A stretch of 64,000 nt of DNA, taken from positions 372,001 to 436,000 of the forward strand of contig NZ_MWQI01000002.1 in NCBI RefSeq assembly GCF_002210345.1, read 5' to 3'. Made by a program: the position numbers and the translations under genes. The DNA is from Fibrobacter sp. UWB4. GTDB lineage: Bacteria > Fibrobacterota > Fibrobacteria > Fibrobacterales > Fibrobacteraceae. This document shows, piece by piece, positions 1 to 64,000 of the stretch (position 1 is its first letter; every line of letters starts with the position of its first letter). The notes below the pieces were generated by a model. The model saw only the letters and a program-made list of their open reading frames with translations, had not been told where the DNA came from and searched no databases.

Positions 1-285
1 CAGTGCGTCGAAAAGTTCCCGACCGAAGGTCCGTGGCGCAGCAAGGAAAAGCCAGTGCGACTCCCAGTGGGCCGCTACTACAGCGAAATTGAAACCGCAA
101 AGGGTCTTTACGCGACATACGTTGTCGCCGCAACGACCGGTGAAAAGCCGTACCGCATCCACACACGCGGTCCGAGCTTCCCGCATATTGGAGCGATTAA
201 CAAGATGGCTCAAGGTCACAAGATTTCGGACCTCGTGACCATCATGGCAACGTTAGACCCCGTGATTCCAGAAATTGACAGGTAG
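1..285 (+). CDS. nuoD: NADH-quinone oxidoreductase subunit D (NuoD or NuoCD), C-terminal part
   Basis: The reading frame is open from base 1 and ends at TAG 283-285, so only the last 94 residues are in the window. The tail carries the family motifs GRYYSEIE, GEKPYRIHTRGPSF and the C-terminal DPVIPEIDR, all typical of the 49-kDa complex I subunit that shapes the quinone pocket next to NuoB. It is followed after 3 bp by nuoH, so it is part of the nuo operon. Whether it is a NuoCD fusion cannot be seen, because the N-terminus lies outside the window. The family assignment is secure. Confidence 0.93.
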   Translation, partial: QCVEKFPTEGPWRSKEKPVRLPVGRYYSEIETAKGLYATYVVAATTGEKPYRIHTRGPSFPHIGAINKMAQGHKISDLVTIMATLDPVIPEIDR

Positions 286-288
286 TTT

Positions 289-1410
289 ATGTTTGTACCT
301 TCAGTAACACATCCTATTGGCGACTTTGTCCGTGATTGGGTCCCGCGCCTGGCAGAATATCTGCCCGCAAACATCCAGTCCGAAGACCTCAACAGCGTCG
401 TCGCCTTCCTCATCAACGCCGTGATTTGCATTATCGCCGTTTGCGTGGTAAACATCGGTTCTGCCCCGATTCTCATTTACATGGAACGCAAGGTTTGCGC
501 CCACGTGCAATGCCGCCTTGGCCCAATGCGTCTTGGCTGGCACGGAACGCTCCAGACCATCGCGGACGTGATCAAGATGCTCTTCAAGGAAGTGTATGCT
601 CCGAGTGGGGCAGACAAGCTCATGTTCTACTTGGCTCCGCTAATCGTCTTGATTGCACCGTTTATCGTCTGCGCTTTGATTCCGTTCGACAAGAACCTTG
701 TCGTGGCCGACGTCTCGATGGGCATCCCGCTCATCATCGCGGTGAACGGCTTTGGCGTGCTTGGCATTTTGCTTGGCGGCTGGAGCAGTAACAACAAGTA
801 TTCCTTGCTCGGTGCGCTCCGCAGTGGCGCCCAGATGATCAGCTACGAAATCTCGTTTGCGATGATTCTCCTGTTCGTCGTCATGATTTCTGGTTCTACG
901 AACCTCATGAGCATTACGATGGGCCAGGAAGGAACCATTTTTGACTGGTGGATTTTCAAAATCCCGGTCCTCGGTTTCATAGCATTCATCCTCTTCTTTA
1001 TTTCTAGTACCGCCGAAATGAACCGCGCTCCGTTCGACATTGCCGAAGCAGAACAGGAACTCACGGGCGGTTACCACACAGAATACAATGGCACTCCGTT
1101 TGCCATGTTCTACCTCGCCGAATACATCGCGCTCATCACAAACTCCGCACTCGCAACCACATGCTTCCTCGGTGGATTCTTCCCGCCGTGCATCGGCATT
1201 GCCGCTGTGGACAACGTCTTGAACATGGTGCCTGGCGTCGTATGGTTCTTCGCAAAGATTTACTTTATGGTCTGGTGCTACATGATGGTCCGCTGGACGT
1301 TCGTGCGCCCGCGTGTAGACCAGCTCATGGACTTTGAATGGAAATTCCTTTTGCCGGTAAACCTAGTGTTGCTCGTCGCTGGCGCAGCCTTTATCGCAAT
1401 TGGTGGTTAG
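289..1410 (+). CDS. nuoH: NADH-quinone oxidoreductase subunit H
   Basis: This 373-residue membrane subunit anchors the peripheral arm and forms the quinone channel. Family signatures are visible: ERKVCAHVQCRLGP near residue 65, then the AD-x2-K element, and EMNRAPFDIAEAEQELTGGY near residue 245, the conserved cytoplasmic loop of NuoH. About eight hydrophobic helices are evident. The N-terminus is about 40 residues longer than in E. coli NuoH and begins with a soluble stretch. The gene follows nuoD directly; in operons with a complete NADH module, nuoE, nuoF and nuoG would lie between them. Start ATG 289 leaves a 3-bp gap to nuoD. Confidence 0.95.
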   Translation: MFVPSVTHPIGDFVRDWVPRLAEYLPANIQSEDLNSVVAFLINAVICIIAVCVVNIGSAPILIYMERKVCAHVQCRLGPMRLGWHGTLQTIADVIKMLFKEVYAPSGADKLMFYLAPLIVLIAPFIVCALIPFDKNLVVADVSMGIPLIIAVNGFGVLGILLGGWSSNNKYSLLGALRSGAQMISYEISFAMILLFVVMISGSTNLMSITMGQEGTIFDWWIFKIPVLGFIAFILFFISSTAEMNRAPFDIAEAEQELTGGYHTEYNGTPFAMFYLAEYIALITNSALATTCFLGGFFPPCIGIAAVDNVLNMVPGVVWFFAKIYFMVWCYMMVRWTFVRPRVDQLMDFEWKFLLPVNLVLLVAGAAFIAIGG

Positions 1411-1413
1411 TTT

Positions 1414-1887
1414 ATGCAAGAAAAGATTTCAACATTACAATATATCAAGCGCTACTTGAAGCGTTGCATTACGGGTCCGTGGAGCCTTATTTGCGGATTG
1501 TCCGTGACGCTCAAGTATTTTTTCAATCCTAAGCGCATCGTTACGGAACAGTACCCCGAAAACAGGAAGACGCTCAAAATGCACGACCGCTACCGCGGCC
1601 GCCTCGAGATGATCGAAGATGCAGATGGCAACAACCACTGCACTGCTTGCGGCATGTGCGAACGCGCCTGCCCGAACGCCTCCATCAACGTGCTTGCCAC
1701 AAAGAACATTGCGGGCAAGAAAGTTCTCGGACGTTACGTGTACCACTTCGCGAGTTGCACCCAGTGCGGCCTCTGCGTGGAAGCCTGCCCGTTTGGAGCC
1801 ATCCAGATGAGCCCCGCTTTCGAAGTCGCGACAACCGACCCCAACGATCTCGAAATGATTTTAAATAAGAAGGAGGGACAAGGTTAA
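1414..1887 (+). CDS. nuoI: NADH-quinone oxidoreductase subunit I (two [4Fe-4S] clusters)
   Basis: This is a 157-residue ferredoxin-like subunit that passes electrons from the peripheral arm to cluster N2. Two classic 4Fe-4S motifs are visible, CTACGMCERACP near residue 72 and CTQCGLCVEACP near residue 112. An N-terminal amphipathic stretch (LKRCITGPWSLICGLSVTLK) matches the membrane-associated helix of NuoI. The stop codon TAA overlaps the ATG of nuoJ (TAATG), suggesting translational coupling. Confidence 0.95.
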   Translation: MQEKISTLQYIKRYLKRCITGPWSLICGLSVTLKYFFNPKRIVTEQYPENRKTLKMHDRYRGRLEMIEDADGNNHCTACGMCERACPNASINVLATKNIAGKKVLGRYVYHFASCTQCGLCVEACPFGAIQMSPAFEVATTDPNDLEMILNKKEGQG

Positions 1888-2459
1888 TGTTCCCGGATTT
1901 GCCTTTATCTTTCCCGATGGGTGGCATGGACATTGCGTTCTATGTCGTCGCATTCGTGATTTTAATGACGGCGGTTTGTTGCGTTGCCGTCAAAAACATC
2001 TTGCAAAGCGCAGTGTTCCTCATCTTTAGCTTTGTCACGACAGCCATCCTCTACATGCTCATGCACGCAGAATTCATTGCGCTTGCCCAGGTGATGGTTT
2101 ACGTGGGCGGTGTCGTGATTTTCGTGGTGTTTACAATTCTTCTCACAAGCCATTTGGGAGAAGACGCATTCTCAACAAAGATGCCGCGAATTTTCACGGC
2201 GTTCGTACTCTCCATCGCGTTTGTATTCGTGATGGTCAAGTGCGTTTTGCCGACTCCAGACTTGGCAAGTGGCATCGTGAACTCCCCCGCCGACTATTCT
2301 TCACTCCAGAACTTCGCCTTGCGCTTACTCGGCAATGATCCGAACGGATTCATCATCCCGTTTGAAATCGTGAGCGTACTCCTCTTGATGACGCTCATTT
2401 GCGCTATCACGGTCGCCCGCCGCACCAAGGAAGATGCCGAAGAGGAGGCTAGCAAATGA
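1887..2459 (+). CDS. nuoJ: NADH-quinone oxidoreductase subunit J
   Basis: This 190-residue membrane protein has five predicted helices. The motif AEFIALAQVMVYVGGVVIF near residue 60 contains the conserved glycine/valine pi-bulge region of helix 3 that is typical of NuoJ. It begins by overlapping nuoI (TAATG) and ends by overlapping nuoK by 4 bp (ATGA), so it belongs to a tightly coupled operon. The C-terminus is short and charged (KEDAEEEASK). Confidence 0.94.
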   Translation: MFPDLPLSFPMGGMDIAFYVVAFVILMTAVCCVAVKNILQSAVFLIFSFVTTAILYMLMHAEFIALAQVMVYVGGVVIFVVFTILLTSHLGEDAFSTKMPRIFTAFVLSIAFVFVMVKCVLPTPDLASGIVNSPADYSSLQNFALRLLGNDPNGFIIPFEIVSVLLLMTLICAITVARRTKEDAEEEASK

Positions 2460-2761
2460 ACCTTTTGAATTGCTTGATTCTCGCATTTTTGCTGTTCGGG
2501 ATTGGCGTCTGGGGCCTGATGCGCCGCCGCCATCTCATTGGCATGCTCATTTCCATTGAGCTCATGCTGAATGCCGCAAACATCAACTTTATCAGTTTCG
2601 CCTACTTCACCGCACACGATGCGACCGCAGGCGCTCTGTTCAGTATCTTTGTCATTGCCGTGACGGCTTGCGAAATGGCCATCGCCCTTGCGATTATCGT
2701 GACCATGTACCGCCGCCATAAGAGTCTTGACGTTGACCAGTTGAGGGACCTCCATGATTGA
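2456..2761 (+). CDS. nuoK: NADH-quinone oxidoreductase subunit K
   Basis: At 101 residues with three membrane helices, this has the usual NuoK length. The two conserved membrane glutamates used in proton translocation are visible, one in the helix reading ISIELMLNAANINF near residue 36 and one in the helix reading VTACEMAIALAI near residue 72. It overlaps nuoJ by 4 bp and nuoL by 8 bp. Confidence 0.95.
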   Translation: MNLLNCLILAFLLFGIGVWGLMRRRHLIGMLISIELMLNAANINFISFAYFTAHDATAGALFSIFVIAVTACEMAIALAIIVTMYRRHKSLDVDQLRDLHD

Positions 2762-4709
2762 TGATATCACTCTCGGCTATTTGATTCTATTATTCCCGCT
2801 CATCACGTTCGTCGTGAACGGGCTCTTCCTCGGAAACAAGTGCGCAAAAGCGGCCGCGATTTTCGCAGTCCTCTGCAACGGCCTTGCATTTGCCGCCGCA
2901 GGCACACTCGCCTTCCACTACTTCAGCTCGGACTTTGCTCCGCAAAAGGCGATTCTCTTTGACCACACGTTTATCCCGTTCATCGGGGATTTGGTCGCAA
3001 GAATCGGCATGCTCGTAGACCCGCTCTCCGTAATGATGCTTGTGGTCGTCACGTTCATCAGCTTCATGGTGAACATCTACAGCATCGGCTACATGCGCGA
3101 AGACCGCGCCGCCGGGCGTTTCTTTGCACTGCTCTCGCTGTTCAGCTTTAGCATGCTCGGCCTCGTCGTCGCGACAAACCTTTTCCAGATGTTCATCTTC
3201 TGGGAACTCGTTGGCGTTTCGAGTTACTTGCTCATCGGTTTCTGGTACCACAAGCCAAGTGCCGTGAGCGCATCCAAGCAGGCGTTCATCCTCACCCGCT
3301 TTGCCGACAGTTTTTTCTTGCTCGGCATCGTGCTCGTGAGCTACGTCGTCGGAAGCTTCGACTTTTCGACGCTCAATTCGCTTAGCCTCATTGATTTCCA
3401 GAAAGACTTCATCAACCTCGGTCTCGTGACTGTTTCGAAATCCGAAGCACTCGTTCTCGGTTCCATCTTGATTTTCACCGGTGGCTGGGGCAAGTCCGCC
3501 ATGTTCCCGATGCATATCTGGCTTCCGAACGCGATGGAAGGTCCGACACCGGTCAGCTCTATCATTCACAGTGCAACGATGGTCGTCGCAGGCGTTTACT
3601 TGGTCGCTCGACTCTTCCCGTTCTTTGCCATTTGCGATAACGCCCTCACGCTCATCATGTGGGTTGGCGCCTTCACGATGGTATTCGCCGCCGTCATCGC
3701 TTGCACGCAAAAGGACATCAAGCGCATCCTCGCCTACTCCACGCTTTCGCAGCTCGGCTACATGATGTTTGCGCTTGGCGCTTGCAAGATTGGCCAAGTT
3801 GTCGCCGTTACTGGTTGGACAGCTTCGACATTCCACATCTTTACGCACGCCTTCTTCAAGTGCAGCTTGTTCCTCATCGCCGGTAGCTTGATTCATCAGG
3901 TCGGCACGAACGATCTCGATGCAATGGGCGGTCTCGGAAAGAAGATGAAGCTCACTTACGCCTGCACACTCATTTCGATTCTCGCGATTTCGGGCATTCC
4001 GCCATTCTCCGGATTCTTCTCCAAGGACGAAATCATTCTTGCCGCATTCCAAGGGCACCATTACGTTGTCTTTGGGCTAGCACTCCTCACGAGCGGTCTC
4101 ACGACATTCTACATGTTCCGTCTGTTCTTCCTGGCGTTCCATGGCGCTCCGCGTCACGAAGGCGTCAAGGCAGGCCATGTGCACGAAGATTTCGCGATGA
4201 CACTCCCGATTGCAATCCTTGCGATTCCGGCACTTGCAAGCGGTTTCGCCGCCCAGCCTCTTTTCGAACAGTTCTTTATTCCGGGCCAGTTGAATGTTCC
4301 GCAGCTCGTCAAGCTCGACCATGCTGAATGGCTCCCGTTTGTCGCCGTCGGCATTGCCGTTGTCGCACTCGTGATTGCCTGGTTACTTTACGCAAGCCCG
4401 TGGGCAAAAGTGAAACGCGCCCTCGACGAATCCAACCGCAGCGGCATCTACAAAGTCATTTACCACAAGTTCTATTTCGATGAAATGTACTACGCCGTCG
4501 TCCGCCAGTTTATCTTTGGCGGTATCGCACGTGTCGCCCGCGCATTCAACGATTACGTGATTGAAGGACTCCTCGCCTTTACGGTCTGGTTTGTCCACAA
4601 GCTCGGTGACTTGGTCCGTTTTGCCCAGGCCGGCTACTTGCCGTTCTACTTGGGTACTTTGATTGTTGGCGTTCTCCTTTGGCGATTCTTCGGCCAGCTT
4701 CCCCTGTAA
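2754..4709 (+). CDS. nuoL: NADH-quinone oxidoreductase subunit L (antiporter-like)
   Basis: This 651-residue polytopic protein is the distal proton-pumping, Mrp-antiporter-like subunit with the long lateral helix. The core motifs FWELVGVSSYLLIGFWY, GGWGKSAMFPMHIWLPNAMEGP (key Lys), SSIIHSATMVVAGVYL and THAFFKCSLFLIAGSLIHQ are all present. The length is slightly above E. coli NuoL (613 residues). The C-terminal section with HKFYFDEMYYAVVRQ is the usual tail before the final anchor helix. The start overlaps nuoK. Confidence 0.96.
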   Translation: MIDDITLGYLILLFPLITFVVNGLFLGNKCAKAAAIFAVLCNGLAFAAAGTLAFHYFSSDFAPQKAILFDHTFIPFIGDLVARIGMLVDPLSVMMLVVVTFISFMVNIYSIGYMREDRAAGRFFALLSLFSFSMLGLVVATNLFQMFIFWELVGVSSYLLIGFWYHKPSAVSASKQAFILTRFADSFFLLGIVLVSYVVGSFDFSTLNSLSLIDFQKDFINLGLVTVSKSEALVLGSILIFTGGWGKSAMFPMHIWLPNAMEGPTPVSSIIHSATMVVAGVYLVARLFPFFAICDNALTLIMWVGAFTMVFAAVIACTQKDIKRILAYSTLSQLGYMMFALGACKIGQVVAVTGWTASTFHIFTHAFFKCSLFLIAGSLIHQVGTNDLDAMGGLGKKMKLTYACTLISILAISGIPPFSGFFSKDEIILAAFQGHHYVVFGLALLTSGLTTFYMFRLFFLAFHGAPRHEGVKAGHVHEDFAMTLPIAILAIPALASGFAAQPLFEQFFIPGQLNVPQLVKLDHAEWLPFVAVGIAVVALVIAWLLYASPWAKVKRALDESNRSGIYKVIYHKFYFDEMYYAVVRQFIFGGIARVARAFNDYVIEGLLAFTVWFVHKLGDLVRFAQAGYLPFYLGTLIVGVLLWRFFGQLPL

Positions 4710-4718
4710 GGCGCACCC

Positions 4719-6233
4719 ATGAATACAATACTTTTTAACTCCATTTGGGTCCTCCCCCTCTTAACGGTTCTCGCCTGCGTACTGATTCCCGCCACGTACG
4801 AAAAGACGCTTAGAACCATCCATGTCACGTCGGCAACGATTGTCCTTGCAATTGTCTGCTACTTGACTTACGCTATCTATGCCCTCTCGGGAACTCCGAC
4901 AGATCCGGCTGCCGCACCGCTTGCGCTCCGATTCTTCACAGACATCCCGTGGCTCTCGATGTTCAATGCCCACTACATTGTTGGCGCTGACGGTCTCAAC
5001 ATGCTATTGCTTGCACTCACGGCGTTTATCGTCTGGGCAGGTGTGCTTGTAAGCCTCAAGATCAAAGGGAATCAGAAGATTTTCTTTGCACTTATCCAGC
5101 TCTTGGCCACAAGCGTTTACGGCGTGTACATGAGCTTTGACTTGGTGCTTTTCTTTGTGTTCTACGAAATGGAAGCACTCTGCATGTACCTCATGATTGC
5201 CTGCTACGGCAGTGGCAAGCGCGACTATGGTGGTAAAAAGCTCACATTGACGCTCGCGTTCGGTTCTTCGATGATTCTTGCAACGCTCTTCGGACTTTAC
5301 TTCGAAAGTGGCGCTACAAGCTGGAACCTCATTGAAATTGCAAAGACGACACTTCCGATGAATTTCCAGATGTGGGCGTTCCCGCTCATGTTCATGGGAT
5401 TTGCCGTTTCGAGTTCGCTCTTCCCGTTCCACTTTTGGAGTCCGGACGGTCACTCCGCCGCACCGACCGCCGTTTCGATGCTCGCTGCCGGCGTCATGAT
5501 GAAAATGGGTGCCTACGGATGCCTCCGCGTTGCCATGTTCCTCATGCCCGAAGCCGCCAAGATTTGGCTCCCGTACGTTGTAGCGCTCCTGATTTTCAAC
5601 GTGGTTCTCGGCCCGTTCATCGCCATCCGCCACAAGGACCTCAAGTATATCACCGCTTACAGTTCCATCAGCCACTTGGGCCTCATCTTCTTAGGACTTG
5701 CAGCCATGACGCCGATTGGACTTCGTGGCGCTAGCCTCCAGATGATTTCTCACGGATTCTTGACTGGGCTTTTCTTCGCGACCATCGGCATGATTTACGA
5801 ACGCACCCACACCCGTGACATCACGGAAATGGGCGGTATCATGCGCAAGATGCCGTTCCTCGGCGTAGGCTTTGTGCTTGCCGGTTTCGCAGGGCTTGGT
5901 CTCCCGGGCTTTAGCGGATTCATCGCCGAAAGCACCATTTTCATTGGCGCGTTCCAGCAAGATTCCACGCTCACGCGCATCGTGACGATTCTCGCGATTC
6001 TCTCCATCACGACGACCGCCGTCTACATTTTGCAAACAGCGAACCGCATGCTTCATGGTCCGCTCCCGCAGAAATACGAAAGCCTCACCGATGGATGCTT
6101 CCGCGAAAAGTTGGTCATTGTCGTTCTCGTTGCCTGCTTGTTGTTCATCGGTGTTTGCCCCGGCTGGATTTCAGAACTCCTGGACCAGAGCATTGCACCA
6201 ATCTTTGAAAAGATTTCATCGGCAGGTTTATAG
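4719..6233 (+). CDS. nuoM: NADH-quinone oxidoreductase subunit M (antiporter-like)
   Basis: This 504-residue, roughly 14-helix proton-pumping subunit has the typical NuoM motifs FYEMEALCMYLMI (conserved Glu), SLFPFHFWSPDGHSAAPTAVSMLAAGVMMKMGAYG, KDLKYITAYSSISHLG and PGFSGFIAE. It begins 9 bp after nuoL and lies 11 bp before nuoN. The length is normal for the family. Confidence 0.96.
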   Translation: MNTILFNSIWVLPLLTVLACVLIPATYEKTLRTIHVTSATIVLAIVCYLTYAIYALSGTPTDPAAAPLALRFFTDIPWLSMFNAHYIVGADGLNMLLLALTAFIVWAGVLVSLKIKGNQKIFFALIQLLATSVYGVYMSFDLVLFFVFYEMEALCMYLMIACYGSGKRDYGGKKLTLTLAFGSSMILATLFGLYFESGATSWNLIEIAKTTLPMNFQMWAFPLMFMGFAVSSSLFPFHFWSPDGHSAAPTAVSMLAAGVMMKMGAYGCLRVAMFLMPEAAKIWLPYVVALLIFNVVLGPFIAIRHKDLKYITAYSSISHLGLIFLGLAAMTPIGLRGASLQMISHGFLTGLFFATIGMIYERTHTRDITEMGGIMRKMPFLGVGFVLAGFAGLGLPGFSGFIAESTIFIGAFQQDSTLTRIVTILAILSITTTAVYILQTANRMLHGPLPQKYESLTDGCFREKLVIVVLVACLLFIGVCPGWISELLDQSIAPIFEKISSAGL

Positions 6234-6244
6234 TAGGTTTAATT

Positions 6245-7687
6245 ATGACAAATTTTGCAATTCCAAACTTCATTCTACCTGACGTTTTGCTGCTGATTTT
6301 CCCGTTCGTCGTGATTGGGATTCGCCTTTTCGTGACCACGCAATCCAAGGTCCCTTGGCGCATGGCAAACATCGGCTTTATCGCCATTTTCTTCTTGCTG
6401 AACGTCATCCCGCTCGCCAGCGGCAACGGCAAGTTCTTTATCTGCAACTGGAAAGTGGACGACTTTGGCGTACTCATGCGCGAAGTGCTCATGGTGAGCG
6501 CTCTGCTTGGCATGTGGCTTTCCAAGGACTACTTTGAACACGGCGCCGACAAGAAGCCTCCCATGCACCAGATTGCCGAATTCATCGGCGCCATCGCATT
6601 TGCAACGTTCGGTGGATTCACGGTCGTGAGCGCTTGCGACTTGCTCACGTTCTTCCTCGGCCTCGAAATTGCAACCATCCCGATGTACGCACTCGCCGCC
6701 TGGAACAAACGCGACCAATACGGCTCTGAAGCCGCTACCAAGTACATCTTGATGGGATCTGTCGCCACAGCATTTGAACTGTTTGGCTTCAGCTACCTCT
6801 ACGGTTTCTCCGGAAGCCTCCACTTCAACGAAATCCAGACCGCTGTCGCAAGCGGTTCTAGCCCGCTCTTGTGGATTGCCGTGCTGTTCCTCTTCTGCGG
6901 AATCGGATTCAAGCTCACGCTGTTTCCGTTCTACACCTGGGCTCCGGACGTTTACGAAGGCGCTCCGACGCCAGTAACCGCAGTGCTATCCGTGACTTCG
7001 AAGGCCACAGCCATTGCGTTCCTCGTCGTGCTCGTCTATGGCCCGCTCTCCCCGATTCAAGACAAGATAGCACCGCTCATTGCGCTCCTCGCAGGCGTCA
7101 CGCTCTTTGTCGGTAACCTCGGTGCATTAAAGCAGAGCCGTCTCCGCCGATTCATGGCTTACAGCTCTATCGCTCAGGCAGGCTACATCATGATTGCCTT
7201 GCTCGGCCCAGCAACAACAGCAAAGACAGCAATCATCTATTACCTCTTTGTCTATGCCGTTTCGAACTACCTCGCATTCTTCGTATTCGGCATCATCGGG
7301 CATCACCGCGAAGAAACATTCCAGTCGCTCCGCGGACTTTCAAAGCAAAACCCGAGCCTCGCCATCGCCCTTGCGATTTCAATGTTCAGCTTGGCAGGCA
7401 TTCCGCCTCTCGCCGGCTTCTTTGGCAAATTCCACCTGTTCTTCAGCGGAGCCTCGACAGGACATTACGCACTCGTGGCATTCGCCGTCTTGAACAACGT
7501 CATTGCGCTCTTCTACTACTTGCAGCTCATCAAGGCTGCATGGGTCGATGAACCGGACGGACATTTGAACCCGCTCCGCCTCACCAAGCGCCAGCGCGAA
7601 GTCATCATTTTGCTGAGCATCGCGGTAATCCTCCTCGGCTTTGTACCGTTCCTGAGCAACAACATCTTTGCCGGATTTATGAATTAA
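6245..7687 (+). CDS. nuoN: NADH-quinone oxidoreductase subunit N (antiporter-like)
   Basis: The last gene of the operon encodes a 480-residue third antiporter-like subunit. Family motifs are LTFFLGLEIATIPMYAL, GIGFKLTLFPFYTWAPDVYEGAPTPVTAVLSVTSKA (key Lys), RRFMAYSSIAQAGYI and AGIPPLAGFFGKF. A strong intrinsic terminator begins 50 bp downstream, so the transcript ends here. Neither nuoE, F nor G follows. Confidence 0.96.
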   Translation: MTNFAIPNFILPDVLLLIFPFVVIGIRLFVTTQSKVPWRMANIGFIAIFFLLNVIPLASGNGKFFICNWKVDDFGVLMREVLMVSALLGMWLSKDYFEHGADKKPPMHQIAEFIGAIAFATFGGFTVVSACDLLTFFLGLEIATIPMYALAAWNKRDQYGSEAATKYILMGSVATAFELFGFSYLYGFSGSLHFNEIQTAVASGSSPLLWIAVLFLFCGIGFKLTLFPFYTWAPDVYEGAPTPVTAVLSVTSKATAIAFLVVLVYGPLSPIQDKIAPLIALLAGVTLFVGNLGALKQSRLRRFMAYSSIAQAGYIMIALLGPATTAKTAIIYYLFVYAVSNYLAFFVFGIIGHHREETFQSLRGLSKQNPSLAIALAISMFSLAGIPPLAGFFGKFHLFFSGASTGHYALVAFAVLNNVIALFYYLQLIKAAWVDEPDGHLNPLRLTKRQREVIILLSIAVILLGFVPFLSNNIFAGFMN

Positions 7688-7736
7688 ACAAGGGGAAACG
7701 CCTTGATTCTCCTAACGGAGAATGACATTACAATTT

Positions 7737-7765
7737 CGCCTCCGACTAAGTCGGAGGCGTTTTTT
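7737..7765 (+). terminator. Intrinsic terminator of the nuo operon
   Basis: A perfect 10-bp stem (CGCCTCCGAC paired with GTCGGAGGCG) with a 3-nt loop (TAA) is followed directly by six T residues. It lies 50 bp after the nuoN stop codon. Confidence 0.9.
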
Positions 7766-7773
7766 CGTTCTAT

Positions 7774-7809
7774 AAAAAATACCCGAGGTCTTTGGAGTAG
7801 ATCTCGGGT
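7774..7809 (-). terminator. Terminator for the FISUMP lipoprotein gene
   Basis: Read on the minus strand, a 10-bp stem with one wobble pair (arms at 7800-7809 and 7781-7790) is followed by ATTTTTTAT. It stands about 115 bp beyond the stop codon of the minus-strand lipoprotein gene and back-to-back with the nuo terminator. The intervening hairpin at 7883-7904 has no T-run. Confidence 0.7.
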
Positions 7810-7819
7810 GAGATTTTTA

Positions 7820-7927
7820 GCGCTGCATTCGCCTCTGTGCTAGTGGACTCCTACGGAGTCCCTCGCTGTTCGGCTCAGCAATGCAGAAATGCGAGCATTT
7901 CTGCGCTGCATTCGCCTCCATGCTAGT
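7820..7927. repeat. 25-bp direct repeat pair with an intervening hairpin
   Basis: The sequence GCGCTGCATTCGCCTC-N2-TGCTAGT occurs at 7820-7844 and again at 7903-7927 with two mismatches. The second copy includes the stop codon and last bases of the minus-strand FISUMP gene. Between the copies lie a palindrome at 7846-7860 and a 10-bp stem with a 2-nt loop at 7883-7904. This resembles a small 3'-end duplication. Confidence 0.6.
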
Positions 7928-9716
7928 CCTGCAAGCAACGTACAGAGTAGGCATAGTCCTTATTGAAGTTGCCCAAATTCGCTTTGTCGCGGCTGCTACC
8001 CAGGGACACTACATAAGCGTAGTTTTCGCCCTCGTCCCACTGCGTGGTTCCCCAAAAGCCGCAGCTGCCGCCAGCATTAGCGAAGGTAAAATTGACATAC
8101 TTAAAGCCAGCAGGGAGCGCCGAAAAACCGTATGCATCCTCGTTCTCGATGTCATCGACTGCATTCCAAAGAGTCTGAGCCTTGAGTTTTTGGCCCGCCG
8201 TGGCGCTCCCGCCCACAGCGTCGATCAGGGTTTCCCATTCCGCTTGGCTCGGCACGTGCCAGCCGTCCGGACAAGCACCCTGAACATAGCCCGAGCCAAG
8301 GTCGCATTTGAAACGGCCGCACTCGCGCTTGTCCACAGCAGCTTGCCAGGTATACAGGCGACCGTAGGTGTCGCAGTCTGCTCCCTCATAATCAGGACTT
8401 TTGGCACTGCCACCGCACCAGCTGTCTTCAATTTCATAGTTCAGGTTTTCAGCCATCCAGATCTGTTCGCCGATTTTCACCTTCTTGTAGACGCGTTCCA
8501 CAACATCGCCTCGCTTTGCACAGAACTGCGTTCCACGGTCATATTCACTTTCACCGCAAGTAAATTTCTGTAATTCGTTTTCTACGCATTCAAACTTCAT
8601 CGGATTGTAATCCTTGCCATCGCATAGGTCATACACAACCTTAGCATAACAGAACTGAGCATCCATGTCATAGAGACTATCTTCGCAATCTTCAGAATTG
8701 CATTCCGAAGGGCACAACTTCAGTCGTTTTCCGTCCTTACAGATGACATCGCTAGGATTATAGGCCTTTCCGCCACACAGTTCAAGGACAGCAAAGACTC
8801 CTTCTTTTTCATTGAAATTGCAGAAGTGGGTTTCCGGATCAAAAGGCTCGTTGTTGCACGTTGCCTTGTAGAACTTTTCAATCTGGACATTCTCACCCTT
8901 GCCGCACTCAAGCGTAACCACACCAGCCTTGTCGCCAACAACCCTGCAAGCATCGTCACTGGCATCTTTTCCATTTGTGCCGTCCTTGATGACGACCGGT
9001 TCGGATTTGCCACAGGTTATTTCAACGCCGCCTTCGACTGACTTGGTCGAGCAGCTTTCGCCCGCAGGTCCGGTAACGCTTTCGCCGTCTTTTCCATTCG
9101 TGATCGTAACAGTTTTATCACCACAAGTCAAATCGTAACCGTTCTTTTGTTCATTGACTTTGATGGAGCAACTTGAACCCTGTGCGCCCGCCAGCGAAGC
9201 AAGCCACTCGGCTTCAGTTCCCTTGAAGCCGTTCTCCTTTGCGATTTCGTATGCAGACTTGCCGTTCGAGCCGTTGGTTCCGTTTTTGCCATCGGCTCCT
9301 TTAGCACCGTCCTTACCATTCAAAAGAGTCCCGACCTTTTTGCCACCGCATAGCACGTCATATCCAGAACCGTCTTTCAGAGGCTCTACGGTACAGGATG
9401 TTCCATCTACCCCATTCTTACCGTCTTTGCCGTCTGAACCATCTTTACCATTCTTGCCGTCAGAGTCCTTGACATCAGAGAGACTCACTTTTTTCCAGAC
9501 ACTGTCGGAACAGAAGTAAATAGCATCGGAACTATCGACATAAACCATGCGGCCTTTGTTCTTGGAATTGCAATCGCCCAGGTCTTTAAACGATGCAACC
9601 GTATTTAAATCGGCATTTGTAAGTTGGTCAAGTTCTTCACCGCAAGCGGTCAAAAGAGCCGTTGCAGATAATGTACCTGCAAGCGCAATAAGCATCTTTT
9701 GGGTTCTTGTATTCAT
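7923..9716 (-). CDS. FISUMP-domain lipoprotein with collagen-like Gly tracts
   Basis: This 597-residue protein begins with a lipoprotein signal ending LLTAC (Cys25), so it should be anchored to a membrane, probably on the cell surface. Residues about 80-270 hold several collagen-like G-x-x tracts (GKDGSDGKDGKNG, GKDGAKGADGKNGTNG). Residues about 295-400 hold four Cys-framed cassettes of the form C-x4-(Y/F)-(N/D)-x5-6-C. The last ~200 residues are a FISUMP domain (GEQIWMAENLNY, CPDGWHVPSQAEWETL, AYGFSALPAG, YSVRCLQD). The molecular role of FISUMP proteins is not established; adhesion or envelope structure is inference. A good Shine-Dalgarno (AAAGGAT) and a consensus promoter precede it. Confidence 0.85.
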   Translation of the reverse strand: MNTRTQKMLIALAGTLSATALLTACGEELDQLTNADLNTVASFKDLGDCNSKNKGRMVYVDSSDAIYFCSDSVWKKVSLSDVKDSDGKNGKDGSDGKDGKNGVDGTSCTVEPLKDGSGYDVLCGGKKVGTLLNGKDGAKGADGKNGTNGSNGKSAYEIAKENGFKGTEAEWLASLAGAQGSSCSIKVNEQKNGYDLTCGDKTVTITNGKDGESVTGPAGESCSTKSVEGGVEITCGKSEPVVIKDGTNGKDASDDACRVVGDKAGVVTLECGKGENVQIEKFYKATCNNEPFDPETHFCNFNEKEGVFAVLELCGGKAYNPSDVICKDGKRLKLCPSECNSEDCEDSLYDMDAQFCYAKVVYDLCDGKDYNPMKFECVENELQKFTCGESEYDRGTQFCAKRGDVVERVYKKVKIGEQIWMAENLNYEIEDSWCGGSAKSPDYEGADCDTYGRLYTWQAAVDKRECGRFKCDLGSGYVQGACPDGWHVPSQAEWETLIDAVGGSATAGQKLKAQTLWNAVDDIENEDAYGFSALPAGFKYVNFTFANAGGSCGFWGTTQWDEGENYAYVVSLGSSRDKANLGNFNKDYAYSVRCLQD

Positions 9717-9799
9717 GTTATTGATCCTTTAGGTTAAACTCATATGTGCAGAAAGTAATAAAAGTAAGCTTTTTGTAAGCATAAAAACACCACAAACAA

Positions 9800-9828
9800 A
9801 ATATAGGCTATACGAAAGAAATTGTCAA
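9800..9828 (-). promoter_or_regulatory. Sigma-70-like promoter of the FISUMP lipoprotein gene
   Basis: On the minus strand TTGACA (9823-9828) and TATATT (9800-9805) are separated by exactly 17 bp. This leaves a 5' leader of roughly 75-80 nt before the ATG at 9716. Confidence 0.7.
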
Positions 9829-9873
9829 GGATTTTGACAACAAAATTATATGAAGGTCAGGCGAAAATCCGGC

Positions 9874-10077
9874 CTAAAATTCGTTCCAGATGTCGTTGGG
9901 GAGTTTGCCAATGTCGCGGAAATCAAGCTTGCCGCTTGTGGCAGAATTCATGCTCACGAGACGTGCCAAGGGCTTGCCAGCGCGTTCAATGACGATTTCT
10001 TCGTCCTTGATAGCGACCTGGTTCAAGAGCGTCCCAAAATTCTGACGCATATCCATTGCTGAAACAACTTTCGACAC
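9874..10077 (-). CDS. Phd/YefM-family antitoxin, no adjacent toxin
   Basis: This 67-residue protein fits the Phd/YefM DNA-binding antitoxin fold: the N-terminal MDMRQNFGTLLNQV, then EEIVIERAGKPLARLVSM, which is the family core. Such antitoxins repress their own operon and neutralise a partner toxin such as Doc, YoeB or a PIN-domain RNase. The start is GTG, with AAGGA upstream. No toxin gene follows: only 157 bp separate it from the next start codon on the same strand, and that gene is a lipoprotein. The short C-terminal tail (KLDFRDIGKLPNDIWNEF) is the part that would bind a toxin, so it may act on one encoded elsewhere or be a relic. Confidence 0.75.
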   Translation of the reverse strand: MSKVVSAMDMRQNFGTLLNQVAIKDEEIVIERAGKPLARLVSMNSATSGKLDFRDIGKLPNDIWNEF

Positions 10078-10130
10078 GGGGAGTCCTTTTTATACCAATT
10101 TAATTATTATTATAATTAACGTCAAAGGAG

Positions 10131-10154
10131 ATTCCCGCTCGGAGGCGGGAATGA
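10131..10154. repeat. Dispersed palindrome (ATTCCCGC type)
   Basis: ATTCCCGC and GCGGGAAT form a perfect 8-bp stem followed by GAC. The same ATTCCCG...CGGGAATGAC design appears at 55147-55171, and ATGCCCGC variants at 31262-31290 and 55099-55135. It lies between the divergent phd-like gene and xseA. Confidence 0.7.
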
Positions 10155-10181
10155 CAAAGCAAAAGGTGGCGCCCCCAATAA

Positions 10182-11480
10182 ATGGATCAAGAAGTTCGCA
10201 CATTTTCGGTCACGCAGTACATGCGTTCGCTCAAGAACACCGTAGAAGCAACACCTGCGGTTTGGGTGCACGGGGTCATTTCGCAAATTGCGGAAAAACC
10301 GTCGGGCGTTTATCTGAGCATTGCGGACTTTGCCGATGGTGACGTGAAACCGAAGGCGACCCTCGCCCTTTACTGCTACACCGCCAAATACGATGCGATT
10401 CTTGCCAAGATTTCTAGCCTTTCGCAGCCGTTTACGCTCAAGCACGACTTGAAAGTCAATTTTCTCGTGCGCGCGGAACTGTACATCCCATACGGCAAGT
10501 TGCAAGCGCAAATTCTGGACATCGACCCGGTTTATACGATTGGCGAACTTGCACTGACCAAAAGCGCCATCCTGAAGCGCCTTGCGATGGATGGCCTGCT
10601 CGAAAAGAACAAGCAGCTCGAACTTGCCGAAGTGCCGCTCCGCGTGGGGCTTATCACAGGCGAGAATACCGCAGCGTACAAGGACTTTACCACGCGACTT
10701 GAAGCGTCTCCGTTCGCATTCGAAGTCACGACCGTCTACGCGCGGATGCAAGGGAACGAAACCGAAGGGAGCATCATCGCTGCACTGGAACAGCTCCAGA
10801 GCGATTCAAATTTAGACGTTGTCTGCATCGTGCGCGGAGGCGGCGCCAAGACGGACTTGAACTTCTTTGATAGCGAAGCGCTTTGCCGCGCGGTCGCAAA
10901 CTACCCCACCCCCGTCTTTACGGGAATCGGACACGAAATCGACCGCTGCCTTTTGGACGAAGTCGCCTACCTCTCGTGCATCACGCCCACAGACTGCGCC
11001 AAACGCCTCGTGGAACGCGTCACAGACAGCTGGAACCGCATGACAGAGGCGATGGCAAGCATTGCCGATGGCGCCCGCGATTTGCTCACCGAAAGCAACA
11101 AGCAACTCGGCACGATGGGAAACCAGCTCCAGCAAAAAGTTTTCGGATTCATCCAGAACGAAAAATCGAAGCACGTCCTTATTGCGGCATCCATCAAGAA
11201 GGACTCCGCATTTTATATAAAATCCGAGCACGAGCGCCTCGACCGCAACCGTGAAGGTTTAAAGCAAGGTTCCCGCAAGATTCTCGACCTCGCAAAATCT
11301 CAGTTCGAACTTGTAAACGAGAAAGTCAAAAACGCAGACCCCAAGACGACTCTAGCCAAGGGCTACTCGCTCACGCTAGATGCAAACGGCAAATTTATCC
11401 GCAAGGCAAGCCAGCTCAAGAGCGGCGACACCATCAAGACACGCCTCGCCGACGGGGACGTTTTGTCTGTGGTAAAGTAA
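10182..11480 (+). CDS. xseA: Exodeoxyribonuclease VII large subunit
   Basis: This 432-residue protein has an N-terminal OB fold (VWVHGVISQIAE..GVYLSIAD) and the catalytic domain with IVRGGGAKTDLNFFDSE near residue 221 and VFTGIGHEID near residue 246. A helical coiled-coil region precedes the C-terminal LAKGYSLTLDANGK motif. The enzyme degrades single-stranded DNA with the small XseB subunit in repair and recombination. No xseB gene is adjacent here. The Shine-Dalgarno is weak. It is convergent with the next gene, with only 4 bp between stop codons. Confidence 0.93.
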   Translation: MDQEVRTFSVTQYMRSLKNTVEATPAVWVHGVISQIAEKPSGVYLSIADFADGDVKPKATLALYCYTAKYDAILAKISSLSQPFTLKHDLKVNFLVRAELYIPYGKLQAQILDIDPVYTIGELALTKSAILKRLAMDGLLEKNKQLELAEVPLRVGLITGENTAAYKDFTTRLEASPFAFEVTTVYARMQGNETEGSIIAALEQLQSDSNLDVVCIVRGGGAKTDLNFFDSEALCRAVANYPTPVFTGIGHEIDRCLLDEVAYLSCITPTDCAKRLVERVTDSWNRMTEAMASIADGARDLLTESNKQLGTMGNQLQQKVFGFIQNEKSKHVLIAASIKKDSAFYIKSEHERLDRNREGLKQGSRKILDLAKSQFELVNEKVKNADPKTTLAKGYSLTLDANGKFIRKASQLKSGDTIKTRLADGDVLSVVK

Positions 11481-11484
11481 CACT

Positions 11485-11901
11485 CTAACCAAACATTGGC
11501 AAACTTTCGATTTTCTTGAAACGGCGCGTCACGGGATCCAGCTCAAAATAGCGCACAGCATCGCCAAGCGCAAGCATCACGTAGTTCGGCGTCAAAATCT
11601 GCAAGTACTTGTTCAGTTGCTGTTGCAACACGGGCCAAGTGTATTCGCCCGGAGCCTTGCACTCCACCAGGAGCCACGGCTTTGCTAGAGGCGCCCCCGC
11701 CCGAAAATTGTGCACCATGATATCCACGCGATCTGCCGTCTTCGCATCAATCGACGAAAGCGGGAATTCCACCGCAATCAAGTGTTCCGGCACCTTCACC
11801 ACATCAATCAAATAACGCACCGTCGCCTGACGGACATGTTCTTCGGGCGTTGCAGGGACTTCTTTTTTGCGAATCGGGTCAAATAGCGTATCGTGAGTCA
11901 T
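11485..11901 (-). CDS. Stand-alone HsdR-N-terminal-like PD-(D/E)XK protein
   Basis: This 138-residue protein resembles the N-terminal domain of type I restriction enzyme R subunits. The nuclease-like core is visible: VRYLIDVV, then RVDIMVHN and LLVECKAP, giving the D...E-x-K pattern. No hsdM, hsdS or helicase lies nearby, so this is the stand-alone form. Its function is not established. A TATATT box sits 7 nt before the ATG (11909-11914 on the minus strand), suggesting a leaderless transcript. Confidence 0.72.
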   Translation of the reverse strand: MTHDTLFDPIRKKEVPATPEEHVRQATVRYLIDVVKVPEHLIAVEFPLSSIDAKTADRVDIMVHNFRAGAPLAKPWLLVECKAPGEYTWPVLQQQLNKYLQILTPNYVMLALGDAVRYFELDPVTRRFKKIESLPMFG

Positions 11902-12047
11902 TGGCGTGAATATAAAAAAATCACAGAATCATGAAGGGAAAGACACTACTTCAAACAAATCATTCAAAAAATGTAAAATCAAACAAGCCGAATCAATTTA
12001 TTCATACTATTTTTATAGAGGCTTTTTTGGTCAAAGAAGGAGCAATC

Positions 12048-13460
12048 ATGGATTTACAGGAATACGTTGATCAATTCGATTCGATGACCTGCATCATGTC
12101 CGTTGAGAAAAAGCCCAACGGCTATGGCAAAATGCGCATTGAAGTCGGGAACAAGGCTTATATCGACTCCTTCAAGAGAAATAACGACAATCTTATAGAT
12201 ATGCCATTCGGCAACAAGTTCGTGCCAGGCCAGGAATACACAAAATACATTCCCAAGGACCTGAACTTCGAAAATTTTATTTACAGCAGCGCCATCCTCA
12301 AAAAGCCGATGCACGCATACATCCACTCAGAAAGGTTCAATGCCTGGTTCAACATCTTCAGCCTGCCAATCGATTTTGAAGACCCGTTCAAATGCTACTG
12401 TACCTACACACAAGAACTCTCAACCGACATCAATACGAATTCTTTGCAGAGCCTTTCAGCAAAGACAATCTCTGACGTGCTAAAGACCTGCATCAAGCTC
12501 CGCAGCACAAAGAACTTCCTCAAGACCATGGATGAAGTGATCGCGGACATCCGCAACATATGCAAAGCAAACTTCTGTTGCATCATGCTGACGGATTTCA
12601 AGGCTCGCAAATGCTCTTTACTCAGCGAAAATGCCGCTCCCGAAATAGGCAAGCATACGCTTATGGACTTCCTGAACGACGAATTCATCAACTACGCCAA
12701 ATCTTGGCTAGACATCATCAATGGAAGCTCCTGCCTGATTATCAGAGACGAAAAAGAAATGGAATATATCAAGGAGCACAGTCCCAGCTGGTACGAATCC
12801 CTTAAATCAGCCGGCATCCAGAAAATCGCCTTATTCCCGCTCAGGTACAACGACGAGACCATAGGTTTTATCTGGGCCACCAATTTCGCTCTCGAAGAAA
12901 CAGACCATATCAAGGAAACACTTGAGCTTTCTACATACTTCATCGCCTCGGAGATTGCAAACTACAAATTGCTCCAAAGGCTTGAAACGCTAAGTTCCAC
13001 AGACCTCTTGACTGGCGTAAGAAATCGCAACGCGATGAACAACCGCGTAATCCAAATTGCGTCTGGACGCGAACGAATGCCGACCTCCTACGGAATAATC
13101 TTTGCAGACCTGAACAGCCTCAAGGCTGTAAACGACAGAATCGGCCACAACGCCGGAGACAAGCTTCTGGTGGACGCCGCCGAAATTCTTCAGACAACAT
13201 TCAGTGGAAGTAGCATTTACCGCGCCGGCGGCGACGAGTTCCTGATTATCGACTTGGAAACGCCCAAAGAAGTCCTAAGCAGCAAAGTAGAAGCACTACG
13301 AGAGAAGTCGGACAATACGAACAATATCAGCTTTGCCATTGGTTTTTACTATGAAGAAAAAGGCGGCGATATTCGTGTGGCCATGCGTGAAGCCGATTCC
13401 CGCATGTACGAAGACAAAAAAGCTTTTTATGATAGACACCCTGAATGCAGGAATCGCTAA
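12048..13460 (+). CDS. GAF-GGDEF diguanylate cyclase, copy 1
   Basis: A start at ATG 12048 is preferred over the upstream in-frame ATG 11931 because AAGGAG lies just before it and the product then aligns with the downstream paralogue (MDLQEY versus MDLQEF). The product has 470 residues: an N-terminal unknown domain (~1-130), a GAF-like domain (~150-310, RNICKANFCCIMLTDF) and a GGDEF domain with an intact GGDEF signature near residue 394. It is predicted to make cyclic di-GMP. There is no transmembrane segment. The inhibitory RxxD site is absent at its usual place five residues before GGDEF. Confidence 0.85.
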   Translation: MDLQEYVDQFDSMTCIMSVEKKPNGYGKMRIEVGNKAYIDSFKRNNDNLIDMPFGNKFVPGQEYTKYIPKDLNFENFIYSSAILKKPMHAYIHSERFNAWFNIFSLPIDFEDPFKCYCTYTQELSTDINTNSLQSLSAKTISDVLKTCIKLRSTKNFLKTMDEVIADIRNICKANFCCIMLTDFKARKCSLLSENAAPEIGKHTLMDFLNDEFINYAKSWLDIINGSSCLIIRDEKEMEYIKEHSPSWYESLKSAGIQKIALFPLRYNDETIGFIWATNFALEETDHIKETLELSTYFIASEIANYKLLQRLETLSSTDLLTGVRNRNAMNNRVIQIASGRERMPTSYGIIFADLNSLKAVNDRIGHNAGDKLLVDAAEILQTTFSGSSIYRAGGDEFLIIDLETPKEVLSSKVEALREKSDNTNNISFAIGFYYEEKGGDIRVAMREADSRMYEDKKAFYDRHPECRNR

Positions 13461-14879
13461 ATGATGGACTTGCAGGAATTTGTAAATAAATTTCATACGA
13501 TGACAAGTATTTTGTCAGTCGAAAAGCGCGATGACGACAAAATTGGAACCATACGCATCGAAGCCGCGAACAACCTGTATATTCACGCCATGGAAAAAGT
13601 CGACAAAGACGGAAATGTCGTCTTTAAGGAAAAATTCATCCCTGGCAGTAGTTACGAACGTTACATGAAGAAGGAACTCAACTTCGAAAACTTCTGCTAC
13701 GAATGCGCCATCAAGAAAAAGCCCGTTCACGCATACATCCGTCCCGAGTACTATAATTTCAGCATAAACTTGTACATGATGCCGCTCAACATCAATGATC
13801 CAAAAAAGGCATATTGCAGCTACTCGCAAGAGATTTCTTTCGAAGAAAATATTGAAGCCATGTCCAATATTTCGGCGACAACATCTTCCAATGTTTTACA
13901 GGCCTGCATCAAGCTACGCGGAGCCGCAGATCTGCAAAAGACGATGGACGAAGTCATCGAGGACATCCGCCAAATTTGTGACGCCAGCTACTGTTGCGTA
14001 TTGCTCACGGACTTCAATGAGCACACTTGGTCTGTATTTAGCGACGCTCTGAAAAAAGATTCAAGCATACACTCCATTCGTGAACTGAAGGACCAGGACT
14101 TTGTTGAATTCGCAAAATCCTGGATAGACACGCTTGCCGGTAGCAATTGCCTGATGATCAAGAACCAATACGATCTTGAAGTCATCCATAAAGCAAACCC
14201 GACATGGTACGAATCGCTCACGGGAGCAAATGTCAAGAGTCTTGTTCTTTTGCCCTTGGAATACAACGGCACGACGATCGGCTTTATCTGGGTTGCAAAT
14301 TTCAACACGTCAAATACACTGATCATTAGGGAAACGCTTGAACTTACTGCATTCTTTGTCGCTTCAGAAATAGCAAACTACCAATTGCTAGGAAAACTCG
14401 AAACACTCAGCCGTATAGACCTCTTGACTGGCGCCATGAACCGTAATTCCATGAACAACAAGGTTACACAGTTCATGAACGGAGAAGTGCAGTTCAAGTC
14501 TCTAGGCGTCATCTTTGCAGACTTGAACGGTCTCAAATCAACAAACGACAATCAGGGGCACGATGCCGGCGACAAGCTATTGAAAGATGCAGCCCAGATT
14601 TTAAGAAGCTATTTCAGCGACTGCGAACTTTACCGCGCCGGCGGCGACGAGTTCTTGGTCATTGCCCTAGACAAGCCAAAGAAGGATCTTGAAGACAAAG
14701 TCAACAGGATCCGCGAGGAATCGATGATCCCAGGCAAGGTCAGTTTTGCCATCGGACTCTACTATTGCGAAAACGGGGAAAGCATCTGTACAGCCATGCA
14801 TAAAGCAGACGGACTCATGTACGAAGACAAGAAGCGTTACTACGACCGGTTTCCCGCCAACAGAAGGCGATTTTTATAA
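13461..14879 (+). CDS. GAF-GGDEF diguanylate cyclase, copy 2
   Basis: This 472-residue paralogue of the preceding gene begins directly after its stop codon, so the two are co-transcribed. Domain order is the same: an N-terminal unknown domain, a GAF-like domain (RQICDASYCCVLLTDF) and a GGDEF domain with GGDEF near residue 394. The RxxD product-inhibition motif is also absent. The similarity runs along the whole length, pointing to a tandem duplication whose N-terminal halves have since diverged. The natural ligand of the GAF-like region is unknown. ATG 13464 is an equally possible start. Confidence 0.85.
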   Translation: MMDLQEFVNKFHTMTSILSVEKRDDDKIGTIRIEAANNLYIHAMEKVDKDGNVVFKEKFIPGSSYERYMKKELNFENFCYECAIKKKPVHAYIRPEYYNFSINLYMMPLNINDPKKAYCSYSQEISFEENIEAMSNISATTSSNVLQACIKLRGAADLQKTMDEVIEDIRQICDASYCCVLLTDFNEHTWSVFSDALKKDSSIHSIRELKDQDFVEFAKSWIDTLAGSNCLMIKNQYDLEVIHKANPTWYESLTGANVKSLVLLPLEYNGTTIGFIWVANFNTSNTLIIRETLELTAFFVASEIANYQLLGKLETLSRIDLLTGAMNRNSMNNKVTQFMNGEVQFKSLGVIFADLNGLKSTNDNQGHDAGDKLLKDAAQILRSYFSDCELYRAGGDEFLVIALDKPKKDLEDKVNRIREESMIPGKVSFAIGLYYCENGESICTAMHKADGLMYEDKKRYYDRFPANRRRFL

Positions 14880-14894
14880 AGCCTCAAAACGCTC

Positions 14895-14923
14895 TTGACA
14901 TTTGCATTAAGCGGAACTATATT
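14895..14923 (+). promoter_or_regulatory. Consensus promoter of the Ala-rich leader
   Basis: TTGACA (14895-14900) and TATATT (14918-14923) are separated by exactly 17 bp. The predicted start of transcription is about 14930-14931, which coincides with the A of the leader ATG, so the leader ORF would be translated from a leaderless message. Confidence 0.75.
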
Positions 14924-14930
14924 TTTGCAC

Positions 14931-15041
14931 ATGATTATCTTTGGACAGAACACCATCGCAGCGAAAGCGATTGCAGCAAGCCCGGCAGCAGCCCGAGCTA
15001 TTATGGGGCTGTCCAAAGAAACCAAGATCTGTAAAGCATAA
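14931..15041 (+). CDS. Putative alanine-rich leader peptide (36 residues)
   Basis: The ORF runs ATG 14931 to TAA 15039-15041. It contains ten Ala codons, nine of them in residues 10-23 (AAKAIAASPAAARA). No Shine-Dalgarno precedes it, but the consensus promoter places the transcript start at the ATG. The peptide has no recognisable domain. Three base-paired alternatives overlap or follow the Ala run and end in an intrinsic terminator. The next gene encodes an AlaA-like aminotransferase. This is the arrangement of amino-acid attenuators such as trpL, hisL and ilvL, here with alanine codons. Translation is not proven; the transcript could instead be a small RNA. Confidence 0.5.
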   Translation: MIIFGQNTIAAKAIAASPAAARAIMGLSKETKICKA

Positions 15042-15099
15042 CGCGAAAAACTCAGATTAAAAGTTTCAAGGGCAGCCCCGCAAACGGCTGTCTTTTTTT
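14988..15099 (+). promoter_or_regulatory. Attenuator-like alternative RNA hairpins with terminator
   Basis: Four strands can be drawn. Strand 1 (14988-14994, inside Ala codons 20-21) pairs with strand 2 (15006-15012). Strand 2 (15005-15014, GGGGCTGTCC) also pairs over 10 bp with strand 3 (15070-15079, GGGCAGCCCC, one wobble). Strand 3 (15070-15077) pairs with strand 4 (15086-15093), followed by seven T residues, forming a terminator. A further 10-bp pairing joins 14939-14948 with 15009-15018. A ribosome stalled on the Ala codons would mask strand 1 and favour the 2:3 antiterminator. Confidence 0.55.
15070..15099 (+). terminator. Intrinsic terminator after the Ala-rich leader
   Basis: The stem GGGCAGCC / GGCTGTCT with wobble pairs and an 8-nt loop is followed by TTTTTTT at 15093-15099. 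It ends a transcript of about 170 nt if not prevented. The aminotransferase gene begins 190 bp further on. Confidence 0.75.
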
Positions 15100-15172
15100 A
15101 TACCCTAAACTTTTATACCCAAAAAATTAACCATAAAACAAGGAATCGAAAATTCTTACCTAATAATGCTCT

Positions 15173-15204
15173 GGATCCTTAGCCCTTTACAGGGTTCAGG
15201 ATGA
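15173..15204. repeat. Dispersed palindrome (CTGGATCCTT...CAGGATGAC type)
   Basis: One copy of an element whose ends read GTCATCCTGA and GGATCCAG, here in the inverted orientation. It lies in the gap between the leader terminator and the aminotransferase gene. Further copies are at 20162, 38775 and 43150 and inside hrpA. The rest of this 410-bp gap (14880-15289) holds the leader region and a TATAAT at 15238-15243. Confidence 0.7.
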
Positions 15205-15289
15205 CGCAGGCATAACATTACAGAATGAATATTATTCTATAATTACGCAGTAAAAAAGTGAATTTTCGATACCGCTATAGGAGTCTAAA

Positions 15290-16591
15290 ATGCGTAGAAG
15301 ATTGTTGAGCGAAGGTGCTAAGGAACTTTCTTACGAAATCCGCGAGATCGTGAAGAAGGCGAACCAGCTCAAGGCACTCGGCTTGCCAATCCATTGGGAA
15401 AACATCGGTGACCCGATTGAAAAGAAATGTCAAGTTCCCGACTGGATCAAGGACATTGTCGTTGACCTCGTCCGCACGAACCGCAGCTACGGCTATTGCC
15501 CGTCCAAGGGTATGCTCGAAACGCGCGAATTCTTGGTGAAAGAGAACAACAAGCTCGGCGGCGCACAGATCAACGTCGAAGATATCGTTTTCTTCAATGG
15601 TCTCGGTGATGCTATTGCCACCATTTATAGCCTTCTGTCGATGAACACCCGTATCATCGGACCGGCACCGGCATACTCTACGCATAGTTCAGCCGAAGCC
15701 GCCCACGCCCACACGGCTCCTATCACTTACCGTCTGCAGCCGGAAAACCACTGGTACCCGGACCTCGAAGAACTCGAGAACAAGGTGAAGTACAACCCGA
15801 GCATCGCGGGCATCTTGATTCTGAACCCGGACAATCCGACCGGCATGGTCTACCCGCTCGAAATCCTCCAGAAGATGGTCGATATCGCCAAGCGCTACGG
15901 CCTGTTCATCATCTGCGACGAAATCTACAACAAGATTACGTACAATGGCGCCCATGCTTATGCGCTCGCCGAATACATCGGTGACGTTCCGGGCATTGCA
16001 CTCAAGGGCATTTCCAAGGAATACCCGTGGCCGGGCGCTCGTTGCGGCTGGGCTGAATACTACAACCGCGACAAGGACGAACAGTTCGACGCCTTCTGCC
16101 GCGCTATCGACAATGCAAAGATGGTGGAAGTCTGCTCGACAACGCTCCCGCAAATGACGATTCCGCGCGTTCTCGGCGATCCGCGTTTCATGGAACACCG
16201 CAAGGCGTTGAACGAAAAGATCGGTCGCAGGAGCGCCATCATCAACGAAATCCTCTCCGACATTCCGGAGCTGTATTTCAACCCGACTTACGGCGCATTC
16301 TACAACACCATCATCTTCCGCGAAGGGACCCTCAACAATCACCAGACGCTGAAGATCGACAATCCGATTATCAAGAAGAAAGTCGAAGAATGGTGCAGCA
16401 AGACGACGAATCTCGACTACCGCTTCGTGTACTACCTCCTAGGCGCAAAGGGCATCTGCGTTGTGCCGAGCACGAGCTTCTGCACGGACCTCAAGGGCTT
16501 CCGCGTGACGCTTTTGGAAGAAGACGAAGACGAACTCCGCAGCGTGTTCACCACGATTCACGACGCAATCATCGAATACCTGCATAGTTAG
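15290..16591 (+). CDS. Class I/II PLP aminotransferase, AlaA-like
   Basis: This 433-residue fold-type I PLP enzyme has the family motifs GYCPSKGMLETRE, ILNPDNPTGMVYP, ICDEIYNKI and GISKEYPWPGARCGW, with the PLP-binding Lys at residue 243. The motifs align best with AlaA/AlaT-type glutamate-pyruvate transaminases (SKG, NPxNPTG, DEIYxKI), so alanine synthesis from pyruvate is the likeliest reaction; substrate choice is inference. AGGAG precedes ATG 15290, and a TATAAT at 15238-15243 could be a second promoter. The upstream Ala-rich leader and terminator suggest regulation by alanyl-tRNA supply. A heptamer repeat array begins at its stop codon. Confidence 0.82.
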   Translation: MRRRLLSEGAKELSYEIREIVKKANQLKALGLPIHWENIGDPIEKKCQVPDWIKDIVVDLVRTNRSYGYCPSKGMLETREFLVKENNKLGGAQINVEDIVFFNGLGDAIATIYSLLSMNTRIIGPAPAYSTHSSAEAAHAHTAPITYRLQPENHWYPDLEELENKVKYNPSIAGILILNPDNPTGMVYPLEILQKMVDIAKRYGLFIICDEIYNKITYNGAHAYALAEYIGDVPGIALKGISKEYPWPGARCGWAEYYNRDKDEQFDAFCRAIDNAKMVEVCSTTLPQMTIPRVLGDPRFMEHRKALNEKIGRRSAIINEILSDIPELYFNPTYGAFYNTIIFREGTLNNHQTLKIDNPIIKKKVEEWCSKTTNLDYRFVYYLLGAKGICVVPSTSFCTDLKGFRVTLLEEDEDELRSVFTTIHDAIIEYLHS

Positions 16592-16635
16592 TCGTTGGTT
16601 ATTGGTCATTAGTCATTGGTCAATAGTTTTTAGTT
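16587..16635. repeat. Heptanucleotide tandem array (ATTGGTC type)
   Basis: Seven degenerate 7-nt units (GTTAGTC, GTTGGTT, ATTGGTC, ATTAGTC, ATTGGTC, AATAGTT, TTTAGTT) run head to tail. The aminotransferase stop codon lies inside the first unit. Related arrays occur at 28456, 39772 and 62225. Confidence 0.75.
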
Positions 16636-16642
16636 GCTAGAG

Positions 16643-16670
16643 TCCTGACACACAAAGTGTCAGGATTTTT
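16643..16670 (+). terminator. Intrinsic terminator after the aminotransferase
   Basis: A perfect 9-bp stem TCCTGACAC / GTGTCAGGA with loop ACAAA is followed by TTTTTATTTT. Confidence 0.88.
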
Positions 16671-16710
16671 ATTTTGTATATTATATAAAAACAAATAAAA
16701 GAATGAATGT

Positions 16711-17457
16711 ATGATCAAAAAATTAATCATCGGTTTTGCTTTATTAGCAACTTTGTCTCATGCGTCATGGGACAACCTTCCCATTCAAAAAGAAGGCTCT
16801 ATCCAAATTGCTGGTCAAATTAGCTACATGACTATGGATCCAGTTTCAGGTCCGATGCTTGCTGCGGGCGCTCGTTTTTCACCGCTTAGCTGGCTTGAGC
16901 TTTCTGCAATTGTACCATTTGGAATCTTCAGCACCGACAGTACCCATAAAGAAATTGACGAATCCAACCTATTCGGTATTATGAATTCACAAATCGGTTT
17001 GAAATTTCAGCTTTCAACGGGATTCAGCCTCTATGTAGACGGCTACCTGCCAGGCACAAACTATTTAAAACAAGGTAATTTTGCTGTCGATTTGGGCATG
17101 CAGCATTCAAACATTTTCACAAGCGTTATATGGTCCAAGTATATTGGCATCATGCTGGGCGACGAATGGATCAATGAATACCTCCACTTTGGTACCGAAA
17201 TCGACATCTTGTTCAAAAGCTTTACAATTTACACAGCCCTCGAAATCATCAAGGGGAAAGAAGCCCCCTACAACAGTTCCACCGAAATCACTTCCACTAA
17301 TTTCGGTGTTATCTTTGATATAGGAGCGAAGATCGAGCTTTCTGACAATGTGACTCTGGATGCATCCATAGAGATTACAGGAGGCAACCGACACAAACCT
17401 AAAGAAATCGACGAACCGACGGCATTTAGCATATCTCTTTTCTACAACTTCGATTAA
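16711..17457 (+). CDS. Outer-membrane beta-barrel protein, unknown function
   Basis: This 248-residue protein has a Sec signal peptide (residues 1-18, cut after SHA) and many alternating hydrophobic stretches suited to beta strands. It ends in ISLFYNFD, with the aromatic pattern of a BAM-recognised C-terminal strand. This suggests a small outer-membrane barrel. No specific family is recognised. It stands alone between two terminators, with an AT-rich upstream region containing TATATT-like boxes. Confidence 0.6.
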   Translation: MIKKLIIGFALLATLSHASWDNLPIQKEGSIQIAGQISYMTMDPVSGPMLAAGARFSPLSWLELSAIVPFGIFSTDSTHKEIDESNLFGIMNSQIGLKFQLSTGFSLYVDGYLPGTNYLKQGNFAVDLGMQHSNIFTSVIWSKYIGIMLGDEWINEYLHFGTEIDILFKSFTIYTALEIIKGKEAPYNSSTEITSTNFGVIFDIGAKIELSDNVTLDASIEITGGNRHKPKEIDEPTAFSISLFYNFD

Positions 17458-17477
17458 GAATAATATTTCTATAAAAG

Positions 17478-17510
17478 AACTCCCGGCATGTCAAATGTCG
17501 GGAGTTTCTT
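17478..17510. terminator. Shared convergent terminator
   Basis: A 12-bp stem with one wobble (AACTCCCGGCAT / ATGTCGGGAGTT, loop GTCAA) lies between the beta-barrel gene and xthA. On the minus strand it is followed by CTTTTAT and on the plus strand by TCTT, so it can serve both converging genes. Confidence 0.7.
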
Positions 17511-17529
17511 AATTAAGTTAATTTAACTG

Positions 17530-18336
17530 TTAAATGTCGTCTGATTTCTTTATTGGAATCGGAAGGAACGGCGGCTCGAGTTCCAGGCAGATCGGGCAAT
17601 GGTCAGAACCCTTCACATCGCTCAAAATTTCGGAACTTACCACATTCGGCATGAGCGCGGCATCGACAAAGCCATAGTCCAAACGCCAACCCACATTCCT
17701 TTCACGGGCACCAAAACGGTTCGACCACCAGGAATAGGCATCGCGGGTGTCCGGGTGCAATGTACGGAACGTATCGACAAAGCCGTTTTCAACGTACTTG
17801 TCCATCCAGGCACGTTCAATCGGCAAGAAACCGCTCACGTTCTCGTTTTCCTTCGGGCGGGCAATATCGATTTCCTTGTGGCAGGTATTGTAGTCACCGA
17901 CAGTCACCACATGCTTGCCATCGCGCAACCACTGCTTGGAATTTTCAAGGAACGCGTCGTAGAAGCGGAGCTTGTAGTCCAAGCGATCATCGCCCTGGCC
18001 GCCATTCGGGAAATAAATGCAGTTGAGCACCCAGTCCGGGAACACCAGCTGGAGCACACGGCCTTCTTCATCGAATTCCTCGATGTCAAAGCCATAATTG
18101 ACCGCATCCGGTTCAATCTTTGAATACACGGCCACACCACTGTAACCCTTCTTGCGCTTGCAAGCGTTCCAGTAGGTATAATAGCCTTCACGGCTTGCCA
18201 CTTCAGCAACCTGGCTTTTTTCGGCGCGGACTTCCTGAAGGCAAAGCACATCGGGATCGGTCGCAGTGAACCAATCTTCAAAGCCTTTTTTCAGTACGGA
18301 ACGAATACCGTTGACGTTCCAGCTGTAGATCTTCAT
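17530..18336 (-). CDS. xthA: Exodeoxyribonuclease III
   Basis: This 268-residue member of the AP endonuclease/ExoIII family removes abasic sites and 3' blocks in base excision repair. The active-site motifs are in order: SWNVNGIRS at the start, LCLQEVRAEK (metal-binding Glu), YFPNGGQGDDR, VGDYNTCHKEIDI, WRLDYGFVD and the terminal GSDHCPICLEL. The YNTCHKEID segment differs slightly from the common FN-x-AP-x-E-ID but keeps the Asn. The length is normal. Confidence 0.93.
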   Translation of the reverse strand: MKIYSWNVNGIRSVLKKGFEDWFTATDPDVLCLQEVRAEKSQVAEVASREGYYTYWNACKRKKGYSGVAVYSKIEPDAVNYGFDIEEFDEEGRVLQLVFPDWVLNCIYFPNGGQGDDRLDYKLRFYDAFLENSKQWLRDGKHVVTVGDYNTCHKEIDIARPKENENVSGFLPIERAWMDKYVENGFVDTFRTLHPDTRDAYSWWSNRFGARERNVGWRLDYGFVDAALMPNVVSSEILSDVKGSDHCPICLELEPPFLPIPIKKSDDI

Positions 18337-18493
18337 TTTGACCCCAATCTCAATTTTACAGCCAAAGATAGAATATTTTTTGAATATCCAAAGGGTACTA
18401 AGCCTCCTACCCGGCCAAAAAGTTTATAAATGTTTACAAAATCGCATTTTTGTACAGAAAAACACACCTATTTTATTCATTTTCAAAAAAAAT

Positions 18494-18522
18494 TTCACAA
18501 ATATGTCTAATAATCTTATATT
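18494..18522 (+). promoter_or_regulatory. Promoter positioned for a leaderless message
   Basis: TTCACA (18494-18499) and TATATT (18517-18522) are separated by 17 bp. The ATG of the following lipoprotein is 7 nt downstream of TATATT, the same spacing as at the Ala-rich leader. Confidence 0.6.
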
Positions 18523-18529
18523 TGAAAGC

Positions 18530-19114
18530 ATGAAGAATAATATCTTGTTGTCCTCTTGCTTTCTTGCAATTTCGTTCTTAGCCGGTTGTGCAGGTTCTTC
18601 TGCACAAAAAGGTGAAGAACTCGTTATCCCAACCGATCTCCCGCCTATTTGCCGCGACATCGACTTTGTCGCAAATCCCGACATGCGTGAAGTTTGTGGG
18701 GTCCGCAAGGCTAGCCGTCACAACATCGCCTATAAGAACATCCCGCAACAGCGCTATCTGATCAAGCCTTCTGAAACATCGATTGTAAAAACGAACGGCA
18801 AGCTCGAACTCCGTTTCCAGAACTCCCTCCCGATCAACCTTGAAGGGCCGATCACGCATGAACTCGAATTCGGCCTGGATAAGCGTCTTGAAAAGATCAA
18901 GAACACTTACGATTACCACGAAATTACAAATAAGGGATCTGAAAGACTCCGCATTTTCAAAATGGGGATTCCAACCGATAAGGGAAACAAGTACGACTAC
19001 TGCTTCCGCATCCCAGAAAAAAAGGGAAATGACAGAACCCGAAGCAAGGCAATGGGTGTAAACATCGAGACCATGTCCTGCACAGAATTCGATAGAATCA
19101 TCGCAAACCGATAA
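18530..19114 (+). CDS. Lipoprotein of unknown function
   Basis: The frame is open from 18338, but ATG 18530 is chosen because it begins a clear lipoprotein signal (FLAISFLAGC, Cys near residue 19) and sits 7 nt after a good promoter. The product has 194 residues, with a mature part containing a central motif ICRDIDFVANPDMREVCGVR and a C-terminal CTEFDRI. No known domain is recognised. The paired cysteines suggest disulfides in the periplasm. A strong terminator follows. Confidence 0.65.
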   Translation: MKNNILLSSCFLAISFLAGCAGSSAQKGEELVIPTDLPPICRDIDFVANPDMREVCGVRKASRHNIAYKNIPQQRYLIKPSETSIVKTNGKLELRFQNSLPINLEGPITHELEFGLDKRLEKIKNTYDYHEITNKGSERLRIFKMGIPTDKGNKYDYCFRIPEKKGNDRTRSKAMGVNIETMSCTEFDRIIANR

Positions 19115-19135
19115 AAACAAATCGAACAAGTTTTT

Positions 19136-19162
19136 AGCAGCTCTTAAGGGGCTGCTTTTTTT
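19136..19162 (+). terminator. Intrinsic terminator after the lipoprotein gene
   Basis: The stem AGCAGCTC / GGGCTGCT (one wobble) with loop TTAAG is followed by a run of T residues. Confidence 0.85.
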
Positions 19163-19213
19163 AGTGTCATTTTTTTGATTCTCTTTTTTGCTAAATTATC
19201 GAACGGTAAAAAA

Positions 19214-20101
19214 GTGAACGAAAATAAGTACATACACAACGCACTGCGGCAGATCCACGTCGATACGCCGTGCTCGCCCATTTCTGGATTTTCCATTTCG
19301 GGACTTGCGACGTACATCCAAATTCCAGAGCTGGATTTTTGCATTGACATGGGCGAATGCCCGCTCTCAGCGATTCCACTGAACCACGTGTTCCTGACAC
19401 ATGCGCACGGCGACCACGCGCGTTGCCTGATGCGTCACCACAGTTTGCGCAAGATGATGGGCGTAGAACGCGACAGCGTTTATTACATGCCCGAATGCGT
19501 AAGCGAAAACGCAAAGGCTTGGATCAAGGCAGAAGCTTTGTTCGAAGGCGTTGGCGAATCGAAATTCCGTTACCCGGAAATTGAACCGGTCACCGCAGGC
19601 GAATTGCAATTTTTGAGATACCGCAAGGACCTTGCGCTCGAAGCGTTCGAAGTCAAGCACTCCATCCCGGCGATGGGCGGTACGCTCTACTTTTACAAGA
19701 AGAAGCTCAAGGAAGAATTCCTGGGAAAGACGCCGACTGAAATCATCGAACTCCGCAAGAACGGGGTCGAAATCACGCGCGAAGTTTATGAGCCGCTCGT
19801 GAGCTTTATGGGCGATTGTCTTGGCGAAAGCCTGCTCGACAACAGCCGCGTTTTCCAGTCGAAGGTGCTGATTACAGAATGCACGTTCCTCGACGATGGC
19901 GAAGAAGCGATGAGCAAAAAGAAGGGCCACAGCCACTTGAAAGATATCGTGCATGCACTCAACGAACTCGACGACGAAATCAAGTGCGAGAAAATCATCC
20001 TGAGCCACTTCTCGATGAAGTATTCCGAAAGGCACATCCGCGAGATGCTTGACAAGGCAATCCCAGACAAGTTCAAGGAGAGGATCGTAGCGTTCGTTTA
20101 G
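19214..20101 (+). CDS. MBL-fold metallohydrolase (RNase Z-like)
   Basis: The MBL signature LTHAHGDHARCL is present, with further candidate zinc ligands in MGDC and ILSHFS. The enzyme class is a two-metal hydrolase; the overall layout resembles RNase Z/ElaC-related proteins, but the substrate is not known. The frame extends back to TTG 19175, but that falls next to the upstream terminator T-run, so GTG 19214 is preferred (295 residues). The last base of the stop codon is the first base of a heptamer array. The downstream gene is trmB, which would fit a tRNA theme. Confidence 0.75.
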   Translation: MNENKYIHNALRQIHVDTPCSPISGFSISGLATYIQIPELDFCIDMGECPLSAIPLNHVFLTHAHGDHARCLMRHHSLRKMMGVERDSVYYMPECVSENAKAWIKAEALFEGVGESKFRYPEIEPVTAGELQFLRYRKDLALEAFEVKHSIPAMGGTLYFYKKKLKEEFLGKTPTEIIELRKNGVEITREVYEPLVSFMGDCLGESLLDNSRVFQSKVLITECTFLDDGEEAMSKKKGHSHLKDIVHALNELDDEIKCEKIILSHFSMKYSERHIREMLDKAIPDKFKERIVAFV

Positions 20102-20121
20102 TAGACGGTAGGAAGTAGGAA
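20101..20121. repeat. Heptanucleotide tandem array (GTAGGAA type)
   Basis: Three units, GTAGACG, GTAGGAA and GTAGGAA, begin at the last base of the MBL gene stop codon. Related arrays are at 27276, 61956 and 62253. Confidence 0.75.
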
Positions 20122-20161
20122 GAAAAATGCACGGACAAACCGCAGAACAAGAAGCGCAAAC

Positions 20162-20219
20162 AGTGTCATCCTGAGCCCGTTCGACAAGCTCAGGGTAAAC
20201 TCCGTCGAAGGATCCAGTA
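20162..20219. repeat. Dispersed palindromic element (GTCATCCTGA...GAAGGATCCAG)
   Basis: This is the longest intergenic copy of the family. It begins TGTCATCCTGAGC, contains an internal palindrome around TTCGACAAGCTCAGG, and ends GTCGAAGGATCCAGT. Shorter copies are in other intergenic gaps and inside hrpA. Confidence 0.75.
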
Positions 20220-20240
20220 AAGTTTAATAGGAACAAAAAC

Positions 20241-20993
20241 ATGGCAGAAGAAACCAACAACGAAATTTTAGAAGAAGAAAAGGCTCCGAAGGAAGTCGTG
20301 ATTCCAGAGTTTTACCGCGACTTGAGTCAGGACCCGCAAATGAAGGCGCTGTGGCATTACGTATTCCGCACAAATGGCGACCGCAAGCCAATCAAGACGC
20401 CAGACGGCTTGCCGCACAAGCTTGACTTCACCTGGAAGGACATGTTCCCGAACGAAAACGGACACATCGAAGTCGAAATCGGAAGTGGCAAGGGCAACTT
20501 CATGACAGACTACGCCGAGAAGCATCCGGACTACTTTATCATGGGTAGCGAATGGGACTTCACTTGGGCCGCTTTTGCGCACGAACGCATGGAAAAGCGC
20601 GGTATCGTTGCTCAAGGCAATGCCGCCATGTTGCGCGGTGACGTTTTCTACTTCTTGCGCGATGCCGTGAAGGACAACACAGTGGACGCATTCCACATGT
20701 ACTTCCCGGACCCGTGGCCAAAGGAACGCCACCACAAGAACCGCTTGCTGCGCCCTGACTTCCTTGATGAAGTCGCCCGTTGCCTTAAACCAGGCAAGCG
20801 CATTTTCTACTGGGGCACCGACCACAAGGAATACAACGAAATCGCCCTTGAAACGTTCGACGCCTATCCGACTTGCAAGGTGCTTGTCCGCAATACGGCA
20901 GAACCTACCGAAGGCATCATGACCGGATTCGAACGCAAGTACAAGAAAGAAGGCAGACCTATTTATAGAAGTATTATAGAGTTTGAAAAATAG
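20241..20993 (+). CDS. trmB: tRNA (guanine-46-N7)-methyltransferase
   Basis: This 250-residue SAM-dependent enzyme modifies G46 in the tRNA variable loop. Visible motifs are VEIGSGKGNF (SAM binding, near residue 77), the family hallmark FPDPWPKERHHKNRLL (near residue 155) and the C-terminal TGFERKYKKEGRPIYR. The N-terminal ~60 residues (acidic, then LSQDPQMKALWHYVF) are an extension beyond the minimal enzyme. AGGA precedes the ATG. The preceding 139-bp gap holds two repeats and no other gene. Confidence 0.95.
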   Translation: MAEETNNEILEEEKAPKEVVIPEFYRDLSQDPQMKALWHYVFRTNGDRKPIKTPDGLPHKLDFTWKDMFPNENGHIEVEIGSGKGNFMTDYAEKHPDYFIMGSEWDFTWAAFAHERMEKRGIVAQGNAAMLRGDVFYFLRDAVKDNTVDAFHMYFPDPWPKERHHKNRLLRPDFLDEVARCLKPGKRIFYWGTDHKEYNEIALETFDAYPTCKVLVRNTAEPTEGIMTGFERKYKKEGRPIYRSIIEFEK

Positions 20994-21007
20994 GAATTAG
21001 GTTTTCA

Positions 21008-21097
21008 GGTATGGGCTCGGTCGCCTTCGGCTCCCTTTGGGCTATGGGCAAAAGCACACCCCAAAGCGAGTTTACGAGCGACCCCATACCCCATAGC
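21008..21097. repeat. Dispersed element with GGTATGGG / CCCATACC ends
   Basis: The element starts GGTATGGGCTCGGTCGC and ends GCGACCCCATACCCCAT, so the ends are inverted repeats. CCCCAAAGCGAGT-x-TA-ACGAGCG in its second half is found again at 48433-48475. It lies directly before recN. Confidence 0.65.
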
Positions 21098-21126
21098 TGA
21101 TATTATTTATTTTTAACTTATACAAC

Positions 21127-22776
21127 ATGTTAAAGCAACTCACAATAAACAGCTTTACACTCATTGCCGAGGCAAGCGTCCCGTTCCATGAAGGTTTTAC
21201 TGCAATCACGGGTGAAACTGGCGCCGGCAAGTCCGTCTTGATGAAAGCGCTCCGCATGGTCTGCGGAGACAAGTCGCAAGCGTCGATGGTCCGCACAGGC
21301 GAAGAAAAAGCGGTCATCGAAGGGACATTCGACATTTCGAACGAACCCGAAGTCAAACAAATTCTTGCAAAGTTAGAACTCGACGATGACGATGAACTCA
21401 TCATCCGCCGCGAGATTCTTGAAAACGGAAAGGGACGCGCCCGCGTGAACGGTTCCGTTGTGAGCCTCTCGGATTTGCAGGAGCTTGGCGAATCGCTTAT
21501 CCAGATGCACGGGCAGAGCGAACAGCTGTTATTGCGAGACATCCGTACGCATGCAAAGATGCTCGATGAATACGCGAACAACAATGAGTTGCTAACAAAC
21601 TATTCAAAAAGCTACAACGCATGGAACAACGTTCTCGCCGAAATTCAAAAGACTGAAGCGCACGCCAAAGATCTGGCGCAGCAAAAGGACTTTTTGAAAT
21701 TCCAGTACGATGAACTTTCAAAGGCGGCACTCCGCGATGGCGAAGAAGAAGAGCTTGAAGAAAAAGTCAACGTTGCAAGCAAGAGCGAAGCGGAACACAA
21801 TCTGCTGAATGAAATTCAAGGATTGATTGGTTGCGATAACGGCATCTTGGAACAGGTCCAGAACCTTCAGTACAAATTGCGCAGTCTCGCTCAAAAGATT
21901 CCGCATTACGAAGAAGACTTGAACGCACTCGTTGAAGTGGCCGATCCGTTCGAAGGAATTTGCAAGGACTTGCAAAGGCTCCGCCCATCAAAGTCCATGA
22001 GTCCTGTTGAAATCGACCGAGCCAATTCTAGGATCGCAACGATTCAAAAGCTCAAGCGCAAGTACCGCACCGACGTCGCCGGACTCATCGCGCTCACCGA
22101 ACAACGGAAGCAGGAACTCGACAGCCTCGAGAACCTCGATGCCGACCTTGACGAACTCAGGCGCAAGGCAGAGGCTCACAAGGCTGAGACTTACCGCCTC
22201 GCAGCAAGTCTCACCGAGAAGCGCCGTGAAGCCGCTCAGCGCTTCGACTCGGCCGTGCAAGAAATCTTGCACAGCCTCGGCATGCCGAAAGCCAAGTTCT
22301 TCACGAGCATCACCGAACAGGACCCGACGCCAAACGGCGCCGACCGCATCGAGTTTTTGCTCGCCCCGAACCCGGGCGAAGGCGAGAAGTCTTTGCAAAA
22401 GGCAGTTTCGGGCGGCGAACTCAGCCGTGTGCTGCTCGCCATCAAGAGCGTCATGGCAGACCTCGACAAGGTCCCGCTCCTGATTTTCGACGAAGTGGAT
22501 TCCGGAATTTCAGGAGAAACAGGCAACAGCATCGGCGATGCACTGCGCAATTTGGGCAAGCACCACCAGGTACTTACCATCACCCACTTGCATCAAGTCG
22601 CAAGCCGCGCCCAGAATCAGCTCGCCGTGAGCAAAAAAGAGGTTGAAGGTAGGACTTTTACGACCATTATCGACCTCGACAAGAACGGACGTATCGAAGA
22701 AATTGCTAGAATGTTAGGTGGAACATCTGAAACTGTTCATACCCATGCAAAGCAACTGTTGGAGAATAATTTATGA
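21127..22776 (+). CDS. recN: DNA repair protein RecN
   Basis: This 549-residue SMC-like ATPase acts in double-strand break repair. Walker A GETGAGKS is at residues 29-36, a long coiled coil spans about 150-370, the signature SGGELSRV is near residue 428, and Walker B LLIFDEVDSGISGETG is followed by the His-switch ITHLHQVA. The length is normal. A TAACTT box lies 7 nt before ATG 21127, which suggests a leaderless transcript. The stop overlaps the next start by 4 bp (ATGA). Confidence 0.95.
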   Translation: MLKQLTINSFTLIAEASVPFHEGFTAITGETGAGKSVLMKALRMVCGDKSQASMVRTGEEKAVIEGTFDISNEPEVKQILAKLELDDDDELIIRREILENGKGRARVNGSVVSLSDLQELGESLIQMHGQSEQLLLRDIRTHAKMLDEYANNNELLTNYSKSYNAWNNVLAEIQKTEAHAKDLAQQKDFLKFQYDELSKAALRDGEEEELEEKVNVASKSEAEHNLLNEIQGLIGCDNGILEQVQNLQYKLRSLAQKIPHYEEDLNALVEVADPFEGICKDLQRLRPSKSMSPVEIDRANSRIATIQKLKRKYRTDVAGLIALTEQRKQELDSLENLDADLDELRRKAEAHKAETYRLAASLTEKRREAAQRFDSAVQEILHSLGMPKAKFFTSITEQDPTPNGADRIEFLLAPNPGEGEKSLQKAVSGGELSRVLLAIKSVMADLDKVPLLIFDEVDSGISGETGNSIGDALRNLGKHHQVLTITHLHQVASRAQNQLAVSKKEVEGRTFTTIIDLDKNGRIEEIARMLGGTSETVHTHAKQLLENNL

Positions 22777-23933
22777 CAGAACCAGAAAATACTTCTGATG
22801 TTCGTTTGAGATCGCGCGTATGGAGCATTTTACGCGCACTCATCTTTGTCTGCGTCATAATCTTCATTTGGGAAGACTGGACCACGATGGCGTGTTCCTT
22901 TGTTGGTATCGCGCTCATCATGGGCTGGGTGAACCTGTTCCAGCTCAAGAGCCAGGAAATCGAAAAGCCCTACTACAGACTTTGGCTTAATACCATTGAC
23001 GGTTTTTTACAGTTTATCGTGATGGCAAGCATTTTTGCCCGCGACCTGATCCAGAATGAAAATGTTGAAAAGATTTTAGCCGTCGGATGCGCCGTTTTGC
23101 TGGCGCGACTCATTGCGCATACCCTATTTTCGCTTGGAGTCCTCCGCGAAGGTAAGCAGCTCCCCCGCAAGCGCCGCTGGAGCAAGCTCGCCAATCTCTC
23201 CGTGACAATTACGATGGGCGTCTATCTATTGAATCTGGAAAACCTCCAACAAATCATGATGGTCGTTTCCATCTTGCTCATCGCCGCTTCTACCGCCGCA
23301 TACGCATACTGGTACTACCGCGACCCGGCACATCGCAAACCTCTTTCAATCGCAAGCCAGCTCACCATGAGCCGCATTGTGCTTACGCCGTTTTTCCTCT
23401 GGGTGTTCTTCTACGATAACGATCTGGATTACAGCAACAACAATCTCGTGTTTAAAATTCTTGCGCTTGTAATGGTGCTGGGCTTTATGCTCACGGATTT
23501 TTTGGACGGCAAGCTCGCCCGCTCGATGGGCGAAGTCAGTACGCTCGGCAAGTACCTCGACCCGTTCAGCGACAAGATTTCGAACATGACGATTTTCATG
23601 TGCTTTATCGCAACAGGCTATGCCTCTGTTTGGATGGTCGCCTTGATTTACTTCCGTGAATCGAGCGTGGAAACACTCCGAACACTCGCCGCAAGTGAAG
23701 GCCTCATTATGCCGGCACGTCGCAGTGGTAAATGGAAAACAGCGTTGCAAGGGATCGGCATTGTCGCAATTCTCCTCGGAGCTATCGAACCTGTCCGTGC
23801 TTTGATTCCAGGATTCGAAGGGATTTGGCATCAGTTCCCCATTATTGTGATGGGGATCATAACAGCTATTACACTCATCAGCGGAATTGATTATTTCTAC
23901 GCAAGCAAGCACATTTTGAAAAAATTTGTGTAA
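22773..23933 (+). CDS. CDP-alcohol phosphatidyltransferase (PgsA-like) with N-terminal membrane extension
   Basis: This 386-residue membrane enzyme carries the CDP-alcohol phosphotransferase signature DFLDGKLARSMGEVSTLGKY followed by LDPFSD (residues ~240-265), which matches D-x2-DG-x2-AR-x8-G-x3-D-x3-D. The C-terminal half most resembles phosphatidylglycerophosphate synthase; the exact alcohol acceptor is inferred. The first ~190 residues hold about six further hydrophobic helices that a standard PgsA (about 180-200 residues) lacks. It is translationally coupled to recN. Confidence 0.8.
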   Translation: MTEPENTSDVRLRSRVWSILRALIFVCVIIFIWEDWTTMACSFVGIALIMGWVNLFQLKSQEIEKPYYRLWLNTIDGFLQFIVMASIFARDLIQNENVEKILAVGCAVLLARLIAHTLFSLGVLREGKQLPRKRRWSKLANLSVTITMGVYLLNLENLQQIMMVVSILLIAASTAAYAYWYYRDPAHRKPLSIASQLTMSRIVLTPFFLWVFFYDNDLDYSNNNLVFKILALVMVLGFMLTDFLDGKLARSMGEVSTLGKYLDPFSDKISNMTIFMCFIATGYASVWMVALIYFRESSVETLRTLAASEGLIMPARRSGKWKTALQGIGIVAILLGAIEPVRALIPGFEGIWHQFPIIVMGIITAITLISGIDYFYASKHILKKFV

Positions 23934-24005
23934 TGGAATTTCGCTTAAAAACGGCGGAAAAAACATAAAAAAAGCTTATTCTGCAATTTACTCTGCACCT
24001 TAGGC

Positions 24006-24034
24006 TTGCCAAATCTATTATTATTTTCTATATA
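24006..24034 (+). promoter_or_regulatory. Promoter of the initiator tRNA gene
   Basis: TTGCCA (24006-24011) and TATATA (24029-24034) are spaced by 17 bp, placing the transcript start about 8 nt before the tRNA. Confidence 0.65.
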
Positions 24035-24048
24035 TGGATCAACCTCGA

Positions 24049-24122
<74 letters not shown>

Positions 24123-24130
24123 CTAAAAAA

Positions 24131-24156
24131 CGCAGATTTCAATCTGCGTTTTTTTT
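24131..24156 (+). terminator. Terminator after the initiator tRNA
   Basis: A perfect 8-bp stem CGCAGATT / AATCTGCG (TC loop), extended by flanking A:T pairs, is followed by eight T residues. Confidence 0.9.
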
Positions 24157-24163
24157 GTTTTTA

Positions 24164-24198
24164 AGTTCTAGTAACTAGTAACTCAGAACTAGTAACTC
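24164..24198. repeat. Heptanucleotide tandem array (GTAACTA type)
   Basis: Five units, AGTTCTA, GTAACTA, GTAACTC, AGAACTA and GTAACTC, lie between the tRNA terminator and mqnE. Confidence 0.7.
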
Positions 24199-24219
24199 CA
24201 AAATAAATATATTTACAGC

Positions 24220-25260
24220 ATGTCTCGCATTTCAGAACAAGAAGCTCTCGATTTATTTTTGAACGCACCGCTCGACGAACTTTGCGCACGCGCCAACGCC
24301 GAAAAAGAAGCGCGCCACGGCAAGTCCGTTTACTGGGTGAATAACCGCCAAATCAACTACACGAACGTGTGCGTGCTGCACTGCAAATTCTGCGCATTCA
24401 GCCGCATCAAGAAAGATAGCCCGACCGCTTACGACTGGAATTACGAAACCATCCGCGACAAGGCCGCCGAAGCAATCAGCAAAGGTGCCCGCGAACTGCA
24501 CATTGTCGGCGGTCTCCATCCCGACCATCCTTTCGATTACTACATCGAGATGTTGCGCAAGCTCCGCAAGGAATTTCCATCCGCGAACTTGAAGGCATTT
24601 ACCGCCGTCGAAATTTGCCACTTCGCGAAGATTTCTGGCCAGACGCCCGAACAGATCATGGCAACGCTCAAGGACGCAGGCCTTGATGCGCTCCCCGGCG
24701 GCGGCGCCGAGATTTTAGTACAAAGTGTACGCGACAAGATTTGTCCGGGCAAGGAAACTGGCGAAGAATGGCTCGATGTCCATCGCGCCGCGCACAAGCT
24801 CGGCATCCCGACGAACGCGACCATGCTCTTTGGGCACATCGAAAAGATTGAAGATCGCATCGCGCACATGAAGATGCTCCGCGACCTACAAGACGAAGCT
24901 CCAGGATTTTTCGCATTCATACCGCTCGTGTACCACCCGGAACACAATGCACTCCACAAGATTGTCCCGAACATCACAAGCGAAGAAGATATCTTGCGCA
25001 CGGTCGCCGTCTCGCGCCTGTTCCTGGACAACTTCCCGCACATCAAGGCTTACTGGATCCAGATGGGCATTGAAACCGCGATGAAGGCGCTCCACGCCGG
25101 CGCATCGGATTTGGACGGCACGATTATCGAAGAGAAGATTACGCATGCCGCAGGCGCCACGGTTCCCGTGGGCATGAGTCCGGAACGGATGAAGAGCCTT
25201 ATAATAAAAGAAGGCCTCGTTCCGGTGGAACGAGACGCCTTGTACGAAAGATTCTCGTAA
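24220..25260 (+). CDS. mqnE: Aminodeoxyfutalosine synthase (radical SAM)
   Basis: This 346-residue radical SAM enzyme has the C-x3-C-x2-C cluster motif CVLHCKFC at residues 51-58. The motifs LHIVGGLHPDHPFDYY, LKAFTAVEI, LPGGGAEIL and TNATMLFGHIE match MqnE rather than MqnC. It catalyses the second step of the futalosine menaquinone pathway, joining SAM with 3-carboxyvinyloxybenzoate ribonucleoside. TATATT lies 6 nt before the ATG, so the message may be leaderless. No other mqn gene is in the window. Confidence 0.92.
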   Translation: MSRISEQEALDLFLNAPLDELCARANAEKEARHGKSVYWVNNRQINYTNVCVLHCKFCAFSRIKKDSPTAYDWNYETIRDKAAEAISKGARELHIVGGLHPDHPFDYYIEMLRKLRKEFPSANLKAFTAVEICHFAKISGQTPEQIMATLKDAGLDALPGGGAEILVQSVRDKICPGKETGEEWLDVHRAAHKLGIPTNATMLFGHIEKIEDRIAHMKMLRDLQDEAPGFFAFIPLVYHPEHNALHKIVPNITSEEDILRTVAVSRLFLDNFPHIKAYWIQMGIETAMKALHAGASDLDGTIIEEKITHAAGATVPVGMSPERMKSLIIKEGLVPVERDALYERFS

Positions 25261-25267
25261 AACAAGA

Positions 25268-25378
25268 AATAATGGATGGGGCAAGCCCCAACCTCTTTGG
25301 CTCGGTCATATCCATACGAGTATGGCTGCGACTCTCGCCTTATGAGGTTGTCTTCGGGCATTCGCCCTCAGGATGACG
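25268..25378. repeat. Mixed dispersed repeat remnant
   Basis: The mqnE-rmlD convergent gap contains GGGGCAAGCCCC, a palindrome around CCATACGAGTATGG, TATGAGGTTGTC and a terminal CCCTCAGGATGACGAAG that resembles the GGATGAC end of the palindromic family. No gene is seen in it. Confidence 0.5.
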
Positions 25379-25398
25379 AAGTAGCAATGGCGGCGCAC

Positions 25399-26319
25399 CT
25401 ACGCGATTACGCCGATTTCCTTGAGGTAACGGCCAAGCGCATCTTGCCATGTGGGGAGCGGCTTAAAGCCAGCTTCCACGAGTTTACTCTTGTCCAAGCG
25501 GCTATTGAACGGACGGGCCGCCTTCGAGAGACCGTATTCCGCAGTCGTCACCGGCAACACCTTTGTCGGAAGCCCAGCCTGCTTGTAGATTTCCTTCGTG
25601 AATTCATACCAGCTGATGAATCCGCCTTCGTTCGTAGCGTGATAATAACCGTACTTGTCCGTTTCAATCATATCGACGAGAAGTCGGCTCAAGTCGAGCG
25701 TGTAAGTCGGCGTACCAATCTGGTCGTAAACGACGCGGACCGTATCGTGAGTCTCGCCCACCTTGAGCATCGTCTTGATGAAGTTCTTGCCATTGAGGCC
25801 GAACACCCAGGCGATACGTACAATGAAATACTTTTCAAGCGTTCCGCTTACGGCAAGTTCACCCTTGAGCTTGGATTCGCCATAGACGTTGAGCGGTTCG
25901 TAATCCTTGCAGTCCGGTTTCCACGGAGAAGTGCCACGGCCATTAAACACGTAGTCCGTGCTGATGTAGACCATCTTTGCATCAATTTCTTTAGCAACGC
26001 GAGCAATGTTTTCCGTGCCTTCGGCGTTAATTGCAAAGACCTTCGCCTTCTTGTCTTCGTCTTCGGCAAGGTCCACCGCCGTCCAAGCAGCGCAATGCAC
26101 AATCACATCAGGCTTCACACTCTTGATGGTTTCTGCAACCGCAGCTGCATTCGTAATATCCATCGGAACATAAGGCATCGTGGTCACAGCGCTACCGTCG
26201 GCTACACCAGAATATGATGGAGCGATATCGCTACCAATTCCCTCGTAACCGCGCTTTGCAAGTTCATTCATCACATCGTGACCCAGCTGGCCACCAACAC
26301 CCGTCACTAAAACTTTCAT
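25399..26319 (-). CDS. rfbD: dTDP-4-dehydrorhamnose reductase
   Basis: This 306-residue short-chain reductase carries the Rossmann motif GVGGQLG, the active-site elements YISTDYVFNG and YGESKLKGE (Tyr-x3-Lys), and the C-terminal RPFNSRLDKSKL, all typical of RmlD. It reduces dTDP-4-keto-L-rhamnose to dTDP-L-rhamnose for surface polysaccharide. The other rml genes are not adjacent. AGAGG precedes the ATG. Confidence 0.92.
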   Translation of the reverse strand: MKVLVTGVGGQLGHDVMNELAKRGYEGIGSDIAPSYSGVADGSAVTTMPYVPMDITNAAAVAETIKSVKPDVIVHCAAWTAVDLAEDEDKKAKVFAINAEGTENIARVAKEIDAKMVYISTDYVFNGRGTSPWKPDCKDYEPLNVYGESKLKGELAVSGTLEKYFIVRIAWVFGLNGKNFIKTMLKVGETHDTVRVVYDQIGTPTYTLDLSRLLVDMIETDKYGYYHATNEGGFISWYEFTKEIYKQAGLPTKVLPVTTAEYGLSKAARPFNSRLDKSKLVEAGFKPLPTWQDALGRYLKEIGVIA

Positions 26320-26396
26320 AGAAAAAACCTCTACGACAATAATAGCAAATAGTAATTGTTTATTGTCTGCTTCAAGTTATTACAGTCAGTTCTTAC

Positions 26397-26455
26397 GTCA
26401 TTCCGGCCATCGAGCCGGAATCTAGACTAGACGGCGGATCAAGTCCGCCATGACA
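26397..26455. repeat. Two adjacent dispersed palindromes
   Basis: GTCATTCCGGCCATCGAGCC followed by GGAATC forms one hairpin, and GACGGCGGATC with AAGTCCGCC forms a second ending CATGACA. They lie between rmlD and the membrane-protein gene. Confidence 0.6.
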
Positions 26456-26513
26456 CAGTGCGTCTGTTAGCCAGGATGTTTATCAGATTTGCAAATTTCT
26501 ATCTTTGGGCACG

Positions 26514-27293
26514 ATGTTTGAAGCGTTAAATTTTCATTTTTCAGCATACGACTGGCTGCTCGTTTTCATGGTCACCGCTCTCGGCACCCTGAGCGCTTAC
26601 CTGAAGGACCCGCAACTCAAGGCGGTCACAGCGACCATTCCCATCCCCTGCGGTTTTGCCTACATCGCCGTCGGCCTCCCGATGGGCACCGAGAACGCAG
26701 TCTCGGGCTTCATGTGCATGTTGTACGTACACATTGTACGCATCCTCCACTACAAGGTAAAAGTACCTATCGTACCGTCAATTATCGCAGGCCTTGCGTT
26801 TTTCGTCGCGCTCGGGACATTTTTGCACTCGCGCATCCCTGAAGGCGAAGCGTACTTTATCGGCGCATGCGTTTTTGACTTTGTCATCGGCGTGATTTTC
26901 TTCCAGAAGCAAAAATACAAGGCCGGCGTGCGCTACAAGACCCCGCTCCCGGTTTACATCAAGGCGCCCGCCATCGCAGGCGTCGTTTCCGGCCTCATGT
27001 TCATCAAGCGCCTGATGGGCGGTTTCTGCACCAGCTTCCCGATGATGAATTCCATCGTAAGTTACGAGAGCCGCTATTCGCTCGGCGACCAGTGCAGACA
27101 GCTCCCGCTCTTCCTCATCGCAGGGCCATTCATGTTTGTAACGATGCGCTACATAGAAATCGGCTTTGGACTCAACCACTGGATAGTACTCCTCATCGGT
27201 TACATCGTTTTCGCCCTGATTTACTGGCCGCTCAACAAGGAACTCAAGCGCCGCAACGAAATCAACTATAACTCAGTAGACAGTAGGAAGTAG
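26514..27293 (+). CDS. Polytopic membrane protein of unknown function
   Basis: This protein of about 259 residues has six to seven hydrophobic helices and short charged loops (YKVKVPIVPSI, QKYKAGVRYKTPLP). No family is recognised. ATG 26514 is chosen over TTG 26505; a TATCTT box ends 8 nt before it. The last five residues (VDSRK) and the stop codon are encoded by a heptamer repeat array, so the C-terminus was probably replaced or extended by that insertion. Confidence 0.65.
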   Translation: MFEALNFHFSAYDWLLVFMVTALGTLSAYLKDPQLKAVTATIPIPCGFAYIAVGLPMGTENAVSGFMCMLYVHIVRILHYKVKVPIVPSIIAGLAFFVALGTFLHSRIPEGEAYFIGACVFDFVIGVIFFQKQKYKAGVRYKTPLPVYIKAPAIAGVVSGLMFIKRLMGGFCTSFPMMNSIVSYESRYSLGDQCRQLPLFLIAGPFMFVTMRYIEIGFGLNHWIVLLIGYIVFALIYWPLNKELKRRNEINYNSVDSRK

Positions 27294-27303
27294 GAAGTGG
27301 GCT
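27276..27303. repeat. Heptanucleotide tandem array (GTAGGAA type) at a stop codon
   Basis: GTAGACA, GTAGGAA, GTAGGAA and GTGGGCT run head to tail. The array supplies the last codons and the TAG stop (27291-27293) of the membrane protein gene. Confidence 0.75.
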
Positions 27304-27399
27304 GTAAACGGGGCCTTTTGAAGGTATTTGGAAAAATTTACTTGAAGAAATCCCCCAACAAGGGTAAATTTAAAGAGATAAAACAAGGAATTTCACGCA

Positions 27400-28449
27400 A
27401 TGCATAAAATTTCCCGTATTTCTTTAGCTTTTACCGGCGCCATCCTCTCCGCCTCGCTTTTAGCCGCCTGCGGCGAAGACAACCCGACTAACGCTTTCGA
27501 CAAATTCATGTCAAGTTCCTCGACCACCCAGTCGGATCCTCTTTCAAGCGTTACGCCCCCCGGTTCTTCAAACGACAATCAAGACCCTACAAGTTCTGCC
27601 GAGGCCACATCTAGCTCTGCAATAAATCCAGGTGACGGCACCAGTTCCTCGGACGCAAGCGTTCCGCCTGCATCAAGTTCTGAAGGATCGCTTGACCCGA
27701 CTTGCGTTGAAACGCCAGTCGCAACCATCGCCGTCGATTCCATCGGCCTCGCCGATATCGGCGACGTGTTCAAAAGCGTCCGCTGCAACGAAAAAGCTGT
27801 TTTTGTGATCCGCCACGGCGAACGCAGTGACGCAGAGACCGGTCCCGAAACTCCGCTTACCCACTGGGTAGGTGAGCCAGATACCATCGCCGGTCAGCCA
27901 ACCGATGGCGTTCGCCAATCCATCGCCGTCGGTAAAAAACTCATCAGTGCCGACGAATTTACATACACGCACACCAAATACGTCCGCACAGAACAGACTT
28001 GCTTCTACATCGCACAAGGACGTGGGCAGCAGACATTCCCGCACGATTCTTCTGAAATTTATTCCATCAGCTGGTACAAGAAAGACAAGGAACGCTATAA
28101 ATATTACGAAGACTCCACCAAGAACGTCCGTCTCGTTATTGCAGGCTGGGCCTACGACAATCTTTACGCCGACGCATTCTACGATTTGACTGAAAAAACG
28201 AACGAAATCATCAAGACGCATATCGCACCGGACTACGCATCTATGAACAAGTTCCGCGTCATTTGCTCCCACGATGACTTCGTCCTCCCCCTCGCCGTTT
28301 TCGCCTCGAACGGAACGGTGAATTTCAGATTCCACGATCCAGCTTCGAGACACTGGCCGTACTTCCTCTCTGGCGTTGCCGTCATCATCGACAACAAGAA
28401 CCAAATCAGGTACGTGCCGTTCAAAGGACTTGGTATCGGAGCTGAATAG
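27400..28449 (+). CDS. Histidine-phosphatase-domain lipoprotein
   Basis: This 349-residue lipoprotein has a signal ending LLAAC (Cys24), a Ser/Thr/Pro-rich linker over residues ~38-100, and a histidine phosphatase superfamily domain with VIRHGERSD (nucleophile His in the RHG motif near residue 139) and a second catalytic His in ICSHDDFVLPL. A phosphomonoesterase or phytase-like activity at the cell surface is plausible; the substrate is unknown. It is a single-gene unit followed by a heptamer array and a terminator. Confidence 0.78.
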   Translation: MHKISRISLAFTGAILSASLLAACGEDNPTNAFDKFMSSSSTTQSDPLSSVTPPGSSNDNQDPTSSAEATSSSAINPGDGTSSSDASVPPASSSEGSLDPTCVETPVATIAVDSIGLADIGDVFKSVRCNEKAVFVIRHGERSDAETGPETPLTHWVGEPDTIAGQPTDGVRQSIAVGKKLISADEFTYTHTKYVRTEQTCFYIAQGRGQQTFPHDSSEIYSISWYKKDKERYKYYEDSTKNVRLVIAGWAYDNLYADAFYDLTEKTNEIIKTHIAPDYASMNKFRVICSHDDFVLPLAVFASNGTVNFRFHDPASRHWPYFLSGVAVIIDNKNQIRYVPFKGLGIGAE

Positions 28450-28455
28450 TTTTTT

Positions 28456-28490
28456 TTGGTTATTGGTCGTAGGTCAATAGTCATTAGTTA
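28456..28490. repeat. Heptanucleotide tandem array (TTGGTCA type)
   Basis: Five units, TTGGTTA, TTGGTCG, TAGGTCA, ATAGTCA and TTAGTTA, begin 6 bp after the phosphatase stop codon. Confidence 0.75.
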
Positions 28491-28505
28491 CTTGATTTTT
28501 TGACG

Positions 28506-28535
28506 ATCCTCTCGACTTGATCGAGGGGATTTTTT
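28506..28535 (+). terminator. Terminator after the histidine phosphatase
   Basis: A 10-bp stem ATCCTCTCGA / TCGAGGGGAT (one wobble), with loop CTTGA, is followed by five T residues. Confidence 0.85.
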
Positions 28536-28570
28536 GTATTTGTAGTGCATTTTTCCAGCATTTTCGAAAT

Positions 28571-28672
28571 GTTCTCAAAATATTTCTCAAATTAAGGTTT
28601 AAATAAGAACCACTTTTTTGAATATTTATATATATTAACAACGATTGTAAGGGTTTAAATTGTTCTCAAAAT
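28571..28672 (+). promoter_or_regulatory. Duplicated motif upstream of the GH74 gene
   Basis: GTTCTCAAAAT occurs at 28571-28581 and 28662-28672, and TAAGGTTTAAAT at 28593-28604 with TAAGGGTTTAAAT at 28648-28660. The nested arrangement flanks an AT-rich stretch with TATATATATT. These may be operator sites for a regulator of the xyloglucanase gene; this is inference. Confidence 0.4.
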
Positions 28673-28687
28673 TCCAACGGAGACGAT

Positions 28688-31249
28688 ATGTTTGGTAAAA
28701 TTTCATTGATCGGCATCGCCACTTTGGCAGCTCTCGCCACGACCGCTAACGCCGAAAAGTACGAATGGGGCAACGTCCGCTTTGATGGAGGCGGATTCGT
28801 GAGCGCCATTATGCCGAGTCCGACAGTCGAAGGTCTCATTTACGCGCGTACCGACGTGGGCGGCATTTACCGCTGGGATGCCACAAGCAGCCGTTGGATT
28901 CCGTTGATGGACTGGATCAGCCAAAACGACGTAGGCCTCTACGGCACCGAAGCTTTTGCACTCGACCCGCAAGACCCGAAAAAGATTTACGTGCTCGGCG
29001 GCACCGGCTACTTTAGTAAGGGCCGCACCGCTGTTTTGCGTTCCTCTGACATGGGCGCCACTTGGGACACAAGCTACGTGGAAATGCTCGCCCACGGTAA
29101 CGGCATGGGCCGCCAGACGGGTGAAAAGCTCGCCGTGGACCCGAACAAGTCTAACATCGTCCTCTGCGGCAGCCGCACGAAGGGCGTTTACAAGAGCACG
29201 GACTCCGGCAAGACCTGGACAAGCCTCTACAAAGTTGCACTATCTACCGCAACCGAAAGCAGCCTCAACGGCGTAAACGGCGTAAGCTTCGTGATGTTCG
29301 ACCCGGCACAGGGCAAACTCGCCGACGGCAGCACCGCAACAATTTACATTGGCACTTCCGAAACCACGGACAACTTGCAGGTCAGCCATGATGGCGGCGC
29401 CACCTGGGAAGTCATCAAGGGCGCTCCGAGCGGTCTTATGCCGCATCGCGCAAAGATTGTGGATGGCAGCATGTACATCACGTTCGCCGATGGTCCGGGT
29501 CCGTATAACATTTCTCGCGGCGGCGTTTTCAAGTACAACATCAAGGCCAGCACTTGGACCGACATCACCCCGTTTGACGATAACGAAAAAGAAGACGGCA
29601 CCATCGCCCACGAAAAGAATAATTGCTCTTACGGTGGCATTGCCATTGACCCGAAGGATCCGAAGCACATCGTCGTTTCAACGCTCGGCCAGTACACCGG
29701 ACGCCACTTCTTCAAGGACAAGACCGAAAACTACGGCGACCGCATTTATGTGACAACCGACGGCGGCGAAAACTGGACGTTCGGTCAGCACTACGGCGAC
29801 GGCGTGAACATGGACGAAAACGGCAACAACTGGATTCACGGGAATGCCATCCACTGGGCAGGTTCCATTGAGTTCGACCCGTTCAACAACAAGAAAGTCT
29901 GGGTGACCAGCGGTAACGGCATTTTCCAGACCGATGATATCACCGCCAAGGTTCCCGTTTGGAAATTCCAGTCCGTGGGTATCGAAGAAACGGTTCCGCT
30001 CGACATCGTGAGCATTCCGGGTGGCCCGCTCGTCACGGCCATTGGTGACTACGACGGCGCAGTCTACACCGACATCAAGAAGAGTTCCCCGCGCCACACG
30101 CCGATTATCGGCACGACCGAAAGCATGGCATACGCTCCGCTTTCCGGCTCGCTCCTCCGCACGGGCATCATCACCGTTTACGGCCAGTACGAATCGATCA
30201 ATTACAACGTCATGTACCGTTCCGAAGACATGGGCGCCACTTGGGATAGTGTGAAGACCACGCTCAAGGGCGGCAAAGGCCTCGTGGTTCTCTCCGCAGA
30301 CGGCAAGGTCATCCTCCACCGCCCGGACCAGAGCGCAACCGTTTACCGCTCCGACGACAATGGCGCCACATGGACCGCCGTTGAAACCGGCACACAGACG
30401 CAGTACGCCCGCATCGTCGCAGACCCGGTAGATCCGAAGACGTTCTACGTGATGGGCGCAATGGGCACACTCTACAAGTCCACAGACGCCGGCAAGAACT
30501 TCACCGCACAGGACGCTCGTTTGCAGAACGAACAGGCTGGAGAATACTACAACGGCGCAGGCCTCATCCGCACCGTTCCTAAGAAAGAAGGACACCTCTG
30601 GGTTCCGATGGATCAGGCTCAAGTTTGGCAGCCGAAGGGCTTCACGGAATACGGTCTTGCTTACACGGAAGACGGCGGCAAATCCTGGAATCGCTGCGAA
30701 GGCGCCAAGACCGCAATCTCCGTTGGCATCGGCAAGGCTAAGGAAGGTTCTGACTACGAAACGATTTTCATCTGGGGTGCAGCCAAGGAAGGCGACCCGA
30801 TCGGCATCTACCGCAGTACCGACAAGTGCAAGACCTTTGAACGCATAAACGATGACGCCCACCAGTATGGCGGTCCGGGTAACGGAAACTTCGTGCAGGG
30901 CGACATGAACACCTTCGGCGTTGTCTACATGAGTACAGTCGGCCGCGGTCTCGTGGTTGGCGCACCGGAAGGCACTGAATTTGTCGAAGTTCCGCCGACA
31001 AGCCTCAACAAGGTTGCACACAACATAGGCAAGGCGACGCTCACGCAGCAGAATAGAACTCTGCAAGTGAACGTTCCGAGCGAAAGCAAGCTCGAAGTTA
31101 TCGCGCTGAACGGCAAGACGCTCCTCTCCGCAGACGTGAACGGCAACAGAAGCGTAAGCCTCAAGAAGATCCCGAACGGCAAGTACATCGCAAAGGTTGT
31201 CAGCGCAAACGGCAAGTTGCTCTTGAAAAAGGCTATTGCGATTAAATAA
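28688..31249 (+). CDS. GH74-family xyloglucanase, secreted
   Basis: This 853-residue secreted protein has a signal peptide cut after TTANA and a double seven-bladed propeller rich in BNR-like DxGxTW repeats (SSDMGATWDTS, STDSGKTWTS, SDDNGATWTA, STDAGKNF). The N-terminal IYARTDVGGIYRWD carries the Asp typical of GH74 catalytic sites. GH74 enzymes cut xyloglucan endo- or exo-wise; the exact mode cannot be read here. The last ~80 residues (VIALNGKTLLSADVNG, IPNGKYIAKVV) form a short beta-rich C-terminal domain of the kind used for type IX-like sorting. GGAGA lies just before the ATG. Confidence 0.85.
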   Translation: MFGKISLIGIATLAALATTANAEKYEWGNVRFDGGGFVSAIMPSPTVEGLIYARTDVGGIYRWDATSSRWIPLMDWISQNDVGLYGTEAFALDPQDPKKIYVLGGTGYFSKGRTAVLRSSDMGATWDTSYVEMLAHGNGMGRQTGEKLAVDPNKSNIVLCGSRTKGVYKSTDSGKTWTSLYKVALSTATESSLNGVNGVSFVMFDPAQGKLADGSTATIYIGTSETTDNLQVSHDGGATWEVIKGAPSGLMPHRAKIVDGSMYITFADGPGPYNISRGGVFKYNIKASTWTDITPFDDNEKEDGTIAHEKNNCSYGGIAIDPKDPKHIVVSTLGQYTGRHFFKDKTENYGDRIYVTTDGGENWTFGQHYGDGVNMDENGNNWIHGNAIHWAGSIEFDPFNNKKVWVTSGNGIFQTDDITAKVPVWKFQSVGIEETVPLDIVSIPGGPLVTAIGDYDGAVYTDIKKSSPRHTPIIGTTESMAYAPLSGSLLRTGIITVYGQYESINYNVMYRSEDMGATWDSVKTTLKGGKGLVVLSADGKVILHRPDQSATVYRSDDNGATWTAVETGTQTQYARIVADPVDPKTFYVMGAMGTLYKSTDAGKNFTAQDARLQNEQAGEYYNGAGLIRTVPKKEGHLWVPMDQAQVWQPKGFTEYGLAYTEDGGKSWNRCEGAKTAISVGIGKAKEGSDYETIFIWGAAKEGDPIGIYRSTDKCKTFERINDDAHQYGGPGNGNFVQGDMNTFGVVYMSTVGRGLVVGAPEGTEFVEVPPTSLNKVAHNIGKATLTQQNRTLQVNVPSESKLEVIALNGKTLLSADVNGNRSVSLKKIPNGKYIAKVVSANGKLLLKKAIAIK

Positions 31250-31261
31250 AGTGTATTAAAG

Positions 31262-31290
31262 GTGATGCCCGCTCAGCGTCGGGCATGACA
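31262..31290. repeat. Dispersed palindrome (ATGCCCGC type)
   Basis: GATGCCCG and CGGGCAT form the arms, followed by GACA. It lies just after the GH74 stop codon. Confidence 0.6.
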
Positions 31291-31328
31291 ACAACAAAAG
31301 TTTCAATAATCATCAATCCCACACTTCA

Positions 31329-31378
31329 AAAGGCTAGAGTGCAAAGCGAACGCTTTTAAACTCTAGCCTTTCTTTTTT
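31329..31378 (+). terminator. Terminator between GH74 and trmO
   Basis: A 12-bp stem AAAGGCTAGAGT / ACTCTAGCCTTT encloses a second perfect stem AAAGCG / CGCTTT, and is followed by TCTTTTTT. Confidence 0.9.
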
Positions 31379-31394
31379 GCTATGTTGTTAGGCG

Positions 31395-32072
31395 ATGCAA
31401 GAACTGACGTTTAAAATCATTGCGAGAATCAAGAGCGACTTTCGAGAAAAGTTCGGCATCCCGCGACAGAGCGGGCTTGTGCAGAACTTGCGTTCCACGA
31501 TACGCTTTGAGCCGGAATTCCGCAATGCCGATGCGCTCCGCGGTCTCGAAGGATTTAGCCACCTGTGGATCATGTGGATTTTTTCGGAGAACATCCGCAG
31601 CACATGGAGCCCGACCGTGCGCCCGCCAAGACTCGGCGGCAACAAGCGTCTCGGCGTTTTCGCCACGCGTTCGAGCTTCCGCCCGAATCCGGTCGCACTT
31701 TCTTGCGTGAAAATCGAAAGCATCAACCTAGATACGCCTGAAGGCCCGGAAATCATCGTCAGTGGCGCTGACCTCATGGACGGCACACCGATCGTCGATA
31801 TCAAGCCGTACCTTCCCTACACGGACGCGCATCCCGAAGCAGTCGGCGGTTTTGCAGACGCCGTGAAGCAGAACAAAGTTCACGTCAAGAATCCCGATGC
31901 ACTCGCAAAGCTAAGTGCAGATAAACGCACAGCACTTATTGAGGTATTGGAACAGGACCCGCGCCCCGCTTACCAGAACGATCCCGAGCGCGTTTACGGG
32001 TTCAACTTCGCAGAACACGAAGTCAAGTTCAAAGTCGTAGGCGACGAACTGGAAATTATTAGTATAGCGTAA
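31395..32072 (+). CDS. trmO: tRNA (adenine-37-N6)-methyltransferase TrmO
   Basis: This 225-residue member of the TsaA/YaeB family has the motifs GIPRQSGL, LEGFSHLWIMWIF, RPPRLGG, GVFATRSSFRPNPVALS, DLMDGTPIVDIKPYLPY and a C-terminal DPRPAYQNDPERVYG. It uses SAM to methylate the N6 of the t6A37 nucleotide in tRNA. Length and motif order are normal. A TATGTT box lies 8 nt before the ATG, compatible with a leaderless mRNA. Confidence 0.93.
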   Translation: MQELTFKIIARIKSDFREKFGIPRQSGLVQNLRSTIRFEPEFRNADALRGLEGFSHLWIMWIFSENIRSTWSPTVRPPRLGGNKRLGVFATRSSFRPNPVALSCVKIESINLDTPEGPEIIVSGADLMDGTPIVDIKPYLPYTDAHPEAVGGFADAVKQNKVHVKNPDALAKLSADKRTALIEVLEQDPRPAYQNDPERVYGFNFAEHEVKFKVVGDELEIISIA

Positions 32073-32127
32073 AAATAAAGAAAGAACCCCGTGCGAACAC
32101 GGAGCCCTTAGCATTGAGGAGAACTTA

Positions 32128-33327
32128 TTATTGTAAATTCACGCGCTGCACAATGTGAGATGAAGCCGTCACCACGCTTATCATGTAAACCCCAGAAGAA
32201 ATATTCTTCCTAGATATCAGGACATCGCCTTGCCCAGCGGACAACAAGCGGTTTGCATAAGCCACTTCGGAACCAAGCGCAGAATAAAGACGAACGCTTA
32301 TGACACCCGAATGTGCCATAGACACAGGCACACGCAAGAAAGCCCCATCAAAAGAGACTTTGCCAACGCTCACTGTATGAACGGCATTAGGTATAGCAAA
32401 TCCACCTACAGTAGAACCAGAAGAACCCATACTGCTGCTAGAAACCTCAGACGAACTCGACAAAGCCTCGCTACTGCTGGATTCAGTCGAGACAGGCTTG
32501 AGGTCATCCCCCAAAACCTCTATCACTTTTTCAGCATAGCGCTTGCCAAAATCACGATACCCCTGCGACGAGAAATGGATACGCAACATGTCTAGGTCAT
32601 TGAGTCCCTCGGCAGAAACGAGATAGAAGTTCTTGGATTTGTTCGGGAGCTTCCTGATGTTGTTGTTCGTCCCTTTGGAACTGCCGTTATACGGAACCTC
32701 ACCCGCAAAAAATGGAATGTTTTCATCAAGCCCAACATCCTTGACCAAGCGGTCATAGACTTTCTTGACCTTGTTCGGCCAATCACTGTCACCCTCATCC
32801 GTTTCGCCCTGATGGAAAATGATTCCTTTGATGACACCGTCTTCCTTTGCCTTTTTCGCCATATCGACCAGACGCTGGTAAGGATCGCCACCATAATCCC
32901 TGACGATATCCATAAACCAGCCCGCCTGCTGACTCCAATAGCTATCGCTAACCGGGGGATCGAACAATACAATGCTGCACCCTGCAACCGCGACCACGAC
33001 GACCCCCACCTTAATCTGGGGGTCTAATCTTTCGACCAAGGTACGTCCAAAATAATCCGTGGGGCCTAAACCGCCGTGCTTATTTGCTAAAGGCGGAATC
33101 GCATCGTTCCACGTTCCGAGCTTGCGTCCATTAAAGTTATCAATCGTCGAAAACATCTGGAAACGAGAATCAACCGTCTTGTCCTTGCTTTCAATCGTGC
33201 CTTGGCCTTCCATATTGGATTGTCCAAACGCGAGATAAATATGGAAATTAGGATCTGGCGCAGCAAAGGCCGATGAAACGGCTAGTTCCAAACCCAAAAA
33301 CATGCTCACGACACGCGAGACAGCCAT
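32128..33327 (-). CDS. CE6-like carbohydrate acetylesterase, secreted, copy B
   Basis: This 399-residue secreted SGNH-type esterase carries the SASA-domain signatures FGQSNMEG (nucleophile Ser) near residue 35 and IFHQGETDEGDSDW near residue 170. A catalytic His is likely in RIHFSSQGYRDFG. The protein fits carbohydrate esterase family 6 (acetylxylan esterase). A signal peptide (cut near AFA), a Ser-rich linker (~285-310) and an ~80-residue beta-rich C-terminal domain (VRLYSALGSEV, GVYMISVV) are visible. AAGGAG precedes the ATG. It lies after a near-identical paralogue on the same strand. Confidence 0.83.
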   Translation of the reverse strand: MAVSRVVSMFLGLELAVSSAFAAPDPNFHIYLAFGQSNMEGQGTIESKDKTVDSRFQMFSTIDNFNGRKLGTWNDAIPPLANKHGGLGPTDYFGRTLVERLDPQIKVGVVVVAVAGCSIVLFDPPVSDSYWSQQAGWFMDIVRDYGGDPYQRLVDMAKKAKEDGVIKGIIFHQGETDEGDSDWPNKVKKVYDRLVKDVGLDENIPFFAGEVPYNGSSKGTNNNIRKLPNKSKNFYLVSAEGLNDLDMLRIHFSSQGYRDFGKRYAEKVIEVLGDDLKPVSTESSSSEALSSSSEVSSSSMGSSGSTVGGFAIPNAVHTVSVGKVSFDGAFLRVPVSMAHSGVISVRLYSALGSEVAYANRLLSAGQGDVLISRKNISSGVYMISVVTASSHIVQRVNLQ

Positions 33328-33444
33328 CTATCACTCCTTGAGGCGCAAAAATCCCTAACACCTTAAATATACCCTTCAATTAAAGGCTTTAATAAAAAAA
33401 AGGCAAAACTCGTTGTAGATATCTGCAACGCCATTTTCGCATAT

Positions 33445-33474
33445 AAAAAAGCCCTGCACGGGTCTGCGCAGAGC
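33445..33474 (-). terminator. Terminator of the first CE6-like gene
   Basis: On the minus strand GGCTCTGC / GCAGGGCT (two wobbles) is followed by a run of T residues. It separates the two esterase genes, so they are probably not one simple transcript. Confidence 0.7.
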
Positions 33475-33494
33475 CTTTGCCTACAGGATCAAAA

Positions 33495-34730
33495 CTAGCG
33501 ATTCAAGTCAATACGCTTGGTAATACTTGCAGAACCCATCTGGACATTTAGCACATAAACACCAGAATGCAAGCCCCTCTTGGAAAGAGAAACCGTTTTC
33601 GTTCCCTGTTCAACAGACTCGCTGACATTCGCAACTTCATTGCCAAGCACGGAATAAAGACGAACATTCACCACGCCAGAACGGGAAAGGGACAGCGGGA
33701 CCTGTAAAGCACCACCCACAAAAGAGACCTTCCCCACACTCAATGTACGGGCCGCATTGGGGATAACAATCCCACCAACGGTGGAACTAGAAGAGACCGC
33801 ACTGCTGCTAGAAACCTCAGACGAACTCGACAAAGTCTCGCTACTGCTGCTAGACTCTTCAGCAGAAACGGGCTTAAGCTTGTCACCAAGAACTTCAATC
33901 ATCTTCTCGGCATAACGCTTGCCAAAATCGCGGTATTCCTGAGCCGTAAAATGGACATTCTGTCCATCACCAAGAGCCTGGTTAAAGCCCTCGGACGAAA
34001 CGATATAAAAGTTTTTCGACTGCTGCGGGAGTTTTGCAATGTTGTTATTCGCGCCCTTGCTCGAACCGGTACGCAGGACCTCGCCCGCAAGGAAAGGAAT
34101 GTCATTTTCCAGCCCAAGATCCTTAATGATATTGTCATAGACTTTCTTCACCTTGGAAGGCCATTGGCCATCGCCGGCATCAGTTTCACCCTGATGGAAG
34201 ATGATTCCCTTAATGACGCCATCCTCCTGGGCCTTTTTTGCCATATCGATCAGACGGCCATAAGGGTTTCCACCGTATTGATTGATATATCCCGTCATCC
34301 AGCTCTGGGTATTCTTGACCGAATTGATGTAATTCTGGTAATTTGCCTTATCAAACAACTGGATGCTGCAACCCGCAACAGCAACAACGATAACGCCTAC
34401 CTTGATTTTGGAATCGGTCTTTTCGACCATCGTGCGGCCAAAATAATCCGTTGGGCCAAGTTTTGCGTTATTGCAATGCGCAAGAGGCGGCTTTGCCGTG
34501 GACCATTTGCCCTTGGAAGCCCCCTGGTTACAGGACGCATTATCGGCAGACCAAAGAACCCGGAACCGCTCATCGACAGTCCTATCCTGGCTTTCGATAT
34601 TGCCCTGGCCTTCCATATTGGATTGACCAAACGCTAAATAGATGTGAAAATTAGGGTCTGGCGCTGCAAAAACAGAAGAAACAGCAAGGCCCATGCCCAA
34701 AAACAAGTCCACTATCCGTGAGACATTCAT
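33495..34730 (-). CDS. CE6-like carbohydrate acetylesterase, secreted, copy A
   Basis: This 411-residue paralogue of the neighbouring esterase has the same layout: signal peptide, a SASA domain with FGQSNMEG and IFHQGETDAGDGQW, HFTAQEYRDFG as the likely catalytic His region, a Ser-rich linker (TLSSSSEVSSSS), and a C-terminal domain (VRLYSVLGNEV, GVYVLNVQ). It differs by a 12-residue insertion with two extra cysteines near residue 64 (NASCNQGASKGKW). AAGGAG precedes the ATG. Likely role: removing acetyl groups from xylan outside the cell. Confidence 0.83.
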   Translation of the reverse strand: MNVSRIVDLFLGMGLAVSSVFAAPDPNFHIYLAFGQSNMEGQGNIESQDRTVDERFRVLWSADNASCNQGASKGKWSTAKPPLAHCNNAKLGPTDYFGRTMVEKTDSKIKVGVIVVAVAGCSIQLFDKANYQNYINSVKNTQSWMTGYINQYGGNPYGRLIDMAKKAQEDGVIKGIIFHQGETDAGDGQWPSKVKKVYDNIIKDLGLENDIPFLAGEVLRTGSSKGANNNIAKLPQQSKNFYIVSSEGFNQALGDGQNVHFTAQEYRDFGKRYAEKMIEVLGDKLKPVSAEESSSSSETLSSSSEVSSSSAVSSSSTVGGIVIPNAARTLSVGKVSFVGGALQVPLSLSRSGVVNVRLYSVLGNEVANVSESVEQGTKTVSLSKRGLHSGVYVLNVQMGSASITKRIDLNR

Positions 34731-34879
34731 CTTACACTCCTTGGGACCCCAAAGTCCCCCAACAACTCTTCCTAATATATCCTAAACTACAGGACTTTTG
34801 TTAAATCTTTGGAAAATCGCGTTGTAGGATTCAGCAACATTGAATTTTTTATATATATTCCCATAAAAACGAGGACTTT

Positions 34880-35434
34880 ATGACAATCAAATCTTTGACA
34901 TTCATTGCCATTGCAGCAACTATGTTCACCGCCTGTGCCGAATCTACAACAACGCCACCATCAAAGGCTCAAGAGTGCGCCGCAGGACTCACAGCACAAT
35001 GCATCCTGGGAACCTGGAGCACCGAAGGCCCAACGATTCCTCAACCTACCGGCGAAGGATTTATTTATATCATTGAACCAAGCCATAATTTCAGGGAAGA
35101 TCCTGCAACCCTAAAATTCTACGTCGATGAAAAGAAAGTAAACAAATTCGAGTTTACGAATTCATCAAAAAGCACCGCTGAATGCAAACCGACAAAGATT
35201 TATGGAAACTGGGAAATCATCAACAATTCCATTCATCTTAACGCAACCGCCGGTAACGACTGCATAGACCGTTCTCAAAATGACAAGACGATTCAAGCCG
35301 AAATCAACATTGACGGTAACGATGTCGCGTTGACCATTAAGGAACTTTACTTTTTGGAACCTGAAATGAAAAGCGCCGATGCCGTTGTCAAGGCAAACGC
35401 CTACGAAGTCTACAATTTCGTTTCTTCGAACTAG
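34880..35434 (+). CDS. Lipoprotein of unknown function
   Basis: This 184-residue protein has a lipoprotein signal ending MFTAC (Cys19) and a mature part with CAAGLTAQCILGTWS and paired cysteines later (AECKPTK, NDCIDRS). The LGTWS opening and the later GNWEI resemble lipocalin-like domains that measure 'what remains', but no family is firmly recognised. GAGG precedes the ATG. Its stop codon overlaps the stop codon of the convergent transglutaminase gene by 4 bp. Confidence 0.65.
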   Translation: MTIKSLTFIAIAATMFTACAESTTTPPSKAQECAAGLTAQCILGTWSTEGPTIPQPTGEGFIYIIEPSHNFREDPATLKFYVDEKKVNKFEFTNSSKSTAECKPTKIYGNWEIINNSIHLNATAGNDCIDRSQNDKTIQAEINIDGNDVALTIKELYFLEPEMKSADAVVKANAYEVYNFVSSN

Positions 35435-37497
35435 TTTTTACGCCAGCGGTTGCATTCATATTCCTGCAACTGCTTGAGCGCAAAAGAACATTCCTGATCA
35501 AAGCGCGAGTCCTTGAGGCTCGCCTTTTTTGATGCCTGCACATTTGCCTGCACGTTATTTAAAGCGAGTTCTACACGTTTGGCAAAAGAGGAAACCGTCT
35601 CACCGGGAGCGCGACTGAAACCCAAGCGAGCAAGTCGTTTTTCGGCATCGGCAAGGAGGGATATCCATTGGGCTGCATTTTTAGAGACCGCTTGCAACTT
35701 GTGCTGTCGCCGGGAACTGCGTAACCTGAGCAAAGCAAAAAACAGGAGCAAGATAGCAAGGACAACATAAAGAACAGGGCTTGACACTAGACGTTCTGAA
35801 GCTGCTTGCCAGCCATCGACGATGCGGCGCCATTCACCATCCTTGAGCAAATGCATCACATAAGAGAACCGGCCTTTCACACCTTCAAGCTTTACTGCCA
35901 ACCATGAGGGTCTTGCAAAAGACATTTCGGTCAATGGTGGAGTCGGGTCAAAAATATACCACTTTCGGTCGATGTAAACTTCAACCCAGGCATGGCTATG
36001 ACGGCGGCGGAAAGTCGCATACGGGCGCCCCGAAACATATTCGGGATGCGCAAAGCCTGTCACATAGCGCGCAGGGATTCCCTGATGGCGCAAGAGGAGT
36101 GCCGCAAGCGTTGCGTAATACTCGCAATAACCTTCCTTGTTTTTCCAGAACAAAGCAATGGGATCCGTTTTTGAATCTGGAGTTCTACCGGGAATAATGT
36201 ACGAATACTTAAAATTACGGATAAAGTACGACTCTATTGTTTTTAAAGTTCTGACGGCGAATTGAGCGCTATCGAGAAGAGCGAGATTCGCAGAATCTGT
36301 ATCGAGATGAGCGCTATCGAGATGCGCGGCCGGGAGAGACATTGACGCGGCAATTGTATCTAGGAGAGATTTTTCTCTATTCGGGATCTGCAAGAATGCG
36401 GAAAGATTTTCTGATTCCAACGAAGAAAGCGCCAACGAATGAGCCGCAATCGCAAGAGTTTCCGCAGAATCCGGCACATAATAATACCAGTCGCTACGCA
36501 CACCGTTTGCATCGGCAAAAACATTCGTCGAATAGTAATTCAGTGAGTCCGCATTTTTGCTCGCCACGCCCACTACATTCGGAGGGGCAAACATAAAGCC
36601 GAAATTATCAAGAGTCGCCTGCACCCAAACGGATTTGACGTTCGGCGCAGCCACCGCAGAATCTTCGGATTCAAAGACAGCGTAATCCACCCGATAGCGC
36701 GCCGGATAAAGCTTCTTTTCGGGCGCAGCCGGGAGTTTCCAGATGCCCGCCACATATTTTTCATAGGCGGCAGCCCGCAGGTACATGGGAGCAAGAGTGT
36801 CCCAAACGCGGAGGACAATTTCGCTATTGTACTTGGAATTGTAATTACTGGAGAAGGAACCCAACGCAGCCACGGGATCAAATCCCATCACGCGATTCTT
36901 GACGTAATATTCTTCAGCCCAACGGCCACTGTAATAGCGATTGCTCTTCCAATATTTAAAACCGAGATACGACGAGCCGCACAGACTCGCATAAAGCAAC
37001 ACGAAAAGCAATCGTTTGTAAAGAGCTACACGCGGACGGCCAAAAGCATACACAGCAAGCAAAAGCGCCACAATTGCGCTTACCACGATTGCGCGAGACG
37101 CTTGGAACAGTCCCATGAAAAGTGCAGCAACACCATTGAACACGACAAAGACTTCGTAACCGCCATTCCCGAGACTCCGCTTTTGCAACCAGGCCAAGTA
37201 AAGCAAATACCACGCCGGAATAAAAACCAAATAAGGCGAAACGCCCATTTCAACGCTCGGCGTGAGCACCCACCACAGCGCACACGGAACAATCGCACCG
37301 TAAGCGAAAACTTTTCTGTAGCGCGGGATTTTTCTCTGATTCGTTGCGGACTTTGAAAGCACAAATTGCTTGACGTGAATCGCGATAAACAAGCCCGCAA
37401 AAACAACGCCAAGAATTTCAAAACCGCTTGAAACACCCAAATTGATAGAGACGATGCAGAAGAAAATCGTCTTGCAAATTTCACGGAAGTTCATCAT
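35431..37497 (-). CDS. TgpA-like membrane transglutaminase
   Basis: This 688-residue protein has about six N-terminal membrane helices (residues 1-200), a large periplasmic part with a transglutaminase-like domain (Cys in EGYCEYYA near 457, His in RHSHAWVEVY near 500, Asp in YIFDPTPP near 516), another membrane helix near 590 and a C-terminal DUF4129-like tail. The catalytic triad is complete. It is the last gene of the MoxR-DUF58-transglutaminase operon and overlaps the DUF58 gene by 4 bp. A stretch near residue 385 has small D-S-A repeats (LDSAHLDTDSA). The physiological substrate is not known. Confidence 0.85.
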   Translation of the reverse strand: MMNFREICKTIFFCIVSINLGVSSGFEILGVVFAGLFIAIHVKQFVLSKSATNQRKIPRYRKVFAYGAIVPCALWWVLTPSVEMGVSPYLVFIPAWYLLYLAWLQKRSLGNGGYEVFVVFNGVAALFMGLFQASRAIVVSAIVALLLAVYAFGRPRVALYKRLLFVLLYASLCGSSYLGFKYWKSNRYYSGRWAEEYYVKNRVMGFDPVAALGSFSSNYNSKYNSEIVLRVWDTLAPMYLRAAAYEKYVAGIWKLPAAPEKKLYPARYRVDYAVFESEDSAVAAPNVKSVWVQATLDNFGFMFAPPNVVGVASKNADSLNYYSTNVFADANGVRSDWYYYVPDSAETLAIAAHSLALSSLESENLSAFLQIPNREKSLLDTIAASMSLPAAHLDSAHLDTDSANLALLDSAQFAVRTLKTIESYFIRNFKYSYIIPGRTPDSKTDPIALFWKNKEGYCEYYATLAALLLRHQGIPARYVTGFAHPEYVSGRPYATFRRRHSHAWVEVYIDRKWYIFDPTPPLTEMSFARPSWLAVKLEGVKGRFSYVMHLLKDGEWRRIVDGWQAASERLVSSPVLYVVLAILLLFFALLRLRSSRRQHKLQAVSKNAAQWISLLADAEKRLARLGFSRAPGETVSSFAKRVELALNNVQANVQASKKASLKDSRFDQECSFALKQLQEYECNRWRKN

Positions 37498-38759
37498 AGA
37501 CTGACCTCCGCTTCATGGGAATTTTCAAACGAACGTTCCTGAAACGCTTTTTCGAGATGCGCGGCGTTCACAGACAAAACATCGTCAGAAATTGCGTTTT
37601 TAGATTCGTCTGTCAACTTGGAATGAGCATCCAAAATCACTTGCTTATGCACGAGCGGATCATCGGTCGCGAAAAGTCCCATGCGGAGCACAGGGCCAAG
37701 CGGGCGCGCCGCAGGAGACCAAAGCTTCTGCGCGCTTGTCGCATTTCGAGACGTGCGCGTTTCCAGCCAAGACGTCGCCGGGATTCGCGCAAGCGCTTCC
37801 AAGAAGCTCACGCCGCCATCGCCCTCTACAAGTGCAATTTCATCATCGCCAATGAAAAAACGTCCTAGCGCCTTACGTTCCAAGAGCCACAAACCAACGC
37901 CAGCCGCTAAGCGGATCAGCATTTCAACAGATGATTTTTCGCGCAAGCTACGTGCCGTCACATCCAGCACGAGAATCGCACCCGCACCACGTTCAGTTTC
38001 AAATTCCTTCGTGAAAGGCTTGCCGTAACGTGCAAAAGCTTTGTGATGCAAATCGCGTAAGGAATCGCCCTCGCGGTATTCGCGCACACCTACAAAGTCC
38101 ATCCCGCGCGTAAGACTCGGCATCAGCAGCGGAGCAAACACAGCACCGCTCGCACCCGATGTCAAAAACGGAAACGCCCCCACGCGCAACGGGCGCGGGA
38201 ACACGAGCAATTCGGCCTTCCCAGCATTTGCAGCATAACGCAAGGCGCCATTGATTTCCGGGATGATCAACGCCACTTTCGGGATTTCAAATGCGCCGCG
38301 CTTTTTCGTCTGGATTTTGCAAGTGAGTTTCGCCGTCTCGCCAGCATCAACCATCACAAGCGCAGATTCCTCACACTTGAGCGATGGATCCATACGGAAG
38401 CAGCCAAGCGACACTGCATTTAGCTTATCTTCAGCGAAAACATGCAAGTCAACGGTAGTCGTTTCACCTTCGTAAACATTCCGAACAGAAATGTCACCCG
38501 CCTTAAACTTGCTCTTGCGTGCGGTCATGAAAAGGCACGGCACGAGCGCAAGGAAATACATGAAGTCCAAACCGCAAAACACCCACGCCGCCCAGAATCC
38601 AGGCACCGCCCCTGCAAACATCGAGAACAGCATCAGCGCTGCCGCCGCGTGCCCCACTTGCGTAAAGCCTTCTTGCCAAACGTAGTACAAACGCATCAAG
38701 AGTCCCTTGCGCTTGGGACTTCTTGGAATAGCGTTTATAAAGAAATGGAAGAGGGACAT
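37494..38759 (-). CDS. DUF58 domain protein
   Basis: This 421-residue protein has two N-terminal membrane helices and the DUF58 signature GVREYREGDSLRDLHHKAFARYG near residue 220, followed by a von Willebrand A-like segment (AILVLDVTA). DUF58 proteins occur next to MoxR ATPases and transglutaminases, as here. The shared role is thought to be assembly or activation of membrane or envelope complexes. It overlaps the transglutaminase gene by 4 bp. Confidence 0.87.
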   Translation of the reverse strand: MSLFHFFINAIPRSPKRKGLLMRLYYVWQEGFTQVGHAAAALMLFSMFAGAVPGFWAAWVFCGLDFMYFLALVPCLFMTARKSKFKAGDISVRNVYEGETTTVDLHVFAEDKLNAVSLGCFRMDPSLKCEESALVMVDAGETAKLTCKIQTKKRGAFEIPKVALIIPEINGALRYAANAGKAELLVFPRPLRVGAFPFLTSGASGAVFAPLLMPSLTRGMDFVGVREYREGDSLRDLHHKAFARYGKPFTKEFETERGAGAILVLDVTARSLREKSSVEMLIRLAAGVGLWLLERKALGRFFIGDDEIALVEGDGGVSFLEALARIPATSWLETRTSRNATSAQKLWSPAARPLGPVLRMGLFATDDPLVHKQVILDAHSKLTDESKNAISDDVLSVNAAHLEKAFQERSFENSHEAEVSL

Positions 38760-38774
38760 ATTTTCAAGACTTCA

Positions 38775-38810
38775 CTGGATCCTTCGTGGCTACCGCCACT
38801 CAGGATGACA
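38775..38810. repeat. Dispersed palindrome (CTGGATCCTT...CAGGATGACA)
   Basis: One full copy lies between the moxR and DUF58 genes, followed by a partial second end (CACAGGATGAC, 38820-38831). Confidence 0.7.
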
Positions 38811-38839
38811 AGAGCTTTCACACAGGATGACTATGCACA

Positions 38840-39751
38840 TTATTTAGGCACTTTCACTTGCTTCAAGATTCCTTCGAGAATTTGCCTGGAGGCGCCGGGC
38901 GTATTCGAATCCTTTGCAAATACGCGATGTTCCATCACCGGGAAGAACACATGCTGGATGTCATCGGGATTCACGAAATCGCGGCCCGCGACATACGCGC
39001 AAGCTTGCGCCATCTTGATGAGGTTGATTCCCGCACGAGGGCTTGCCGCCAAGCGCACAGCCGGATTCACACGCGTCGCCTGCACCAGCGAAACCACGTA
39101 CATTTCAAGCGATTCGTCAATGTGAATCTTGCGGACATCGTTCCGCGCCGCAATAATTTCATCGGGAGTCATCACCGCCTTGAGCGTATCAAGCGGCCGA
39201 CCATCGCGATGTGCGCGCAAAATGCCAAGTTCCGTTTCCGCCGTCGGATACCCGAGCGAAAGGCGCACCAAGAATCGGTCCATCTGCGCTTCGGGCAGCG
39301 GAAACACGCCGTGAAATTCCACGGGATTCTCGGTCGCAAGCACCATGAACAATTTCGGGAGCGCATGACGTTCACCTTCCAGCGAAACCTGGCGCTCTTC
39401 CATCGCTTCCAAAAGCGCACTTTGCGTTCGCGGAGATGCACGGTTAATTTCATCCGCCAGAAGCACCTGCGTAAAGACAGGCCCCTTGCGAATTTCAAAC
39501 TCGCCCGTATTCGCCTTGAACACGGCACCACCCGTCACATCGGCAGGGAGCAAGTCCGGCGTAAACTGGATACGTGCAAAGTCCGCACCAATCGCCGCAG
39601 CAAGCGCTTTCGCAATAGTCGTCTTGCCTGTTCCCGGCACATCCTCGATAAGCACGTGACCATCGGCAAGGAGCGCCATCACAAGCATTTCCACCTGGTC
39701 CTGCTTACCAAGCAGAACACTATTCAAAGACTGTATAAGATTTTCAACCAT
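38840..39751 (-). CDS. MoxR-family AAA+ ATPase
   Basis: This ATPase of about 303 residues has Walker A DVPGTGKTT near residue 38, Walker B LLADEINRASPRTQSALLEAMEE, and sensor ATENPVEFHGVFPLPEAQMDRF. MoxR proteins act as chaperone-like ATPases with a DUF58 partner. The frame begins at ATG 39757, but TATATT lies directly against that codon, while ATG 39751 is 6 nt further on, the same spacing as at other leaderless starts here, so 39751 is preferred. It is the first gene of the operon. Confidence 0.9.
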   Translation of the reverse strand: MVENLIQSLNSVLLGKQDQVEMLVMALLADGHVLIEDVPGTGKTTIAKALAAAIGADFARIQFTPDLLPADVTGGAVFKANTGEFEIRKGPVFTQVLLADEINRASPRTQSALLEAMEERQVSLEGERHALPKLFMVLATENPVEFHGVFPLPEAQMDRFLVRLSLGYPTAETELGILRAHRDGRPLDTLKAVMTPDEIIAARNDVRKIHIDESLEMYVVSLVQATRVNPAVRLAASPRAGINLIKMAQACAYVAGRDFVNPDDIQHVFFPVMEHRVFAKDSNTPGASRQILEGILKQVKVPK

Positions 39752-39771
39752 ACCCATAATATATATAGATA

Positions 39772-39792
39772 ATGGTCAATGGTTAATAGTCA
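39772..39792. repeat. Heptanucleotide tandem array (ATGGTCA type)
   Basis: Three units, ATGGTCA, ATGGTTA and ATAGTCA, lie between the FISUMP gene and moxR, just upstream of the moxR promoter region. Confidence 0.65.
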
Positions 39793-39797
39793 AAAGT

Positions 39798-40511
39798 TCA
39801 GTCACTGACACAGCGGACAGAAAAGGCGTAATCTTTCATCTCTTTGGTTATTTCAACATTGGGATTTTCATACTGCATTCGTACGGAATATACAAACCTT
39901 GTACTGCTCTCTGTAGAACTCCAAAAAACCGTGCCATGGTCCACACTGTAGAAATCACGGTCATGTGAATAACCTGCTGGCAACGCCGAGAAACCGTAAG
40001 TATCCTCGCCATTTTCCCCACTGGACCATACTTTTTTAGTCTTGAGTTTTGTGGCCGCAACGGAGGCACCTCCAACTTCACTGAACAAATAACTCCAGTC
40101 TTCATAGCTAGGCAAGTGCCAACCGCTTGGGCAAGCGGTCATCGCGGCAGACCACGTATAGTAGCGGCCATATTTCTTGCAATCGGCATCCTTTTCCACA
40201 TTACAAAGGCTGTTTGCCGTATTGTAATTGAGATTCTGCGCCATCCACACCTGGTAGCCAATAATTGCGGTCCTGTAAGTTTGACCATCGCGCGAGTCGG
40301 TAAAGCTCCCTACGACGGCTGTCGATGGCAAGTCTGCCGGATCAAAAGTCTGCTGATTCTCCCCATGCTGTTTGACCCACGCTTCATATTCATCATCAAG
40401 CATTCCTTCGTAGTCGGTACATGCAGCAAGAAAAATTGCAGAGCAGACGAAAGCAAACAGGCCAGAGACCATTCCAAGCCCAAGTTTCAAATTTCGTTTT
40501 CCTAATCTCAT
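39798..40511 (-). CDS. FISUMP-domain lipoprotein
   Basis: This 237-residue protein has a long lipoprotein signal (lipobox IFLAAC, Cys31) and a FISUMP domain from about residue 65 to the end (DGQTYRTAIIGYQVWMAQNLNY, CPSGWHLPSYEDW, TYGFSALPAGYS, FWSSTES, YAFSVRCVSD). It has no collagen-like section, unlike the paralogue at 7923. It is the last gene of a three-gene envelope operon, 9 bp after the CsgG-like gene. Its role is unknown. Confidence 0.85.
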   Translation of the reverse strand: MRLGKRNLKLGLGMVSGLFAFVCSAIFLAACTDYEGMLDDEYEAWVKQHGENQQTFDPADLPSTAVVGSFTDSRDGQTYRTAIIGYQVWMAQNLNYNTANSLCNVEKDADCKKYGRYYTWSAAMTACPSGWHLPSYEDWSYLFSEVGGASVAATKLKTKKVWSSGENGEDTYGFSALPAGYSHDRDFYSVDHGTVFWSSTESSTRFVYSVRMQYENPNVEITKEMKDYAFSVRCVSD

Positions 40512-40520
40512 CGCCGCCTC

Positions 40521-41459
40521 CTAGAAAAAGAAGCCAAATCCGATGCCCGCAGCACCGATGATGGTCAAGGCAATTCCCACACCGCGCTTCATCTGCCCGC
40601 TATGCGCCTTGTCCTTGGCCTCCTCATACTCGGCCTTATTGCTGAAGCCTAAATCGTGAGCCAATTGCGCATCGGAATTGCCAATTGCCGCAAGTACAAT
40701 ACCCGACGTTACCAACACACCACCGCCAATGAGTGCACCCCAGCGAATCCATGAATTTTTCGCTCTATTTTTTACCGCAGGAACATCACCAATTGGCTTT
40801 GACGACCTAAGAACTTTTTCTTCATCCTTGTCAGCAGGAGCTGAATCAAGATTCACGCTACCGACACTGATTTCTTTGGCTTCAGATTCTTCAGAGGATT
40901 TATTTGAGCTGAGAAAATCACCAATGCCGCCTGCGCCCTTATTCACGCGACGCCCCCCATACTTCGGAGATGACGGACTTTCGCCTTTCACCTTGCGGAA
41001 AAATTCAGGAGCGCTCTTCTTTATTTCACTCAAAAGTTCTTCTACACTTGCCCCATGCCCGTTGAAACTTGCAACAAGCTTGTTCCCAGCCGTTTCGTAG
41101 ATTTCAGCCGAGATTGCAAGCTTCGAACCGAATTTTCCCACGCGGGCCTGGCAAACGTAATCGGCGGCAATGTTGCGCCCCGTCTCCACAAGGCAGCTAC
41201 CTTCGCACTCCTCAAGAGCTTTCCCCGGCGGAAGCATCTCGCTGATATTCTCGCGAGTCATGATCGTAAAGTTCTGCGAGGCTGGAAGTTCCTTAACCGC
41301 CTCTTCACGCAGAACATTCGTAAGGTACTGCCGGTCAGACAGAGACACCTTCTTTTTTACGTCTGAATCTACGCCCGTTTCAAGCACAGCGACATGCGCC
41401 GCCATTGCACACGAAGCGGAAACCAGCAAGAAAAAAAGAGTCTTCAATAGATGATTCAT
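40521..41459 (-). CDS. Periplasmic protein with CsgG-like N-terminus and membrane tail
   Basis: This 312-residue protein has a signal peptide (cut near AMA) and an N-terminal domain of CsgG/TolB-N type (AVLETGVD, LSDRQYLTNVLREEA, FTIMTRENISEMLPPG, CEGSCLVETGRNIAADY), which commonly binds partner lipoproteins. A disordered linker (residues ~165-235) follows, then two glycine-rich hydrophobic helices (GALIGGGVLVTSGIVLAA, GVGIALTIIGAAGIGFGFFF). The pattern suggests a periplasmic sensor or assembly factor anchored by a C-terminal hairpin. The precise function is unknown. Confidence 0.6.
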   Translation of the reverse strand: MNHLLKTLFFLLVSASCAMAAHVAVLETGVDSDVKKKVSLSDRQYLTNVLREEAVKELPASQNFTIMTRENISEMLPPGKALEECEGSCLVETGRNIAADYVCQARVGKFGSKLAISAEIYETAGNKLVASFNGHGASVEELLSEIKKSAPEFFRKVKGESPSSPKYGGRRVNKGAGGIGDFLSSNKSSEESEAKEISVGSVNLDSAPADKDEEKVLRSSKPIGDVPAVKNRAKNSWIRWGALIGGGVLVTSGIVLAAIGNSDAQLAHDLGFSNKAEYEEAKDKAHSGQMKRGVGIALTIIGAAGIGFGFFF

Positions 41460-41502
41460 AATACTAGGCTTCTATAAATTTGATGAAAGTCAGACGGTCC
41501 AA

Positions 41503-42249
41503 CTACTCCGAGAACGTGAACGGAATAGTCACGGTCGTATTGCCCTTCGTCACCTTTCCGAACGTCCACGTGCTTACGGCCATCTTGATGATTTCATCAA
41601 ACCCGCTATCGCCAGTATTTGATTCCACGACAGAAATTTCACTGACATCACCATTAGGCGTGATAGTAAACTTCAGCTTAATCCTACCCTGCAATTTTTT
41701 GTTTTTCTTGCGATACTGGTCGTAAATCTTTTTGAGGTCTGGAGTGCGCTGTTTGACAACCAGGTCGATGTCACTGCTTGTGCGTACCGAAGAAGTTTCA
41801 TCTTCGCTATCGAAATTGCTTTCGAAGCCTCCGAACAAAGGTGCCCAGTAATAGGAGTAAACATCATCAACTTTAACGTCAGGGACTTCATTGCCGCCCT
41901 TCCAAGCTTTGTACTTTGTCACCTTGATCGTACAATTATTTTCGTCACCCTTCACATCGATGTAATAGCGGTGTGAAATAGAACCGACCACACCATATCC
42001 CGCATAAATAGCGATCAGATGCTTTTCCGTAACAATCTTGCCTTCCTCAGGATCGGCCTTGGTGAGTTCGACGCCCCTATCCCTGAAAGTAACCACCACC
42101 GCATTGTAGCACACATCGCGAGGCTGATTATAACTTCTCGTAAGATACTGATCGTAGAGAGCGGGATCGTTCAACTGCATGGTCTTTGCACACCCAACGA
42201 GGAGGGCAATCATGGATACGAATCCTGCTATAACAAGAATCTTTTTCAT
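41503..42249 (-). CDS. Lipoprotein with TonB/AgmX-like C-terminal domain
   Basis: This 248-residue protein has lipobox LLVGC (Cys20). The last ~65 residues (GRIKLKFTITPNGDVSEISVVES, FDEIIKMAVSTWTF, NTTVTIPFTF) match the TonB-C/AgmX-PglI type domain seen in envelope and gliding-motility proteins. The N-terminal part (DVCYNAVVVTFRDRGVELTKAD, EEGKIVTEKH) resembles small lipoprotein folds that bind envelope partners. AAGGAG precedes the ATG. It begins the three-gene operon with the CsgG-like and FISUMP proteins. Confidence 0.7.
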   Translation of the reverse strand: MKKILVIAGFVSMIALLVGCAKTMQLNDPALYDQYLTRSYNQPRDVCYNAVVVTFRDRGVELTKADPEEGKIVTEKHLIAIYAGYGVVGSISHRYYIDVKGDENNCTIKVTKYKAWKGGNEVPDVKVDDVYSYYWAPLFGGFESNFDSEDETSSVRTSSDIDLVVKQRTPDLKKIYDQYRKKNKKLQGRIKLKFTITPNGDVSEISVVESNTGDSGFDEIIKMAVSTWTFGKVTKGNTTVTIPFTFSE

Positions 42250-42409
42250 AGGGTCTCCTTTTTTATCTTTGGTAATATAAAAAAATAAGACGGCCTACAT
42301 TTTTTATGACTGATCCAAGAATCTATTTTGCACACAAAAATGCAACTGAACTAAAAATCGTAAAGAAAAATCAACCGTTAATTTTAATTGTTAGCAGGAA
42401 TCACTTCAC

Positions 42410-43147
42410 TCACATGCAAAATCTACGAACAACCTGCCGCAAGACGCGCATGCCATACGTGACCACGTTGAGGTTTGATTTTTCGCCAGCGTAACGTGTG
42501 GGAATCGGGAGTTCCGCAATCGCAAAACGGAAAGCATCGGCAATGGAAATGAGTTCCAAGTCAATATCAAACGAAGTACTTAACCGATTCAAATCAACCG
42601 TTTTCAAAAATCTCGAAGAATAAACGATAAAACCACTATGGCGGTCCGTAAGTTTCACGCGGAAGGCCAAATTTTCAAGCGCCGTCAAGAACGCGCCACC
42701 AATGCGCTTATACAAAGGCATACCGCCACGCTTTGCACCCCCTGCGACCGCATGGCGAGACCCCTGCAACAAGTCCAGATTCCTGTTTTCCATTTCGGCA
42801 AAAAACTCGCCCAGTTTTTCCGCAGGGTATTGACCGTCTCCGTGCAAGCAAGCGACAAACGCAGCGCCCGAGGCCAAGCCTTCGGCAAGCCCTTTTTTGA
42901 CAACGGCTCCGTAACCGCAATTTTGTTCAAACTTAAAATATTCAAAATGCGATTTGAAGTCGAGCGCATTTTCCGACATAAAGCGCTCAAACGCTTGCGC
43001 CGTTCCATCACGTGAGCCGTCGTCTATCACAAGCACATGCGCACGATCCAAGACAGATTCGTCGATCTTGGAGAGGACTTCACAAAGCGTACGCTCAACG
43101 TTGTACGCAGGAACGAAGATGAAGTAGTCAATTGCAGAACAAGACAT
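42410..43147 (-). CDS. Family 2 glycosyltransferase (dolichyl/undecaprenyl-phosphate type)
   Basis: This GT-A glycosyltransferase of 245 residues has FIFVPAYNVERTL at the start, VIDDGSRDGT, the DxD-like HGDGQYP, and GSRHAVAGGAKRGGMPLYKRIG, as in GT2 enzymes that load sugars onto polyprenyl phosphate. There are no C-terminal membrane helices. The frame begins at GTG 43162, but those first codons belong to a dispersed palindrome; ATG 43147 is preferred, and the palindrome's AAGGAT could act as its Shine-Dalgarno. It pairs with the upstream ArnA-like decarboxylase. Confidence 0.82.
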   Translation of the reverse strand: MSCSAIDYFIFVPAYNVERTLCEVLSKIDESVLDRAHVLVIDDGSRDGTAQAFERFMSENALDFKSHFEYFKFEQNCGYGAVVKKGLAEGLASGAAFVACLHGDGQYPAEKLGEFFAEMENRNLDLLQGSRHAVAGGAKRGGMPLYKRIGGAFLTALENLAFRVKLTDRHSGFIVYSSRFLKTVDLNRLSTSFDIDLELISIADAFRFAIAELPIPTRYAGEKSNLNVVTYGMRVLRQVVRRFCM

Positions 43148-43149
43148 AA

Positions 43150-43179
43150 CTGGATCCTTCACTACGTTCAGGATGACAT
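43150..43179. repeat. Dispersed palindrome just before the GT2 start codon
   Basis: The element CTGGATCCTTC...TTCAGGATGACA sits 2 bp from the GT2 start, between the GT2 and decarboxylase genes. On the minus strand its GAAGGATCCAG end is at Shine-Dalgarno distance. Confidence 0.7.
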
Positions 43180-43189
43180 AGAAGCTGTA

Positions 43190-44314
43190 TCAGGATAACA
43201 ATTCGGATCCATAGTGATTAACAAACCACGTCAAGGATTCGCGCAGAACAACATCAATCGGGGTCTTGGCCTTAAAGCCAAGCAAGCGTTCGGCCTTTTC
43301 TACAGACGGCAAACGGCGCATGGAATCTTCGTAGCCTTCGCCGTAATATTCCACGCCAGAAACCACTTCCGGCTCAGGAATAGAGTCCACTCTTACGCCC
43401 TTGATTTCTGCAAAGATATGGCGCATTTTGTATGCAAGTTCTGCGATCGTAAGTTCGTTGTCCGGATTCCCGATATTAAAAGCCTGCGACAACGGCGTTT
43501 TTTCCGCAACATTTTCAGTTGCACTCGAGACATTCTTAACAGCACACGAATTCATTCCGACAGCATTCGCCGAGAATCCGGCTTCGAACAGCGCGAACAT
43601 AAAATCGACCGCATCAAACACACTCGTGAAACTGCGCTTTGCAACACCGCCATTCACAAGTTTCAAAGGCTCGCCGCGTACAAGCGCCGACGAGAAATTC
43701 GCAAGCACACGCGGAATGCCCGAACCATCGACGCCCGGCATAAAGTCCATGTACGGCCCGACAAAGTTGAACGGACGAACCACGGTCCACTTCAAATTCT
43801 TGAGACCCGCAATATAGCGTTCCGTCAAGAGCTTTGCGGTCGCATAGCTCCAGCGGCTCGCCGTCACCGGCCCAAAAGTAAGTTCGGATTCGTCCTCAAC
43901 GAGCAAGCCAGAATCGGCCGACGTGCGCCCGTAAATTTCGGACGTCGAGAAATGAATGAGCCAAGAGCCTGACTTTGCACAAGCATCCGCCAGCGCCGCC
44001 GGATGGTCGTAATTGCTGCGGATAACTTCAGGAGCTTCAGCCATATAGCGGCTCGGTGTGCAAATCGCCGCAAGGTTCACGACGACTGGATACTTTGCAA
44101 TACGTTCAACGACTCTCTTATCGGCGAGGTCCGCCACCATAAACTCGCAACGTTCGTCGTTTAGTCTATGCTGGATCCTGTAAAAATCCAAATCAACGCC
44201 AAAAACGCGCCACTGGGTGCGCGTCAAAATAGCATCGAGAAGGTGACAACCAATAAAACCACCGCAACCGACAATAGCTACGGTGATACTTTGGTCATTG
44301 AACTTTAGGTTCAT
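43190..44314 (-). CDS. ArnA C-terminal-like UDP-glucuronate decarboxylase family protein
   Basis: This 374-residue NAD-dependent extended SDR has the Rossmann motif GCGGFIGCHLL, then STSEIYGR and RWSYATAKLLTERY (Tyr-x3-Lys). The STSE, the arginine in AKRSFTS and the motifs NIGNPDNELTIAEL and YYGEGYEDSMRRLPS follow the ArnA decarboxylase domain closely. That domain oxidises UDP-glucuronate and decarboxylates it to UDP-4-keto-arabinose; here the product may be that or UDP-xylose. ArnA's formyltransferase half is absent. It shares an A with the preceding lipoprotein's stop (TAATG), so the two are coupled. Confidence 0.78.
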   Translation of the reverse strand: MNLKFNDQSITVAIVGCGGFIGCHLLDAILTRTQWRVFGVDLDFYRIQHRLNDERCEFMVADLADKRVVERIAKYPVVVNLAAICTPSRYMAEAPEVIRSNYDHPAALADACAKSGSWLIHFSTSEIYGRTSADSGLLVEDESELTFGPVTASRWSYATAKLLTERYIAGLKNLKWTVVRPFNFVGPYMDFMPGVDGSGIPRVLANFSSALVRGEPLKLVNGGVAKRSFTSVFDAVDFMFALFEAGFSANAVGMNSCAVKNVSSATENVAEKTPLSQAFNIGNPDNELTIAELAYKMRHIFAEIKGVRVDSIPEPEVVSGVEYYGEGYEDSMRRLPSVEKAERLLGFKAKTPIDVVLRESLTWFVNHYGSELLS

Positions 44315-44739
44315 TACTTCGTGACCGTGAACTCACCAGAGTTCGCGCCCTTATTCGTCTTATTGTACGGAACTACACGAATATAGCCGGTCTTGGTTTC
44401 CTTAACCTTACTTGCATCAAGAGTCACTTCCGCTTCATAGCAAGTCTTACCATCGGCCTGGCCTGCAGGACCAACAGATTCTGCAGTAAGACCCTCGCCC
44501 TGATCGTCTTTGCCTGTTTTGAACTTGATCATATAACCAGAATCATCAACATCGGAGCCAAAGATAACGGTGATTTTCTGACCGATCTTGAAGGTTTCGC
44601 CTTTGGTCGGATAAACAACCTTGACGCCACCCGTCACAGAGCAATCGAACTTGTCAGTTGCATTAGACGGAGAATCTTCTTCACCGCAAGCAAGGAATGC
44701 AAGGGAGCTAGCCAAGAGCAGAGCATGAGAAAACTTCAT
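44314..44739 (-). CDS. Small lipoprotein of unknown function
   Basis: This 141-residue protein has a signal with lipobox LAFLAC (Cys18) and GEEDSPSNATDKF after it. The mature domain is an all-beta segment (GGVKVVYPTKGETFKIGQKITVIFG, TGYIRVVPYNKTNKGANSGEFTV), resembling fibronectin-III/Ig-like surface modules. GAGG precedes the ATG. It is co-transcribed with the decarboxylase gene, but no shared function can be read from sequence. Confidence 0.65.
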   Translation of the reverse strand: MKFSHALLLASSLAFLACGEEDSPSNATDKFDCSVTGGVKVVYPTKGETFKIGQKITVIFGSDVDDSGYMIKFKTGKDDQGEGLTAESVGPAGQADGKTCYEAEVTLDASKVKETKTGYIRVVPYNKTNKGANSGEFTVTK

Positions 44740-44815
44740 ATAAACCTCTATTGATGTTTAGTTTAACTGTTTAACAATATAAAAATTTGGGAAGACAACA
44801 AGATAAAACGGTCAC

Positions 44816-47551
44816 TTATTTCATTGATTGTATCAAGGAATCCAGTTTTCGCGTAAGTCTTTGACCACCAACATAACTCAAATGGTCGTAATCATAGGCC
44901 ATTTCATCTGTATAGTCATGGTCACCCATTTTATTTTCATCTACAAATACGAAATTCGAATACTTTTTCTGCCAATTCTCTAAAGAATCAATCAGCGATT
45001 TCGCAGTGCTGCGACGCATTCCGTGACGGCCATAGGAACCTGTAGTTTTGTAATAGGGAGATTGCGGGAATACTACGCCAATAAGAACAACATCTTTTTC
45101 CTTGGTTGCTGCAATCAAATTTTTAAGGCGGTCCATATCCTTTGTATAGGCACGACTGTCGCTCCACGTAGAATCTTCGACAATCGGATTTTCATTATAA
45201 CCACCAACCGTCCATCCAGCAGATTCCAGCCAAATCCATCCATGATTTTCATTCATGAGATCTCTCAAATAATCGATTCCGTTCGTATAAACTGCATTCA
45301 GTTCCTTATACTGAGACGGAACGCCATCCTTCCAATAGGAATGACTCTTATCGTACTCAAAACCAATATTGCCACTAACATTCTTATTGAAATTCTCACC
45401 TTTCTTTTTATACCACAAATCAAAATCAAGACTAACAATAAGATATTTCAGTTTTTTACAGTGCGGCAATACATAATTGTCAGCCAAAGTGCCAATAACA
45501 TCCATGTCGTTTGGAATGGTCGCCATATTGAATGCATAACCGGACTCCACCTCTTGAGCAACAAATCCAGAACTCACACGGGATGATCCCAAGGCAACAA
45601 TTTCAACAGTATCAGAAACAGCCCAAAAGCCGTTCATTTTGTGAGTGATAAGAGGGGCGTCTTGTCCAACATAATACATGCCGGCACTATCCAGATCAAG
45701 TTCATCATAGTGGGCTGCATTCATTGGACTTACCCAGAAACTCGGATGCCACAGTTCATCGCCTTCAACAAGTTCCACGATATCAGAAGTTTCAAGATTG
45801 ACAAGAGCAATTTTGGCATGAGCGTCATTTACATTAACAAGAGTTACAATAGCATAGTCTTTCAAGCCGCTCACCCATTCAGTATGATCAAAAGTGAATC
45901 CCTTGGGCGAGGCAACAGATTTAATCAGCTTGCCTTTTTTATCCGCAATGAGAATGCGTTCATGTACGCGATAGCTTTTTCCCACAAATTTCCTTCCTGT
46001 TTCACTGCCAAAGTCAAGGAACAGCGTACGATGGGAATCATCTTTGGCCAAGGAAACATTGCATGCCTGTTCGCCGTTATACCAGACGGTGTCACGGGCA
46101 GAACCTTTAGACGGTGTAATCCGAGCGCGTAAAAGCTTGGAACCCGAGACCGCCAACGAACCATCCGTGCTGACACCACCGTGATACGCGCCATCAAATA
46201 ACTTCTGCGGTGTTCCGAACTTTTCACCCGCAAACGAGACTTGCCATGTCGACTTTTTCTTGAAGGTCGCATCAACGCTATTATCGCCAGCGTCGCTCAC
46301 AAATACAATGACAGTATCCCCATCCGGGAGAATACGCCATCGCGGGATGGCTGCGTTTTCAAAGTCAAGTTTCTGGAGTCCCGTACCAGCATCGGCTAAA
46401 TCACGAACATAGACTTGGGATTTACTGGACGTACCTTCAAGACCAGTACAGAATACGACACGTCTACCATCTGGAGATATTTCAGGATGATAAACTTCTA
46501 TAGTATCCTTGATTTCCATGATGTTTGAAAAACCATTTGAGTAGTCAATGAAGACAAGATTTCCCGAGACTTCGTTACGAAAAGCAAGCTTTACCCTGAA
46601 AGACCCCACCAAAGAACGCACCCTTGTAAAATTGGCAACAGCTTTCATAGTCCCCGTCTGGTCGGTCCCTTCATCACCAGCCCAAGATGCATTTGGGATG
46701 GCTCCATACGCAAGGCGAAATCCGACATATTCAGCGCGAGTTCCCGAAGTCACCGTATAAATATCACCACGACTGTAGAGGTTTATAGCACCGGAAGCAT
46801 CGCGGTAGCTCCCACCTTTAACCACACGCTGTCCAATGGCGCGACCTTCTGATGCGCCGACATAATTCAGATAAGTCGTGTCGCGGAAATTTCCCATCCA
46901 GTCATTAACAAATTCCAGAGCGTTCCCCATGATGTCGCAAAGCTCATTTTTCTTAGTAGCTTTTGCACAAACCGGGTGCAATTCGTAACCCGAATTATCG
47001 GAAGTCCAGCTGTTTTTCTTTTTTCCAAATTTATTGGCGGCAAAGACCCATTCGGCTTCGGTCGGCAAGCGGAAGGCTTCTTTTTCGGGACTAAACACAA
47101 GGGATTCCAAACCTGTGCAATGTTTTTCTTCATCAAAGGAACTCTTGCTATAAGTGTAGGCCGTATCTTTGCCAGCAGCCTTGCTTTTCGCATTAGCGAA
47201 GAGAACCGCGTCGTAATAAGAAATATCCGTTGCCGGGAGGCTATCGTTTGAACATTTCAGAACAAGGCCTGTTTCTGTGCGCATAAGACTATCGAACTCG
47301 CCGCAAGTCACCTCGCTTTTGGCCATGTAAAAATTGTAATCGAATTCGACCTTCATCTGCGGGCGTTCGCTAGGCTTTGCATTTTCATTGTCCGTACCAA
47401 GCGTAACGTTGGCGTTCGATGCAGGAATCGGCAACAACCCTTCCAGAAATGCCGGTAAGTCATCAAGATTGTCTGTAGAGGAACTATGCGAACCCGATTC
47501 CGAGCACGCAAGGAAGAAAAGACAGGAGAGTCCAAGAATATAGAAACGCAT
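44816..47551 (-). CDS. Large lipoprotein: SUMF1-like, beta-propeller and SGNH-like domains (TIGR02171-type)
   Basis: This protein of about 911 residues starts with lipobox FFLAC. Residues ~50-290 resemble the formylglycine-generating-enzyme fold (FYMAKSEVTCGEF, FRLPTEAEWVFAA, GNALEFVNDWMG, KGGSYRD, YVGFRLAY), but the catalytic cysteines are not at the usual C-terminal place. A TolB/WD40-like propeller follows (ISPDGRRVVFCTG, PRWRILPDGD). The last ~270 residues have an SGNH-hydrolase-like layout (VALGSSRVSSGF, DYDHLSYVGGQRLT). It matches the Fibrobacter paralogous lipoprotein family I know as TIGR02171. ATG 47551 is preferred over TTG 47566; TATATT lies 6 nt before it. Confidence 0.75.
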   Translation of the reverse strand: MRFYILGLSCLFFLACSESGSHSSSTDNLDDLPAFLEGLLPIPASNANVTLGTDNENAKPSERPQMKVEFDYNFYMAKSEVTCGEFDSLMRTETGLVLKCSNDSLPATDISYYDAVLFANAKSKAAGKDTAYTYSKSSFDEEKHCTGLESLVFSPEKEAFRLPTEAEWVFAANKFGKKKNSWTSDNSGYELHPVCAKATKKNELCDIMGNALEFVNDWMGNFRDTTYLNYVGASEGRAIGQRVVKGGSYRDASGAINLYSRGDIYTVTSGTRAEYVGFRLAYGAIPNASWAGDEGTDQTGTMKAVANFTRVRSLVGSFRVKLAFRNEVSGNLVFIDYSNGFSNIMEIKDTIEVYHPEISPDGRRVVFCTGLEGTSSKSQVYVRDLADAGTGLQKLDFENAAIPRWRILPDGDTVIVFVSDAGDNSVDATFKKKSTWQVSFAGEKFGTPQKLFDGAYHGGVSTDGSLAVSGSKLLRARITPSKGSARDTVWYNGEQACNVSLAKDDSHRTLFLDFGSETGRKFVGKSYRVHERILIADKKGKLIKSVASPKGFTFDHTEWVSGLKDYAIVTLVNVNDAHAKIALVNLETSDIVELVEGDELWHPSFWVSPMNAAHYDELDLDSAGMYYVGQDAPLITHKMNGFWAVSDTVEIVALGSSRVSSGFVAQEVESGYAFNMATIPNDMDVIGTLADNYVLPHCKKLKYLIVSLDFDLWYKKKGENFNKNVSGNIGFEYDKSHSYWKDGVPSQYKELNAVYTNGIDYLRDLMNENHGWIWLESAGWTVGGYNENPIVEDSTWSDSRAYTKDMDRLKNLIAATKEKDVVLIGVVFPQSPYYKTTGSYGRHGMRRSTAKSLIDSLENWQKKYSNFVFVDENKMGDHDYTDEMAYDYDHLSYVGGQRLTRKLDSLIQSMK

Positions 47552-47617
47552 AGCATAAATATACAAATCTATACGAATCCAGATGCAATTTTTTGAGCAG
47601 GTTTATGCTCGGCTTTT

Positions 47618-48334
47618 TTAATCTTTCAGCAGTTCCGGGTGTTTTTCGGAGATGCGGCGGGCAAGGTACACAAACGGCGTGTCCATGAGCGACGTCACGA
47701 TGAAAATACCATAGCCGAACACGAGAATTTCGCCAATGGTATTCCACGGGAAAACGCCCGCAAACGCAAGCAAGTTGAACACGACCACGTTAATCAGCTG
47801 GCTCACAAGCGTAGAACCATTGTTACGCAACCACAGGAATCCTTTGCGATTGCCGAACTTCTTTTCGGACCATTTCCAGACGGCGTGGTAAGCCCAAACG
47901 TCATACGCTTCGCAGACGGCATAGGCAAACAAGCTCGCGAGCATCACGCGAGGCGTATTCGAGAACACCGTACGGATCGGTTCGGCCATTGTATCGCCTG
48001 CAGCCGGGATGTACAAAAACCAGCTTTGCGAAATGAGAATAAACGTCACATTCGCGAGGATGCCGATTTTCACGCAACGGCTCGCCTCCTTTTTGCCATA
48101 GATTTCGCTCATCATATCCGTTGCGAGGAAGGAGGATGCAAAGATGACATTGCCGAGCGTCGTATCAAGCCCAAAAGCGTGCACGAGAATCAAGACTTCG
48201 ATATTTGCGGCAATCGTTGCAATGACGGTCCAAGCGAAAATGCCCTGTTTGCCAAAGAAGCGGAAGAAAGCGACGAGACCTCCAAAGAACACGAAAATGG
48301 AGGCAATCATAAGGAGTTCGTTTTGTAGAGGCAT
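47618..48334 (-). CDS. Queuosine precursor transporter (YhhQ/QPTR family)
   Basis: This 238-residue membrane protein has six helices and the family motifs NVIFASSFLATDMMSEIYGKKEA, SLFAYAVCEAYDVWAYH, FLWLRNNGSTLVSQLINVVVF and the terminal FGYGIFIVTSLMDTPFVYLARR. YhhQ-type transporters import preQ0/preQ1 for queuosine synthesis. The queF gene lies just upstream on the same strand with a repeat element between, so a shared queuosine function is well supported. Confidence 0.88.
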   Translation of the reverse strand: MPLQNELLMIASIFVFFGGLVAFFRFFGKQGIFAWTVIATIAANIEVLILVHAFGLDTTLGNVIFASSFLATDMMSEIYGKKEASRCVKIGILANVTFILISQSWFLYIPAAGDTMAEPIRTVFSNTPRVMLASLFAYAVCEAYDVWAYHAVWKWSEKKFGNRKGFLWLRNNGSTLVSQLINVVVFNLLAFAGVFPWNTIGEILVFGYGIFIVTSLMDTPFVYLARRISEKHPELLKD

Positions 48335-48475
48335 GGGGTATGAGGTCGGCGCTTCGCGCCTTTGAGGTTGTGAGGTTAAATTTTTTAGAATTGTAAAATA
48401 AAGAATTTCTAGCTTTTTCTTTAGAATATAAGCATTAGCTCAAAGCGAGTGTAACGAGCGTACCCATACCCCAAA
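48331..48475. repeat. Dispersed element with GGGGTATG / CATACCCC ends
   Basis: Starts near GGGGTATGAGGTCGGCG and ends CGAGCGTACCCATACCCC, so its ends are inverted. Its second half shares CAAAGCGAGT and ACGAGCG with the element before recN. It fills most of the gap between queF and the transporter gene. Confidence 0.6.
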
Positions 48476-48498
48476 GCAGCCCTGAAAGGGATGCGTGC

Positions 48499-48975
48499 TC
48501 AACGCCTTCTATCTATCGCAGAAAACAAGCGATTCTTGGCGATAGCTTCGAATTCGGTACCCGGCTTGCCGTAGTTTGCAAACGGATAAAGCGAAATGCC
48601 ACCGCGCGGCATAAAGATGCCTTCGACTTCAATGTACTTCGGGTCGAGTAATTTCACCAAGTCCTTCATGATGATGTTCACGCAGTCTTCATGGAAGTCC
48701 CCGTGATTGCGGAACGAGAACATGTAAAGCTTGAGCGACTTGGATTCCACCAAATACTGGTCCGGAATGTAGTTGATCTTGATTTCGGCAAAGTCCGGCT
48801 GACCGGTTTTCGGGCAAAGGCTCGTGAATTCCGGGCAGTTGAACGTGACCATGTAATCGTTACCCGGATGCTTGTTCGGGAACTTTTCGAGCACTTCGGG
48901 GCTGTAAGTGGTCTTGTACTGGGTCTTGTTATTGCCGAGCAGCGTAACGCCTTCGAGTTCAGCTTCTGAACGCAT
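48499..48975 (-). CDS. queF: NADPH-dependent 7-cyano-7-deazaguanine reductase
   Basis: This 158-residue enzyme of the short, unimodular QueF type reduces preQ0 to preQ1. The catalytic Cys lies in [14 protein letters not shown], and the QueF motif [22 protein letters not shown] (Glu, Ser-Lys and His-Glu residues) is intact. The start is ATG 48975 with GGAGA upstream. A probable preQ1 riboswitch overlaps the ribosome binding site. Confidence 0.95.
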
Positions 48976-48978
48976 AAA

Positions 48979-49022
48979 GTCTCCTAGTTTTGTTTTAAGT
49001 CAGGATGGTTTTCGAACTGACC
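48979..49022 (-). promoter_or_regulatory. Probable preQ1-I riboswitch of queF
   Basis: Read on the minus strand, a 5-bp stem GTCAG / CTGAC encloses a 13-nt loop (TTCGAAAACCATC) and is followed by an A-rich tail TTAAAACAAAAC and then CTAGGAGA, the queF ribosome binding site. Small stem, C-containing loop, A-rich tail and overlap with the Shine-Dalgarno are the features of preQ1-I aptamers. The P2 pseudoknot pairing is not fully clear by eye. Confidence 0.5.
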
Positions 49023-49074
49023 GATTTTGAGCACAAATATAGAAAAAAGAATGCTAAGCAATCTTTCGCACGAA

Positions 49075-49449
49075 TCAAAAAGCAAGTGCATTCACCCAAT
49101 AACAGACAGCGGTAATCACAGAAAGCGGCGTCATCACAATTTTTTCTTTTTTGCTTTTCGAGAACATATTTCCGAAACAATTCAGCGTCAAATAAACCGC
49201 AAAGGCTATTCCAACAATTTTAGTGACTTTATGAGAAAACCACAGGGACATATAGCCACCGAGCTGCAAAAGTATAACGGCAAAGAAAACCTGCAAAAGC
49301 AACTGTACCGCAAGCACAATACGCAATTTTGCAGGAAAAACTTTAAAATGACCACCCAAGGTGAACGCGCCTAGCGGAGCTCCGAAAATCAAGGCAACAC
49401 TCATTATAACAACGAGAAATAGCAGAACCGCACCGATTATTGCTGTCAT
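49075..49449 (-). CDS. Small membrane protein of unknown function
   Basis: ATG 49449 is chosen because GGAGG lies 5 nt before it; the frame is open 36 bp further. The 124-residue product has four hydrophobic helices (GAVLLFLVVIMSVALIFG, LRIVLAVQLLLQVFFAVILL, VGIAFAVYLTLNCF, PLSVITAVCYWVNALAF) with short basic loops. No family is recognised. Confidence 0.6.
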   Translation of the reverse strand: MTAIIGAVLLFLVVIMSVALIFGAPLGAFTLGGHFKVFPAKLRIVLAVQLLLQVFFAVILLQLGGYMSLWFSHKVTKIVGIAFAVYLTLNCFGNMFSKSKKEKIVMTPLSVITAVCYWVNALAF

Positions 49450-49622
49450 AAGAACCTCCAAGAATTGATTTAAATATAACTCCAAAGCAAGGACTTATTA
49501 GCAGTCAACTAGAGATTCATAGATGTTTTGTCAATGGAAGTTTTCACCCCAAGAGGGACATTCCTATGTTTTCGAGGTATTTTATTGTTACGTGCTGTTT
49601 CCTAAAAAAATCTGGGGTCGCA

Positions 49623-51860
49623 ATGAGTATAAAATCAACGGTATTTAAGGCACTCGCTTTTACATTCGCCGCATCAACATTTTCTTTTGCGGGTGTAGGC
49701 ATGGCCGATGGAGCTTCCAAATTTTTAGGCAACACCACTACCTTTGGCGAAATCCCTGACGACTTTGGAACTTACTGGAACCAGATTACCGCCGAATACG
49801 AATGTACTTGGATTAATGTCGAAAAAGAACGCGGCAAGTACGACTGGTCAGGCTGCGACCTCGCCTACAACTGGGCCAAAGCAAATAACGCCCATTTCAC
49901 ATTCCACACCCTTTTGTGGGGATCCCTAAAACCAGAGTGGTTGAACAAGCTCGATGTTAACGAAACAAAAAAGGCTTTTACTGATTGGCTCGATGCGGTT
50001 AAAGAACACTACCCCGATCTCGAAATGATTGAAGTAGTCAATGAGGCCGTCAAAACGAGCAACAACTATCACTCCAATTTTAAAACATCCAAGCTAATCG
50101 AGGCTCTTGGCGGCAACGATGACGACTACAAATTTGTGGTGACCGCGTTCAAAATGGCGCGTGAGCGTTGGCCAGAGGCAATACTCATATACAACGACTA
50201 CAACACAATTTTGTGGCAAAAGAACGAGGGGATTGACCTTATCAAGAAAATCAAGGCCCAGGGCGCTCCTGTTGATGCTTACGGAATGCAGTTCCACGAA
50301 ACAACACTACAAGGCTCTGGTTATCAATGCCTCCGTTCTACGACACTCAAGCGCGTTCTTCATGAAGCCCATGAGCAAACCGGCCTCCCGATATACATCA
50401 CCCAATACGATGTCGGAACCAACAATGACGATTTCCAAAAGGAATGCTACCAAGAACATATTCCCTTGTTGATGGAAACAGAATATGTGAAGGGCATTAC
50501 CCTTTGGGGCTACGTTTATGGCAAGACATGGCTTACAGAAGGCAACTCCGGCCTTATCAAAGACGGCGTTGAACGCCCGGCATTGACGTGGCTCAAGGAA
50601 TATTTCAAGAATCCGAACGCCGTCCGTTACGGTCGTGGAATAGCCGATGGGGCATACAAACATCTTGGCAACATGATTGCCGACAACCAGGAAATCCCCG
50701 AGGATTTTCAAGCCTACTGGAACCAAGTTTCACCCGAAAATGCATGCACGTGGACCGTCATCGAAAAAGAACGCGGCAAGTACGACTGGACGGGCTGCGA
50801 TAACGTCTATTACTGGGCACAAACGAAGAATGTGCCATTCAATTTTCGCAGCTTGCTTTGGGGAACTCATACACCCAATTGGCTCTACAACCTTGATGTC
50901 GATGAAACCAAGAAGGCCGTTGAAAACTGGTTTGACAAAGCCGCCATGCGTTACCCCGAACCATACATGATCGAAGTGGTAAACGGGGGTTCCCGCGACA
51001 GCTATGGTCATTACCATTCAGGATTCGGGAGCGGCAATAAAATCATCGAAGCTCTCGGTGGCGACAATGATGACTACAAATTCATAGCCACGGCATTCAA
51101 GATGGCCCGTAAGCGCTGGCCCAAAGCAATCCTAACTTTGAACGACTACGATGATTACGGCTGGAAAAACAATCAAGGCGCCGAAGTTATCAAAAAAATC
51201 CAGGAGCAGGGCGCACCCGTCGATGCGTACCAAATAATTTTCGCCCCACTCGTCCAAGGCTCCGGCCCGGAAGCGCAATGTTTTAGCTCCGAACGCATCC
51301 AAAGCGGCATTCAGGAAATCTACGACAAAATAAAGCTCCCGTTGTTTATTACTGAATATAGCGTCGGCACAAGCAGCGATAGCCTTCAAAAAGCATGCTA
51401 TTCCGAACATATCCCGCTCTTTATGGAATCGGAATACATTGCAGGCGTCGCCCTCAATGAATCTAATCCCGGACTTATTAAGGACGGCGTGGATCGCCAT
51501 GCAATGACTTGGCTCAAGGAATATTTCAACGAGCACTTCTACGACAGCAAAAACATGTGGTACGAAAAAGGAATCGAGAGACATCCGCTAGATTCGCTTG
51601 ATTCAATCGCCTTGGAACAGCCAATCGCCATTGGCGATAATGGTGGCAAGTTCGGCAACAAGATTCGCTTAGAACAGAACTCGCTCCAGAATTACGATGT
51701 GTTCGATGTGCAAGGCGTACGCTTGGGCAAGCTCTCGGCCTACAGCTTTAACGATGCATCAACAAAGCTCAAGTCCGCCAGCAACGCGAAAACTTCGGGA
51801 ATCTACTTCTTGCTGAGCCGCACCACCGGCAAAATGCAAAGCGTTAGAGTGGCGAGATAA
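49623..51860 (+). CDS. Tandem GH10 xylanase-like protein with damaged catalytic sites
   Basis: ATG 49623 starts a signal peptide (cut near SFA); the product has about 745 residues with two GH10 domains (~25-345, ~350-655) and a C-terminal sorting-like domain. Domain 1 keeps the acid/base Glu (IEVVNEAV, GAG 50043) but has Gln at the nucleophile (YITQYDVG, CAA 50403). Domain 2 keeps the nucleophile Glu (FITEYSVG, GAA 51354) but has Gly at the acid/base (IEVVNGGS, GGG 50985), and lacks the LWGYVYGKTW segment of domain 1. By family knowledge neither domain should hydrolyse xylan well; binding is possible. Confidence 0.85.
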   Translation: MSIKSTVFKALAFTFAASTFSFAGVGMADGASKFLGNTTTFGEIPDDFGTYWNQITAEYECTWINVEKERGKYDWSGCDLAYNWAKANNAHFTFHTLLWGSLKPEWLNKLDVNETKKAFTDWLDAVKEHYPDLEMIEVVNEAVKTSNNYHSNFKTSKLIEALGGNDDDYKFVVTAFKMARERWPEAILIYNDYNTILWQKNEGIDLIKKIKAQGAPVDAYGMQFHETTLQGSGYQCLRSTTLKRVLHEAHEQTGLPIYITQYDVGTNNDDFQKECYQEHIPLLMETEYVKGITLWGYVYGKTWLTEGNSGLIKDGVERPALTWLKEYFKNPNAVRYGRGIADGAYKHLGNMIADNQEIPEDFQAYWNQVSPENACTWTVIEKERGKYDWTGCDNVYYWAQTKNVPFNFRSLLWGTHTPNWLYNLDVDETKKAVENWFDKAAMRYPEPYMIEVVNGGSRDSYGHYHSGFGSGNKIIEALGGDNDDYKFIATAFKMARKRWPKAILTLNDYDDYGWKNNQGAEVIKKIQEQGAPVDAYQIIFAPLVQGSGPEAQCFSSERIQSGIQEIYDKIKLPLFITEYSVGTSSDSLQKACYSEHIPLFMESEYIAGVALNESNPGLIKDGVDRHAMTWLKEYFNEHFYDSKNMWYEKGIERHPLDSLDSIALEQPIAIGDNGGKFGNKIRLEQNSLQNYDVFDVQGVRLGKLSAYSFNDASTKLKSASNAKTSGIYFLLSRTTGKMQSVRVAR

Positions 51861-51964
51861 GGAAAATCGGCGTTGACGCAATCTCAATTTTATATAAAAA
51901 AAGAGAATCCCCACAAAATTATTTTTTGTATATTACACCTTGATCTTTTTAAAAAGGAGTACAA

Positions 51965-52408
51965 ATGAAAAAGTCAATTATTGCAGGAATAAGTGTATTG
52001 GCATTGAGTCTTATCGGTTGCGATTTATCGACCGATTCCGATAATGCCGGTAGCAAAGTCAACTACCAGTGTTCCGTTTCTTATAGCGGTCGCGCCTTGG
52101 ATGTTGTCATTGATCATCCGGATCTCAAACAAACACTTAAGGCTCGCGTTAACTTAGGTGGCGCTGGTGAAGATCCGTTCTACGAAATTGAATCGACATA
52201 CAGCTACAACACCGCAGAAGAAGCAGAAGCCGCATGCGCCGCCAAGAAAACGGAAATTGAAAACGGTCTCAACTACGTAAAACCAGGCCGTGTAGAATGC
52301 GCATCAAATTCGGTGACCACTTACGAATACACCGAAACCAAAGCATCTGATAGCTATCGCGATACCTACCAGAAGAAGTGCGACGATTTTGCAGCAGCCA
52401 ATCGATAA
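51965..52408 (+). CDS. Small lipoprotein of unknown function
   Basis: This 147-residue protein has lipobox SLIGC (Cys19), then a Cys-containing mature part (YQCSVSYSGRALDVVIDHPD, AEEAEAACAAKKTEIENGL, YQKKCDDF). The repeated Cys and the C-terminal helix suggest a compact, disulfide-bonded periplasmic domain. No family is recognised. AAGGAG lies 7 nt before the ATG, and a good terminator follows. Confidence 0.7.
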   Translation: MKKSIIAGISVLALSLIGCDLSTDSDNAGSKVNYQCSVSYSGRALDVVIDHPDLKQTLKARVNLGGAGEDPFYEIESTYSYNTAEEAEAACAAKKTEIENGLNYVKPGRVECASNSVTTYEYTETKASDSYRDTYQKKCDDFAAANR

Positions 52409-52437
52409 CACAACTCGTATCAACTTTTCAAATATAG

Positions 52438-52463
52438 GTTCCGCGATTTGCGGAACTTTTTTT
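52438..52463 (+). terminator. Terminator after the small lipoprotein
   Basis: A perfect 7-bp stem GTTCCGC / GCGGAAC, with loop GATTT, is followed by seven T residues. Confidence 0.88.
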
Positions 52464-52536
52464 GAACCCATCAGCTTTTTGCCCTAATGAGCAGTAAAAA
52501 TTTTTACGGCAGAAAATTTTTACTACATTTCGAGCC

Positions 52537-55077
52537 ATGAATCAAGAAACACCCGATACTACTCTAGGTTTATCTAACGTCAATCACCTAGAACGACTTT
52601 ATGACGGCTGGTTCCTCGATTACGCCAGCTATGTGATTTTGGACCGTGCGGTCCCGTATTTTGAAGATGGCCTGAAGCCTGTTCAGCGCCGTATTTTGCA
52701 TTCCATGTTCGAAAACCACGACGGACGCTACCAGAAGGTGGCGACGATTGTCGGTCGAACGATGGCTTACCACCCGCATGGTGACGCCTCCATCGGCGAT
52801 GCTCTTGTGGGTCTCGGTCAGAAGAATTTGCTTATCGACACCCAGGGTAACTGGGGTAACCCCTACACGGGCGACCGCGCTGCAGCACCCCGTTATATCG
52901 AAGGCCGCCTCACGCCGTTCGCTGTCGATGTCGTGTTCAACCCCGAAACGACAGAATGGATCCCGAGTTACGATGGCCGTAGCGAAGAACCGGTCACGCT
53001 CCCGGTCAAGTTCCCGCTGCTTTTGGCTCAGGGCGTCGACGGTATCGCCGTCGGTCTTTCGACTTCCATCCTCCCCCACAACTTCCGCGAACTCTGCGAG
53101 GCTAGCATCGCCTGTTTGCGCGGCAAGAAGTTTACGCTTTACCCGGACTTTTTCACGGGCGGCATTATCGATGTGTCGGACTACAACGACGGTCAACGCG
53201 GGGGCAAGGTCAAGGTCCGCGCGAAGATTGAAAAGGTCGACAACAAGACGCTCGCCATCCGCGAAATTCCGTACGGCACCACGACCGTCAGCTTGATCGA
53301 AAGCATTGTCAAGGCAAACGACAAGGGCAAAATCAAGATCAAGCACGTGGACGACAACACGAGCCAGGGCGTCGAAATTCTCGTACACTTGCAGCCGGGG
53401 ACGGACCCGCAGGTGGCCATCGATGCTCTCTACGCCTTTACGGACTGTGAAAAATCGCTTTCTCCATGCACGTGCGTCATCATCGACAAGCACCCGAAAT
53501 TTGTCGGTGTTTCTGACATCTTGAAGCTCAACACCGAACACACCGTAAAGCTTTTGGAATGGGAACTCGCCAACGAGCTCAAGCACCTCGAAGACAAGTG
53601 GCACATGACCACGCTCGAAAAAATCTTTATCGAGAAGGAAGTCTACGAAGTCATCAAAAAGGCTAAGGACCGTGAACAAATTATCCGCCTCGTTCGCGAA
53701 GGCCTCACGCCGTACCTCAAGCGTCTGCACCGCCAGACCGTTACGGACGAAGAAATCGGCAAGCTCATTGAAATTCCGATCCGTCGCATAAGCCATTACG
53801 ACCGCGAAAAGGCCGACCAGCTTTTGCAGGAACTCGAAGAAAACATTGCAAAGTGCAAGTACAACCAGGAACACATTATCGATTACGCCGTGAACCACTT
53901 CAAGAACATCTTGAAGAAGTACGGCGAAGGCAAGGAACGCCGCACGCAGATTGCCGAATTCGGTAAGGTGAACGCCGTACACGTGGCGCTTGCAAACCAG
54001 AAGCTTTACGTGAACCGCAAGGAAGGCTTCGTTGGCACAGGCATGAAGAAGGAAGAATACCTCTTCGACGTGTCGGAATACGATGACTTGATCGTGTTCA
54101 AGGCCGACGGAAGCTTCAAGGTCGTGAAGGTCAGCGACAAGGACTTTGTCGGTAAGGATATCATTCTCGTTGAAAAGTTCAACAAGGACGACGAACGCCA
54201 TATCTATAACGTCATCCACCAGGATGGCAAGGATGGCTACGCTTACATCAAGCGCTTCAACGTCGGCGGCGTGACTCGCGACAAGGATTACTACATGGGC
54301 AAGAACAAGCCCGGTAGCAAGATTCTTTACATGTCGAGCAACATGAACGGCGAAGCCGAAGTGGTCGAAGTTATCTTGAAGCCGCGTCCGCGCATCAAGC
54401 TGAACTTTGAAGTGGACTTCAGCGAAGTCGAAGTCAAGGGCCGTGGCGCTCTCGGCAATATCGTTTCGAAGTACCCGGTCAAGACGGTCAAGAGACTCCG
54501 CAAGGGCGTTTCGACGCTTGGCGCAAGAGTGCTTTACTTCGATGCTCCGAGCGGTATCGTCTCGACGCAGAAGAAGGGCGATTGCCTCGGTGAATTTGGC
54601 GAAAACGACAAGCTGCTCATCATCAAGCAAGATGGTAGCGCTCGCGTCCACAACATGGCAGACCCGATTCTCGTGGGTTCGAACATCAAGTATCTGCACA
54701 AGTACGACCCAGCACAGGTCTTTACGGTGCTCTACTTCGAAGGCTCGAATTTCAACTACATGGTCAAGCGTTTCAACCTCGAAGGCTGCCCCATGACGAC
54801 GGAATTCAGCGTTGTTTCCGACCACAAGGATACGAAGCTCATCGAGTTCTTTGCAACAGAAGACGCCCGCGAACTGATGGAATACCAGGTCGGTCGCGAA
54901 GTGCAAAAAGAAGAACTCGACTTGACGGAAGTAGCAGAAGTCAAGGGCTACAAGGCTCTCGGCAGCAAGTTCACCGCCAAGAAGATCAAGCGCGTGAGCC
55001 GCATTTCGCCGGCAGACCCGTTTAGCGACGGCAGCGGTGAAAGCGAAGGTTCAAGCGAAGATCCGAGCTTGTTCTAG
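52537..55077 (+). CDS. parC: DNA topoisomerase IV/gyrase subunit A (ParC-like)
   Basis: This 846-residue type IIA topoisomerase A subunit has DRAVPYFEDGLKPVQRRIL, GRTMAYHPHGDASIGDALV, the catalytic Tyr near residue 120 in APRYIEGRL, and a coiled-coil gate segment. The C-terminal half (from ~490) carries beta-propeller blades with variable basic content (RGALGNIVSKYPVKTVKRLRKG). It most resembles the Bacteroidetes-type ParC group rather than classical GyrA; the ParC/GyrA choice is inference. No parE is adjacent. A TACATT box lies 7 nt before the ATG. Confidence 0.85.
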   Translation: MNQETPDTTLGLSNVNHLERLYDGWFLDYASYVILDRAVPYFEDGLKPVQRRILHSMFENHDGRYQKVATIVGRTMAYHPHGDASIGDALVGLGQKNLLIDTQGNWGNPYTGDRAAAPRYIEGRLTPFAVDVVFNPETTEWIPSYDGRSEEPVTLPVKFPLLLAQGVDGIAVGLSTSILPHNFRELCEASIACLRGKKFTLYPDFFTGGIIDVSDYNDGQRGGKVKVRAKIEKVDNKTLAIREIPYGTTTVSLIESIVKANDKGKIKIKHVDDNTSQGVEILVHLQPGTDPQVAIDALYAFTDCEKSLSPCTCVIIDKHPKFVGVSDILKLNTEHTVKLLEWELANELKHLEDKWHMTTLEKIFIEKEVYEVIKKAKDREQIIRLVREGLTPYLKRLHRQTVTDEEIGKLIEIPIRRISHYDREKADQLLQELEENIAKCKYNQEHIIDYAVNHFKNILKKYGEGKERRTQIAEFGKVNAVHVALANQKLYVNRKEGFVGTGMKKEEYLFDVSEYDDLIVFKADGSFKVVKVSDKDFVGKDIILVEKFNKDDERHIYNVIHQDGKDGYAYIKRFNVGGVTRDKDYYMGKNKPGSKILYMSSNMNGEAEVVEVILKPRPRIKLNFEVDFSEVEVKGRGALGNIVSKYPVKTVKRLRKGVSTLGARVLYFDAPSGIVSTQKKGDCLGEFGENDKLLIIKQDGSARVHNMADPILVGSNIKYLHKYDPAQVFTVLYFEGSNFNYMVKRFNLEGCPMTTEFSVVSDHKDTKLIEFFATEDARELMEYQVGREVQKEELDLTEVAEVKGYKALGSKFTAKKIKRVSRISPADPFSDGSGESEGSSEDPSLF

Positions 55078-55098
55078 GAAAGAAAGCTCCGCTTTGAT

Positions 55099-55135
55099 GT
55101 CATGCCCGCCTCCGTGCGGGCATCTCCTTTTTTAG
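55099..55135. repeat. Dispersed palindrome (ATGCCCGC), possible parC terminator
   Basis: ATGCCCGC / GCGGGCAT form a perfect 8-bp stem with a 6-nt loop, followed by CTCCTTTTTTAG. The T-run makes it a possible transcription terminator for parC. Confidence 0.65.
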
Positions 55136-55146
55136 GACGAGAAGGT

Positions 55147-55171
55147 GATTCCCGATTAAATCGGGAATGAC
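55147..55171. repeat. Dispersed palindrome (ATTCCCGA)
   Basis: GATTCCCGATTAAATCGGG and AATGAC form a perfect ATTCCCGATT / AATCGGGAAT hairpin. It is the second of two repeats between parC and ftsE. Confidence 0.65.
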
Positions 55172-55211
55172 AATTCGAGGGGGTTCGCAATGACGTAATT
55201 AATGAGTTATA

Positions 55212-55240
55212 CCCCGCGAAAAAGCGGGGCATTTCTTTTT
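55212..55240 (+). terminator. Terminator between parC and ftsE
   Basis: A 6-bp GC stem CCCCGC / GCGGGG with a 6-nt loop is followed by CATTTCTTTTT on the plus strand. It lies just before the convergent end of ftsE. Confidence 0.65.
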
Positions 55241-55928
55241 ACAGAATATCTCTGTTGAGTAATTCGCCGTGGCTGAGTTCAAGACGGCGGAACGGGCTGT
55301 TCAGATAAAAGTCTGGGTTATGCGTTGCCATGAGGATGGTCGTGCCGCGGGCGTTGATTTCCTTGAAGATGCAGAAGACTTCTTCAGCGTTTTTCGGATC
55401 CAAGTTACCGGTCGGTTCGTCAGCCAAAAGCAAATACGGGTTATGCACCATCGCACGGGCAATCGCCACGCGCTGCTGTTCACCGCCCGAAAGCGTGTAA
55501 GGCATTGCAAAACGCTTTTGGCTAATGCCCACGAGTGCAAGCGCGTCAAAAACAGCTGCATTAATCTTGTTACTAGGAGTTCCCACAATGCGGAGAGCAA
55601 GCGCCACATTCTCAAAAACATTGCGGTCCGGCAACAGCTTAAAGTCCTGGAAAATAATTCCCATCTTGCGGCGAAGCGCCTGGATCCTATCGTCCGGAGT
55701 GTTCTTGCTATCGTACAGGACGTTGTCCGAGAACTTGACCATCACCTGGCCGCCGCGCTGTTCGTCCGGGCGTTCATCCATGTAGATGAGTTTCAGCACC
55801 GTCGATTTTCCGGCGCCGGAATGCCCCGTCAAGAAAACAAACTCGCCCTTATTGATGCGGAAGGTGACGTTATTCAACGCCTTCCAGTTGGCTTCGTAAG
55901 ATTTCGTGACGTGGGTAAAATGGATCAT
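55239..55928 (-). CDS. ftsE: FtsE-like ABC transporter ATPase
   Basis: This 229-residue ABC ATPase has Walker [12 protein letters not shown] near residue 34, Q-loop [22 protein letters not shown] (typical FtsE), signature LSGGEQQRV and Walker [13 protein letters not shown], with ATHNPDF as H-loop. FtsE works with membrane partner FtsX to control cell-wall hydrolases at division. No ftsX is adjacent: downstream is parC, and upstream a SurA-like gene. LolD-type function is an alternative. It begins 1 bp after the SurA-like gene. Confidence 0.8.
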
Positions 55929-55929
55929 A

Positions 55930-57213
55930 CTATTCCGTCATTCTGATTTCGACGAGAACTTCCTTGCGCCACTTCTGGATGAGCTTCTGGAGCTTTTCAT
56001 TTTCCAAGTGCGTTGCAGCCATGAGTTCAATCTTGCCGTAATCTTCTTCGAGCGTGAGTTCGCGCACCTGGCGGGAATCATCGAGACGGAACAAATGATA
56101 AACACCATCAATCATGACCGGTTCAGAAATTTCGCCGACGTTCAAGTTTGCGACCGGATCGACATAAGCAGGTTCCATTTCGTTACGCTGGAACCAGCCA
56201 AGCAAACCGCCCTGGAAATTGCTGGACTTGTCTTCGCTGAACTTCTTGGCGGCATTGGCAAACTCATCCTTAGTCTTAATATTCTTGCGGAGAGAATCGG
56301 CAAGAGCAACGACTGCAGCCGAATCCTTTGCGGTAGGAATCGTGCGCAATAGAATTTGAGCAGAACGGACACCATCTTCCTTACGGCCAAGCACACGAAC
56401 AATATGCCAACCCAAGTCCGTCTTGACCGGAGTCGATGCGTAGTGACCATTCTTCAAATGCTCAATAGCCTTTTCAAATGCAGGATCCAAAAGACCGCGC
56501 TTAAAGTAACCGAGGTCACCACCCTTTGCGGCAGAGCTATCCTGCGAATGGCGCTGAGCCAAAAGTTCAAATTTGATACCTAGGTTGAGGCTATCGATCA
56601 GCGCTTCAGCCACGCGCTTCACGGAATCCACCACCATCGAATCCGGCTTAATCGGAAGCTGGATGTGGCTCAACAAAACGCAGTTGAACTGGCGCGGAAG
56701 CGAGTCCTTGTAATCCTTATAGAAAACGTCCACTTCCTTCTTGGTCGGGTGAATCGTGCCCACGTGGAGCTGACGCACACGGGAAATTTCCATGTGATTG
56801 CGGATCTGCTTACCCAGCTGTTCACGGTACTGGATCATCGAAAGACCAAGCTGAGCGCGCACCGCCTTTTCAAGCGTAGCCATATCAATCTTCTGGCTTG
56901 CGGCAATAGACTGGAGATGGCTAGTCACACGCTGATCCACTTCGGCATCCGAAATGACGATGGAATCACGGTCAATGCGACTGAGCAGAACCTTTTCCTC
57001 AATCATGCGGTCCAGCACGGCTTCTTTCTGCTGCTGTTCCGTCATACTGGAAGCTTCAGGAGTATCCTGGAACCTGTAAAGATTGTTCATGAACTCCGAA
57101 CGCATAATCGGCTTGCCATCAACAACGGCCGCAATTCCCTCCATCAGTACGGGTTCAGCAAAGCAGCCAACAGTAAAAGCAAAAACTAAAGAGGCAATTC
57201 GATTACTGATCAT
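55930..57213 (-). CDS. SurA-like periplasmic peptidyl-prolyl isomerase
   Basis: This 427-residue protein has a signal peptide (cut near CFA) and the SurA N-terminal segment (AAVVDGKPIMRSEFMNNLYRF, EEKVLLSRIDRDSIVISDAEVD). Two PpiC/parvulin repeats follow: around 180-275 (SAAKGGDLGYFKRGLLDPAFEKA, STPVKTDLGWHIVRV) and around 285-380 (SSNFQGGLLGWFQRNEMEPAYV, SEPVMIDGVYHLFRL). It should escort outer-membrane proteins through the periplasm. It shares an A with the preceding lipoprotein stop (TAATG) and abuts ftsE. Confidence 0.85.
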   Translation of the reverse strand: MISNRIASLVFAFTVGCFAEPVLMEGIAAVVDGKPIMRSEFMNNLYRFQDTPEASSMTEQQQKEAVLDRMIEEKVLLSRIDRDSIVISDAEVDQRVTSHLQSIAASQKIDMATLEKAVRAQLGLSMIQYREQLGKQIRNHMEISRVRQLHVGTIHPTKKEVDVFYKDYKDSLPRQFNCVLLSHIQLPIKPDSMVVDSVKRVAEALIDSLNLGIKFELLAQRHSQDSSAAKGGDLGYFKRGLLDPAFEKAIEHLKNGHYASTPVKTDLGWHIVRVLGRKEDGVRSAQILLRTIPTAKDSAAVVALADSLRKNIKTKDEFANAAKKFSEDKSSNFQGGLLGWFQRNEMEPAYVDPVANLNVGEISEPVMIDGVYHLFRLDDSRQVRELTLEEDYGKIELMAATHLENEKLQKLIQKWRKEVLVEIRMTE

Positions 57214-58016
57214 TATTTTTCCTTTTCACTAAGAACGTTCATCTTCGTAATTATGGGAATCCCTGTTTTCCATTCGTCCTTGAGTCGCTTCAGAACGACT
57301 TTCTGATGTTCCACCCAAGCCTGCATTGAAACATCTTCAATCACCTCGTCGAGCGGTCGCGCATCAGCAGAATCAAGACGGCTTGTCACAACAGCGATCT
57401 TAGCAGCCCCATCGCAAACCTTCATCGGCGTAATACGCCCCACAACCGCGCCCCGAATTGATGGGATCATGCACGGATCAGGCGTTTTATCAACACCGTC
57501 AAATTCCCTCATGCGCTTTACCAGACGATGGTTAGGCGGAATCGATTCAAACTTGGTGTTCTTGAATTCCTTGTAATAGATCACAGCAGACTTCCAGTCG
57601 GCAAATGAGAGAATCGCTCCCGAAACCGTAGTTTTGCCATTCAGATACAAGTTCTGGTTCTTATGGTAGAAGTCAATCTTTTCACCATCGCTCACCATCA
57701 TCGTATCGAGGAAGGTCTGCATGTAGTAATCCGCAATAATTTTTCGTTTCGTGCGTTCAAGCATCTGAATTAAAGCGGAATCCTTCAAAGCTCCATTTTT
57801 CACAGCCTGCTGATAGACGAGTTCTTCCTCAATCCAGTGCTGCAAAAAAAGAATGCGCTCGTTGTCACCCCAGGAATCCCAATCAGGAGCGTATGTGTAA
57901 ATTTCCGACTGATGTAGCTTGGAGTCGCCCACCGTTACAATAACAGGGTCTTCGGACTTGCAAGCGGCAATCAAAGCCAAACAAAAGACAAGCAATATGT
58001 GGATCAGGGATTTCAT
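57213..58016 (-). CDS. SurA/PrsA-like lipoprotein chaperone
   Basis: ATG 58016 is chosen because it begins a lipoprotein signal (lipobox LIAAC); the frame is open to 58067. The 267-residue product has the SurA-N-like segment (VTVGDSKLHQSEIYTY, WIEEELVYQQAVKNGALKD, ADYYMQTFLDTMMVSDGEK) and a parvulin-like domain with weak conservation. It is probably a periplasmic or membrane-anchored folding helper working with the next gene, with which it is coupled. Confidence 0.7.
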   Translation of the reverse strand: MKSLIHILLVFCLALIAACKSEDPVIVTVGDSKLHQSEIYTYAPDWDSWGDNERILFLQHWIEEELVYQQAVKNGALKDSALIQMLERTKRKIIADYYMQTFLDTMMVSDGEKIDFYHKNQNLYLNGKTTVSGAILSFADWKSAVIYYKEFKNTKFESIPPNHRLVKRMREFDGVDKTPDPCMIPSIRGAVVGRITPMKVCDGAAKIAVVTSRLDSADARPLDEVIEDVSMQAWVEHQKVVLKRLKDEWKTGIPIITKMNVLSEKEK

Positions 58017-58053
58017 CGCGACAAATTTAGCAAATTCAAAGCCACAAGAGTAC

Positions 58054-61000
58054 TTAAAGCCGTCCAAAACGGCCTTTCAACCTTGCTAAAGCGTCTTCTT
58101 CCACGATATCTTCGGCGTCATTTCCCTTGCGCTTGTACTTGAGAATTTCAAAATCTTCAAGCATTGCCTTCGCCTGCAAGTAAAGTTCAGCAAATTCCGG
58201 GTCATCCGTTGGCGTACGGTCGATTTTTCCGAGGAGTTCACGGGCATTTTTCAGTTCGAGGTCCTTCAGGTAACGCGCCTTGAGGTACGGGCGGAAATAC
58301 TCGCGGAGGGTACCCGCCGAAAGTTCCGTATTTTCGCGGGATGAGGAATCACGAGATGCGCCAAACGAGAGTTCTATATTGAAAAGTTCTGCAAGAACGC
58401 GCAGGCGCTCAAACAAAGTAAGTTCTTTTTGGTACGCCGTATGGATCGCAATTATGGTTTTATTTTTTAAGGTCGATTTGCCGTTTCCACTCCGCATTTC
58501 CACGCTGAAATTTTTAAGCAAATTCCAGTTCTTTACAAAAGCTTCAGCACTGATAAGGCCCGATTCGTATGTAGCTCGCACGAGCGAGAGGCGGATTTCT
58601 TCATCTTCGCTGCGGGTGTTTGCAGCAAGGCTCTTGAAGTCGCGAATTTTTTTGCCACGCGAGAATTCAAGCCCCGTAAAGCGTACACAGCGAGTCGCAT
58701 CAAGGTTATCGGCAGCGAGCGATTTAGCCACCCAAATCTTGAGAGCGGTTTCAAAGTTATCCGCAAACACGCCGCCCATTTCAAGCAAGTTCAAGCGGTC
58801 GGCAATGAGCTGTTTCTTTTCTTCCAAGAGAGCGTTTTTCTGTTGTGCGGAATGCGCCGCAGTCTCGGGATGCGCTGCGGATTCGAGATGCACACCCTCC
58901 ACTCGCTTGCGGAACGCCTGCCAGAAACGCGATTCATCCGACACCATCAACGCTGACTCGCCAAGACGCCAGCCAAAGCGCATATTTTCAAGCGGGAAGT
59001 CAATGCCAAACGTCACCAAAGCCGGGCGGACCGCCAAGAACATGCGGTAAGAGCCCCATTCGGGCGACACCTCGATTTTATAAGGTTCCGGGAAGCCCGG
59101 CTTTGAAACAACCAAATGCAGGCGCAAATGATTTTCTTTGTCGGGGTTCACCGTCGGAACGTCGATGCTTGCGCCGTTTGCACCCGAGCGGATTTCCTTT
59201 GTATTCGAAAGGACTTCGTAAAGCAACAAGAGCGGTGCTTTATGCGGGAAGTTGTCGAGCGCCGCAAAGAATTCATCGTCAATCGCCGTGCGCTTGGCTT
59301 CGAGCAATTTCTTGACGCTCTTAGGCATTTCGCGAATCACGGATTCAATCATCCATTCGCGCCATTGCTGGATGCTCATCGCAAATTTTGCCGGAGAAAT
59401 TTCAGTCAGCAAGTCATAAGGCAACGAAAGCGTAATGCCATCGCAATCGCGAGTCGCATCAAAGACCATCTCGCCTGTGACAACGCGCTCGCCAATGCGG
59501 AAATGCTCGATGGAACCGCCTAGAGTAGGTGCTGGAGCCGCATCCTTAGACTTGACTGGATTCTTCACCCTTTCAGGGTTCAGAATGACATCGCCAGCAT
59601 TCGTCATCCTGAGCGCAGCGAAGGATCCAGTGCGGAACCCGTCAGCATCACTTGTCCAGGTTGTTCCACTCGTGCCGCCATCCAACTGATCCAACCAATA
59701 CTTTTCATCAAATTTGAGGAACTGGTCGGTATGCTCGTAGATGTAGCTTTTGAGCGTTTTGATGGAATTGACGTTCCCCGCAATTCGCGTGTAGTATTCC
59801 ACAAGTGCATCTTCGCTCGGAGCAAGCCCGAACTGGCGTTTACGCGCTTCGAGCGCATGCAAATTTTCTACAACGCGGTCGTTGTGCTTCATGAAATCGA
59901 AAGGCCTTGCCACCTCGCCCATCACGACCGCTTCACGCCAGAATATCTGAGCGCAGTCTTCGGGATTCACGCGAGCGTAATCCACACGATGGCCACGGCT
60001 AATCACAAGCCCTCTAAAGCTCACTTCTTCAACCGCTTCGACAAAGCCGCGTTCCTTATTCCATGTCGGTTCAAACCAACGGCGTGTACAGAACGGTTCT
60101 GCCACTTGCAAAATCCATTCCGGTTTAATCTCGGCAGCCTTCGTAAGGAACGTGCGGCTCGTCTCGCGCACTTCGGCGCTGAAAAGCCATTCCACGCTCT
60201 TGGCGTACAAATCGCTACCCGGGAACACATGCGTTTCGCGACCGCTCACCAAGCGGTAACAGCCGTTTTCAATATCACGATGCGCAATCCCACCCAAGAA
60301 TCCGGAGAGGAGCGCAATGTGCAAATTGTCGCGATGGAACGAATCGAACGGACAAACTTTATTTTCAAATTTCACTTCGAGAATGCGGCTGAACTGTTCG
60401 TACAAATCAACCCATTCACGCAAGCGCAAAAAGTGCATGCTGTTCTTATCGCAGAACTTGCGGAGTTTGTTCCAAGTTTTGCCGTCCCAGTCCGTGCAGA
60501 AAGCATTCCACATCGAGACGTAAACGAGAAAATCGCTCTTGTGGCCGCAGAATTTGCGATGCAGCTGACGAATACGAGTGCGTTCCGGTTCATCGTTCGG
60601 CACCACACGCGGATCCTGGATGCTAAGCGCCGAGCATACGATAAGCGCCGGCTGCAAAACGCCCAAATCACGGGCGCGCAAAAGCACTGCCGAAAGCGAA
60701 ACGTCCATCGGGAGGCGCGTCATATCGCGGCCAAGCTTGGTCACATGACCGCTAGAATTGTCGGCGGTGAGTGCGCCAAGTTCAAACAAAGTCTTGTAAG
60801 CGCCACGGAAAGCCGAATGCGGAGGCGACTGCAAGAACGGGAAGTTTTCGAGTTCCAGCCCGAGACTGCGTAACTGCAAAACGACATTTGCCAAATTGCT
60901 ACGGCGAATTTCTGGCTCCGTGAATTCATCGCGCTTTTCAAAATTCTCGGGAGAGTAAAGGCGAATGCACACGCCGGGCTTCACGCGCCCCGCGCGTCCA

Positions 61001-62160
61001 GTGCGCTGCCGCGCGCTGGCCTTCGAAATTTCTTCGACGGGAAGCCCCTGGATTCTCGCCTGCGCATTGTAGCGCGAGATTCGAGCCATACCCGTATCGA
61101 CAACGTAAGCAATTCCCGGAATCGTAAGCGACGTTTCGGCAATGTTCGTCGCCAAGACCACGCGAGTCTTGCCCGTGTGCTTGAAAATGCGACGCTGCTC
61201 GTCAGGACTCATGCGCCCGTAAAGCGGGAGCACATCAAAAGTCGCGGCATCTAGTTCGTGTGCAAGTTCGCCAGCCAAGTCCTGAATGTCGCGTTCCGTC
61301 GGCAAAAAGCAGAGCAAATGGTCGCGATGTCGCGTTTCCAAATCGAGAATCGCATCGCGAGCTTCTTCAATCAGCCCCGAATCGCCCTTGCCGCTGATGT
61401 CGCGGAAATCCTTCGACTCCGGGTTACGCCCTCCGCTCAGGATGACACAATTCTCTCGTCTCTCGTCTCTCGTCTCTCGTCCAAAATAATATTCCACATC
61501 CACAGGGTACGTGCGGCCTTCGGCCTCCATCACGCAACTGTTGTCATAAAACTCTTCAAAAAGTTTTGCATCAAGCGTTGCCGATGCAACAATCAACTTG
61601 AAATCTGGACGACGAGAAAGTACCGTTTTGAAAATGCCAAGCAAAATATCGATGTTCAACGAGCGTTCGTGCGCTTCGTCAATCATGATGGCGTTGTACT
61701 GCCGGAACAAGCGGTCCTTGCGGAACTCCTGCAACAAGATACCGTCCGTCATCACCTTGATGGGGGCTTCATTTGTACCTTGTTCCCAAAAACGAATTTT
61801 CGTCGAGACAAGTTCTTCGTCCTTGAGTTCTTCACGCAAGCGGTCAGCAATGGAAATCGCCGCCAAACGCCGAGGTTCGGTAACGCCGATTTTAAAGGAA
61901 CAGGTATTAGGTTTTAGGTTACAGGTTTTAGGAGTCTCCGAATGACACTCCCCATCACTTCCTACTTCCGACTTCCTACTGTCTACTTTTTCTAAAAACC
62001 ACTCCAACAAAAACTTCGGTAATTGCGTGGATTTGCCGGAACCGGTATCGGCCTTGACGATGATTACTTGATGTTTTTCTAAAAGCTCAAAAAACTCCTC
62101 CCGATGTTCAACAACGGGAAGCTCCGGGTACTCAATATTTAGACGAAAGAACGCTCGCAT
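58054..62160 (-). CDS. hrpA: ATP-dependent RNA helicase HrpA with repeat-derived insertions
   Basis: This 1368-residue DEAH-box helicase has Walker A ADTGSGKSTQ near residue 39, EPRRLAA, DEAHERS near 161, VASATLD, QRTGRAGR, an OB-like region and a long DUF3418-type C-terminal part. It is slightly longer than E. coli HrpA (about 1300 residues). Three unusual in-frame segments lie between conserved motifs. Residues ~59-87 and ~228-256 are encoded by heptamer arrays, the second with an adjoining palindrome, and ~840-868 by two palindromes. All three leave the frame open. It is likely involved in RNA or ribosome quality control. Confidence 0.88.
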   Translation of the reverse strand: MRAFFRLNIEYPELPVVEHREEFFELLEKHQVIIVKADTGSGKSTQLPKFLLEWFLEKVDSRKSEVGSDGECHSETPKTCNLKPNTCSFKIGVTEPRRLAAISIADRLREELKDEELVSTKIRFWEQGTNEAPIKVMTDGILLQEFRKDRLFRQYNAIMIDEAHERSLNIDILLGIFKTVLSRRPDFKLIVASATLDAKLFEEFYDNSCVMEAEGRTYPVDVEYYFGRETRDERRENCVILSGGRNPESKDFRDISGKGDSGLIEEARDAILDLETRHRDHLLCFLPTERDIQDLAGELAHELDAATFDVLPLYGRMSPDEQRRIFKHTGKTRVVLATNIAETSLTIPGIAYVVDTGMARISRYNAQARIQGLPVEEISKASARQRTGRAGRVKPGVCIRLYSPENFEKRDEFTEPEIRRSNLANVVLQLRSLGLELENFPFLQSPPHSAFRGAYKTLFELGALTADNSSGHVTKLGRDMTRLPMDVSLSAVLLRARDLGVLQPALIVCSALSIQDPRVVPNDEPERTRIRQLHRKFCGHKSDFLVYVSMWNAFCTDWDGKTWNKLRKFCDKNSMHFLRLREWVDLYEQFSRILEVKFENKVCPFDSFHRDNLHIALLSGFLGGIAHRDIENGCYRLVSGRETHVFPGSDLYAKSVEWLFSAEVRETSRTFLTKAAEIKPEWILQVAEPFCTRRWFEPTWNKERGFVEAVEEVSFRGLVISRGHRVDYARVNPEDCAQIFWREAVVMGEVARPFDFMKHNDRVVENLHALEARKRQFGLAPSEDALVEYYTRIAGNVNSIKTLKSYIYEHTDQFLKFDEKYWLDQLDGGTSGTTWTSDADGFRTGSFAALRMTNAGDVILNPERVKNPVKSKDAAPAPTLGGSIEHFRIGERVVTGEMVFDATRDCDGITLSLPYDLLTEISPAKFAMSIQQWREWMIESVIREMPKSVKKLLEAKRTAIDDEFFAALDNFPHKAPLLLLYEVLSNTKEIRSGANGASIDVPTVNPDKENHLRLHLVVSKPGFPEPYKIEVSPEWGSYRMFLAVRPALVTFGIDFPLENMRFGWRLGESALMVSDESRFWQAFRKRVEGVHLESAAHPETAAHSAQQKNALLEEKKQLIADRLNLLEMGGVFADNFETALKIWVAKSLAADNLDATRCVRFTGLEFSRGKKIRDFKSLAANTRSEDEEIRLSLVRATYESGLISAEAFVKNWNLLKNFSVEMRSGNGKSTLKNKTIIAIHTAYQKELTLFERLRVLAELFNIELSFGASRDSSSRENTELSAGTLREYFRPYLKARYLKDLELKNARELLGKIDRTPTDDPEFAELYLQAKAMLEDFEILKYKRKGNDAEDIVEEDALARLKGRFGRL
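59556..59631. repeat. Two inverted palindromic elements inside hrpA
   Basis: CTGGATTCTTCACC...CAGAATGACA (59556-59590) and CGTCATCCTGAGCGCAGCG followed by AAGGATCCAGT (59602-59631) are in opposite orientation. Both match the intergenic family at 15173 and 20162. They are read in frame as part of HrpA (FAALRMTN and VILNPERVK). Confidence 0.75.
61404..61481. repeat. Palindromic element and TCTCGTC heptamer array inside hrpA
   Basis: GGAAATCCTTCGACTCCGGG...GCTCAGGATGACAC (61404-61447) is followed by four perfect copies of TCTCGTC at 61454-61481. Translated on the minus strand they give RETRDERRENCVILSGG. Because 7 is not a multiple of 3, a change in copy number would shift the reading frame. 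Confidence 0.78.
61900..61986. repeat. Two heptamer arrays inside hrpA
   Basis: ACAGGTA, TTAGGTT, TTAGGTT, ACAGGTT and TTAGGAG (61900-61934), and CACTTCC, TACTTCC, GACTTCC and TACTGTC (61956-61983) followed by TAC. On the minus strand the second is the GTAGGAA type found at stop codons elsewhere. Confidence 0.75.
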
Positions 62161-62224
62161 GCTCGCTACAGACGAAAGACTAAAGGATTATAACCGCGCC
62201 AAAGCGCCCCAACTTAAACCACAG

Positions 62225-62284
62225 ACCAATGACCAACAACCATTGACCAGTCACTGTCTACTTCCTACCGCCTACTTCCTACTC
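62225..62284. repeat. Composite heptamer array between hrpA and the zinc-ribbon gene
   Basis: Eight head-to-tail 7-nt units, ACCAATG, ACCAACA, ACCATTG, ACCAGTC, ACTGTCT, ACTTCCT, ACCGCCT and ACTTCCT, then ACTC. It joins the ATTGGTC and GTAGGAA families in one array. The stop codon of the zinc-ribbon gene (62279-62281) lies in it. Confidence 0.78.
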
Positions 62285-62419
62285 TTTTATATGCCCGCAT
62301 TTGTCGCAGGTGAGTTTATAGCTGTTATCGGGGTCTACGACCATCACGCCGTCACATTCTGGCACTTCGCACGGGAGTTCGCCCGGCATCACTTCTCTAT
62401 AAGTCTTTTTTTCTTCCAT
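62279..62419 (-). CDS. Small zinc-ribbon protein
   Basis: A 46-residue protein starting at ATG 62419 (a longer frame to 62464 is less likely). Two Cys pairs, CEVPEC and CDKC, can bind one zinc ion. The C-terminus GHIKE is followed by a stop codon supplied by the heptamer array. No family name is assigned. It is divergent from the thioesterase gene. Confidence 0.6.
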   Translation of the reverse strand: MEEKKTYREVMPGELPCEVPECDGVMVVDPDNSYKLTCDKCGHIKE

Positions 62420-62480
62420 AATAACCTGAATATAGAAATTCAAGACCCTGCTCGCCCACGACAATATTTATTTTTCGGAT

Positions 62481-62966
62481 ATGGAAAACGCAAAGACAGT
62501 CAAGCAATCTCAAGTCGAAACCCGCGACATCGTTCACCCCTCCGACGTCAACGCCTACAATTTTGTATTCGGCGGACACCTAACATCACTCCTCGACAAG
62601 GCTGCCTGCATTGCCGCCTGCACTCATTCCAGACGCAAAGTCACAACGGTCTCGATCGACAACGTGCGTTTCTTCAAACCCGCTACTGTCGGAACCATTC
62701 TTACCATCAAGGCATCCGTAAACCGCGCTTTCAACACCTCCATGGAAATCGGAGTGAAGGTCTTGGGAATCGACCCGCAAGTATCCTGGCAGCCCCAAGT
62801 CATCTGCCACGCTTATATGACATTTGTCGCCCTGGACGAAAACGGAAGACCGACCCCGATTCCCTCCATCATCCCCGAAACAGAAGACGAAATCCGCCGC
62901 TACGAAGAAGCCGGCATCCGCCGCGAAGCCAAGAAAAAACTGGCAGCATCTCTAGAAAACAAATAA
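62481..62966 (+). CDS. Hotdog-fold acyl-CoA thioesterase
   Basis: This 161-residue protein fits the YciA/ACOT group: HPSDVNAYNFVFGGHLTSLLDKAACIAA (with the conserved Asn and Asp region), VTTVSIDNVRFFKPATVG, and a C-terminal charged helix. Such enzymes hydrolyse acyl-CoA to CoA and free acid. The substrate chain length cannot be read. TATTTT ends 6 nt before the ATG, suggesting a leaderless message. Confidence 0.85.
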   Translation: MENAKTVKQSQVETRDIVHPSDVNAYNFVFGGHLTSLLDKAACIAACTHSRRKVTTVSIDNVRFFKPATVGTILTIKASVNRAFNTSMEIGVKVLGIDPQVSWQPQVICHAYMTFVALDENGRPTPIPSIIPETEDEIRRYEEAGIRREAKKKLAASLENK

Positions 62967-63060
62967 ATTCTACGTCTAATAAAAACACTGGATACAGTCG
63001 AAAACATTTTATTAAAAACGACCCTTTGACGGGTCCTTTGTTGTTTCTAGATTTTTACAC

Positions 63061-64000
63061 ATGAAACAGGTAGATGTCAAAGACCGCTCGCTCATCAGCC
63101 TTTCGTGGCCGCTAATCCTCACGTTTGCCGTGAGCATGATCCAGCCCATGATGGACAGCTGGTTTTTGTCGCGCACTTCCGAAACCGCAGCCGCAGGCGT
63201 TGGCGCCATGCTCCCGATTCTCGGGGCTCTTTTCACCGCGCTCCACGCTTTTGCGCAATCCGGCGCAAGTATCGTTTCGCAATACATTGGCGCGAAGCAG
63301 AACAGCCATGCAAGCAGCACACAAACGATGGTCCTTTTCGGGAGCATCCTTCTCGGCATCGCGCTCACGCTCATCATTTATCCGCTTTCCGGGAACATTC
63401 CGCAATGGATGGGACTCACCGAAGAACCTGCTAAATTCGCCACGCAATTTTTAAGCGTTGTTTCGTTTGGGTTCGCCTTCCGCGCCTTGCAAACTATTTT
63501 GACCGCCCTCATCGCGACCCACGGCCTTACCATTTGGAACTTTGTCGGAAACACGCTCACGATTGCCACAAACGCAGCCTTGAACGTCGTATTCCTCGAA
63601 GGGCTTTTCGGACTCCCGAAAATGGGCGTTCACGGAGTCGCCCTCGCGACCGCACTTTCCTGGCTCATTTCTTCGTGCATTCTCTGGCTTGTGCTCAAGT
63701 TCAAAGTACACCACCACAGCAAAACCCGCGACTGGAAACGCACCCGCGTTCTGTTGCCCGACTGGATCCGCATTGGCCTCCCCGCCGCCGCAGAACCCAT
63801 CAGTTTCCAGCTTTTCCAAGTGTTCATCACCGCTATGGTCGTCTACATCGGCACAACAGCAATGACCGCCCGCGTGTTCGCAGGGAACTTTGCCGCGCTT
63901 TCCGTCATTCTCGGAGTCGGCCTCGGCAGCGGAAACCAGATTCTCGTGGCACACCTCGTCGGTGCTCATGACTACACCAAAGCAAACCGCCGCGTTCACC
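63061..64000 (+). CDS. MATE-family multidrug exporter, N-terminal part
   Basis: The frame is open from ATG 63061 to the window end (313 codons). It has MKQVDVKDRSLISLSWPLIL at the start, then SMIQPMMDSWFLSRTS, GASIVSQYIGAKQ, and repeated helices, as in NorM/DinF-type MATE transporters that expel cationic drugs with Na+ or H+. Promoter elements TTGACG (63026-63031) and TAGATT (63048-63053) lie so that the start of transcription would fall close to the ATG 7 nt downstream. A weak GACCC / GGGTC hairpin overlaps the -35 site. Confidence 0.85.
   Translation, partial: MKQVDVKDRSLISLSWPLILTFAVSMIQPMMDSWFLSRTSETAAAGVGAMLPILGALFTALHAFAQSGASIVSQYIGAKQNSHASSTQTMVLFGSILLGIALTLIIYPLSGNIPQWMGLTEEPAKFATQFLSVVSFGFAFRALQTILTALIATHGLTIWNFVGNTLTIATNAALNVVFLEGLFGLPKMGVHGVALATALSWLISSCILWLVLKFKVHHHSKTRDWKRTRVLLPDWIRIGLPAAAEPISFQLFQVFITAMVVYIGTTAMTARVFAGNFAALSVILGVGLGSGNQILVAHLVGAHDYTKANRRVH

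Follow-up and report, generated by a model that had tools for sequence, protein, structure and literature searches.

A probable preQ1-I type I riboswitch at the queF ribosome-binding site

The queF leader in the window, which is the whole 64,000-nucleotide stretch of Fibrobacter sp. UWB4 DNA analysed here, very probably carries a riboswitch of preQ1 class I, type I, which controls queF translation and, by operon position, perhaps the expression of yhhQ. What was observed of the element is its sequence, the structure of P1, its conservation, its geometry and the genes it is paired with. It occupies 48979–49022 on the minus strand and reads as a stem GGTCAG, a 13-nt loop TTCGAAAACCATC, the strand CTGACT, an A-rich segment and finally CTAGGAGA. 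The P1 5′ strand GGTCAG (49017–49022) was placed by sequence, RF00522 alignment and covariation, and the loop (49004–49016) by sequence and RF00522 alignment. The P1 3′ strand CTGACT spans 48998–49003, in which CTGAC takes up 49003–48999 and the last T is the G-U partner of 49022. It is followed by the A-rich loop L3 (TAAAACAAAA; 48988–48997), placed by sequence and alignment A1, and by CTAGGAGA (48987–48980), which ends 4 nt 5′ of the queF ATG (48975). The Shine-Dalgarno AGGAG (48981–48985) lies 5 nt 5′ of the ATG and overlaps the putative P2 3′ strand (48983–48987), which in the numbering of PMC8752633 comprises C31 (48987), U32 (48986), A33 (48985), G34 (48984) and G35 (48983). The order of GTCAG/CTGAC stem, C-containing loop, A-rich tail, CTAGGAGA and ATG described in the earlier note was thus confirmed on the minus strand.

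The gene behind the element, at 48499–48975 on the minus strand, encodes a 158-aa preQ1 synthase (QueF-II; TIGR03139, 175.1 bits against a cut-off of 86.9). The YhhQ-type gene noticed nearby was identified as a queuosine precursor transporter gene (47618–48334, minus strand; TIGR00697, 169 bits, cut-off 50.95). The gap between queF and yhhQ is 164 nt in the window. Of 30 genus loci, 28 have a yhhQ gene downstream of queF in the same orientation, and the two genes overlap or sit within about 12 nt of each other in 18 of those 28 pairs. The window yhhQ is probably in one operon with queF.

Covariance-model searches and gene partners

The preQ1 model of Rfam (RF00522), which the earlier note had proposed to run, matched the window leader with 26.0 bits and an E-value of 0.00091 (131 bases searched against 4227 Rfam families). 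The alignment covered all 45 positions with one additional loop nucleotide and three additional nucleotides after P1. That check came out in part: the match was the best in the genome, but it fell short of the RF00522 gathering score of 39. At the gathering threshold, a tRNA was the sole Rfam match in the whole window and no riboswitch was returned; none of the 61 genus genomes reached the RF00522 gathering score. Over the 3.58-Mb genome, the queF leader ranked first (E 0.0059), a site directly 5′ of queC (TIGR00364) ranked second (22.8 bits, E 0.038) and the third-ranking site had an E-value of 0.79. Behind the queC of this second aptamer come genes for members of the QueD (Pfam PTPS) and QueE families. 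With lax thresholds, RF00522 also gave weak matches in 14 of 14 control genomes (E up to 10) and in 6 of the 14 (E up to 1), and its score is therefore not decisive by itself. The gathering score is a curation threshold and no structural feature of preQ1-I riboswitches, and a leader before queT (Pfam; L051) likewise scored just 25 bits by RF00522.

Two further models were used. Model R1 was built from 30 leaders with the window included, and its score for the window is therefore not independent. Model R2 was built from 11 Bacillota-type leaders, themselves found via R1, and contains zero Fibrobacter sequence. Over the 3.58-Mb genome, R2 returned the queC leader (E 4.7e-9) and the queF leader (E 3.2e-8), and the next match had an E-value of 2.7. 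Across the phylum, R2 had matches at E 1e-4 in 52 of the 167 genomes, which belong to two of 40 genera.

Matches to R1 at E 0.01 were obtained in 63 of 111 family genomes, five of which had a weak match only (E 0.001 or worse), while 58 had a match at E 4.7e-5 or better. When a gene partner was defined as one on the same strand within 420 nt downstream, all 105 strong R1 matches in the family (E up to 4.7e-5) were found to precede queF (51), queC (40) or queD (14). This count uses R1 and not the regular expression with which 97 distinct family copies were collected, as the latter missed at least one real copy (L236). The expression also fixes CAGTTCGA, CCTG and AACTAGG, and base invariance among the 97 copies is thus partly imposed. 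Ten weaker R1 matches (E 0.001–0.01) included three that are pieces of queF leaders (G046, G070 and G074), and the six that were inspected (L200–L203, L206 and L207) had no recognisable queuosine gene behind them.

Conservation within the genus and the family

Among the 48 genus genomes having queF, all had an R1 match and 47 had the aptamer directly 5′ of queF, in line with the conservation in relatives that the earlier note had suggested checking. In the exception (G046; L109, G046:C80), the stem and loop were gone upstream of queF and the A-rich tail and Shine-Dalgarno were kept, which may mean either that the switch was lost naturally or that the assembly is faulty. Two of the 20 listed genus genomes without queF had an R1 match, strong in G091 only, and at least one of 15 further genus genomes without queF (G099) had a strong one. 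The nearest named relatives of the window QueF were from Fibrobacter succinogenes MAGs (L001, L002 and L006; 93–98% identity). Outside the genus, six queF leaders from three other genera (L136–L140 and L142) had no aptamer, but in the four of these cases that belong to genus g10 it was found 5′ of queD (L198, L199, L232 and L233). Twelve genomes with distant queF-like genes (39–46% identity; L143–L154) had no R1 match at E 0.01.

Two observations were made by eye. Genus queD leaders (L194–L197, L204, L205, L231, L234 and L235) carry a GC-rich inverted repeat directly 5′ of P1. In one locus (L192; G061:C25:35387-35439), the aptamer runs into inner queC and the start of queC is missing, through either a deletion or an assembly error.

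The P1 stem showed covariation in alignment A1, where 99.4% of cells were paired. Changes on both sides of P1 pairs were seen in 18 cells against 6.7 in shuffles, with two of the six pairs varying: the pair at columns 12–33 switches from U-A to A-U (17 versus 13), and five standard forms were seen for the outer pair. The P2 bases were invariant in A1 and hence uninformative for covariation.

The possibility that the element is a chance hairpin beside a ribosome-binding site was weighed against these results. Its RF00522 score lies under the gathering score, control genomes give weak RF00522 matches as well, and the fold energy of the window P1 stem is no better than that of shuffled sequences (z = +0.41). 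A chance hairpin would, however, hardly be kept 5′ of queF in nearly all genus genomes with queF; it is refuted by the placement of every strong R1 match before queF, queC or queD, and by a Fibrobacter-free model that picks just the queC and queF leaders from the entire genome. We consider this explanation extremely improbable. The two best sites of the genome both lie at queuosine genes and the element is conserved in relatives, which settles that the aptamer is real. The proposal of the earlier note, a preQ1-I aptamer placed directly on the ribosome-binding site of queF, was upheld by the RF00522 and R2 matches, the genus-wide conservation and the queuosine gene partners.

Assignment to type I

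The definition of type I in a review (PMC11625349) comprises UC before the P1 3′ strand, UU after the 5′ strand and C in the tail. All three marks are present in the window aptamer, which is thus assigned to type I. In the Carnobacterium numbering of PMC8752633, the loop has U6 (49016), U7 (49015), C8 (49014), G9 (49013), A12 (49010), U16 (49005) and the specificity base C17 (49004), and A30, C31, U32, A33 and G34 follow in the tail. The window aptamer shares with the type I RNAs of Carnobacterium antarcticus, N. gonorrhoeae and H. influenzae and with RF00522 a predicted H-type pseudoknot layout, an A-rich L3, the GUUCG...UC-C loop, the CUA tail on the Shine-Dalgarno and the association with queuosine genes. 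It differs from the Carnobacterium RNA in a loop (L2) longer by one nucleotide and in having A at base 10. The C10-G34 pair, hypothesised for the Carnobacterium RNA in PMC8752633, is accordingly absent and there are few canonical P2 pairs. From the RF00522 consensus it differs in the three extra nucleotides after P1, the sub-gathering score and the Fibrobacter host. Type II aptamers (B. subtilis, T. tengcongensis) share the class I pseudoknot and the C that reads preQ1, but they have AC before the P1 3′ strand where the window has UC (PMC11625349). Type III (E. coli) shares the Shine-Dalgarno control and the UU after the P1 5′ strand; according to the same review, it differs in having AC at the specificity site and one ligand.

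The 13-nt loop had been taken in the earlier note as a hint of a divergent subtype. This was corrected: the loop of the Carnobacterium type I reference is 12 nt long (U6 to C17 by the text numbering of PMC8752633), its length among the 47 genus leaders is 12 nt (12 leaders), 13 nt (26 leaders) or 14 nt (9 leaders), and the signature bases of type I are present.

It was also considered that the aptamer might resemble type I yet take up only a single preQ1, or else a related 7-deazapurine (e.g., preQ0), in place of two preQ1. Base 10 and the longer L2 depart from the Carnobacterium RNA in a way that could fit this alternative, U16 is replaced by G in four of the 47 genus queF leaders, and the substrate of QueF is preQ0 (PMC11625349). 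On the other hand, U6, U7, U16, C17, A30 and C31, the bases named for the two preQ1 sites in PMC8752633, are all in the window. The loop of a Neisseria queF leader (L014) is the same as that of the window but for one A, and the type I RNAs of N. gonorrhoeae and H. influenzae bind two preQ1 according to the same paper, L014 being from another Neisseria. We regard the one-ligand or preQ0 alternative as unlikely, though it deserves some weight, and favour a type I aptamer for two preQ1 molecules.

Proposed mechanism and transcription context

By analogy with the family, ligand binding, a two-ligand pocket, P2 and an off-switch may be expected of the window aptamer. When preQ1 is scarce, the tail would be free and ribosomes would bind AGGAG. 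When preQ1 is plentiful, it would be bound by C17 and neighbouring bases, by homology as two preQ1 molecules stacked in the pocket, and P1 and P2 would stack to form an H-type pseudoknot whose A-rich strand occupies the groove of P1. Closure of the pseudoknot would hide the Shine-Dalgarno because AGGAG begins within the P2 strand, and burial of its first bases would turn off the enzyme that makes preQ1, as end-product feedback.

By homology, translational shut-off by preQ1 is the best-supported mechanism, since the short interval up to the ATG could hardly hold a terminator and a scan between the aptamer and queF found none. The lone terminator-like site in the scanned stretch was inside queF, with 1.0 expected by chance, and was set aside. 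A preQ1-I riboswitch acting through transcription termination would find room for a terminator in several Bacillota-type loci, where the aptamer lies about 60 to 120 nt 5′ of the gene. In the window, the Shine-Dalgarno is formed by the tail of the aptamer itself, the ATG follows 5 nt on and the scanned interval holds no terminator-like site, all of which makes termination a very unlikely mode of action here as compared with control of translation.

A candidate −7 promoter box, TATATTTG, was read from the sequence at 49034–49041 on the minus strand, 11 nt 5′ of GGTCAG. It corresponds to TANNTTTG, which we take to be the −7 promoter box of Bacteroidota or a similar one. This motif was found no more than 40 nt 5′ of P1 in 55 of the 97 distinct family leaders (raw count), at a spacing of 5–7 nt in 36 leaders and 11–16 nt in 18 leaders. 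The whole window contains 47 matches of the motif against 34.7 expected, a number reached in one of 100 shuffles. The box shortly upstream of P1 suggests that the queF mRNA starts near the aptamer. A scan for sigma-70-type promoters found no site directly 5′ of the aptamer. Upstream of the queF leader lies an ORF of 136 aa (49075–49485, minus strand), which looks hydrophobic by eye and had no Pfam or NCBIfam match at E 0.001.

An extra hairpin in part of the genus

Twenty of the 47 genus queF leaders (among L082–L110 and L119–L125, e.g., L082:1410-1497 and L083:1409-1497) carry an extra hairpin of 16–43 nt between P1 and the A-rich strand; the window copy is without it. The insert was found in none of the 36 distinct queC and none of the 12 distinct queD leaders. 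All 18 distinct inserts were predicted to fold as a hairpin (mean z −3.0, mononucleotide shuffles), and the outer pairs UAG/CUA were invariant in 18 of 18. Covariation in the insert was thin, with three pairs fixed, a fourth changed on both sides with pairing kept in one sequence, and a fifth unpaired in four of the 18. The UAG(G) of the Shine-Dalgarno recurs in the 5′ arm, and the Shine-Dalgarno UAGG is complementary to the 3′ arm, with G-U in two inserts. Folds of 11 chosen whole leaders were not uniformly stable (z −3.7 to +0.6). It is conceivable, if rather doubtful, that the insert represents a third helix, acquired by the type I aptamer in some members of the genus, that could compete for the ribosome-binding site as a second layer of control. 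The Victivallales leaders (L008–L010) carry a different hairpin at the same place. We found no report of such a class I insert among the literature matches listed, and a 2014 survey of preQ1 classes may describe it; three-stemmed pseudoknots in general are the subject of PMC11262651, by its title.

The aptamer beyond the genus and its significance

Model R1 also matched outside Fibrobacter. Among 80 queF loci, the queF leaders of Treponema (L003–L005) and Victivallales (L008–L010) were matched, and in Bacillota-type records the matched leaders included those before queT (L051), yhhQ (L063) and queD (L034). The Treponema-labelled queF-yhhQ pairs (L003–L005 and L007), of which L003–L005 have the aptamer, encode QueF 80–85% and YhhQ about 79–80% identical to those of the window, and the likeness suggests either that the cassette was transferred horizontally or that the contigs were misbinned. 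In one Treponema queF leader (L005:2887-2918), the aptamer is followed by a perfect inverted repeat, its centre 2 nt long, and then by a second ribosome-binding site before queF.

Searches of the literature on a preQ1 riboswitch in Fibrobacter, Fibrobacterota or Fibrobacteres found no paper, and the titles found for Fibrobacter succinogenes riboswitches and Fibrobacter queuosine were off topic. The review (PMC11625349) lists six phyla after the word “including”, and this list does not contain Fibrobacterota. Judged by sequence and context, the queF leader element appears to be a genuine and ordinary representative of preQ1-I type I, a known kind of riboswitch. Very similar copies in Fibrobacter and in several Bacillota-type loci are missed at the present Rfam threshold, and the finding would extend the type I preQ1 switch, with its sensing of two stacked ligands, to Fibrobacter.
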